From NCBI GenBank assembly GCA_015488775.1, contig WFNF01000107.1, positions 1 through 37,427 of the forward strand: 37,427 bases of DNA. Direction: 5' to 3'. The notes under the pieces are model-generated. The model had not been told where the DNA came from, searched no databases, and saw only the letters and a program-made list of their open reading frames with translations. The stretch's first letter is position 1. Each line of letters opens with the position of its first letter. Shown piece by piece: positions 1-37,427 of the stretch. The DNA is from Helicobacteraceae bacterium (lineage in GTDB: Bacteria; Campylobacterota; Campylobacteria; Campylobacterales; Sulfurimonadaceae). Made by a program: the position numbers and the translations under genes.

Positions 1-76
1 TCAAATGACTTCTCATACTCTACAACTCGTAGCGTCTGTGTCTCTTTTGCAAGCGACTCATCGTTTGTGGACGGGA

Positions 77-105
77 ATTATAGGGGATTCTAACTTTATT
101 GTCAA
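77..105 (-). promoter_or_regulatory. Consensus sigma70 promoter directed out of the left edge
   Basis: Read on the minus strand, a perfect -35 TTGACA (105-100) is followed after exactly 17 nt by a perfect -10 TATAAT (82-77). Such a fully consensus promoter is rare in this AT-rich sequence and is typical of stable RNA (rRNA/tRNA) operons. Transcription would start near position 70 and run off the window. The 70 nt downstream hold no start codon with a ribosome site, which fits an RNA leader. The RNA itself is outside the window, so the target is inference. Confidence 0.72.
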
Positions 106-487
106 GTGGTTTTGATGTGAATTGTGAAATTCTTTCGAATTCTTTTTTTGAGTGCCTGTTTTAGGGGGTTTACTGGTTTACTTTTTGATACTTGTTTGTT
201 TTTGTCATGTATATAGATACTGTTATTTATTATAAATATTAAGATATTAGTGAAATTTTTGATGATTTGTGCAATTGAAGAGAGTTTATTTACTAAGTTT
301 AACTCTTTTACTTACTTATAAATCTACTATTATCGATAATTATATGATTCTTTTTATATTTACAGGTATATATCTTCATCTATTTAGCCTTAACATATGA
401 TATTTACAATCTATTATCCCAAAATTAGTATATTTTTACTATTCAAACAATGTATATAATATATATACTATATAAAGGAATTCAATT
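106..487. other. Long AT-rich intergenic region
   Basis: I see no gene here. It holds the upstream side of the outward promoter, the 16-nt motif at 151-166 that recurs at the right end of the window, and the leader of the BI-1 gene with a TATAAT at 455-460. No convincing -35 element partners that -10 box. A ribosome site AAAGGA lies just before the ATG at 488. Confidence 0.6.
151..166. repeat. 16-nt motif, left copy
   Basis: AGTGCCTGTTTTAGGG recurs at 37400-37415 with one mismatch (G to A at the eighth base). Both copies follow a TTTCG/GAATT-rich stretch. The left copy lies about 45 nt upstream of the -35 box of the outward promoter. The function is unknown. Confidence 0.5.
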
Positions 488-1198
488 ATGGGTTTATATG
501 ATCGTGATTACGCAAGAGAAAATGATATCTCTTATTCAAAGGCTAGTGGTAGAAGTGAAGCGCAAATAGTATCTTTTGTTAAAGAGACTTACAAACTTTT
601 TGCTGCATCTATGGTTGCTGGTGGTGTTGGAGCTTACGTTGGAATCCCATTTGCAAGTACAGTTGCTGCTAACTATTGGTTTATAGCTATACCATGGATG
701 TTATTTGGTATGTTTGGTCTTAATATGATTAAAAATAAGCCAGGTATCAATATGATTGGACTTTTTGCTTTTACATTTATTAGTGGTATTATAATTACAC
801 CTTTACTTTCTAGTATACTAGGTATGTCTGGTGGAGCAAGTATAGTTGGTAATGCATTTTTAATGACTGCAGCACTATTTGGTGCATTAAGTTTTTATGC
901 TATTAAAACTTCTAGTGATTTTACATCTATTGGTAAACCTTTAGTAATTTCATTTTTTGTAATCATAGGTTTTTCACTAATTAATGCTTTTGTATTTAAT
1001 AGTCCTATACTATATCTTGTAATACAAGCTGCATTTTTAATTGTTATTAGTATTATGGTTTTATTTGATACTCAAAATATAATTAGAGGTGCTTATGAAA
1101 CTCCAATGGATGGTGCTATTGCACTTTACTTAGACTTTTTCAATATGTTTATAACTCTTTTACAACTATTTGGAATATTTGGTGGGCGTGACGACTAA
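488..1198 (+). CDS. Bax inhibitor-1 (BI-1/YccA) family membrane protein
   Basis: A 236-aa inner-membrane protein with about seven hydrophobic segments from residue 35 to the C-terminus. It has the typical C-terminal pattern of the BI-1/YccA/YbhL family: a penultimate segment ending LFDTQNIIRG, a loop with ALYLDFFNMF, and a hydrophobic end LLQLFGIFGG. Family members are linked to ion leak and to protection from, or modulation of, membrane proteases such as FtsH; the role in this group is not settled. The start is supported by AAAGGA 9 nt upstream. The stop codon lies inside a perfect 22-bp palindrome that separates it from the thiamine gene. Confidence 0.9.
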   Translation: MGLYDRDYARENDISYSKASGRSEAQIVSFVKETYKLFAASMVAGGVGAYVGIPFASTVAANYWFIAIPWMLFGMFGLNMIKNKPGINMIGLFAFTFISGIIITPLLSSILGMSGGASIVGNAFLMTAALFGALSFYAIKTSSDFTSIGKPLVISFFVIIGFSLINAFVFNSPILYLVIQAAFLIVISIMVLFDTQNIIRGAYETPMDGAIALYLDFFNMFITLLQLFGIFGGRDD

Positions 1199-1214
1199 GG
1201 CATATGCCTTAGTC
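1193..1214. promoter_or_regulatory. Perfect 22-bp palindrome between BI-1 gene and thiD2
   Basis: Arm GACTAAGGCAT (1193-1203) is followed directly by its exact reverse complement (1204-1214). It contains the BI-1 stop codon (1196-1198) and ends 9 nt before the likely ATG of the next gene. No T-run follows, so it does not look like a standard terminator. As RNA it could form a hairpin affecting translation of the downstream gene; as DNA it could be an operator. Confidence 0.55.
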
Positions 1215-1223
1215 ACTTCACCT

Positions 1224-1610
1224 ATGAATAACAATTACTTCAGAATCATAGATGCAAACCTTAACCGCCTAAGAGAGGGGTTAAGAGTTGTGGAAGATAT
1301 AGAACGGTACATTAACAACAACAAAGAACTATCATCTAAATTAAAATCATTAAGACATAAGGTTAGAGTAGAGAATTTTAAAGATTTACTACACTCGCGC
1401 GATGCACTCAATGATGTTTTAAAACCTTCAATAGATACAGAGCTAAAAAGAGCCTCACTAGAATCAATAAAAATAGCTAATCTAAAAAGAGCACAAGAGT
1501 CATCAAGAGTTTTAGAGGAGATGTTAAAATTAGATGATGTAAAAATTTCTGAAATATTTAAACATATAAGGTATGAGCTTTATACTATTGAAAAAGAGAT
1601 TTTACTATAG
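1224..1610 (+). CDS. ThiD2-family thiamine biosynthesis protein (stand-alone)
   Basis: The sequence FRIIDANLNRLREGLRVVED at the N-terminus matches the ThiD2 domain found fused in front of thiamine-phosphate synthase (ThiE) in cyanobacteria, Aquifex and others; ThiD2 has been described as a monofunctional HMP-phosphate kinase. Here the domain stands alone, about 128 aa, all-alpha, with no ThiE part. Such proteins are often annotated as thiamine-phosphate pyrophosphorylase, probably wrongly. I chose ATG 1224 because the family signature begins within a few residues; a TTG at 1170 would add 18 unconserved residues and overlap the previous gene. No good ribosome site precedes 1224, so translational coupling through the palindrome is possible. 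Confidence 0.78.
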   Translation: MNNNYFRIIDANLNRLREGLRVVEDIERYINNNKELSSKLKSLRHKVRVENFKDLLHSRDALNDVLKPSIDTELKRASLESIKIANLKRAQESSRVLEEMLKLDDVKISEIFKHIRYELYTIEKEILL

Positions 1611-1615
1611 GATTT

Positions 1616-2302
1616 TTAAATACTCTTAATCAAAAGAATCTCAAATTCTAAATACTTATATGGGTACTCATTCATCAATTTTTTAGTATTTTTGTAATTT
1701 AATACATTTCGTGAAGCACTAACTCCACTTTTTTTTATATATCTAAACATCTCTCTAGTGCTTTTAAACTCTAACTTATAATTTAAAAGTTCATACTCAA
1801 CATCAAAGTACCTATCTACAGTGTTTTTTACTTCACTAACACTTCTAAGTAGAGGTTTTAAAGATGCAGTTCTGTTTATAGTTTCAAAAGTGCCAGAGGT
1901 AAATATAGCCAAAGATATAGGTATATCAAGATTTTTAATATTTTTAAATACCTTATCTAAATCATCTGCCCATTGCAAAGCTGACGCTGATATAAGATAA
2001 TCCATATTTTGTATATATAAACTATCAAATAGATTTGAATCATTGAAATTACCATAAATGCACTCAATATTTTTATCTTTAGGATGAAGTTCTAACATAT
2101 TTTTAGCAAAATCTATACCTATAAAATAAGATATATTCCAAGTTATCTCTCTAAAAACAGCACCCTCACCACAACCTAAATCTATAATTTTTTTTGGATT
2201 TGAGTCTATACCATTAACTAATTTTTTAACAACTTTAGATTGAATTATGTTATATGAGCTGTAAGATAACGCATTTTTTGAAAACTCTAAATCAATACTC
2301 AT
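1616..2302 (-). CDS. bioC: BioC-like malonyl-ACP O-methyltransferase
   Basis: A 228-aa class I SAM-dependent methyltransferase. Motif I is IIDLGCGEGAVF at about residues 39-50. The N-terminus (FSKNALSYSSYNIIQSKVVKKL) and the later SALQWA and GVSASRNVL patterns are those of BioC, which methylates malonyl-ACP to start pimeloyl synthesis for biotin. The ATG overlaps the znuB stop by 4 nt, so it is co-translated as the last gene of the metal-transport operon. It converges on thiD2 with 5 nt between stops. No other biotin genes are in the window. BioC is the best reading, but another small methyltransferase of this fold is possible. Confidence 0.75.
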   Translation of the reverse strand: MSIDLEFSKNALSYSSYNIIQSKVVKKLVNGIDSNPKKIIDLGCGEGAVFREITWNISYFIGIDFAKNMLELHPKDKNIECIYGNFNDSNLFDSLYIQNMDYLISASALQWADDLDKVFKNIKNLDIPISLAIFTSGTFETINRTASLKPLLRSVSEVKNTVDRYFDVEYELLNYKLEFKSTREMFRYIKKSGVSASRNVLNYKNTKKLMNEYPYKYLEFEILLIKSI

Positions 2303-3081
2303 TTTTTAAACAAAGTACCTATAAATATTATGATTAGTACAACAACAATAGAAGCACCGCTAGGAACAGACATATAGTAAGATAGACTTATACCAACAAT
2401 TACAGAGATTATTGAGAATAACAATGCAAATATTAAAGTGCCATATAAACCTTTTTTCAATCTCAAACTACTTATAGTTGGAATAACCATCAACGCACCA
2501 ATAAGCAAAGAACCAACTATTTGTATAGACAAGGCAATAACTATTGCAACAATCGAAACTAGTAGATAATTATAAAATTTTACATTTAAGCCACTAGCCT
2601 TTGCTAATTCCTCATCATAAGATATAAAATAAAGTTCTTTATGTATAAAAAGTAATGTCCCTAAAGCAAAAAATGAAAAGACTAACATAACTATTAAGTC
2701 ATCTTCACTCACAGACAATATAGAACCAAAAAGGTAAGAAAATAAAGAGTTATTAAATGAGTCAGCGAGTGATACTATAATGACAGCTAAAGCAAGAGAA
2801 CCTGAGAGAAATATAGCCAAAATAGCATCTGAATATATCTTAAATTCAACTCTAATAAACTCAATCAACCAAGCAGCGATAATAGCAAAAACAATAGAAC
2901 TCCAATATGGGTTTAAACCAAGTAAAATACCTACAGCAACTCCAACTAAGGATGAATGAGCCAAAGTTTCAGATAGTAATGAATACCTTTTTAAAACTAT
3001 GAAAGCCCCGCTCATTGAAGATAAAATTGCAATCATTATTCCTGACAAAAAGGCATAAATCATAAAATCATATTCAAACAT
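2299..3081 (-). CDS. znuB: Zinc/manganese ABC transporter permease (ZnuB type)
   Basis: A 260-aa ABC-3 family permease with about eight membrane segments. The motif VLKRYSLLSETLAHSSLVGVA near residues 29-49 is the hallmark ATPase-contact region of ZnuB/MntB permeases, and GALMVIPTISSLRL near residues 195-208 is also typical. It forms the membrane channel of the ZnuABC importer. Its ATG overlaps the znuC stop by 8 nt and is preceded by a strong AGAGGTAAG ribosome site inside znuC. The metal (Zn or Mn) cannot be told from the sequence. Confidence 0.9.
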   Translation of the reverse strand: MFEYDFMIYAFLSGIMIAILSSMSGAFIVLKRYSLLSETLAHSSLVGVAVGILLGLNPYWSSIVFAIIAAWLIEFIRVEFKIYSDAILAIFLSGSLALAVIIVSLADSFNNSLFSYLFGSILSVSEDDLIVMLVFSFFALGTLLFIHKELYFISYDEELAKASGLNVKFYNYLLVSIVAIVIALSIQIVGSLLIGALMVIPTISSLRLKKGLYGTLIFALLFSIISVIVGISLSYYMSVPSGASIVVVLIIIFIGTLFKK

Positions 3082-3838
3082 GCTTACCTCTGTGTGTTAA
3101 CATATGTGCATCAAAACCATAGACCTTAGAAAAAATATTGCAAGACAAATCCTTAGTTGGAGTTTTAGATACTCTAAGAGTTGAGTTTATAAACATAACA
3201 CCATCTATATCATCTGCAATCACACCAATATCGTGAGTTATAAATATAATAGTTATTTTTTCATCTTTATTTAACTTTTTAAGCAGTACATAAAAATCTT
3301 TTTGATGCTTTGCATCAACACCTGTATTTGGTTCATCTAAAATCAAAACTTCAGGTTTACTAACTAGTGCTCTTGCAATCATAACTCTTTGTCTTTGACC
3401 ACCTGAGAGTTCACCGATTTGTCTATCTTTAAGGTGTAGTACATTCATTTTTTTCATTGCATCATCTAATAGATGATTGAAAGATGAATTAAAAAAAAGT
3501 TTATGTTTATTTTTTACAATCAAACCCATTTTAACAACATCTAAAACTGATGCTGGAAAATTATCATCAAGAAGCGAAGCTCTTTGAGGTACATAGCCTA
3601 TTTTATCCCAAGCATTAAATTTTGATTGATTTTGCCCTAAAATTTTTATTGTTCCAGATGTTGCAGAGATAAGCTTTAAAAGTGTTTTAACTAAAGTTGA
3701 CTTTCCACCACCATTAGGACCAATAAGAGCTATATAATCGCCTTTAAAGATTGTAAAAGATACATTTTTTAGAACATCTTGTTTATTTCTAAGTAAACAA
3801 AGATTTTTAACTTCAAATACACTACTTGAAAACTTCAC
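3074..3838 (-). CDS. znuC: Zinc/manganese ABC transporter ATP-binding protein (ZnuC type)
   Basis: A 254-aa ABC ATPase: Walker A GPNGGGKST near residue 40, signature LSGGQRQR near 144, Walker B VLILDEP, and switch histidine in THD. These belong to the metal-uptake branch that energises ZnuB. The start is GTG, overlapping the TGA of znuA in a GTGA arrangement, which implies translational coupling. The C-terminal 40 residues include HRGKH, but no further domain is seen. Confidence 0.9.
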   Translation of the reverse strand: MKFSSSVFEVKNLCLLRNKQDVLKNVSFTIFKGDYIALIGPNGGGKSTLVKTLLKLISATSGTIKILGQNQSKFNAWDKIGYVPQRASLLDDNFPASVLDVVKMGLIVKNKHKLFFNSSFNHLLDDAMKKMNVLHLKDRQIGELSGGQRQRVMIARALVSKPEVLILDEPNTGVDAKHQKDFYVLLKKLNKDEKITIIFITHDIGVIADDIDGVMFINSTLRVSKTPTKDLSCNIFSKVYGFDAHMLTHRGKHV

Positions 3839-4725
3839 TTACACTCCAAAGCACTAGATATTTTAAACATATTAATTTTCATTAAAGATATATAATCAGC
3901 ACCATTTTCAAAATCATCTTTAGATACATTTGATATAGTGTAAAGCATATCTACTTTTACCCCTGTTTCATTTGAAATAGTTTTTGCTAATTTATCAGAT
4001 ACAAAAGATTCAAAAAAGAGTGTATTTATATCTAACTCTTTAACTTCATCAACTAAAGAGCTTAAAACTTTGGCACTAGGCATAGATTCAGATGAAACAC
4101 CATGGATAGAATGTATTTCAAAACCATACTCATTTGCTAAGTATCCAAAAGCATTATGTGTAACTAATATTGCATTTTTTTTACACCCTTTAAAAGAGTT
4201 TATATAATCTAACTCTAAAGAATTTAATTTTTTTATATACTTTTTTAGATTACTATTATAAAAAGTTTCGTTTTTTGTATCAAGTTTAACCAAGCTCTGT
4301 GTTATCTCTTTTGCAATAATTTTTACATTTGAGATATCAAACCAAAAATGTGGATCATAAGCAAACTGATGTGAATGTTGATGTTCATCATGAAATTTTT
4401 CTAAAACTACACTTTTAGATACATCTAAACTTTTTGCATCAAGTACAAATTTTGATATGCTGTGTTCCAATATATCACCACTATATATAAATAAAGATGC
4501 TGATTTTATCTTTACTACATCTCTAGGTGTAGGTGCAAAAGTATGTATGTCAACTCCATGAGGAATCAAATAATCTATAGCAATTTTATCTTTAGATATA
4601 TTTCTCAAAATATCAAACAGAACAAAATTAGACACAATAATCTGAGGGGCCTTAGAACTATTCTTTTGATCAGAACAAGATGTTAATAATATAAAAAAAG
4701 TAAGTAAAGTTAAAGTAAATTTCAT
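3835..4725 (-). CDS. znuA: Periplasmic metal-binding lipoprotein (ZnuA type)
   Basis: A 296-aa solute-binding protein of the cluster A-I (TroA/ZnuA) family. A lipobox LLTSC places the lipidated Cys at residue 17. Likely metal ligands are the His in VDIHTFAPTPRD, the His in DPHFWFD and the His in HSIHGVS. A short His-rich loop (HDEHQHSH) is a feature of zinc-specific members and favours Zn over Mn. It is the first gene of znuA-znuC-znuB-bioC. No Shine-Dalgarno sequence is visible before the ATG, suggesting a very short or atypical leader. Confidence 0.88.
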   Translation of the reverse strand: MKFTLTLLTFFILLTSCSDQKNSSKAPQIIVSNFVLFDILRNISKDKIAIDYLIPHGVDIHTFAPTPRDVVKIKSASLFIYSGDILEHSISKFVLDAKSLDVSKSVVLEKFHDEHQHSHQFAYDPHFWFDISNVKIIAKEITQSLVKLDTKNETFYNSNLKKYIKKLNSLELDYINSFKGCKKNAILVTHNAFGYLANEYGFEIHSIHGVSSESMPSAKVLSSLVDEVKELDINTLFFESFVSDKLAKTISNETGVKVDMLYTISNVSKDDFENGADYISLMKINMFKISSALECK

Positions 4726-4726
4726 A

Positions 4727-4741
4727 ATGTAATTGTAACAT
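4727..4741. promoter_or_regulatory. Short dyad in front of znuA (possible metal-regulator site)
   Basis: ATGTAATTGTAACAT has ATGT/ACAT outer arms around 7 nt and lies immediately upstream of the znuA ATG, in the divergent spacer with secG. Its place would suit a Zur/Fur-type operator, but the match is short and AT-rich, so this is only a candidate. Confidence 0.25.
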
Positions 4742-4766
4742 CTTTTTAATTTTAAACTAATTTAGA

Positions 4767-4772
4767 TATAAT
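4767..4772 (+). promoter_or_regulatory. -10 box of the secG promoter
   Basis: TATAAT 31 nt upstream of the secG ATG, in an AT-rich context. The -35 region (TTTTAA-like) is poor, as is common in Campylobacterota sigma70 promoters. Confidence 0.5.
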
Positions 4773-4802
4773 TTCGAACTTTATATTTAGGATATCTGAT
4801 TT

Positions 4803-5156
4803 ATGGAATCAATTTTATTTATCGTACAGATTGTATTAGTTGTTATTATTGTGATTGCTGTACTACTTCAAAAAAGTTCTAGCATTGGTCTTGGAGCTTA
4901 CAGTGGTTCAAATGACTCTGTTTTTGGAGCAAAAGGACCTGCTAGCTTTTTAGCAAAAGCTACTTTCTTTATAGGTTTTCTTTTTGTTGCAAACACTATA
5001 GCGCTTGGTTATCTTTATTCACAAGCTAAAAACGAATCTGTTGTTGATACAGTTATAACACCAACAGACATTGCTGCACCAGCAGTTAAAAAAACTATAC
5101 CAGTTTCAAGTAAGGTTGAAACAAATACTACTACTGAGTCAAACTCTAGTAAATAG
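4803..5156 (+). CDS. secG: Preprotein translocase subunit SecG
   Basis: A 117-aa protein with two membrane segments (about residues 3-20 and 52-71). The conserved cytoplasmic loop LLQKSSSIGLGAYSGSNDSVFG is diagnostic of SecG, the small subunit of the SecYEG translocon. The C-terminal tail of about 45 residues is Ser/Thr/Lys-rich and low in complexity, as in relatives from this phylum. It precedes frr and pyrE on the same strand but is separated by 131 nt with a hairpin and a new -10 box. Confidence 0.93.
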   Translation: MESILFIVQIVLVVIIVIAVLLQKSSSIGLGAYSGSNDSVFGAKGPASFLAKATFFIGFLFVANTIALGYLYSQAKNESVVDTVITPTDIAAPAVKKTIPVSSKVETNTTTESNSSK

Positions 5157-5169
5157 TTACTTCATAACT

Positions 5170-5185
5170 TGAGCCTTTTGGCTCA
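5170..5185 (+). terminator. Hairpin after secG
   Basis: TGAGCC-TTTT-GGCTCA forms a 6-bp stem with a 4-nt loop, 13 nt after the secG stop. No T-run follows, so it is a weak or non-canonical terminator. Confidence 0.45.
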
Positions 5186-5246
5186 CAAACTTCTCCATAA
5201 TATACTAACAAAATAATTTTCACTTTTAACTTTCAAAATATACTGC

Positions 5247-5252
5247 TATAAT
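5247..5252 (+). promoter_or_regulatory. -10 box of the frr-pyrE promoter
   Basis: TATAAT 36 nt before the frr ATG. The -35 region is not conserved. The box separates secG from the frr-pyrE pair. Confidence 0.45.
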
Positions 5253-5287
5253 TTCAACAATAAAACTTCAAACTACATAGGATTAGC

Positions 5288-5845
5288 ATGTTAAACGAAA
5301 TATTCAACGAATGTGACACAAAAATGAAAGGCTCTGTAGAGCATATGAAACACGATTTCAAAACGCTTAGAACTGGTAAGGTTACTACTAGTGTTCTTGA
5401 TAATGTAAAAATAGATTATTATGGTACTTTAACATTACTTGATCAAGTCGCTTCTGTTTTAGCTACTGATGCAACCACTATAGTTGTATCTCCATGGGAA
5501 AAACATTTAGTTGCAGATATTGAGAGTGCTATTGCTAAAGCAAATATTGGAGTAAATCCAAACAGTGATGGTGAACAAGTTAAACTATTTTTCCCACCAA
5601 TGACTGTTGAGCAAAGACAAGAAACTGTTAAAAAAATGAAAACAATGGGTGAAGATGCTAAAGTTTCTATTAGAAACGATAGAAAAAAAGCAAATGATAA
5701 AATTAAAAAACTTGAAAAAGATAAAGAGATTACTACTGATGACTCTAAAGCTGCTCAAGATAATATACAGAAAACAACAGACAAATTTATAGCTGACATT
5801 GAATCTATCTTAAAAGATAAAGAAGCTGAAATTTTAAAAGTTTAG
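5288..5845 (+). CDS. frr: Ribosome recycling factor
   Basis: The 185-aa length is exact for RRF. It begins with the three-helix-bundle pattern [34 protein letters not shown], and the C-terminal helix contains ISVRN-type [16 protein letters not shown] and ends [11 protein letters not shown]. It splits post-termination ribosomes together with EF-G. pyrE starts 8 nt after the stop, so the two are an operon. Confidence 0.96.
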
Positions 5846-5853
5846 GACTTAGT

Positions 5854-6465
5854 ATGGATGTTAAAAAAATATATATGGATTCAGATGCTCTTTTAGAGGG
5901 TCACTTTAAACTTAGTTCTGGAAATCATTCACAATTTTATCTTCAAAGTGCAAAAGTTCTTGAAGATCCTAAAAATGCTGCTGCTCTAGCAAATGGTGTT
6001 GCAATACAGATACAAGATAGTGGTCTTGAAGTAGATACTATATGTGCACCTGCTCTTGGTGGTTTAATAGCAGGATTTGCTCTAGCAACTGCACTAAATA
6101 AACGCTCAATCTTTGCAGAAAGAGTTGATGGTGAGATGACTATTAGACGTGGTTTTGAGATAAGTGTTGGTGAAAAAGTTGTTATATGTGAAGATATTAT
6201 AACTACTGGTGGAAGTGCTATGGAAGCTGCTCGTGCTGTTGAAGCTATGGGTGGTGTTGTTGTTGGTTTTGCAGCTCTTGCAAATCGTGGTTTTTGCGAT
6301 AGACAAAACTCTGAAATAACTAAAAAAGCAAACTGTAAACTACCTGATGAAACTCCATTTTTTGCTCTTGAAGATTTTACTTTTGAGATGTATACACCAG
6401 ATGAGTGCCCTTTATGCAAAGAGGGTAAAAGTGAAGCTATCAAACCTGGTTCACGCGGAAACTAA
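5854..6465 (+). CDS. pyrE: Orotate phosphoribosyltransferase
   Basis: A 203-aa type I phosphoribosyltransferase converting orotate plus PRPP to OMP in pyrimidine synthesis. The PRPP-binding motif [13 protein letters not shown] lies at residues 109-121, and the N-terminal [16 protein letters not shown] matches the OPRT substrate loop. The C-terminus has CPLCKEG and a GSRG end as in the Campylobacterota/Thermus-type PyrE subgroup. AGGAC precedes the ATG. Confidence 0.94.
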
Positions 6466-6467
6466 TA

Positions 6468-6492
6468 TATAGATGGAAAATTTCCATCTATA
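6468..6492. terminator. Bidirectional hairpin between pyrE and the antiporter gene
   Basis: TATAGATGG-AAAATTTT... pairs with CCATCTATA: arms 6468-6479 and 6481-6492 are reverse complements. It lies between convergent genes and overlaps the antiporter stop codon. The T/A tracts are in the loop rather than after the stem, so efficiency is uncertain. Confidence 0.55.
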
Positions 6493-8104
6493 ACTTACAC
6501 CTTAAAGATTTATTTACTATAATCTTTGCAACCTCTTTTTTTCCATTGACTATATAATTTATTGGTAAATCTTTTAATGATTCTTTTTCATCTTTAGTTG
6601 TTACACCTACAACTATATTTACATATTTAGTATGTTTAAGTATTGCTTCACATATAGCTCTCTTTTTCTCATGATTATCTATAGCTATAATCACACTTGA
6701 AGCTTCACTAAGATGCATGGCTTCAATAATTTTTACCTTTGAAATATCCCCGTAATGTATATTTTTATTCTCCTGCATACCCTCTTTTATATGCTTCATA
6801 GAATAATCTATAATCACAGGTTCAACACCATCTTTTTCTAATTCATTGACAATATATTTACCTAAAAAACTATATCCACAAACAACAATATGATTTTTAA
6901 CCTCTGCTATCTCTTCAACCTCTGCATATGAGTTTGTATTTGAAAGAAGAGAGGTTAAATAATCTAACCTTGAGATTATAAAAGGCGTTACAACCATAGA
7001 AAAAACTACTATTAATGTTAACAAAGATACAAGAGTATCATCTAAAAGATGAGAACTGCTAGCAAGGGCAAAAATAGCAAAAGAGAATTCACCCACTTGA
7101 GAAAGGGCTAAAGCAGTTTTAAACGCTATACGCCTTCTAGAATTAAACCTAATAACAATAAAAATAATAATAGATTTAATGGCCAATACTGCAACAAAAA
7201 TACCTATTATTAGTGGTAGATGTGTAAAAAGATATGATAAATCTATTTTCATACCAACAGTTAAAAAGAAAGCTCCTAAAAGTAAATCTTTAAATGGTGC
7301 TATATCTACCTCAACCTTATGATGAAACTTTGTTTCTGCTATAATCATACCTGCTACAAAAGCACCTAAAGAATAAGTAAAACCCATATAGTGTGCAAGT
7401 AAAGATGCTCCAACAACTATAACTAGAACTGAACCCATGAACAACTCTTCAAGACCAGATGAAGCTGAAAACCTTAAAAGGTAAGTCATAACCCTCTTTC
7501 CAATAACAAAAAGAAGACCCATCACTATAAGTGCACTAATTGCAGTGTTTATTAAGATATCTAAAACATTACTATCTTCGTTTGTTAAAAAACCAATTAA
7601 TATTAAAATTGGAATCACAGCTATATCTTGAAAAATCAAAATTGCCATAGATTTTTTACCATACTCTTTATATATATCTTTTGTCTGCTTTAAATGAGAA
7701 AGTACAACTGCGGTTGATGATAAGGAGAATGCTAAAGCTATAATAATAGAAGATTTATTATCTATATTAAAAATAAAATGTGTTATCAGAAACACAACTA
7801 TTGATGTTAAACCAACTTGTAAAACACCATTACCAAAGATAACACCCTTCATAGAGTTCATCTTCTCTAAAGATATCTCCAAACCAATAGTAAACATTAA
7901 AAAAACTATACCAAACTCACCAATTAGCTCTAAAGCATGAGATGATGCCAACTGTTCTATATCAAAACCATACATCATAATAGTACCAGTTAAGATATAA
8001 CCAATAATTTGAGAAATTCCGAACTTTTTAAGTATAAGATTTATAACAACCGACATCCCTAAGGCCAAAACGCCATAAACTAAAATATTTTCCATAACTA
8101 CCAT
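6488..8104 (-). CDS. CPA2 monovalent cation:proton antiporter with RCK domain (KefB/YbaL type)
   Basis: A 538-aa protein. Residues from about 5 to 385 hold 12-13 hydrophobic segments with Na/H-exchanger motifs such as GIVFLMFTIGLE and LGAFVAGMIIAET. The C-terminal part is a Rossmann-type TrkA-N/RCK domain starting NHIVVCGYSFLGKYIV, which binds nucleotide and gates transport. Such proteins move K+ or Na+ against H+. The second RCK (TrkA-C) domain is absent. Two Met codons compete for the start (8104 and 8095); neither has a good ribosome site, and the shorter form begins MENILVYGVLALG, as in relatives. Confidence 0.88.
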   Translation of the reverse strand: MVVMENILVYGVLALGMSVVINLILKKFGISQIIGYILTGTIMMYGFDIEQLASSHALELIGEFGIVFLMFTIGLEISLEKMNSMKGVIFGNGVLQVGLTSIVVFLITHFIFNIDNKSSIIIALAFSLSSTAVVLSHLKQTKDIYKEYGKKSMAILIFQDIAVIPILILIGFLTNEDSNVLDILINTAISALIVMGLLFVIGKRVMTYLLRFSASSGLEELFMGSVLVIVVGASLLAHYMGFTYSLGAFVAGMIIAETKFHHKVEVDIAPFKDLLLGAFFLTVGMKIDLSYLFTHLPLIIGIFVAVLAIKSIIIFIVIRFNSRRRIAFKTALALSQVGEFSFAIFALASSSHLLDDTLVSLLTLIVVFSMVVTPFIISRLDYLTSLLSNTNSYAEVEEIAEVKNHIVVCGYSFLGKYIVNELEKDGVEPVIIDYSMKHIKEGMQENKNIHYGDISKVKIIEAMHLSEASSVIIAIDNHEKKRAICEAILKHTKYVNIVVGVTTKDEKESLKDLPINYIVNGKKEVAKIIVNKSLRCKL

Positions 8105-8171
8105 TTCATTTTAATATCATATATATAAGTAATAGTATATAATACCATCTATAAAAATAAGGACAATATAT

Positions 8172-9794
8172 ATGACTAAATTCATCTTTGTAACTGGTGG
8201 GGTTTTAAGTTCTCTTGGTAAAGGTATCACCGCGGCTAGTGTTGGTACTCTTTTAAAACACTCTGGTAAAGATGTGGGTATGCTAAAAATAGATCCATAT
8301 ATCAATGTTGACCCTGGTACCATGTCACCTTTAGAGCATGGTGAGGTTTTTGTTACCAAAGATGGAGCAGAGACTGATCTTGATATAGGAAACTATGAAA
8401 GATTTCTAGATGCCTCTTTTTTAAAGTCATCTAACTTTACAACAGGTCAAGTGTATAGCTCTGTAATTGAGAGAGAACGTTCAGGTGGCTACCTTGGACA
8501 AACTATACAAGTTATACCACATATTGTAGGTGAAATTGTAGATAGAATCAAAAAAGCTGGTGAGGGTCATGATATCCTTGTTGTTGAGCTTGGTGGTACT
8601 GTTGGAGATATAGAGGGTTTACCTTTTATGGAAGCAATTCGCCAAATGAAACATGATGATGAAGTTGCTGGAACTTACTTTATACATGTAACTTTAATAC
8701 CTTTTATAAAAGCTGCTGGTGAATACAAATCAAAACCTACTCAACACTCAGTTCAAGAGTTAAGACGTATTGGTATAACTCCTCAAATGCTTATAGCTAG
8801 AAGTGAAGCAGATTTACCAAAAGCATTTAAAAAGAAACTTGCATTGTCATGTGATATAAGCAGTGATAGCGTTATATTAGCGCTTGATGCAAAATCAATA
8901 TATAGTGTTCCTATAAACTTTTTACAGCAAGATATTTTAAAACCTATTGCTAAAGCTTTAGATCTTGGAGATATTAATCCAGATATGAGTGCATGGGATG
9001 CTTTAGTTAAAAACATAGTTTCACCAAGTAAAAAAGTAAGTATAGGGTTTGTTGGAAAATACCTTGAACTTAAAGAGTCATACAAATCTCTGATAGAAGC
9101 CTTACTACACTCAGGTGCACACCTTAATGCTAAAATAGATATTATTTGGGTTGATTCTGAAAAAGTTGAAGAGGATGGTGCTAAAAAGTACCTTGAAGAT
9201 TGTGATGGTATTTTAGTTGCTGGTGGTTTTGGTAATCGTGGTGTTGAGGGCAAAATAGAGACTATTAAGTATGCTAGAGAAAACAAGATACCTTATCTTG
9301 GAATATGTTTAGGTATGCAACTTACTCTAGTTGAATATGCAAGAAATGTTCTTGGTTTAGAAGATGCAAACTCTATAGAGTTTGATGAAGATACTCCTCA
9401 TCCAATGATATATCTTATAGATAACTTTATAAACCAATCTGGTTCTACTGAACTTAGAACTCACACATCACCAATGGGTGGTACTCTTCGCCTTGGTGAG
9501 TACCCTTGTGAAACAAAAGAGGGTTCACTTTTAAGAGATGCTTACAATGGTGAAAAAATAATTTATGAAAGACATAGACACCGTTACGAAGCTAATCCTG
9601 AGTATAGAGAAGCTTTGGAAAAAGCTGGAATGGTAGTTAATGGTGAATCTAATGGTTTAATTGAATCTGTTGAGATTACTGATCATCCTTGGTTTTTAGG
9701 GGTACAGTTTCATCCTGAATTTACATCAAGACTTCAAACTCCAAACCCTGCAATACTGAAGTTTGTTGAAGTTTCACTAAACAATGGAAAATAA
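8172..9794 (+). CDS. pyrG: CTP synthase
   Basis: A 540-aa bifunctional enzyme making CTP from UTP, ATP and glutamine. The N-terminal synthetase domain opens [16 protein letters not shown], with the P-loop and the VDPGTMSP motif. The C-terminal class I glutamine amidotransferase domain has the nucleophile Cys379 in LGICLGMQ and the His/Glu pair in FHPEF. AAGGAC lies 9 nt before the ATG. It divergently faces the antiporter gene and overlaps recJ by 11 nt. Confidence 0.97.
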
Positions 9795-11364
9795 ACTAGA
9801 TAAAAAAGCTATAGAAAAAATCTTATCTTCAAGACTTGGAGATAAGGAGTACTCACTTAAAGATATCCCAAATCCTTCACTTTTAAAAGATGTTAAAAAA
9901 GCTTCACAAAGAGTTGTAAAAGCTATACAAAATAATGAAAAAATTACTGTTGTTGGGGATTATGATGTGGATGGTGTTACTTCAACCTCTATAGCCAAAC
10001 TATTTTTTCAAGATATCAACTACCCACTTGAGTGTATCATACCAAACAGATTTACAGATGGTTATGGTGTAAATGCAAAAATACTTCAAAGAGTTGATGC
10101 AGATGTAGTTTTTACTGTAGATAATGGAATAAGCGCAGTTGAAGCCGCGCAGATATGTAAAGATAGAGGTATAGACTTAATTATAACTGATCATCATACT
10201 GTTGGTGATATTGTGCCTGATGCTTTTGCTATAGTTAACCCAAAACAAAAAGATTGTACCTATCCATTTAAAGAGATATGTGGAGCACAAGTTGCTTGGC
10301 TATTTTTTGCACAAATAAAAAATGATTTGGGTTTAAATATAAATATGTCATCTTACCTAGACCTTTTAGCACTAGCTATTATTGCAGATATTATGCCTTT
10401 AATAAATATAAATAGAGCTATGGTAAAAGCTGGTTTAAAAAGACTACAACAAGGACATCGTCCTAGCACACAAATCATAAGTGAGTTTATAAATAAATCA
10501 AAGATATCAAGTGAAGATATAGCTTTTGGCATTGCACCACGTATAAACTCAGCAGGAAGACTTAAAGATGCTTCAATAGCATTAAACTTTTTAACTGCAC
10601 AAAATTTACATGAAGCTTTTATTGGTTTTGAAAATTTATCAAATTTAAATGAACAAAGAAAAGATACAGAAGCAACTTGTACAGAGTCTGCCATCTATGA
10701 TGTAAATGAAGATGATAAAATCATAGTAGTAGCTTCAGATGATTGGCATGAAGGTGTTGTTGGTATTGTAGCTTCAAGACTTGTAAATAGGTTTGAAAAA
10801 CCAGCTATAGTTCTTAGTGTTGATGGTGAGATAGCCAAAGGAAGTGCAAGAAGTTTAGGTGGTGTAAATATCTTTAATCTGATCAAAGAATCATCCTCTA
10901 AACTTATAAAATTTGGTGGCCATAAAATGGCAGCTGGACTTAGTATAAATGTTGATGATTTAGATGAGTTTAGAAAAGAGATAAATAAAAATGCCAAAAA
11001 ATTGGATGAAAAAGATTTTTTACCCTTAGATACACACCTAGGTGAGATAGAAAGTTCAGAGATAGATTTTGAGCTTTTAGAACTTTTTGATAAGTTTGAG
11101 CCATTTGGTGAGGCTAACCCTAGACCAAAGTTTATAACCAAAGAAGCTCATGTTTTAGGTGTTAAATATTTTGGTAAAGAGCAAAATCACTCAAGAATAA
11201 ATCTTAAGTTTAATCTGCAAGATAGAATGTCACACGATATAATCGCATTTAAAAATATATATGAAGTTGAAGATAATAGAAAAATAAAATGTGTTTTTAG
11301 CATAAATAAAAATGAGTTTAACTCTAAAATATCTATACAACTATTAGCTGATAAAATTTATTAG
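9784..11364 (+). CDS. recJ: Single-stranded-DNA-specific exonuclease RecJ
   Basis: A 526-aa DHH-family 5'-3' exonuclease for recombination and mismatch repair. Motif I is DYDVDGV at residues 59-65, the DHH motif is at 136-138, and the DHHA1 motif GGHKMAAGL follows near residue 380. The C-terminal OB-like region carries the [13 protein letters not shown] pattern. It is shorter than E. coli RecJ (577 aa) but normal for Campylobacterota. Its ATG lies inside the 3' end of pyrG, so the two are co-translated. Confidence 0.93.
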
Positions 11365-11463
11365 TTAAATGTTTTTATTTATGAGTTGATATTAGCTAAT
11401 TTTTATTTTATAAATTGTATTATTATTAAATAAACCAAAACATTGGTAACTTTAGGACATATA

Positions 11464-12906
11464 ATGAAAAAAGAAGATTTATTAAACGACATACTAGATG
11501 AAAGTATCTCAAAATCTGGAATGAGCAGACGTGAAGCATTAAAGATGATGGCTATATCTCCAGTAGCCGCGTCTGTTTTAGCAGGATCAACTGTTGCATC
11601 AACAAAAGCAAATGCAAGTGACGCAGTTGGTCATATAGTTATAGTTGGTGGTGGAGCTGGAGCGATAATGGTTTTATCACGTTTAAAAAATGCATTAAAC
11701 AATCCTAATATAACAATTATAGCACCAAATGAGGTACATCTTTACCAACCTGGTCAAGTTTTTATGGCTGCTGGTGAATACACTTTTGAAGATATAGTTA
11801 TGGACAATAACGATTGGATTGATGATAGTGTAAAATGGGTAAAAGATGAAGTTGCAACTTTTGATGCACCAAACAATAAAGTTATAACTAGGGCTGGAGA
11901 TGAGATATCTTACGATTATTTAGTTGTAGCAACGGGTATAGAATATAACTATGAAGCTATTGAGGGTCTAACAAAAGAGGATATTGGTACAAACGGGATA
12001 TCTAGTGTTTATCTTAATGACTTAGAAAAAGGTACTGCAAATGGTGGAATTATAACTCATAAATGGTTTGAAAGTGTTCAAGAAGCATCTACTAAAGGAA
12101 AACCAACTGTAGTATTTACGCAACCATCAACACCAATTAAATGTGGTGGTGCTCCACAAAAGATGCTTTATCTTTGTGATGACAACTTAAAACGTAATGA
12201 ACTAAGTGCAAATATGATTTTTGCCACTGCTAGTAAAAAACTGTTTTCATTACCTACTATAGATGAAGCTTTACATAAAGTTCAAAAAAGATATAACAAT
12301 ATTACAAACCATTTTGGTCATGATCTTAAAAAGATAGATATTAAAGCTAAAAAAGCTACTTTTAGACATATTTATGAGATTCAAGGTGAAGTTGATGAAG
12401 ATTTTGGTGGTTATGAGATGATTACTAAGGTTGATACGGTTGAGATAGATTATGACTTTATTCATGTAGTCCCACCAATGAGAGCTCCACATGCACTTAG
12501 AAAGTCAGATTTAGGTTGGCAAAAAGGTAGTGCTAAAGGATGGTTAGAGGTAGATAAAGAGTCACTTCAACATAGACGCTATAAAAATGTATTTGGCATA
12601 GGTGATGTGTGTGGAATACCTATGGGTAAAACTGGTGGTAGTGCTAGACACCATGGACCAGTTTTAGTTGAGAACCTTATAGCTCAAATGGAATCCAAAG
12701 AGCTAAAAGCAAAATTTGATGGATACACTGTGTGTCCATTAAAAGTTCAATATGGTGAGATTATTATGGCTGAGTTTAACTACAATGGCTTAGCACCATC
12801 TTTCTCATTTTTAGACCCTGCACAACCTAGATGGATTTGGTGGGCATTTGATTTATACATGTTAAAACCAATGTATAAATACCTTATGATGAAAGGTCGC
12901 ATGTAA
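11464..12906 (+). CDS. Tat-exported sulfide:quinone-oxidoreductase-like FAD protein
   Basis: A 480-aa flavoprotein of the SQR/FCSD family. The N-terminus has a twin-arginine motif, MSRREALK with Arg22 and Arg23, then a hydrophobic Ala-rich stretch and a KANAS cleavage region, so it is predicted periplasmic. The FAD site is IVIVGGGAGA at about 58-67. Redox-active cysteine candidates are in PIKCGGAPQK and in GDVCGIPMGKTGGSAR; a third lies in YLCDD. The C-terminus (PRWIWWAFDLYMLKPMYKYL) is amphipathic and would suit membrane association. It probably oxidises sulfide or polysulfide to reduce quinone. ATG 11464 is chosen because AGGA precedes it; a TTG at 11443 lacks support. The SQR subtype is not assigned. 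Confidence 0.82.
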   Translation: MKKEDLLNDILDESISKSGMSRREALKMMAISPVAASVLAGSTVASTKANASDAVGHIVIVGGGAGAIMVLSRLKNALNNPNITIIAPNEVHLYQPGQVFMAAGEYTFEDIVMDNNDWIDDSVKWVKDEVATFDAPNNKVITRAGDEISYDYLVVATGIEYNYEAIEGLTKEDIGTNGISSVYLNDLEKGTANGGIITHKWFESVQEASTKGKPTVVFTQPSTPIKCGGAPQKMLYLCDDNLKRNELSANMIFATASKKLFSLPTIDEALHKVQKRYNNITNHFGHDLKKIDIKAKKATFRHIYEIQGEVDEDFGGYEMITKVDTVEIDYDFIHVVPPMRAPHALRKSDLGWQKGSAKGWLEVDKESLQHRRYKNVFGIGDVCGIPMGKTGGSARHHGPVLVENLIAQMESKELKAKFDGYTVCPLKVQYGEIIMAEFNYNGLAPSFSFLDPAQPRWIWWAFDLYMLKPMYKYLMMKGRM

Positions 12907-12907
12907 C

Positions 12908-12932
12908 AAAAGTATTTATTTTTACTTTTTTT
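12908..12932 (+). terminator. AT-rich terminator after the SQR-like gene
   Basis: AAAAGTA (12908-12914) pairs with TACTTTT (12923-12929) across an 8-nt loop and is followed by more T residues, right after the stop codon. The stem has only one G-C pair, so strength is modest. Confidence 0.45.
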
Positions 12933-12979
12933 ACTTTAATTACTACTCATTTATACAATAATTTTGATAAACTTATTGT

Positions 12980-13756
12980 ATGAATGCAGAATTACTAAAA
13001 ACATCTATCAATTTACATACAGATATAATTGCCATTTTTAAAGAGAACTCTTTAATCATTACAAATGATAAATTTAATATTTTTTTTGGAGTAAACTCAA
13101 CACAAGAGTATAACTCCAACTTTGGTGAGTTCATAAATAACTTTGTACCACATCCAAACTACTTTTCAGCAGATAAGCTTGAAGATGGTGAAGATTGGAA
13201 AGATGTTATAGAGTGTTTAAGTGATAATGAAAGCATAGTGAGCATACTAAGCACAGACTACACTCCTTGTGCCTTTGATGTAAAAATATATAGATCCGAA
13301 CCAAACTTTACTATTGTCAGGTTAATAGATGTTTCACAAGAATTAATTAAAAAGTTGATGATTGATAATGGAGCAAATATAGATATCAAAACTGGAGCTT
13401 ACACTAAAGATTACTTCACATATATAATGCCTAGTTTGCAAGATGCAGCTAGTTTTAACAAAAAAGATTTAGCAATTACACAAATAAATCTAGAAAATAA
13501 CGAAGATGCTAGCTCAATAATAAGCGAAATAGCAAAAAAACTAAAATGTAGCATAAGAAACGAAGATATGCTTATTGCTTGGAGCAAAGAGAAGTTTTTA
13601 TTAGTATATTTAGTAGAATCTAAAAATAATATAGAAGCTTTTGAGCACAAAATAAACACCATCTTAAAAAACAATTACCCAAGCACCTCTTATAAACTAA
13701 ATTCAAATATTCAAAATGAAAATGAAACGATGATTGAGCTTATTAAAAGGCTTTAA
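12980..13756 (+). CDS. PAS-like protein with degenerate GGDEF domain
   Basis: A 258-aa soluble protein. Residues 15-120 look like a PAS-type sensor: IIAIFKENSLIITNDKFNIFFG, then a loop ending FTIVRLIDVSQE. The following part resembles a GGDEF domain: DIKTGAYTKDYFTYIMP stands where D-LTG-YNR-F is usual, and RNEDMLIAWSKEKFLLVY stands where RxxDxxxRxGGDEFxxl is expected. The GGDEF signature is thus replaced by WSKEKF, so diguanylate cyclase activity is unlikely. It could be a GTP/c-di-GMP-responsive or purely sensory protein. No transmembrane segment or partner gene is seen. The assignment is structural inference from pattern. Confidence 0.6.
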   Translation: MNAELLKTSINLHTDIIAIFKENSLIITNDKFNIFFGVNSTQEYNSNFGEFINNFVPHPNYFSADKLEDGEDWKDVIECLSDNESIVSILSTDYTPCAFDVKIYRSEPNFTIVRLIDVSQELIKKLMIDNGANIDIKTGAYTKDYFTYIMPSLQDAASFNKKDLAITQINLENNEDASSIISEIAKKLKCSIRNEDMLIAWSKEKFLLVYLVESKNNIEAFEHKINTILKNNYPSTSYKLNSNIQNENETMIELIKRL

Positions 13757-13815
13757 ATTATCTATATATTTGTTTATATAAATTCTATAGCAAAAATTTA
13801 AAAAGGAATGAAATA

Positions 13816-14193
13816 ATGAAAAAAATAATATTTGAAAATAATGAATATAAACCTAATGCACGCAATGGACTTGCATTAAAATATTTTGTTCTAGTTGTAG
13901 TAAAAAAGTATATGAGTGAACATCCAAATTTATCATATAAAGAATTACAAAACTTTTTTTCATTATTTAATCTGGGTAAGAAAAAAATGATTTTTAATGA
14001 GGCTGATTATAATGAATGGAATGATAGAAAAGAAAAACGTCCAAGATACTTTCCAGCTTTTATCCATAAAGGTGAACTAATATATGTCTTAAGTGAATGG
14101 GGTGACATAAAAAATGGTAATCTTGGAACTTTTATTGAATTTGCGGAAGATAGATTAAACCATATAGTTGAGATAAAAGAATATAGGCTATAA
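13816..14193 (+). CDS. Hypothetical protein, first gene of accessory MNT/HEPN island
   Basis: A 125-aa soluble basic protein I do not recognise. The first half is alpha-helical (ALKYFVLVVVKKYMSEHPNLSYKELQNFF) and could be a small helical/winged-helix-like fold; the second half contains RPRYFPAFIHKGELIYVLSEWG, predicted as beta strands, and ends with IEFAEDRLNHIVEIKEYRL. AAAAGGA 8 nt upstream supports the ATG. The nucleotidyltransferase gene follows after 24 nt on the same strand, so it may belong to that module or simply share the insertion site. Confidence 0.7.
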   Translation: MKKIIFENNEYKPNARNGLALKYFVLVVVKKYMSEHPNLSYKELQNFFSLFNLGKKKMIFNEADYNEWNDRKEKRPRYFPAFIHKGELIYVLSEWGDIKNGNLGTFIEFAEDRLNHIVEIKEYRL

Positions 14194-14217
14194 TATAAAA
14201 ATACTAACGGGATTATT

Positions 14218-14517
14218 ATGGACAGCATAACTAAAGAGTCTTACATAAACTTTATCAAATCTCATCTATTGCAATTTCAAGAGATTGACAAAGTAATTAT
14301 ATTTGGATCTTTTTTCAATTCAAAAAATCCAAACGATATTGATGTAGCTATAGTACAAAAATCAAATAATAATTTTTTAACACTCTCTTTAAAGTACAGA
14401 AAAGCATTACGAGAACTTTCAAAAAAGATTTCATTAGATATTGTAGCACTAAAAAAAGATGCTGATGGCTTTTTTACACATGAAATTGAAAAGGGTCGAA
14501 TCATCTATGAAAGATGA
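14218..14517 (+). CDS. MNT-type minimal nucleotidyltransferase (antitoxin-like)
   Basis: A 99-aa DNA polymerase beta-like fold nucleotidyltransferase. The signature VIIFGSFFNSKNPNDIDVAIV has GSF and the catalytic pair D-x-D (DID), with a later metal/acidic site in LDIVAL. In MntA/HepT systems this protein adds AMP to the HEPN partner and neutralises it. Here it overlaps the ATG of a HEPN gene by 11 nt, the classical order and spacing. The HEPN gene is broken, so this protein is now an orphan. All motif residues appear intact. Confidence 0.8.
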   Translation: MDSITKESYINFIKSHLLQFQEIDKVIIFGSFFNSKNPNDIDVAIVQKSNNNFLTLSLKYRKALRELSKKISLDIVALKKDADGFFTHEIEKGRIIYER

Positions 14518-14902
14518 AATAAAACTTTGGCTTGAATATGCTCATGAAAACTTAATTTCCGCAGAGATATTACAAAAAAGCCATTTATATAATCCTTCTT
14601 TATAAAATTCTCAACAAGATATAGAAAAGTTTTTAAAAGCTTGTTTTATTGAGAATAATATAAAATTACAAAAGACTCATAATATTCTTATTTTAATAGA
14701 AAAATTAAAAGAAAATGGATTTCATTTTTCTGTTCATGAAGATGATATAGACCTTATAGATTCTATATATCTAACTTCAAAATACCCATTTGGTTCAGTT
14801 TTAGCAGATTTTGAGCCAGATACAAAAATTTGTACAAAATGTTTAGATATAGCAAAAAATATACAAAATGATGTTTATGCTTATCTTAAAAAAACTCTTT
14901 GA
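14507..14902 (+). pseudogene. HEPN-domain protein interrupted by an in-frame stop
   Basis: The reading frame starts at ATG 14507, within the 3' end of the MNT gene, and encodes 131 residues with one internal stop: TAA at 14603-14605, codon 33. Before it the text reads EYAHENLISAEILQKSHLYNPSL, and after it NSQQDIEKFLKACFIENNIKLQKTHNILILIEKL, which is the usual HEPN helix pair (NPSL-x-QQ-xEKxLKA ... KTH). The rest of the frame stays open to TGA 14900-14902. One substitution (for example TAT to TAA) explains the break. A 32-aa product would be inactive. It overlaps the converging dehydrogenase gene by 17 nt. Confidence 0.82.
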
Positions 14903-15812
14903 TATTTTGAGCTATTTTAGAGATTAAAGTATCTCTTGCTTCTACACTTGTCCACGCTATATGTGGAGTTATATAAAGATTGTTTATATTTTTAACTTTT
15001 AAAAGAGGGTGGTTTTCTTTCATTGGTTCTTGTTCTAAAACATCAAGTCCAACTTTTATAGGTTTTGCATCTATGATTGCAAATAGTGCATCTTCATTTA
15101 CTATGCCACCACGACCAAGATTTAGAAGTATAGCTCCATCTTTTAATTGTAAAAGCTCAGAGTGCCCTATTAGGTGTTTTGTGTCAGAGTTTAGTGGTGC
15201 ATGTATACTAACTATATCACTTTGCTCTAAGATGTTTGAGAGTGTCTTTTTTTCATACTCATCATTTGTATTTTTACCACTTGTTGAGTAGTAAGATACC
15301 TCACAACCAAAAGCACTTGCAACTTTTGCTACACCTCTTCCAATCTCACCAAGACCTATAATACCCCACTTTTTACCAGCTAATTCATGAAAAGGCATAG
15401 ATACATCAGTAAATATCTTTGATTTTGAGTACTCACCACTTTTTACAACATCATCATAGTATTTCGAGCTAGAGTTAAGGTAGAACATCATTGCAAAAGT
15501 ATGAGTGATTACAGAAGCAGTTGAATAACCAGCAACATTTTTTACTTCTATATTTAGCTTTGATGCTGTTTCTAAATCTACATTATTCATGCCAGTAGCA
15601 GCTATACATATAAGTTTTAGATTTTTACAAGAATTTAGTATAGACTCATCAAGTATAACTTTGTTTGTTATAAGTATATCTGCATCTTTTACACGCTCTA
15701 AAGTCTCATCTTTTGATGTTGTTTCATACTTTGTAACCAAGCCTAAAGACTCAATCTCACTTAAAGAGGTTTCACCAAAAGTTAAAGCATCTAAAATAAC
15801 TATATTAAGCAT
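14886..15812 (-). CDS. D-2-hydroxyacid dehydrogenase (glycerate/hydroxypyruvate reductase type)
   Basis: A 308-aa NAD-dependent dehydrogenase of the D-isomer-specific 2-hydroxyacid family. The NAD-binding motif is [14 protein letters not shown] near residue 150. Catalytic residues are Arg in [10 protein letters not shown], Glu in DVLEQEP and His in [10 protein letters not shown]. The closest general group is HprA-type glycerate dehydrogenase, interconverting hydroxypyruvate and glycerate, but substrate choice cannot be read from sequence alone. The start overlaps the 3' end of purT by 8 nt, so it is the second gene of that operon. Confidence 0.86.
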
Positions 15813-16968
15813 CTTTAACCTTTTTTATAAGTTCTCTTGCTTGCTTTAAAGCAGATTCTACCTTATCAAACACTAAGGCAACTGCCATACGTCTTCCCTT
15901 GTGGGATTCAGGCTTAGAGAACACTCTAACAAAAGAGTTATCACTAAATAGCGAGTCATCCACATCAACAACAGGAGAGTAAGAGTCTTTTTCACTTTTA
16001 AAAGCTGCACTTGCCCCATCACCATAAAAAGTAAAACCTAAAGGTAATCCTAAAATAGCTCTTATGTGTAAAGCAAATTCACTTTGTGATTGAGTTATAA
16101 GTGTAACCATACCTGTATCGTGTGGTCTAGGGCTAACTTCAGAGAAATAAACTTCATCACCCTTTATAAATAGCTCAACACCAAATATACCACTACCACC
16201 CAAGCCATCAGTTATAGCTTTTGCAATATCCTCAGACTTTTGTTTTGCAAGATCACTCATAATTGCTGGTTGCCACGAAAACACATAGTCTCCATCACGT
16301 TGCTCATGCCCTATAGGTTCACAAAACTTAGTTCCAGTTTCGTTTCTAGCAGTAAGCATAGTTATCTCATAATCAAAATCTATAAAAGCCTCAACTATAA
16401 GTTCACTAGCATCACCTCTAGCCTCTTTAGCTAACTCCCAAGAGTTTTCAACATCATCAACCCTTTTCATAACACTTTGTCCATGCCCAGAGCTTGACAT
16501 AACAGGCTTAACAACACATGGAAAACCAAGCTCTATAGCTGCATCTCTCATCTGATCTAAAGTTTTTACAAACTTATATGGTCCAGTTTTTAAACCAAGT
16601 TCCTCAGCTGCAAAAACTCTAATATTTTTTCTATTCATAGTTTTATTTACCGCATCTGCATTAGGGATAACATTAAACCCCGCTTTTTCAGCCTCAAACA
16701 AAGCTTCAATGCTAAGTGCTTCAATCTCAGGAAGTATAAAGTCAGGTTTCTCTTGAGCAATAATCTCCAAAAGAGCCTCTTTGTTTTGCATATTTACAAC
16801 ATGACTTTTATTAGCAACAAGATGAGCAGGAGCATTTTCGTAACGATCAACTGCTACAACCTCTAAACCTAATCTTTGAGCCTCAATAACAACCTCTTTA
16901 CCAAGTTCACCAGAACCAAGTAACATAACTTTTTTAGAATTGCTTTTTAGTGGAGCAGAAAATCTCAT
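15805..16968 (-). CDS. purT: Formate-dependent GAR transformylase PurT
   Basis: A 387-aa ATP-grasp enzyme converting glycinamide ribonucleotide to formyl-GAR with formate and ATP. The N-terminus [22 protein letters not shown] is diagnostic, followed by [15 protein letters not shown] in the ATP-grasp core and [16 protein letters not shown] near the metal/phosphate site. The length equals that of E. coli PurT (392). AAGGA precedes the ATG. Formate use instead of formyl-THF fits formate-metabolising Campylobacterota. Confidence 0.95.
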
Positions 16969-17002
16969 ACAAATATCCTTATATTTAATAAATAATTACG
17001 AA

Positions 17003-17008
17003 ATTATA
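17003..17008 (-). promoter_or_regulatory. -10 box for purT
   Basis: TATAAT on the minus strand, 34 nt upstream of the purT ATG, in the divergent spacer. No clear -35 is seen. Confidence 0.45.
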
Positions 17009-17012
17009 GCGT

Positions 17013-17043
17013 TTTACATTTAGATTATTATATATAGTATAAT
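17013..17043 (+). promoter_or_regulatory. Promoter for the VF530-type gene
   Basis: TTTACA (17013-17018) and TATAAT (17038-17043), 19 nt apart, about 20 nt before the ATG at 17064. The spacing is slightly long, but the -10 is perfect. Confidence 0.5.
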
Positions 17044-17063
17044 ACATTTATTAAAGGCTAAAA

Positions 17064-17288
17064 ATGAATAACCAAAATAACCCATTACATGGTATAAAAC
17101 TAAAAGATATTCTGATCAAACTAGAGTCACATTATGGCTTTGAAGAGTTAAGTAAATATGTACCAGTAAGATGCTTTTTATTTGACCCAACAATAAACTC
17201 ATCTTTAAAATTTCTTAGAAATACAGACAACCTTTGGGCAAGAAAAAAAGTAGAGAACTTATATCTTGAGTTGCTTGAAAAGAGTTAA
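17064..17288 (+). CDS. VF530/DUF2132-family small protein
   Basis: A 74-aa protein beginning with [34 protein letters not shown], then [28 protein letters not shown]. This matches the VF530 (DUF2132) family of about 70 residues, whose structure shows a small helical fold suggested to bind DNA. The physiological role is unknown. It has its own promoter and is divergent from purT. Confidence 0.85.
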
Positions 17289-17373
17289 AACGAAATATAA
17301 ATTTATTTTATACTCTAAGGTAGGTTTACACTATATTCAATTATAATATCATATATAAAAATATGGAGTATAT

Positions 17374-17736
17374 ATGAAAATATTACATTTCGCACTTAGT
17401 GTTTCTTTATTACTTGCACTAAGTGCATGTAGCTACAAAAACATACCTACCGCAACGACAAATCTTTCAATCAATTTGACGAAAGATGATGTTGAAATTA
17501 TTGATAAAAAAGTAAATGGATCAGGAATGGCTTTTACAATCTTTCCTTTTTACTTTTTTTCACCAGCGATTTATAGAGCAGAAGCATATGCAAAATCTAA
17601 TGCTCTAGATAGCAATAATGTGTCTGATGCAGACTTCTTACTTGAATCTAAATCAAATAGCTTTTATTTAAACTTTATTATATTTGATTATGCATCAAGT
17701 TCAATTACAGCAAAGGGTATTAAGTTCAAAAAATAA
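17374..17736 (+). CDS. Small lipoprotein
   Basis: A 120-aa protein with a signal peptide and lipobox LALSAC, lipidated Cys at residue 19. The mature part is about 100 residues. A Gly-rich hydrophobic loop (GSGMAFTIFPFYFFSPAIYRAEAYAKSNAL) is followed by DADFLLESKSNSFYLNFIIFDYASSSITAKGIKF. This pattern resembles DUF6567/TRL-like lipoproteins of unknown role. TATAAT at 17342-17347 and GGAG at 17364-17367 support expression from this start. Confidence 0.75.
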   Translation: MKILHFALSVSLLLALSACSYKNIPTATTNLSINLTKDDVEIIDKKVNGSGMAFTIFPFYFFSPAIYRAEAYAKSNALDSNNVSDADFLLESKSNSFYLNFIIFDYASSSITAKGIKFKK

Positions 17737-17761
17737 ATATTGTTGTAATATATTTTAAGAC

Positions 17762-17956
17762 TTAACCAATAATCTCTTTAACCCTTCCAACTGCTCCACC
17801 TTGCAACATAACTTTTATGCCGTGTGGATGGGTTGGAGATTTTGTTAGTATTCTAGTTACTACTCCATGTGTTAAGTAACCACTCTGTTGATCAGCTTTT
17901 AGTACTATTGAAACCTTAGAACCACTTTTTATGTTTACTCTTTTTGTACCATCCAT
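17762..17956 (-). CDS. YwbE family protein
   Basis: A 64-aa protein matching the YwbE (DUF2196) family: RVNIKSGSKVSIVLKADQQSGYLTHGVV and the highly conserved ILTKSPTHPHGIKVMLQGG-VGRV. It is a small beta-rich protein of unknown function, possibly KOW-like. The ATG lies 1 nt after the stop of the LRR-kinase gene, and its ribosome site AAGGAT is within that gene's last codons, so translation is coupled. Confidence 0.88.
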   Translation of the reverse strand: MDGTKRVNIKSGSKVSIVLKADQQSGYLTHGVVTRILTKSPTHPHGIKVMLQGGAVGRVKEIIG

Positions 17957-17957
17957 A

Positions 17958-19199
17958 TTATAAATCCTTACTTATAGTTTTAAAACTACTTCTTTTATTA
18001 AAATCTTCACTCATACAATTATCTCTAATCATAGATAATTGTTTATACATTTTATGCTCCGTATCTTTAGATCTACTTAAAAGATCATCTAATAAACACC
18101 CATATGCTCTTAACTCTATTTTTTCATATCTCTCATCATCTTCATAAAAACTTGCTGCACCAAAGTCACCTAAGTAACAATGACTATTTTCATTTATAAG
18201 TATGTTGTGAGCATAAAGATCTCCATGCATTAGATTATGTTTATGAAAATGTTCCCCAACACTTGATATCGCTTTTGCAATTTTATAAATGCTCTCAATA
18301 TCGAAAGTATCTTCAAAGGTATCTCTTGTGCAAGTATCAAAATCTGGTGGAAAACCAAGATTTGTATAGTTTTTAGGTATCAACTCTAAAGCAAGAGCTA
18401 GTTTTCCACTAAATGAGCCTAAAACATCTATAAGATGAGGATGTTTCTCTAACTCTAAGTAAGCAGCAATCTCATCACTAGCGTAACCATCGCTTGTTAC
18501 ATCACCCTTATACAACTTAACAGCTATATCTTTTTTATCCATTTTGGCTCTATATATCTCGCCACTAGCACCCTGCCCTAAAAGCTCAAAAAGTTCTATA
18601 TCATTAAAATCATAACTATTTTTATAAGATTTTATCTTAGGTGAACATCTGTTACCACTTAGTGCTAACCATGCAAGTTTTGGAAGAGTAAGCAACCAAG
18701 GTGGAACCTTCTCTAACTCATTAGCTGAGAGTCTTAAAAGCTCTAAATTTTTACACTTAGACATACTTTTTGGAAGAGTTTTTATCTTATTTCCAGCTAA
18801 GGCACATTTTTGAAGCTTAGTTAGCTTACCCATAGATTCTGGTAAAATCTCTATTTTATTATCTGTCAAAATCAACCAAGATATACTAAGTGGTAAGATA
18901 TCTTCATCAAAATTTTTTATCTCATTTGCTTTGAATCCTAACATATATAAATTTTGTAAATTTTTAAGCTCAGATGGAACTTTTTTAAAGTTGTTATTAG
19001 ATAAAAATAAAATTTTAAGGTTTTTAAGTTTATCTATATCTTCTGGCAACTCACTCAAAAAGTTGTTACTCAAATCAAGTATCTCTAAAGTATCTGCCAA
19101 TTCATAGAGCTTTTTTGGAAACTCTTTTATATTTTCACTAAGTTTTACTCTTGTATAGCCTAGAAGTTTATTTCTATTTAGTTCGTATAAAGTTTGCAA
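17958..19199 (-). CDS. Leucine-rich-repeat protein with Ser/Thr kinase-like domain
   Basis: A 413-aa cytoplasmic protein without signal or membrane segment. Residues 35-185 carry about six LRRs of 22-23 residues with the pattern LExLDLSNNxLxELPExIxKLxN. Residues 203-413 are kinase-like: Gly loop GQGASG (208-213), Lys228 in AVKLY, Glu243, catalytic loop HGDLYAHN (Asp327, Asn332) and DFG (345-347). It is a non-RD kinase, HGD rather than HRD. The activation segment is very short, and I see no APE motif. ATP-binding and catalytic residues are all present, so activity is possible. It forms a two-gene operon with YwbE. Confidence 0.85.
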   Translation of the reverse strand: MQTLYELNRNKLLGYTRVKLSENIKEFPKKLYELADTLEILDLSNNFLSELPEDIDKLKNLKILFLSNNNFKKVPSELKNLQNLYMLGFKANEIKNFDEDILPLSISWLILTDNKIEILPESMGKLTKLQKCALAGNKIKTLPKSMSKCKNLELLRLSANELEKVPPWLLTLPKLAWLALSGNRCSPKIKSYKNSYDFNDIELFELLGQGASGEIYRAKMDKKDIAVKLYKGDVTSDGYASDEIAAYLELEKHPHLIDVLGSFSGKLALALELIPKNYTNLGFPPDFDTCTRDTFEDTFDIESIYKIAKAISSVGEHFHKHNLMHGDLYAHNILINENSHCYLGDFGAASFYEDDERYEKIELRAYGCLLDDLLSRSKDTEHKMYKQLSMIRDNCMSEDFNKRSSFKTISKDL

Positions 19200-19218
19200 G
19201 TATTACCTTTTTTATAAA

Positions 19219-19254
19219 ATTAGTATAAAAATATTTATAATGTGTTATACTAAT
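19219..19254. promoter_or_regulatory. Inverted repeat in the kinase/MCP divergent spacer
   Basis: ATTAGTATAA (19219-19228) and its exact reverse complement TTATACTAAT (19245-19254), 16 nt apart, lie midway between the divergent LRR-kinase and chemoreceptor genes. Ten matched AT-rich bases at operator-like spacing could be a regulator site or chance. Confidence 0.4.
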
Positions 19255-19298
19255 TGTGTCTGTTTATCAGATAGTTTTTATTGTATAAGGTTACCATA

Positions 19299-21566
19299 AT
19301 GAATTTTAAAAGTATAAAAATACGCCTAGTTTCCCTTAGTATTGTAAGTTTACTAGCTTTAGGTTTAATAATCTCTACTATAGCTATAACAAAGTCATCA
19401 GATGCTCTTTTAAATGCAAGAATGGCTCAACTTAGCTCTATAACAGAGAGTAAAAGAGAAAGTCTTAACGAATACACTCAAGCTCTAAAAGCTTTGATGT
19501 TATCACTCTCTAATGACTCAGCAACCATAGAGATGTTACATAAACTTAGTGATGCCTTTGGCAAACTTAAAGATGATGATGAGTTTAATATTACACAGAT
19601 TAAAGAAAAACTAAATGAACACTACGAAACAAAGTATCTAAATAAAGTAAATTTTGATTTTCCAAATGTTACACCAAGAAAAAGCACTTCTGCATACTTA
19701 CCACAATCAAACAGTGCACTTATAGCTCAAGATCTATATATCTTAGAGAATGAAAACCCAATTGGTGAGAAACATCAACTTATAGCAAACACTAAACACC
19801 ATGATGAGTACTCAAAACAACATGCAAAGTATCATAACAAATTTAAAACAATTTTGGAAGAGTTTCAACTATACGATATATTTCTTGTAAATAATAACGG
19901 GGATGTTGTATATACAGTTTTTAAAGAGAAAGATTTCTCTACTAACTTAAATACAGGTCCATATAAAAATAGTGGCTTAGGGCGTGTTTACCACAAAGCA
20001 AAAGAGCTAACAAAAGAGAAGATAGCTTTTGATGATTTTGCAGCGTATGAACCAAGTTATAATGTTCCAGCTGCATTTATTGCTACACCATTATATAGTG
20101 AGAATAAACTTCAAGGTGTTCTTGTTATACAACTCCCAATAGAATCGTTTAACAATATGACAAATTTTCATGGTGAGTATGAAAAAGCTGGACTTGGTAA
20201 AACAGGTGAATCTTTCTTAGTTGGTGAAGATATGTACATGAAAACAGAGAGTCGATTTACAAATGAGATAACTATACCAGAGGTTAAAAAGTTTAAAACA
20301 ACTATAGGTTTGTTTAAAGTTGACACCGAACCAGTAAAAAGAGCTTTAAAAGGTGAGAGTGGTCTTATGATGGCAAAAGATTATAGAGGTGTAGAGATAC
20401 TTAACTCCTACACACCTGTTGATTTTTTTGGCTCATCTTGGGGTTATATAGTAAAGATGGATAAAGAGGAAGCGTTAGAGAGTGTTGTTAGCACTAGAAA
20501 TATTATTATACTTTTATCTGTTGTAGTTATCTTTGTACTTGTACTTTTTATGATTTTATCTATACAAAAACTTATTGTAAATAAACTATCATTACTTCAA
20601 AATGCAGCTTATGAACTAGCAAAAGGTGAGGGTGATCTTACTCAACATGTTATTGTTGAAGAGGGTGATGAGATGCATGATGTAAGCTCAAATATAAACG
20701 ACTTTATAGAAAAGGTTCGTGTAACAGTTGATCAAGCAAAACAGATGAGCCAATCAAATGCAGCCATAGCTATAGAGCTTTCAAGTACATCAAATCTTAT
20801 AGGCACAAAAGCTCAAGAGGAGTCTAGGATTGTGGCTGATGTTACATCGGAGGGTTCAGCACTTCAAGAGATTTTAAAAGTTGCCATAACAGACGCTGAG
20901 TCTGTAAAAAATGAGATATCTATTACTGGTAAACAGCTTTTAAATGCAAATGAAAGTATCCAAAAACTAGCTTCAGAAGTTAATGAACGCTCAATGGTTG
21001 AGAGTGAAATGGCAGATAAACTTCAACAACTCTCAACAGATACCCAACAAGTTAAAGAGGTTTTAGATGTTATATCTGATATAGCTGATCAAACAAATTT
21101 ACTTGCACTAAACGCAGCAATAGAAGCCGCAAGAGCTGGTGAGCATGGTCGTGGTTTTGCAGTTGTTGCTGATGAAGTAAGAAAACTAGCTGAGAGAACT
21201 CAAAAATCACTTACAGAGATAAATGCAACCATAAATGTTATAGTTCAATCAGTTATGGATACAAGTGAACAGATCTCTGAAAACGCAATAAAAATAGGTG
21301 AACTCTCAGAAAATGCACAAAATGTAGAAAGTGAAATAGATGATAGTGTAAAATCTATGGAGCTTTCATTAGAGAAAGTTGACAACACCGTTCAAGGTTA
21401 CATAGATAACTCTAAAACAATTGATCATATGATTAATCAAGTTGAAAAAATCAATGAGCTTTCTTCTCATAACGCATCAAGTGTTGAAGATATAGCAAAA
21501 GCATCGGACAATCTTTCTGAGATGACATCTCAACTAAACCAACTTCTTAATGAGTATAGAACATAA
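19299..21566 (+). CDS. Methyl-accepting chemotaxis protein with double-Cache-like sensor
   Basis: A 755-aa chemoreceptor. TM1 is at about residues 10-32 and TM2 at about 398-422; between them is a 365-residue periplasmic region of dCache type ([30 protein letters not shown]). A HAMP domain and then the signalling domain follow, with the hairpin tip [38 protein letters not shown] at about 600-640. No C-terminal CheR-tethering pentapeptide is present. The ligand is unknown. ATG 19299 is chosen for the TAAGG site upstream over a TTG at 19281. Confidence 0.92.
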
Positions 21567-21575
21567 AAGTTAAAC

Positions 21576-21593
21576 GCAGGATTATTTTCCTGC
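21576..21593 (+). terminator. Hairpin after the MCP gene
   Basis: GCAGG (21576-21580) pairs with CCTGC (21589-21593) around an 8-nt loop rich in A/T, 10 nt after the stop. Only a short T stretch follows. Confidence 0.4.
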
Positions 21594-21605
21594 TTAAAAC
21601 TTATG

Positions 21606-21778
21606 TTAAACCCAAATTATGCAGTAGAAAACTTGAAGATTGCATCTATCATTGTACACAAGGCACATTCATAAAATTATTGACCTACCAATAAGGTAGG
21701 CACAACGATTTTCTAAACGCCCCTTATGCACAAGCATAGACGCTACTTGTTGTTCCCTACTGCATAATTTGGGTTAAA
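21606..21778 (-). mobile_element. Miniature inverted-repeat element, copy 1 (163 bp plus 5-bp target duplications)
   Basis: The element spans 21611-21773. Its ends are perfect 17-bp terminal inverted repeats, CCCAAATTATGCAGTAG and reverse complement (21611-21627, 21757-21773). Both ends are flanked by TTAAA (21606-21610 and 21774-21778), a clean target duplication. The interior has small hairpins (CCTACC/GGTAGG; TATGC/GCATA) and no reading frame, so it is non-autonomous. The orientation is set by the end shared with copy 2 at 24369. The right end of the element encodes the final residues and TAG stop of Tex. The transposase family is not identifiable here. Confidence 0.85.
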
Positions 21779-23865
21779 CTAAGAGATATTTTACCCTTTT
21801 CCTGATCAATAGATATAATTTCAACTTGTGGTAAATATTGGTTTATGCTTAGCACCTCTAAAGGGTGTTTAATCCTTTTTTCACTCATTTTACTTATATG
21901 TATCATCCCATCATTTTTAAGACCAATATCTACAAAAGCACCAAAATCTGCAATATTTCTTACAACTCCACTAACAAAAGAACCCTCTTTTAAGTTTTTA
22001 ATATCTAAAACATCATCTTTAAAAGGGATGCTTGGAAGATTTTCTCTTGGGTCAAAACCAGGCTTTAAAAGTTCATCTCTTATATCTTTTAAAGTCTCTT
22101 CACCACAATTAAATTTTTGAGCTAAAGTTTTAATGTCTAAACTTTTTAAATTTGATATATCTAATTTTTTTGCTATGTTGTATGATTCAGGATGAACCCC
22201 TGTGTTGTCAAGATAATTTTTAGGATTTTTAATTCTAATAAAACCTGCCGCTTGCTCATAAGCTTTAGCACCTACGCCCTTAACTTTTAAAAGCTCACTT
22301 TTAGCTGTAAAATCTCCATTTTGTTTTTTATAATCCAAAATATTTTGTGCTAATTTTGTACTTAAACCAGCTATATGAGTTAACAACGATACAGATGCAG
22401 AGTTAATATCTACTCCAACTCTATTTACTAAGTCTCCTGTTACATCATCTAGCTTTTTATTTAAAAGTTTTTGATCAACATCGTGTTGGTATTGACCAAT
22501 ACCTAAAGATTTTGGATCTATCTTTACTAAAGTAGCAAGAGGATCACGAAGTCTTGCTGCAATAGATATAGCACCTCTTATGGTAACATCAAGTTTAGGA
22601 TACTCATCGCTAGCTAAAGCAGAAGCAGAGTAAACGGATGCACCAGCTTCACTAACTATGGTGTATTCTAACCTAAAACCATCCTCTTTATTTAGTTGTG
22701 CAAAAAACTCACTAGTTTCACGTGAAGCTGTTCCATTTCCAATAGCTGCTGCATCGATTTTATACTTTTTTACTAAGGCTAGAACAGTTTTTTTAGAGTT
22801 CTCATAGTCATTTTTAGGAGCAGTTGGGTAGATAACAGCTGAATCTAAGTAGTTTCCATTTTTATCTAAAACAGCTAACTTACAACCTGTTCTAAAAGCT
22901 GGATCTACACCAAGTATAACCCTACCTATAACAGGTGGGCTTATGAGAAGTTGTGTAAGATTTTTACCAAAAACATCTATGGCACTTTTGTCTGAACGCT
23001 CTTTTAAAAAAGAGTGTATCTCACGCTCTAATGATGGTAAAAGCAAGCGTTTAAAACCATCTTTATATGAGTCTAGAAGTAGTTTTGATGAACTAGAAGC
23101 ATACTTTGGTATCTTATATGTTTCTATATTGTTAAACACTCTATCTTGATCTATGCTTATCTTTACACCAAGTTGTTTCTCTTTTACTGCGCGCATCAAT
23201 GCTAAGTATCTATGTGATGGAATATAAGCAACTTTTTCACTTAGATTTGCAAGACTAAGATAAACACCTTTTTGATCAAAGTTTTTTGTTTTTTTAGCCT
23301 CTATAACACCATGATACAACATAGTGTTTCTTAATGCATCTCTCTCTTTTGGATTTTCACTATAACGCTCTGCTAATATATCTTGAGCACCTTTTATAGC
23401 TTCATCTACACTTTTAACCTCACCCTTTATAAAACTTTTTGCGTAAGTTTTAAACTCATCTAAACCCATTTTTGCACTTTGGAGAGTGTTAGTAAGTGGT
23501 GTAAGTCCTTTACTTGCAGCCAAAGTAGCTCTAGTGTTTTTTTTCTCTTTATAAGGCCTGTAAATATCCTCTAATATATTTAAGCTCTCAGCCTCATCAA
23601 TACTTTTTTCTAAAGATAAGCTAAGAGTTGCTCTTTGAGATATTAGACGTTTTATTTCCTCTTTACGCTCTAACAAACGCTTTTGTTTGTTATAGGTCTC
23701 TTCAAAAACTCTAAGATCCTCATCACTTGCACCACCAGTTAACTCTTTTCTATAACGAGCTATAAAAGGGATAGTAGAACCCTCATCTAAAAGTTTTAAT
23801 ATATTTGAGATATGTTCAGATTGTAAGGATGTATTTTGAGTAAGTATTTTTATAAGTTTTTGCAT
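21757..23865 (-). CDS. tex: Transcription accessory protein Tex (YhgF), 3' end replaced by a mobile element
   Basis: A 702-aa Tex-family nucleic-acid-binding protein. It has the N-terminal helical region (STIPFIARYRKELTGGASDEDLR), a YqgF/RNase H-like domain starting VILGVDPAFRTGCKLAVLD near residue 318, the HhH region (VNSASVSLLTHIAGL-type, here INSASVSLLTHIAGLSTKLAQNI) and a C-terminal S1 RNA-binding domain at about 630-697. The last residues, TQIMQ and the stop, are encoded by the inverted repeat of a miniature element, so the native tail after the S1 domain is lost. All domains remain, so the protein is probably functional. Confidence 0.92.
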   Translation of the reverse strand: MQKLIKILTQNTSLQSEHISNILKLLDEGSTIPFIARYRKELTGGASDEDLRVFEETYNKQKRLLERKEEIKRLISQRATLSLSLEKSIDEAESLNILEDIYRPYKEKKNTRATLAASKGLTPLTNTLQSAKMGLDEFKTYAKSFIKGEVKSVDEAIKGAQDILAERYSENPKERDALRNTMLYHGVIEAKKTKNFDQKGVYLSLANLSEKVAYIPSHRYLALMRAVKEKQLGVKISIDQDRVFNNIETYKIPKYASSSSKLLLDSYKDGFKRLLLPSLEREIHSFLKERSDKSAIDVFGKNLTQLLISPPVIGRVILGVDPAFRTGCKLAVLDKNGNYLDSAVIYPTAPKNDYENSKKTVLALVKKYKIDAAAIGNGTASRETSEFFAQLNKEDGFRLEYTIVSEAGASVYSASALASDEYPKLDVTIRGAISIAARLRDPLATLVKIDPKSLGIGQYQHDVDQKLLNKKLDDVTGDLVNRVGVDINSASVSLLTHIAGLSTKLAQNILDYKKQNGDFTAKSELLKVKGVGAKAYEQAAGFIRIKNPKNYLDNTGVHPESYNIAKKLDISNLKSLDIKTLAQKFNCGEETLKDIRDELLKPGFDPRENLPSIPFKDDVLDIKNLKEGSFVSGVVRNIADFGAFVDIGLKNDGMIHISKMSEKRIKHPLEVLSINQYLPQVEIISIDQEKGKISLSLTQIMQ

Positions 23866-24005
23866 AGTTTTCTTTTTATTTTATTTTATTTTAGAGGTGC
23901 CCTTTACTAAACTTCACTTAGTTTAGAGTTATTTCAATGACATAAAATTTTTACAAACTTGTTTAATTTCTAAAGTTTAGGATTTTATTCCATAGCTAGG
24001 GCTTT
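23866..24005. other. Spacer between tex and the small-membrane-protein operon
   Basis: No gene is seen. It contains a hairpin, CTAAAC/GTTTAG around TTCACTTA at 23908-23926, and at 23910-23934 a 25-nt segment that matches 24451-24475 (the 3' end of the unknown protein gene) with two mismatches. Confidence 0.5.
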
Positions 24006-24095
24006 TTAGCCTTTTATCATCTCATAACTACTATAAACAATAGCAAATAAAGCTATACTCAAAGCAATACCTAAAGCCAACGCTTCTATACTCAT
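24006..24095 (-). CDS. 29-aa single-pass small membrane protein
   Basis: ATG at 24095-24093 to TAA at 24008-24006. The product begins MSIEALALGIALSIALFAIV and ends YSSYEMIKG: one hydrophobic helix (about residues 5-21) and a short polar tail. A clear ribosome site, AAAGGA, lies 7 nt upstream. The ATG overlaps the TGA of the preceding 77-aa gene in an ATGA junction, so it is translationally coupled. The product is unknown; small transmembrane proteins of this kind often modulate larger membrane complexes. Confidence 0.65.
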   Translation of the reverse strand: MSIEALALGIALSIALFAIVYSSYEMIKG

Positions 24096-24325
24096 GTTAA
24101 ATCCTTTAATTCATTAATTTTTTTATGCATATGTTTAGCCAATAACATAAATATAATTGATAAAATAACTATTGTAATAGTTCCAAGCCAAAATATAAAG
24201 TCAATCATACCACTTTGATACAATTTAACAGTTCCACTTATATCACCCATAAGTAATGCCGTAATAAGCGCTAAATAAACTTTCAATGCACCAATATATT
24301 CTTTTACTTGGTCTATTTTTGCCAT
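24092..24325 (-). CDS. 77-aa membrane protein
   Basis: Two hydrophobic helices, at about residues 14-32 and 41-63, with charged ends (MAKIDQVKEYIGALKV at the start and KHMHKKINELKDLT at the end). No family is recognised. It is followed by the 29-aa membrane protein in an ATGA overlap, suggesting the two act together. Upstream lies the second miniature element (24364-24439). Confidence 0.7.
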   Translation of the reverse strand: MAKIDQVKEYIGALKVYLALITALLMGDISGTVKLYQSGMIDFIFWLGTITIVILSIIFMLLAKHMHKKINELKDLT

Positions 24326-24363
24326 AAATAGATTATATCATAAATTACTATTTTGCAAAAAAG

Positions 24364-24439
24364 TTTAACCCAAATTATGTAGTAGGGAACAACAAGCATA
24401 AATGCTTTCTTAAGTTTTTACTGCATAATTTAGGTTTAA
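24364..24439 (+). mobile_element. Miniature inverted-repeat element, copy 2 (66 bp plus target duplications)
   Basis: The element spans 24369-24434. Its first 28 nt match the minus-strand start of copy 1 with one mismatch (CCCAAATTATGTAGTAGGGA...), and its last about 28 nt match the other end of copy 1. The ends form a 16-bp inverted repeat with two mismatches. Flanks are TTTAA (24364-24368 and 24435-24439). It looks like an internally deleted form of copy 1. The right TTTAA includes the stop codon of the 248-aa gene. Confidence 0.8.
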
Positions 24440-25182
24440 AACAAACTAAGAACTTCACTAAGTTTAGAGTCATTTTTGCTAACTTGGTTCATAAAATTAT
24501 CTTGTAAAGATTTTACACTTTTTATAGCATTTTTACTATCTTCATTTAACTCTTTAAATTTTTCTAATAAATCTTTTTTAAAATTAGCAGTCATCTCCTC
24601 TATGTCTATACCAGAGTTAGGATTTTGCTCTAAATCTTTTTCAAGTTTTTCTCTATACTCATCAACAAGTTTATCTATCTTATCTTGGTTGAAATCGTGT
24701 AAAAACTTAGCTGCACCCTTGGTGGTTAAGTCATCTACAAAAGCTTCTAATTCATAGTCTATTTTTTCTTCATTTTTTGGTTTCTCTACATACTTAGAAA
24801 CAAAGGTTTCCAAAAATTTATCGTAAACTGCATCAGTTGATTTACCCCTATGAGACAAACTCCATTCTAAACTAAATGCCCTTTTATCTTCAACACTTGT
24901 TTGTTTTTCATAAGAGCTTTTAGCAGACTCTAAAGATCTTTTAACATCTGATGGCATCTTATCTGGATATGGTTCTTGCATACTCAAAAATAAAGGGTGA
25001 TTCATACTCATATCTAAGACTAAACCTCTTTGAAGCTTCTCTTGATCAGTCCATGAAGAGGATAACTCGTTGAAGATATCAACTGCTTTGTCATCCCAGT
25101 TATCTCTATAATCATTATAGTAAGTTTCTTTAGTTTGAGCTGTGTAGGTGGTGTTTTGAGAAATTATAGAAGATACTTGCAT
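24436..25182 (-). CDS. Hypothetical protein sharing N-terminus MQVSS (248 aa)
   Basis: A hydrophilic, acidic and Lys/Glu-rich protein with predicted long helices and no signal peptide or membrane segment. I do not recognise a family. It begins MQVSSIISQNTTYT; the upstream gene's product begins MQVSSQTNPYAN. The middle part contains ELSSSWTDQEKLQRGLVLDMSMNHPLFLS, and the C-terminal half is coiled-coil-like (KLVDEYREKLEKDLEQNPN, NFKKDLLEKFKELNEDS). The spacer to the upstream gene is 50 nt, so they are probably one operon. Its ribosome site AAAGG lies in a hairpin. The stop codon abuts miniature element copy 2. Confidence 0.75.
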   Translation of the reverse strand: MQVSSIISQNTTYTAQTKETYYNDYRDNWDDKAVDIFNELSSSWTDQEKLQRGLVLDMSMNHPLFLSMQEPYPDKMPSDVKRSLESAKSSYEKQTSVEDKRAFSLEWSLSHRGKSTDAVYDKFLETFVSKYVEKPKNEEKIDYELEAFVDDLTTKGAAKFLHDFNQDKIDKLVDEYREKLEKDLEQNPNSGIDIEEMTANFKKDLLEKFKELNEDSKNAIKSVKSLQDNFMNQVSKNDSKLSEVLSLF

Positions 25183-25185
25183 CTC

Positions 25186-25201
25186 ATACCTTTTTAGGTA
25201 T
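25186..25201 (-). promoter_or_regulatory. Hairpin covering the ribosome site of the 248-aa gene
   Basis: ATACCT (25186-25191) pairs with AGGTAT (25196-25201) across a 4-nt loop. On the minus-strand transcript the second arm contains the AGG of the ribosome site, 3-9 nt before the ATG. It could lower translation when folded; the stem has only two or three G-C pairs. Confidence 0.35.
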
Positions 25202-25232
25202 ATACAAGCAAAAAGTATTCCTTAAATCTTAT

Positions 25233-25628
25233 CTAAGCGTACATCATTTGTTGATTTTCTTGGTATGCACTATAAGCTTTTATAGCATTATTTTGTTGTT
25301 GGGTCTCTCTTAAAGCTTCTATCATAACTTTTGAACCATTATCTAGATTTACCTTGCTATCTAAAGCTACACTAAGATATATCTCTGCTTGAGTTTTTTT
25401 AGATTCATGTCCTGCGTAAGCTACTAAAGTTTGACGTGCTTCATCACTCATAACTTGTGAGTTTTCACCATCTGTAGGAAGTTCTGGTTTTACTGGGATA
25501 TCTGGTCTTATTGGATTTTCAGGTACTACAGGAAGAGTTGATTGAACATCAGGCTTAACTGGTAAATTTATAGGTTGTTGTAAAGCTTGCATATTTGCAT
25601 AAGGGTTAGTTTGTGATGATACTTGCAT
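25233..25628 (-). CDS. Hypothetical Pro-rich protein sharing N-terminus MQVSS (131 aa)
   Basis: The first 55 residues are a Gln/Pro/Val-rich, probably disordered region with repeated PVKP/PVVPENP/RPDIPVKPELP motifs. Residues 58-131 are helical (DEARQTLVAYAGHESKKTQAEIYL ... NAIKAYSAYQENQQMMYA). No signal peptide. The final helix NNAIKAYSAYQ resembles short helical segments of flagellar rod/hook-associated or other small secreted proteins, but this is only an impression. It precedes the 248-aa gene, with which it shares the N-terminus MQVSS. AAAGGAGTTT lies just before the ATG. Confidence 0.72.
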   Translation of the reverse strand: MQVSSQTNPYANMQALQQPINLPVKPDVQSTLPVVPENPIRPDIPVKPELPTDGENSQVMSDEARQTLVAYAGHESKKTQAEIYLSVALDSKVNLDNGSKVMIEALRETQQQNNAIKAYSAYQENQQMMYA

Positions 25629-25704
25629 AATAAACTCCTTTTTATATCTCTTTTAATTATTTATATTAACATATTACTCAAAAAATGTGTGTTAAAAGTG
25701 TGAA

Positions 25705-26403
25705 CTAGTTTTTGCAAAGAGCTAAATAAACTTGTTTAATCTTCTCAAGGTATATCTCTATAGTCTCTTTATTTAGATTTTTTATAACCTCAAACTCTGT
25801 TATAATTTTGTTCTCTTTTATATCTTTTAAGCTAACATTTAATGGTTTTAAAGTTTTATCAAAGTAGGGCAATAGCGGTAAAATTCTAACACCACAATCC
25901 TTACTTATATCATCTCTAAGTTTCTTAAATCTTGGTTTAAAATAATCATCATCACTATTTATAAACTCCCAAACATCTTTACACACACCCATCTCCAACT
26001 GATTTATAGGTAAAACACCACTAAATAAAATAGTTATAGGCATAGAACTCAACTTATCAACTTTTTTAACTCCAAAAATAGAGTTTTGATACTCATCACT
26101 TATATCTTTGATATAGTTAGCAAATTTATTAATCCTATAGCTTTGTTTAGAATCATCCTCGTAAGAGACAACAACACTAAGCGCTTGAGATATAAGATAT
26201 CTAAGTTTACTTGTTTTCATCTCACTATCATAGTCATCATAAGACATTTGAACTATAAATATTTCGCCATCAATACTTAGCGCTTTGATCAACTTATCAA
26301 CTTCTAGTTCAACATAAGTATTATCACTAATCATATTTTTTATCAACTCATAACTTTTTTCTGAACTGTCTTTTTGATATATATAATCTTTTAAATCTTT
26401 CAT
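25705..26403 (-). CDS. Hypothetical protein (232 aa)
   Basis: A soluble protein with mixed alpha/beta pattern. I do not recognise a family. Strand-like segments include GEIFIVQMSYDDY and PITILFSGVLPI, and a helix-rich C-terminus ends KETIEIYLEKIKQVYLALCKN. One Cys-Gly pair (DCGVRILPLLPYF) is followed by a hydrophobic strand. AAAGG lies 8 nt before the ATG. It is divergent from the topoisomerase-tail-like gene and 76 nt downstream of the MQVSS gene start in the reverse direction, so it is likely a separate unit. Confidence 0.7.
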   Translation of the reverse strand: MKDLKDYIYQKDSSEKSYELIKNMISDNTYVELEVDKLIKALSIDGEIFIVQMSYDDYDSEMKTSKLRYLISQALSVVVSYEDDSKQSYRINKFANYIKDISDEYQNSIFGVKKVDKLSSMPITILFSGVLPINQLEMGVCKDVWEFINSDDDYFKPRFKKLRDDISKDCGVRILPLLPYFDKTLKPLNVSLKDIKENKIITEFEVIKNLNKETIEIYLEKIKQVYLALCKN

Positions 26404-26491
26404 TTTTAACCTTTATATGACAAAATGCAATATTTTTATAAATAATATTACAAAAAGTATAAAATATTGCTATAAAAACAAGGAGTTAGTG

Positions 26492-26839
26492 ATGCTTGGA
26501 GATTGCCCTTATTGTGATGATGGAAAAATTGAACAAACAAAAAAGATGGTACTTGGTAAAAACACTAAAATATATACTTGCTCAAATGCATCATTTCACA
26601 CAGAAGATGGAGAGATGTTTGAGTCAAGTGGTAAATGTAGCTATAGGATTTGGGGAAACTCTTTAAAAAAGTATGGTAAAAAAGCCATAGGTCCTCGTGA
26701 AGTATCACAGTTGTTGCAAGAGGGTGGTTTTATAGCAACTCTTCACTCAAAAACTGGTTTTGAATATAAAAAACATATTATAGCTCATGAAGAGTATGGG
26801 ATTGAAGTTTTATTTAATGAAGAGGTTGAAGAGGAATAG
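26492..26839 (+). CDS. Stand-alone topoisomerase-tail-like zinc protein
   Basis: A 115-aa protein starting MLGDCPYCDDGKIEQTKK. Cys pairs (CPYC, then C-x-C-type cysteines in YTCSNASF and SGKCSY) form a C4 zinc-ribbon resembling that at the C-terminus of DNA topoisomerase I. The second half, GPREVSQLLQEGGFIATLHSKTGFEYKKHIIAHEEYGIEVLF, resembles the topoisomerase C-terminal repeat. No catalytic topoisomerase part exists, so it probably binds single-stranded nucleic acid or a partner. ATG 26492 is chosen for the AAGGAG site 7 nt upstream; an upstream extension to 26417 lacks one. Confidence 0.7.
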   Translation: MLGDCPYCDDGKIEQTKKMVLGKNTKIYTCSNASFHTEDGEMFESSGKCSYRIWGNSLKKYGKKAIGPREVSQLLQEGGFIATLHSKTGFEYKKHIIAHEEYGIEVLFNEEVEEE

Positions 26840-26856
26840 CTATTTTATCCTCTTTT
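26829..26856 (+). terminator. Hairpin at the end of the zinc-protein gene
   Basis: AAGAGGA (26829-26835) pairs with TCCTCTT (26848-26854), followed by TT. It overlaps the stop codon region of both this gene and the converging thioredoxin-like gene, whose stop begins at 26840, so it may serve both. Confidence 0.5.
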
Positions 26857-27244
26857 GTAAATACTCTATAAAATCTTTTTTAGGTCTGTAACCTAGATGA
26901 AGTTCAAACTTTGTATCGTCTTTATAGTTAACAAAGTATGTTGCAGGGATTCTATCACTCTCAAAGCGTTCAGGAAAGTCGTGACGCTCTCTATTGATGA
27001 TAAGTGGTATGTAATTAGCTTTTACAATTTTGTCCACTGTATCGCTACTAAGTGAGCGTTTTTCAAACTTACGACAAAAAGGGCAGTAGTTAGTTACAAG
27101 AACAAACATAATATCTTTTTTTTCTACTTTAGCTCTTTTTAAAGCTTTGTCATAATTAGTTTCATAAGACATTTTTTTAGCAAAACTATCTATGGAAGCG
27201 TTTGCAAAAGTTAGTAAAAGTGTTAGTGTTAGTAAAATTTTCAT
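26840..27244 (-). CDS. Periplasmic thioredoxin-fold protein
   Basis: A 134-aa protein with a signal peptide (about MKILLTLTLLLTFANAS). The redox motif CPFC at about residues 54-57 (TNYCPFCRKFEKR) and the cis-proline loop IPATYFV are characteristic of thioredoxin-like periplasmic reductases of the DUF255/thioredoxin_7 type. Its likely role is thiol handling in the periplasm. The ATG shares one base with the stop of the preceding exported protein, so they are co-translated. Confidence 0.82.
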   Translation of the reverse strand: MKILLTLTLLLTFANASIDSFAKKMSYETNYDKALKRAKVEKKDIMFVLVTNYCPFCRKFEKRSLSSDTVDKIVKANYIPLIINRERHDFPERFESDRIPATYFVNYKDDTKFELHLGYRPKKDFIEYLQKRIK

Positions 27245-27678
27245 TATTCATTATCCTCAATGTATTGATCTTTAAAACTCTCAAGTAAAAACTCTACACT
27301 TTCCATTAGTTCAAACTCCAATTCATCAATCTCTATGATGTCATCTGCAAGGTATGTTATAGCAAAAACTTCCTCTTTGTCATCAAGTCTTTGAACCTCT
27401 TCACCCATCAACAATGATATTTTTATAACAGATTTGTTATCAAGAGGGAGTCTAGTTATCATTATGGTTAGTGGTCTTGAAGAGTAACCATCTGTTTTAA
27501 TACCTAAAGAGTTAGCCATTTTTATTATCATCTCTTTTATAGGTTTTATATATGTTTTTGGCACCTCTTTAGTATTTATCTCAACAAGAGGGTAAACATC
27601 AGATATTTTAGTAAGTAAAAATGGTGATGAAGCGGCAAGGTAGCTACTAAAAAATATTAATATAAGAAGTTTTTTCAT
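27244..27678 (-). CDS. Hypothetical exported protein, partner of the thioredoxin-fold protein
   Basis: A 144-aa protein with a signal peptide (MKKLLILIFFSSYLAAS). No Cys in the mature part, so it is not itself a redox protein. It shows alternating strand/helix segments (PLVEINTKEVPKTYIKPIKEMI; RPLTIMITRLPLDNKSVIKISLLMG) and an acidic C-terminal helix. The family is unknown. It is the first gene of the operon behind the TetR-type operator. AAAGGA precedes the ATG. Confidence 0.72.
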   Translation of the reverse strand: MKKLLILIFFSSYLAASSPFLLTKISDVYPLVEINTKEVPKTYIKPIKEMIIKMANSLGIKTDGYSSRPLTIMITRLPLDNKSVIKISLLMGEEVQRLDDKEEVFAITYLADDIIEIDELEFELMESVEFLLESFKDQYIEDNE

Positions 27679-27690
27679 ATTGTTCCTTTA

Positions 27691-27739
27691 AAACAGACTA
27701 GTTGGTTTGTATACTAACTTACTATATATTAAAAGTCAA
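27691..27739 (-). promoter_or_regulatory. Promoter and TetR-type operator of the exported/thioredoxin operon
   Basis: On the minus strand a -35 TTGACT (27739-27734) and a -10 TAGTAT (27716-27711) are 17 nt apart. Just downstream, at 27691-27708, lies an 18-bp near-palindrome AAACAGACTAGTTGGTTT centred on ACTAGT. It has AAAC/GTTT outer arms and sits at the expected start of transcription, where a bound repressor would block. The TetR gene ends inside the -35, so regulator, operator and operon are adjacent. Confidence 0.6.
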
Positions 27740-28338
27740 GTTTTTAAAGCAATAATATACTTTTTTAACTCTTGTGTGGAACTTTTATATATCTCAATAG
27801 AGTTGTGAACTTTAGCAGAAGCTATAGAACCCTCGATTGAAGATATTAAAAATATTGACACACTATACTCATCTACATCATCAGCTATCTCACCAAGTTT
27901 CTTAGCTTTTTGTAAAGCAATGATAAGTGCATCTTGCCAGTTTTCATATATAGCACTTATAGCTTTTGCAAAATCTTCATCTACTGCACTTAGTTCACTA
28001 GAAAGATTGTTTAAAGGGCACCCACTTTTTACACTAAATGGATTAGAATCATCTAAGGTGAATTTTTCAAATGAGTCTACACATTTAACTATAGCCTCAA
28101 TTATATTACTTTGAACATCTAAGGGTTTATCCCAAAGCTCATAAATAGCACCACCTAAAACTTTCTCTATACTTACTAAGGCTAAATCTTTTTTAGATTT
28201 AAAATGATGATACAAACCACCTTTAGATACATTGGCTTCATCTAAAATATTGTTTAACTTACTTGCACTATAACCCTTGTGATATAAAGAGTTAAACATT
28301 GTAACTATAAGTTGATTTTTTACTTTAGTATCTTGCAT
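27736..28338 (-). CDS. TetR/AcrR family transcriptional regulator
   Basis: A 200-aa protein with the N-terminal TetR helix-turn-helix at about residues 10-55: GYSASKLNNILDEANVSKGGLYHHFKSKKDLALVSIEKV. The C-terminal part resembles the TetR_C ligand domain of the YcdC/NemR-like group with GCPLNNLSSELS, which includes a cysteine (GCPL motif) sometimes used to sense electrophiles. It probably represses the downstream exported/thioredoxin operon. Confidence 0.9.
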   Translation of the reverse strand: MQDTKVKNQLIVTMFNSLYHKGYSASKLNNILDEANVSKGGLYHHFKSKKDLALVSIEKVLGGAIYELWDKPLDVQSNIIEAIVKCVDSFEKFTLDDSNPFSVKSGCPLNNLSSELSAVDEDFAKAISAIYENWQDALIIALQKAKKLGEIADDVDEYSVSIFLISSIEGSIASAKVHNSIEIYKSSTQELKKYIIALKT

Positions 28339-28352
28339 TGTTTATTTAACCT

Positions 28353-28980
28353 CTATTTTAAAACTTTAAACTCAACTCTTTTATTTATCTCTAAAGCCTT
28401 AGGATTATCAATCGCTAGTAATGGTTTTGTATCTCCATACCCAACTGCTTTAATCCTTCTTGCATCAACACCCAAAGAAACTATATAGTCTTTAACACTT
28501 TGAGCTCTGTCTTATGAGAGCTTAATATTTTTATCTTTATCACCTTTATGATTAGAGTGGCCCTCTATCTCTATTTTAGCATTATTATATTTGATCAGTA
28601 AATCAGCAATCTTATCTAAGGCTTTTTTTGAATTTTCCTCTATATTAGCACTACTTAAAGCAAATTCAACAACTTGTGATGAAACTATCTTTTTTAAATG
28701 CATTTGAAATATCAACATTGTCATTTATATCTGTTTTAACATTTTTAGGGTTAACAATGACATTTTCAAAACCACCACCAAGTATTTTTTCTATAGAAAT
28801 GATGAAATACTCTAAATTTTCAAGTTCGTCATCATCTTTAGTTTTGATTCTAAAACTAGATTCTTTTTGACCTTTTGGTATTTTTACAATTTTAATTGCA
28901 TCATAATCATCTTTATCTGCACTTCCTTGATAAGCTAAAGTAACTAACATATCAGCTTCAGCCTTTTGATTTAACTTCAA
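28353..28980 (-). pseudogene. Decayed Calx-beta/OmpA-domain protein gene
   Basis: Reading from 28980: a Calx-beta-like domain (ADMLVTLAYQGSADKDDYDAI, IPKGQKESSFRIKTKDDDELEN), then an OmpA C-terminal peptidoglycan-binding domain (VVEFALSSANIEENSKKALDKIADLL, IEIEGHSNHKGDKDKN, DRAQSVKDYIVSLGVDARRIKAVGYGDTKP). Two lesions break it: a frameshift at the six-base A/T run 28690-28695 that joins the two domains, and an in-frame TAA at 28514-28512 where LSEDRA is expected, probably GAA to TAA. The 5' end (signal peptide and earlier domains) is missing, so it is truncated too. Confidence 0.82.
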
Positions 28981-28982
28981 AT

Positions 28983-29468
28983 TTAAGTAAGATAACCCTG
29001 TAGTTTTTCATAATCTTGAGCGTTTAAGTTCTGTATATTTTCACTATCTAGTACCTCTGCAGCAGTAATCTCATTATTTTCATATAAATATTTAGCTACA
29101 CGTTTGCCTTGAGCAAAAAGTTCATGTTTAATAATCTGCTCTTGTGCATTATAAGTGATGTTATCTCCATGTAACTTACCCTCTACATACATTTTACTAC
29201 TCTTAACAGTTCTTTTAGCCTGAGATATAATGTACTTTTTCTCCACACCGTGACGTAAATTGTTAACAAAATAATCTACCTTAGCCAAGACACCACTTGT
29301 AGTGAAGTGTTTTACCTCTTTAACACCATCTGTAAGATAACTAAGCTCTCTCACAAAAGCATTTTTAGCATCATAGTAATCCTTAGTCACAAAGGTTTCA
29401 CCCTCATTGTAAGTTTCACTTTTTAAATTTTTACTTGGATATTTTGTCTGTTTTAAATTTTCTTTCAT
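28983..29468 (-). CDS. YwqK/MORN-like repeat protein
   Basis: A 161-aa hydrophilic protein with short beta-hairpin repeats such as VDYFVNNLRHGVEKKYI, MYVEGKLHGDNITYNA and ELFAQGKRVAKYLYENNEI, which match the MORN_2/YwqK-type pattern (G-x-x-HG-x-x-x-x-Y). No signal peptide is seen. Some relatives are annotated as antitoxins or immunity proteins, but here no toxin gene is adjacent. AAGGACA lies 6 nt before the ATG. It precedes the pseudogene remnant with 2 nt between. Confidence 0.72.
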   Translation of the reverse strand: MKENLKQTKYPSKNLKSETYNEGETFVTKDYYDAKNAFVRELSYLTDGVKEVKHFTTSGVLAKVDYFVNNLRHGVEKKYIISQAKRTVKSSKMYVEGKLHGDNITYNAQEQIIKHELFAQGKRVAKYLYENNEITAAEVLDSENIQNLNAQDYEKLQGYLT

Positions 29469-29531
29469 GATTGTCCTTGTGCATGCATTTTATCTAAATT
29501 TTGCATGAAAAGAGATATATCTAAATTAATA

Positions 29532-29567
29532 TTTGAGACTGTAAAAGAGTTATTTCACAGTCTCAAA
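29532..29567 (-). terminator. Long hairpin after the 469-aa lipoprotein gene
   Basis: TTTGAGACTGT (29532-29542) pairs perfectly with ACAGTCTCAAA (29557-29567), an 11-bp stem with a 14-nt loop, about 10 nt after the lipoprotein stop on the minus strand. No long T-run follows, only AT-rich sequence. Confidence 0.6.
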
Positions 29568-29577
29568 ACAGAGTATC

Positions 29578-30987
29578 TTACAAAGAACCTATGTTGTAGT
29601 ATGCAACAATATTTTCTGAACCGCCTCCGTATGATGCGTTAGTGTAGTCAAATTCAGAACAAGTTCTAGATTTGTATGTTGTCATATTTACCACTGAATA
29701 TGTTTTTGTGCTAATGCCTCCAGCATTTGTTTGTGAAATTGGCGTTGTAAATCCAAAATCAGTACAACTTTTTGCTGTACTTACTGCTGTAGAGCTAAAA
29801 CCTGCATTATTTTTATATGCACCAAGTAGTGATGTAGATGTTAACTCAGAAACATTTTTATAAATAATAACACTTGTGTATCCACTTAAATCTAAAACAG
29901 TATCTGATGGAGTTTCATCACCTTTAGTATCGCTTGGTGGTGTTACAACACTGTTTGAAATATTTATAACATAAAGTGTAGTTTTACCATTATTTAACTC
30001 AGTTACATCACTACCATTAGTTGGTGTTTGAGATGCAAAAGTGTATTCTCTTATATCATCACCATATTGACTGATAATAAGTTTTTTACCCTCAACTCTC
30101 CATTTAGGTGCTACATAAATACCTTTTGGATTTTTTAGTGTTAATGTATAGTCACTATTGAATGTAAATTTATCAAGAAAGCCCATATTTGTCATTTTAT
30201 TTAAAAGAAGAGCCTTTGCTAAGTCTGGAACTACTGAGTCTTTAACATCTTGCTTAAACTCAAACACATCTTGATCAGAAATCTTTTCAACATAACTTCC
30301 CAAATCAACAATCACTAGTTTTTCAAAATCTTTTGCATTTGCATTAGTACCTAAAGTATTTATTGTAGTAAACTGAGATATAACAGCATCTTCACTTGGC
30401 AAAGCATTTGAGTGTTCTTTTATATCTTTATAGATAGCGTTTGCTGCTACAAAAACATCTCTTGGAGCTTTAGAAGGAACTTGAAGCAACTCTTTAGCAG
30501 TGATTATAGTATCTGAACCTATTCCAGCTTCATTTAATCTTGATAGCAAGTCATTAAGTTTCTTTTCACGTACTTTTTCATCAACATCAGCTAAAAATGT
30601 CGTTATTGGAGTAACAGTAGTACCATATGATTTCATCTCTATGTCTAGTTTAATATCTGATGTATCCATCTTGCCATCATCATTTACATCTATCCATCCA
30701 CCATTAACAACTACTGGGTAAGTTGGAGCTTTTGCAAAAGTATAAATATTTTTACCTGATTTTTGTATTGCAACTTGTGCAGGAGTTGAAGAATCGCTTA
30801 CATTAGCATCGTAAACTTTTCCACGCTCTACTGTAATGTCCACTGTAGATGATTTTACTACTAGAGGTTTTTTTACATCATTGTTATTATTATCACTCGC
30901 ATTGTTACTATCACCACAACCTGTTACACCTAAAGTGATCAGAGATGCAAGCGCTAGACTCATACCTATTTTATTATTTTGCTTCAT
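29578..30987 (-). CDS. Large lipoprotein with EF-hand-like/dockerin-like calcium loop
   Basis: A 469-aa protein with signal and lipobox LGVTGC, lipidated Cys at residue 24. A low-complexity Asn/Asp stretch follows. Residues about 96-107 (DVNDDGKMDTSD) form an EF-hand-type calcium-binding loop as seen in dockerin-like and surface proteins. The C-terminal part has two Cys-containing repeats (SCTDFGFTTPI and TCSEFDYTNAS) that could pair. No family is recognised. Its location is probably the outer membrane or cell surface. Confidence 0.75.
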   Translation of the reverse strand: MKQNNKIGMSLALASLITLGVTGCGDSNNASDNNNNDVKKPLVVKSSTVDITVERGKVYDANVSDSSTPAQVAIQKSGKNIYTFAKAPTYPVVVNGGWIDVNDDGKMDTSDIKLDIEMKSYGTTVTPITTFLADVDEKVREKKLNDLLSRLNEAGIGSDTIITAKELLQVPSKAPRDVFVAANAIYKDIKEHSNALPSEDAVISQFTTINTLGTNANAKDFEKLVIVDLGSYVEKISDQDVFEFKQDVKDSVVPDLAKALLLNKMTNMGFLDKFTFNSDYTLTLKNPKGIYVAPKWRVEGKKLIISQYGDDIREYTFASQTPTNGSDVTELNNGKTTLYVINISNSVVTPPSDTKGDETPSDTVLDLSGYTSVIIYKNVSELTSTSLLGAYKNNAGFSSTAVSTAKSCTDFGFTTPISQTNAGGISTKTYSVVNMTTYKSRTCSEFDYTNASYGGGSENIVAYYNIGSL

Positions 30988-31116
30988 TTTTTAAATCCTT
31001 TGTTTTTGCTTGTTGACATAGTACAAAAAATTTATAACGTTTTTTGTAACAAAGATTTTCTAAACAAAGATTTACTAGTATTTTATATTTTGTTATTTTG
31101 ATGTAGATTGGGATTA

Positions 31117-31145
31117 TAGAGGTGTAACTAGAGAGAGCACCTCTA
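31117..31145 (-). terminator. Hairpin after the histidine kinase gene
   Basis: TAGAGGTG (31117-31124) pairs with CACCTCTA (31138-31145) through a 13-nt loop, directly after the kinase stop at 31148. The T-run is missing. The spacer 31010-31116 toward the lipoprotein start holds no gene. Confidence 0.5.
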
Positions 31146-31147
31146 AA

Positions 31148-32524
31148 TTAAATATCAATAGAAAAAGTTGAACCTTCATTTAATTTAGAGCTTATGTTTA
31201 ATCTTTTGTCATGTAAACCTAAAATAAAAGTTACTATTGCTAAACCTAATCCCATAGAGTTATCCCATGTGTTTTTCTCAACTCTATAAAATTTTGAACC
31301 AATCTTATTTAAGTCATTTTGATCAATACCTATTCCTTGGTCTGTTACACTTAAGCTATCTTTTGTTATTGTTACTAACACATCACCTTCGCTATATTTT
31401 AATGCGTTATCTAAAAGGTTAGTTACAACTAAATCTATCATTGTCTTATCTGCATATATTTTTTTATCTATAGCTTCAAGTTTAATCTCTCTATCTTTAT
31501 ACTTCTTTTTGATGTTGGTTATACATTCTTTAACAAGTATTTTGATGTTAAACTCACTCTCTTCTAAACTTAAGTCTCCATTTTCTAACTTTACAGAAAG
31601 AGCTAAACGGTCTATCATATCTGTAATTTTTTTTGAATTTTTTACTATTTTTCCTAAAAATTTCTTTTTTATCTTCTCAGGCATATCCTCATCATCTATG
31701 ATAGTCTCTGAGTAACCCATTATGGAGGCTATAGGGTTTTTAAACTCATGCGAAACAGCAGACAATATATCGTTTCTTTGTTTGTTGGATAATCTTAATT
31801 TTGCAGTATATTTTCTTCTTTGTTTATCTCTTTGATGTAGTTTTTTCACAAGATCTTTAAGAACTATAGATATTTTCAAAAATTCTTGGAAGTATTTGAT
31901 TATTAAAATAGATTTATAGTTTTTATTTGAAACTTCATCTAAATAGTTAATAATTTGGCTTATGTCATAATCTATTTTTTTAGACATATTGTAAGATATA
32001 ATCATAGCTAGCACTGCTATAAATGCAAAAACACCAAGTAACTCTATCCATAAACTATAAAATGAACCTATGATTTTCGATAGCTCTTTTGCAACTCTAA
32101 GGTAAACTATTTTATTGTTATAAGATATCTTTTTTGACATATACATAAAGTTTTCTTTTACGGTGTGGGAGTATCTTATAGCTAAACCATATTCTTGTGT
32201 TTTTAAAGCTTTTATCTCATACCTATTTAGATGGTTTTCCATCTTCTCTTTATTTGCAAATGACTCTGCTAAAACTAGACCATCTTTACCAACTACTGTT
32301 ATACGAAAATGTGTTAGTTTTGTTAGTTTACTAACATAGTTATCAAGGTTTTCAACCTCACCAATATTTAAAGATATAAGATCTATAACTTTTTTTAGTT
32401 TGTCCTCTGTTTCACTTAAAACAACCTCTTTTAAAGAGTAGTAAGATAAAAAAGAAGCAACAACTATAGTGCCTAAAAAAAGATATAAAAAATTATAAAA
32501 AAAGTATCTATGTATCTTTAACAT
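31148..32524 (-). CDS. Sensor histidine kinase
   Basis: A 458-aa membrane kinase. TM1 is at about residues 10-32 and TM2 at about 160-180, enclosing a 125-residue periplasmic sensor (a PAS/Cache-like pattern, FRITVVGKDGLVLAES). The H-box SAVSHEFKNP has His259; the N-box is VVTNLLDNALKYSEG; ATP-lid motifs DQGIGIDQND and GLGLAI follow. It forms a PhoR-like two-component pair with the OmpR-type regulator whose gene overlaps by 7 nt upstream. The signal is unknown. Confidence 0.92.
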   Translation of the reverse strand: MLKIHRYFFYNFLYLFLGTIVVASFLSYYSLKEVVLSETEDKLKKVIDLISLNIGEVENLDNYVSKLTKLTHFRITVVGKDGLVLAESFANKEKMENHLNRYEIKALKTQEYGLAIRYSHTVKENFMYMSKKISYNNKIVYLRVAKELSKIIGSFYSLWIELLGVFAFIAVLAMIISYNMSKKIDYDISQIINYLDEVSNKNYKSILIIKYFQEFLKISIVLKDLVKKLHQRDKQRRKYTAKLRLSNKQRNDILSAVSHEFKNPIASIMGYSETIIDDEDMPEKIKKKFLGKIVKNSKKITDMIDRLALSVKLENGDLSLEESEFNIKILVKECITNIKKKYKDREIKLEAIDKKIYADKTMIDLVVTNLLDNALKYSEGDVLVTITKDSLSVTDQGIGIDQNDLNKIGSKFYRVEKNTWDNSMGLGLAIVTFILGLHDKRLNISSKLNEGSTFSIDI

Positions 32525-33192
32525 AATGTGTAACCAACACCTCTAACTGTTTTAATATAATCCTTTTTTTTCTCTGGATCAATTTTTTCTTTAAGTCTAT
32601 TTATAGCTACATTTACAGTTCTATCTTGATAAAACTCATCATTTCCCCAAACTACATCAAGCAGATAATCTCTTTCTAAAACAACATTTTGGTTACTTAT
32701 AAGAGTATATAAAAGATCAAATTCTAGTTTAGTTAGTTCAATATTTTCTTTGTCAATAAAAAGTTTTCTTGAAGCAGTATTTAAAATTATATCTCTATAA
32801 GATACTTTATCCTCAGCACTACTTGTTTTTGTTCTTTTTAAGACCGCTTTGATTCTTAAAAGAAGCTCTTTCATATTAAATGGTTTAGTTACATAATCAT
32901 CCGCACCTCTTAAAAATCCCTCTTCTATGTCACTATCTTTATTTTTAGCACTTAGATATATTACTGGAACATTTATGCCATCTTCTCTAAGTGAGTTAAC
33001 ATACTCACTTCCCTCAACATTATTTAGATTTCTATCCATAATTATAAGGTCTATGCTCTCTTCATCTAAGGCCTGTCTTAAATTGTTAGGATTTGTAAAA
33101 CCCATAGTTTCAAAACCCTCTTTTGCTAGATTGTATTCTAAAAGTTCTAAGATATCTTCATCATCTTCCACTATAACTATAAGTGCATCCAT
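32518..33192 (-). CDS. OmpR/PhoB-family response regulator
   Basis: A 224-aa regulator: receiver domain with the acidic pocket EDD (9-11), phosphoacceptor Asp53 in IIMDRNL, Ser81 and Lys103 (YVTKPF), then a winged-helix DNA-binding domain from about residue 128 (TKLEFDLLYTLISNQNVVLERDYLLDVVWG, with the recognition helix in RTVNVAINRLKEKI). It is the first gene of the pair with the histidine kinase. Its targets are not visible. Confidence 0.93.
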   Translation of the reverse strand: MDALIVIVEDDEDILELLEYNLAKEGFETMGFTNPNNLRQALDEESIDLIIMDRNLNNVEGSEYVNSLREDGINVPVIYLSAKNKDSDIEEGFLRGADDYVTKPFNMKELLLRIKAVLKRTKTSSAEDKVSYRDIILNTASRKLFIDKENIELTKLEFDLLYTLISNQNVVLERDYLLDVVWGNDEFYQDRTVNVAINRLKEKIDPEKKKDYIKTVRGVGYTLC

Positions 33193-33406
33193 ATTTTAAC
33201 CTTTTAGATTTTTTTTATAATTATATATCTTATTTCATAAATTAGATATATATATTGGGGATTTGATAAGTTTTATATGATATTATTCGCATATAAACGT
33301 TCTCCCTGGAGTGTTGAGCGTTTTCTTTCAAAATTATTTCCCCTTTTATCTTATTTTTATATACTAAATGACATAATATAACAAAATACAATTTATGGAT
33401 TTTAAT
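33193..33406. other. Spacer upstream of the EAL-HDOD gene with a small GC-richer hairpin
   Basis: A mostly AT-rich divergent spacer without a gene. At 33295-33323 a patch stands out: AAACG ... CGTTT outer arms enclose CTCC/GGAG, giving a two-level hairpin with a bulge. It does not match a terminator and has no known family match; it might be a regulatory RNA element or the remnant of one. Confidence 0.3.
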
Positions 33407-34648
33407 ATGGCATCACAATTTTTTCTTGGAAGACAACCAATAGTTGATATAGACGGAAAGATATTTGCTTACGAACTTTTATTTCATAATGAAAAGTCAA
33501 AAGTTGATAACAATAGACAAGCTACATCAACAGTAGTATCAAATGTTTTAAATAAGTTTGGTACATCACAAGTTTTAGGACTACATAAAGCTTTTGTAAA
33601 AGTAGATTATGATTTTATACTTCACGATTTAGTTTATAACCTACCAAAAGATAAGTTTATTTTATCTCTATTGGATTTAGAGAGTATAGATGAGAAACTT
33701 GAAGAGCGTATCTTAAAACTTTATCATGATGGCTATACATTAGCAATAAATGATATAAATTTTAATATAGAAAATATGAAAAAATATTCAAGAGTTCTTA
33801 GATACTTTGAATACATTAAGATAGACACGACAACAACCGAATTACATAGTGTTACAGATGTTTTAAGAGCATTCAATATAAAAACTTCAAAAATCATAAC
33901 AACAAAAATAGAGCATGAAGCTACAAAAAATAGTTGTGAAGAGCTTGGATTTGGTCTATTTCAAGGTTTTTATTTTGCAAAGCCAAATATACTAAAAAAC
34001 AGTTTTGTTGATTCTGAAAAATTAGCAGTTTTAAAAATAGTAAATATGTTAGTAAGTGAAGCTAGTTTAGATGATATAACAGCAACTTTTGAAACAAACC
34101 ACACTTTATCTATACAACTTCTTAAGTTTATAAACTCAGGTGCTTTCTCTTTTAGAAACAAAATATCTTCTATAAATCATGTTCTAACACTAGTTGGGCG
34201 TTTTCCACTTGCACAGTGGCTTATGTTGCTTATATATTCAAAATCTGTTAACAACTCTACAGAAGCATCACCTCTACTACTTTTGGTAAAATCACGCACC
34301 GTGCTAATGCAAGAAACACTAAAACTTATAAAACCAAATGTTAGTAAAACTGAACTAAGTGAAGCTTACTTTATTGGAGTTTTTTCTTTGATAGATGCTT
34401 TATTAGGTGGAGTAATAGAAGATATTTTAGATGATATGAATATATCAGACAATATAAAAGGTGCTATAGTAGGAAAAAATTCAACATACGCAGATATTTT
34501 AACTTTTATAATTGCAAATGAAGAGAGAGATGATAATTATATAAAGTATTTTATAGAAAAGTATGAACTAAACCCTAATGAGATAGAGCATGTACTTTTA
34601 GAATCCATAAAAGATATAAACACTTTTGAAGAAGCTTTAAATATGTAG
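33407..34648 (+). CDS. EAL-HDOD (YuxH-type) signalling protein
   Basis: A 413-aa cytoplasmic protein. The N-terminal part is an EAL-like domain: FFLGRQPIVDIDGKIFAYELLFHNE, where the catalytic EAL is altered to ELLF, with QGFYFAKPN near residue 190. It probably lacks phosphodiesterase activity. The second part is an HDOD domain (LKFINSGAFSFRNKISSINHVLTLVGRFPLAQWLML). Proteins of this kind act in c-di-GMP-related regulation. The start is ATG 33407, with GGA 7 nt upstream; an ATG at 33395 is the alternative. Confidence 0.85.
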   Translation: MASQFFLGRQPIVDIDGKIFAYELLFHNEKSKVDNNRQATSTVVSNVLNKFGTSQVLGLHKAFVKVDYDFILHDLVYNLPKDKFILSLLDLESIDEKLEERILKLYHDGYTLAINDINFNIENMKKYSRVLRYFEYIKIDTTTTELHSVTDVLRAFNIKTSKIITTKIEHEATKNSCEELGFGLFQGFYFAKPNILKNSFVDSEKLAVLKIVNMLVSEASLDDITATFETNHTLSIQLLKFINSGAFSFRNKISSINHVLTLVGRFPLAQWLMLLIYSKSVNNSTEASPLLLLVKSRTVLMQETLKLIKPNVSKTELSEAYFIGVFSLIDALLGGVIEDILDDMNISDNIKGAIVGKNSTYADILTFIIANEERDDNYIKYFIEKYELNPNEIEHVLLESIKDINTFEEALNM

Positions 34649-34672
34649 AGCAACTCTAAAGAGTTTAGCTCT
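34647..34672. terminator. Bidirectional hairpin between the EAL-HDOD gene and the 33-aa gene
   Basis: AGAGC-AACTC / GAGTT-TA-GCTCT: two stacked 5-bp stems with a 4-nt loop and a 2-nt bulge, at the ends of two converging genes. CTTTATC follows on the plus strand. Confidence 0.55.
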
Positions 34673-34766
34673 CTTTATCACTTAAAATGGCTTTTATTAT
34701 TCCATACATGCCTACACTTACTACCAGAATTAAAAAAACAACTTGAAACCACTCTAAAATACTCAT
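34665..34766 (-). CDS. 33-aa single-pass small membrane protein
   Basis: ATG at 34766-34764 to TAA at 34667-34665. It begins MSILEWFQVVFLILVVSVGM and ends YGIIKAILSDKES: one hydrophobic helix and a charged C-terminal tail. AAGGTAG lies a few nt upstream, within the last bases of pcm, and the gene starts 5 nt after the pcm stop. It resembles the 29-aa protein at 24006 in size, MSI start and layout, though not in sequence. Confidence 0.62.
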   Translation of the reverse strand: MSILEWFQVVFLILVVSVGMYGIIKAILSDKES

Positions 34767-34770
34767 AAAA

Positions 34771-35415
34771 CTACCTTTTTATACCGTTTAGCACAGGAAC
34801 AAAGATACATGATTCTAGTTCCATAGAAACAACCTTTGACTTATACTTTGTAAATTTTGTTATAACTTGATTTGATCCTTTTTCTATCGGTGCTATTAAT
34901 ATGCCACCATCACTTAGCTGAGAGAATAAAGCTTTTGGTATCTCTTTTATAGAAGCAGAAAAAAGTATCCTATCAAATGGAGCAAATTGTTTCCATCCAC
35001 TTTGACCATCATCAAGTTTTGTATGTACGTTCATAGTCCCAGAAGCGCGAAACCTCTTTTGAGCTTCAAGAAGCAGAGGTTCAATTCTCTCTATAGTAAA
35101 AACACGTCTAAATAGATGAGATAAAACTGCTGCTTGGTAACCACTACCACAACCAATTTCTAAAACACTATCAGCGTCTTTATGATCAAGGTACATACTC
35201 ATTTTTGCAACTGTAAGTGGTGAACTTATCCATTGCGACTCTCCCATAGGTAAGGCATCTAGTTTATAAGCATTATGTTTAAAGCCTCTTGGAACAAAAT
35301 CTTCACGATTAGTTCCAATTATCGCTTTTTTAATACTCTCATTTATACTAAAAACCTTATCTATCTCATTTGCAAGTCTAGTTGTTTTGATTTTGGTTAT
35401 GTTATCTAGTGCCAA
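34771..35415 (-). CDS. pcm: Protein-L-isoaspartate O-methyltransferase
   Basis: A 214-aa SAM-dependent repair methyltransferase. Motif I VLEIGCGSGYQAAVLSHL lies at about residues 79-96; the region REDFVPRGFKHNAYKLDALPMGESQWISSPL before it is the substrate-loop signature of PCMT. It repairs isoaspartyl residues in damaged proteins. The start codon is TTG, 2 nt after the nitrilase-family stop, with GGGATA upstream, so it lies in the nrdB-nitrilase-pcm direction of transcription. Confidence 0.93.
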   Translation of the reverse strand: MALDNITKIKTTRLANEIDKVFSINESIKKAIIGTNREDFVPRGFKHNAYKLDALPMGESQWISSPLTVAKMSMYLDHKDADSVLEIGCGSGYQAAVLSHLFRRVFTIERIEPLLLEAQKRFRASGTMNVHTKLDDGQSGWKQFAPFDRILFSASIKEIPKALFSQLSDGGILIAPIEKGSNQVITKFTKYKSKVVSMELESCIFVPVLNGIKR

Positions 35416-35416
35416 G

Positions 35417-36133
35417 CTATTTTATCCCTATATTTAGATATCTACGCATCTTATTTATCAATTTTTTATTATACTCTATTTTTAAGCAAAGTTTGTTCCT
35501 ATTGAATGATTGTTCACCAAAAGGTGTAGTAATATTGGAGCGACCACTACAATCTGCATTAGAACTATCACTAGCGACCACATAACATTGGTTTAAAACA
35601 GCTAGCGACCTTGTTAGAGTCTCAAAGTTAGCTGAACGAATTTTACCCCACATTGCAGGTACAAAGATGATGTCACACCCCTCTAAAAGATTATAATACT
35701 CTTTAAAGCGTAACTCAAAACATATCAATATACCAAACTTTACTCCATTAAGCTCAAAAATTAATGGTTTATTTGGATGAGAGGTAAAAAACTTTGTTTC
35801 ATCACCTATGGTAAAAAGTTTATTTTTAGATTGAGTGTAAACAATCTTATTGTCATACAAAACTCTTGCCTCATTATAAAAAGCATTACTCTTTTTTACA
35901 ATCATAGTTATAATCAGAACCCTACCATCTAAAACATCTAAAAGCTTTTGTGTTGCTTCTTTTGAAAAAGATGCAGCACTCTCAAAATTTTCATAATCAA
36001 AACCAGTTAAAAAAACCTCAGATGCTAAAATAATAGAGTCATTTTTATTTTTTTTAATTTGCTTAGTAAGATTTGATAAATTTTTTTGATAATTTTGAGT
36101 TGTTTTTATTCTTAGTGAGACTAGCGTATTCAT
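35417..36133 (-). CDS. Carbon-nitrogen hydrolase (nitrilase superfamily)
   Basis: A 238-aa hydrolase with the family's Glu-Lys-Cys triad: Glu in ILASEVFLTGF (about residue 39), Lys in QSKNKLFTIGDE and Cys in GILICFELRF. It hydrolyses a C-N bond (amide or nitrile); the substrate is unknown. It begins MNTLVSLRIKTTQ; no good ribosome site precedes the ATG. It lies between nrdB and pcm. Confidence 0.84.
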   Translation of the reverse strand: MNTLVSLRIKTTQNYQKNLSNLTKQIKKNKNDSIILASEVFLTGFDYENFESAASFSKEATQKLLDVLDGRVLIITMIVKKSNAFYNEARVLYDNKIVYTQSKNKLFTIGDETKFFTSHPNKPLIFELNGVKFGILICFELRFKEYYNLLEGCDIIFVPAMWGKIRSANFETLTRSLAVLNQCYVVASDSSNADCSGRSNITTPFGEQSFNRNKLCLKIEYNKKLINKMRRYLNIGIK

Positions 36134-36142
36134 ATGTTTTTA

Positions 36143-36171
36143 TATAATGATGGCTTTACTCCATCATTATA
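36143..36171 (-). terminator. Hairpin between nrdB and the nitrilase-family gene
   Basis: TATAATGATGG (36143-36153) pairs with CCATCATTATA (36161-36171), an 11-bp perfect stem with a 7-nt loop, between the nrdB stop (36179) and the nitrilase start (36133). No T-run follows. It could attenuate or process the message rather than end it. Confidence 0.5.
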
Positions 36172-36178
36172 ACTTACT

Positions 36179-37198
36179 TTAAAAATCATCAAAATTTAAA
36201 CTACCTTTAGAGTAATTTGCAACAGTACCCTCAAAAAAGTTTGTTTTTTGATCATTAAAATTTGAAAAGTCATCTACCCATTTAATAGGGTTAGTTACAT
36301 TATATATGCGATCCATGCCAACAGCGTGAAGCCTCTCATCAGCTAAAAATTGTATATATTGTTCTACTATATCATCTGTAAGTCCTAAAATCTGTCCTTG
36401 AGTAATATATTTTCCCCATTGAGATTCAAGTTGCACAGCCTCTTTAAACATCTCTATAACCTCTAACTCTAATTCTTTAGTAAAAAGGTCAGGTCTTTCA
36501 CGCTTAAGTGTTCTAATAATATTTTGAAATAAAACAAGGTGAGTAACTTCATCTCTTTGTATAAATCTAATCATTTGAGCAGAACCCAACATTTTACCAG
36601 ATCTTGCAAGTGTATAGATATAAGCAAAACCACTATAAAAGTAGATACCCTCTAAAATTTGATTTGCAAAACAAGCTTTTACAAAATTTATTTCACTTGG
36701 TTCCTCGGCTAATTTAATAAAAATTTTAGCAATATTATCATTTTTAGATTTTAACATCATATCTTTACGCCATAAATCATAAATCTCTTCACTATTTTGA
36801 GAGATAGAGTCAACCATAACTGCGTATGATTGTGAGTGTAAAGCCTCTTCAAAAGATTGTCTTACTAAAATCAAGTTTATCTCAGGTGATGTAACATAAG
36901 GATTTACATTATCAATCAAATTATTTGTTTGAAGTGAATCCATAAATATTAGTTGAGATAGAGCCTTATCGTAAGCAGCTTTTTCAGTTTCTGTAAGTTT
37001 TTTATAATCATTAGCATCTCTAGTCATATCAACTTCTTTTGGAAACCATGTGTTGTTTAACATAACTTCCCAAAGATTATATGCCCATTGGTACTTAATA
37101 TTATTTAACTCAAAAAGACCAGTGGGGTTTCCACCAAAAATTTTTCTATCATTAACGTGTTCATTTGATTCTGGATTATATATCTTTTTTCTATTCAT
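36179..37198 (-). CDS. nrdB: Class I ribonucleotide reductase beta subunit
   Basis: A 339-aa diiron protein generating the tyrosyl radical for deoxyribonucleotide synthesis. Predicted metal ligands are Asp87 (FMDSLQ), Glu118 and His121 (EEALHSQSY), Glu183 (ILEGIYF), Glu217 and His220 (RDEVTH). The radical Tyr125 is present (E-x-x-H-x-x-x-Y pattern). It has the C-terminal acidic tail NFDDF needed to bind NrdA. nrdA is not in the window. The start is ATG 37198 and the promoter region lies upstream. Confidence 0.95.
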
Positions 37199-37427
37199 TT
37201 GTAGCCTATATATAAGTAATATTTTTTACTTTTTTATTTTTAATATCTAAATTATAGTTGATTTTTTCTTAAACTATAGTTTTTTCACATAATACTTTAA
37301 AAAGTGAATAACTTTTATAAATTTCAGAATTTTTTCTATTTTTCAGAATTTTTTCAGAATTAAAATCTAAAAAATACTCATTTTTTATATTTCGTTCAAA
37401 GTGCCTATTTTAGGGCTACATTAAGCC
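37199..37427. promoter_or_regulatory. nrdB upstream region
   Basis: No gene is seen. A minus-strand -10 TATAAT lies at 37256-37251, 53 nt before the nrdB ATG, with a poor -35 (CTATAG). Further upstream, three copies of TTCAGAA occur in T-rich surroundings at about 37322-37360. The 16-nt motif shared with the left edge is at 37400-37415. Confidence 0.5.
37400..37415. repeat. 16-nt motif, right copy
   Basis: AGTGCCTATTTTAGGG, differing from 151-166 at one base. It includes the near-dyad CCTA-TTT-TAGG. On the minus strand it points into the nrdB upstream region. The function is unknown. Confidence 0.5.

Follow-up and report, generated by a model that had tools for sequence, protein, structure and literature searches.

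The element described here is a single imperfect hairpin over its full length, and this fold is kept by compensatory base changes and by wobble pairing on one strand across many families of Campylobacterales. Because its ends and target are shared with IS1380 elements, it is, as judged from sequence, almost certainly a miniature inverted-repeat element (MITE) moved in trans by an IS1380-family transposase. The explanation that fits best overall, and that we consider probable, is an IS1380-type MITE whose conserved one-strand hairpin is kept for spreading.

The window (the whole stretch of DNA analyzed, 37,427 nucleotides) belongs, as contig 107, to a draft assembly of 2.70 Mb (170 contigs, 95% complete) of a Helicobacteraceae bacterium. 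Both of the elements that an earlier note had recognized there are present (Table 1). In the orientation of the element, the copy 1 duplication is TTTAA, and the 28-nt arms of this copy are 89% complementary if the duplication is counted in. Both ends of copy 2 are common to copy 1, in agreement with the claim that it arose from the full-length element by internal deletion. When the flanks of copy 1 are joined, the tex product would have 698 aa and would end four residues sooner; the length of the reading frame adjoining copy 2 is unchanged by the insertion. The window also encodes, at 17958-19199 on the minus strand, a 413-aa protein with leucine-rich repeats and a eukaryote-like protein kinase domain.

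Table 1. Coordinates of the two window copies, the adjoining gene, and the purD-linked copies of related genomes
Feature	Position	Strand	Remarks
Copy 1, left target duplication	21606..21610		TTAAA on +
MITE copy 1, full-length	21611..21773	-	163 bp; strong hairpin folds from minus strand
Copy 1, terminal inverted repeat	21611..21632		CCCAAATTATGCAGTAG...; matches IS1380-type ends; lower hairpin base pairs
Copy 1, hairpin core	21637..21747	-	Tandem-mismatch motif AUGCUU / AAUGAU, nearly invariant
Copy 1, other terminal inverted repeat	21752..21773		
Copy 1, right target duplication	21774..21778		TTAAA on +
tex gene	21757..23865	-	702 aa; last residues QIMQ and stop codon supplied by copy 1
Copy 2, left target duplication	24364..24368		TTTAA
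Copy 2, internally deleted derivative	24369..24434	+	66 bp; hairpin orientation +
Copy 2, right target duplication	24435..24439		TTTAA
purD-linked copies (genomes G006, G050)	L326 383-541; L329 342-499		Strongly diverged, fold retained

The search of the host's own genome with copy 1 that the note had proposed revealed many further dispersed copies. The genome holds about 40, with 28 full-length (150-163 bp), about ten shortened, and six truncated. With copy 1 as the query, the 28 long copies are 87-100% identical, with E values down to 1e-81. The element is ∼72% alike to its own reverse complement. No conserved reading frame was seen in the ∼162-bp element among the 28 full-length copies, and the idea that the hairpin encodes a conserved small protein was rejected since the frames, read by eye, are broken in L149, L308, and other relatives.

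Of 37 own-genome copies, 26 lie between exact 5-bp duplications, whereas 7.0 are expected from randomly re-paired flanks and the maximum among 5000 such shuffles was 16. Overall, 43 of 72 copies carry exact duplications (12.5 by shuffling), which are TTAAA/TTTAA in 30 cases, ATAAT/ATTAT in six, TTCAA/TTGAA in five, and ATTAA/TTAAT in two. Thus the 5-bp duplications are genuine, and TTTAA flanks both window copies as had been noted, but the target is not fixed: its consensus is WTNAW, with T2 and A4 invariant and TTTAA/TTAAA as the commonest form. The many scattered copies, with ends that match and target duplications that are genuine, give good support to the proposal of true transposition by a trans-acting transposase. 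On contig 15 of the same genome, near position 2534 of locus L072, lies another small hairpin repeat (CCCAAATTATGCATTCCCAATGAGGACATTGGGAACGAG) whose start resembles the MITE end.

Among 200 genomes from the host's family, 56 carry the ends seen in the MITE. In two of these genomes, contig ends carry a terminal inverted repeat (TIR) and then a reading frame beginning MGELKIQYSDKKVTPFGGM, which in one of the two is broken by a MITE copy. Its peptide matches annotated IS1380 transposases on Aliarcobacter plasmids, and transposase profile scores (NF033539, E 1e-68; PF13701, E 9e-44) assign the Aliarcobacter enzyme to the IS1380 family. Aliarcobacter cibarius plasmid pACIB has two complete 1470-bp IS1380 copies and a third with an IS5-family element inside it. 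Their ends (CCCGCATTATGCAATAG / CTATTGCATAATCTGGG) are TIRs shared with the MITE, and their 5-bp duplications are ATAAT, ATTAA, and ATAAA. The IS1380 family, of which ISEcp1 is a distant member, is therefore alike in its inverted repeats (CCCRNATTATGCARTAG) and its AT-rich 5-bp duplications, as the note had guessed; it differs in carrying an enzyme gene. The MITE interior has no match beyond the inverted repeats to the pACIB IS or to other IS1380 loci. The element is what would be expected of a MITE of this family: short, present in many copies, devoid of a transposase gene, and flanked by a 5-bp duplication, where 4-5 bp are expected.

No IS1380 transposase was matched at E <= 1e-5 in the host draft assembly (170 contigs, 95% complete). 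Fragments of close relatives of the enzyme are present in other carrier genomes, and the host's helper may be lost, unassembled, or too diverged to match. A helper encoded by the genome that carries the MITE is usual but not a requirement. In genome G227, a full-length MITE (L182, 1299-1460) lies inside an IS1380 transposase gene, probably that of its helper, and its flanks (ATTAT/ATAAA) no longer match. At four loci of G164 and G187 (L161, L164, L184, and L185), the TIR leads into an AT-rich stretch that these loci have in common (TAAATAAGTACTGAT / TAAATTAGTGCTGAT) where the contig ends; the autonomous IS may have its other end here. One such TIR and AT-rich contig end is followed by an apparent IS3-type element. 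Other candidates for the autonomous element were rejected. A search of four carrier genomes with PF01609 and PF13701 gave PF01609 matches in the own genome and G019, none flanked by MITE ends; single-ended TIR matches in the own genome have no transposase inside; and two TIRs 2.2 kb apart in G171 have flanks that do not match.

The MITE was also compared with other known groups. Tn3-derived TIMEs have ∼38-bp ends starting GGGG, and membership was rejected because the MITE ends start CCCAAATTATG and are conserved over ∼17 bp. Correia and ERIC elements have a TA target duplication and end sequences of their own, which the 5-bp WTNAW duplication and CCC ends of the MITE do not fit; the ends and targets of Correia/NEMIS, ERIC, and Coxiella QMITE2 all differ from those described here. 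The piggyBac transposons share CCC-type ends and TTAA-like targets with the MITE, but their duplication is the 4-bp TTAA and they are eukaryotic. IS1380 has served as an outgroup for piggyBac trees (PMC10813416).

The minus strand of copy 1 folds into one hairpin along its whole length, with a free energy of -89.3 kcal/mol compared to -35.9 for shuffled sequences (z -13.5). Two internal hairpins had been proposed for this copy; they are replaced by this end-to-end structure. Among 52 copies oriented by sequence, the energies range from -58 to -100 for the hairpin strand and from about -28 to -70 for the opposite strand. In the alignment of these copies, 97.5% of pair cells are kept, whereas pairing falls to 41-49% when the partner is slid by one to three columns. 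Compensatory changes on both sides are found at 33 of 57 pairs, compared to 14.4 in shuffles, and none of 500 shuffles reaches this number. Related sequences can exceed shuffles, and the safer measures are the counts of double-change pairs and the pair types, both of which lie above all 500 shuffles.

Wobble pairing is strongly biased to one strand. Each copy was aligned to its own reverse complement under a scheme that is blind to wobble, in that it makes no difference between G.T and A.C. On the hairpin strand, 527 pairs are then G.U and 43 are A.C. The ratio is 342:49 in family copies outside the covariance model, a few weak matches included. In eight other families, with orientation set by the motif ATGCTT/AATGAT, it is 570:104, a count that takes in two of the three poor loci L355-L357, whose coordinates were mis-set. 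The motif is a conserved tandem mismatch inside the stem. Changes between GC and GU and between AU and GU are both present in the alignment. For L384, L385, and L386 of G466, orientation by the motif is ambiguous and two fold better on the reverse strand; these loci are possibly a subfamily that has lost the motif.

Within the family, 34 of 228 genomes (9 of 18 genera) have the element according to the covariance model; for Campylobacterales as a whole, the number is 43 of 399 genomes, from 17 of 88 genera and at least nine families. Its length is nearly constant throughout the order, at about 159-167 bp. Some relatives have other ends, for example CCCAAATCTCGAAATAG or CCCGGATTTTGCATTAG, where the 5-bp duplications are AT-rich as well, and the hairpin core of copy 1 is conserved in order-wide relatives whose ends differ. 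A second IS1380 type with CCCAAATCTCGAAATAG ends was considered and is unproven, since only lone ends were found near transposases. In two species of one genus, the hairpin occupies the same site, with the purD RNA motif (RF01069) on one side and the purD gene on the other, and pairing is kept there through 15 of 22 pairs that changed between the species. No Rfam match at E <= 1 was found in the window region, and among elements of five diverse relatives only the neighboring purD motif was matched. The literature examined contains no report of this MITE family, and within it we know of no comparable report that combines strand-specific wobble with order-wide compensatory change.

The pattern of mutations bears on where selection acts. 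In the 28 full-length own-genome copies, private substitutions (26 changes, one genome) convert a pair to a mismatch nine times, with 10.9 expected by random placement; five produce A.C (4.4 expected) and seven produce G.U (7.0 expected). Of the substitutions common to three or more of these copies, six lead to G.U, one to A.C, one to a mismatch, and one from G.U to a Watson–Crick pair. Single-copy changes mostly arose after insertion, and those in at least three copies would have been made in source elements. When small clusters from other genomes are pooled with the own genome, pairs are broken by 62 of 186 private changes and by 18 of 87 shared ones, a difference in the same sense as in the own genome but less clear. 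The pooled private changes break fewer pairs than random placement predicts, but they include lineage differences, and the result regarding selection on individual copies is mixed.

Short copies and gene orientation were also compared. Copies of 90 bp that share one deletion junction are each nearer to a different full-length subfamily than to one another, and thus look like repeated deletions in place rather than a spreading short form. Copies of 46 bp occur in another genome. Inserted copies would decay and lose their hairpin tops at short direct repeats, and the 66-bp copy of the window most likely arose in this way. Orientation can be judged only at tandem gene pairs. In the own genome, copies at such pairs are antisense to genes in 12 cases and sense in two. 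Outside it, the hairpin strand is antisense in 14 and sense in 19, so there is no general link to gene direction, and an orientation bias was rejected.

In the mechanism that we propose, an IS1380 enzyme would move the MITE and the folded strand would help either movement or survival of the element. Whether the fold is kept since the folded strand helps the element spread, and not for a benefit that each copy gives its host, is in our judgment evenly balanced. A need for the fold in spreading is suggested because private changes in the own genome hit the stem randomly, shared ones mostly keep pairs, and short copies look deleted in place. Against this role, the purD-site element keeps its fold in two species, as if selection had long acted on it where it stands; the pooled private changes break fewer pairs than expected at random; and own-genome copies at tandem gene pairs are mostly antisense. 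We tentatively suggest that one folded strand, of RNA or of single-stranded DNA, may belong to the machinery by which a DDE-type IS transposes or propagates, recognized via the conserved mismatch motif. For the form of this strand, our first choice over folded single-stranded DNA is RNA, a transcript of the hairpin strand, although we would call this possible and not probable. It is preferred because G.U is a classic RNA signature and because both GC-GU and AU-GU changes occur; the presence of both kinds also means that strand-specific deamination alone is no explanation.

That folded single-stranded DNA is the functional form, with the strand folding in replication, conjugation, or transformation, seems unlikely, though it is a rival to be taken seriously. 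The fold would unite both inverted repeats as a substrate, like integron attC sites or IS200/IS605 ends, which are imperfect palindromes with conserved unpaired bases and in which one folded strand matters. The MITE is likewise an imperfect palindrome with conserved unpaired bases. Its stem reaches the terminal bases and contains conserved mismatches, strand specificity fits this form equally well, and outside the own genome the orientation of the element does not depend on that of genes. However, IS1380 enzymes are DDE transposases and are thought to act on double-stranded DNA, and G.T in DNA is weaker than G.U in RNA. Unlike attC and IS200/IS605, the MITE has no link to an integrase or HUH enzyme and has 5-bp duplications and IS1380 ends. 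Membership among attC sites was rejected since these have the core site GTTRRRY and its partner at their ends, and MITE flanks such as ATAAT and ATTAT give no core site.

Less likely again is an RNA useful to the host, acting in mRNA processing or stability or as a small RNA, and spread by the MITE as proposed for Correia/NEMIS and ERIC. These elements and Coxiella QMITE2 are likewise short and gene-less, with transcripts that would form stable stem–loops, and some of this type affect mRNA processing (PMC10969869). Correia-bearing mRNAs, for example, are cleaved by RNase III (PMC10969869). The great stability and conservation of the hairpins and their retention at the purD locus in two species would agree with such a role. 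It is difficult to reconcile, however, with own-genome private mutations that hit the stem as if at random, with inconsistent orientation to genes, and with the patchy set of carrier genomes.

An ordinary palindromic MITE with an unselected fold, the arms kept alike by template-switch (quasipalindrome) correction, is improbable. Bacterial inverted repeats can be corrected toward perfection, and long palindromes are common among MITEs. Transcripts of other MITEs are reported to have long stable stems (PMC10969869). But such correction gives no reason why G.U should outnumber A.C ∼12-fold on one strand when copies lie both ways, and the AUGCUU/AAUGAU mismatches remain uncorrected. An old structured RNA gene, or a repeat family spread by recombination and not mobile, would suit the purD site common to two species but is hardly credible given target duplications in 43 of 72 copies (12.5 when shuffled), IS1380 ends, and the insertion of one copy into the gene of an IS1380 transposase.

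An IS1380 MITE as such is a known kind of element, whereas the order-wide, strand-specific hairpin is new here. A covariance model is now available for a repeat family that is absent from Rfam, and a candidate helper transposase is named. MITE interiors are usually taken as leftover filler. The present one is conserved pair by pair on one strand throughout the order, whereas mutations acquired after insertion, as seen in one genome, look free of constraint, and the interior of this kind of MITE appears to have some function. The testable question is whether a folded RNA or DNA strand is involved in DDE transposition or contributes to the success of MITEs. If true, a role for the folded strand would make the "passive" interior of a MITE a working nucleic-acid device.
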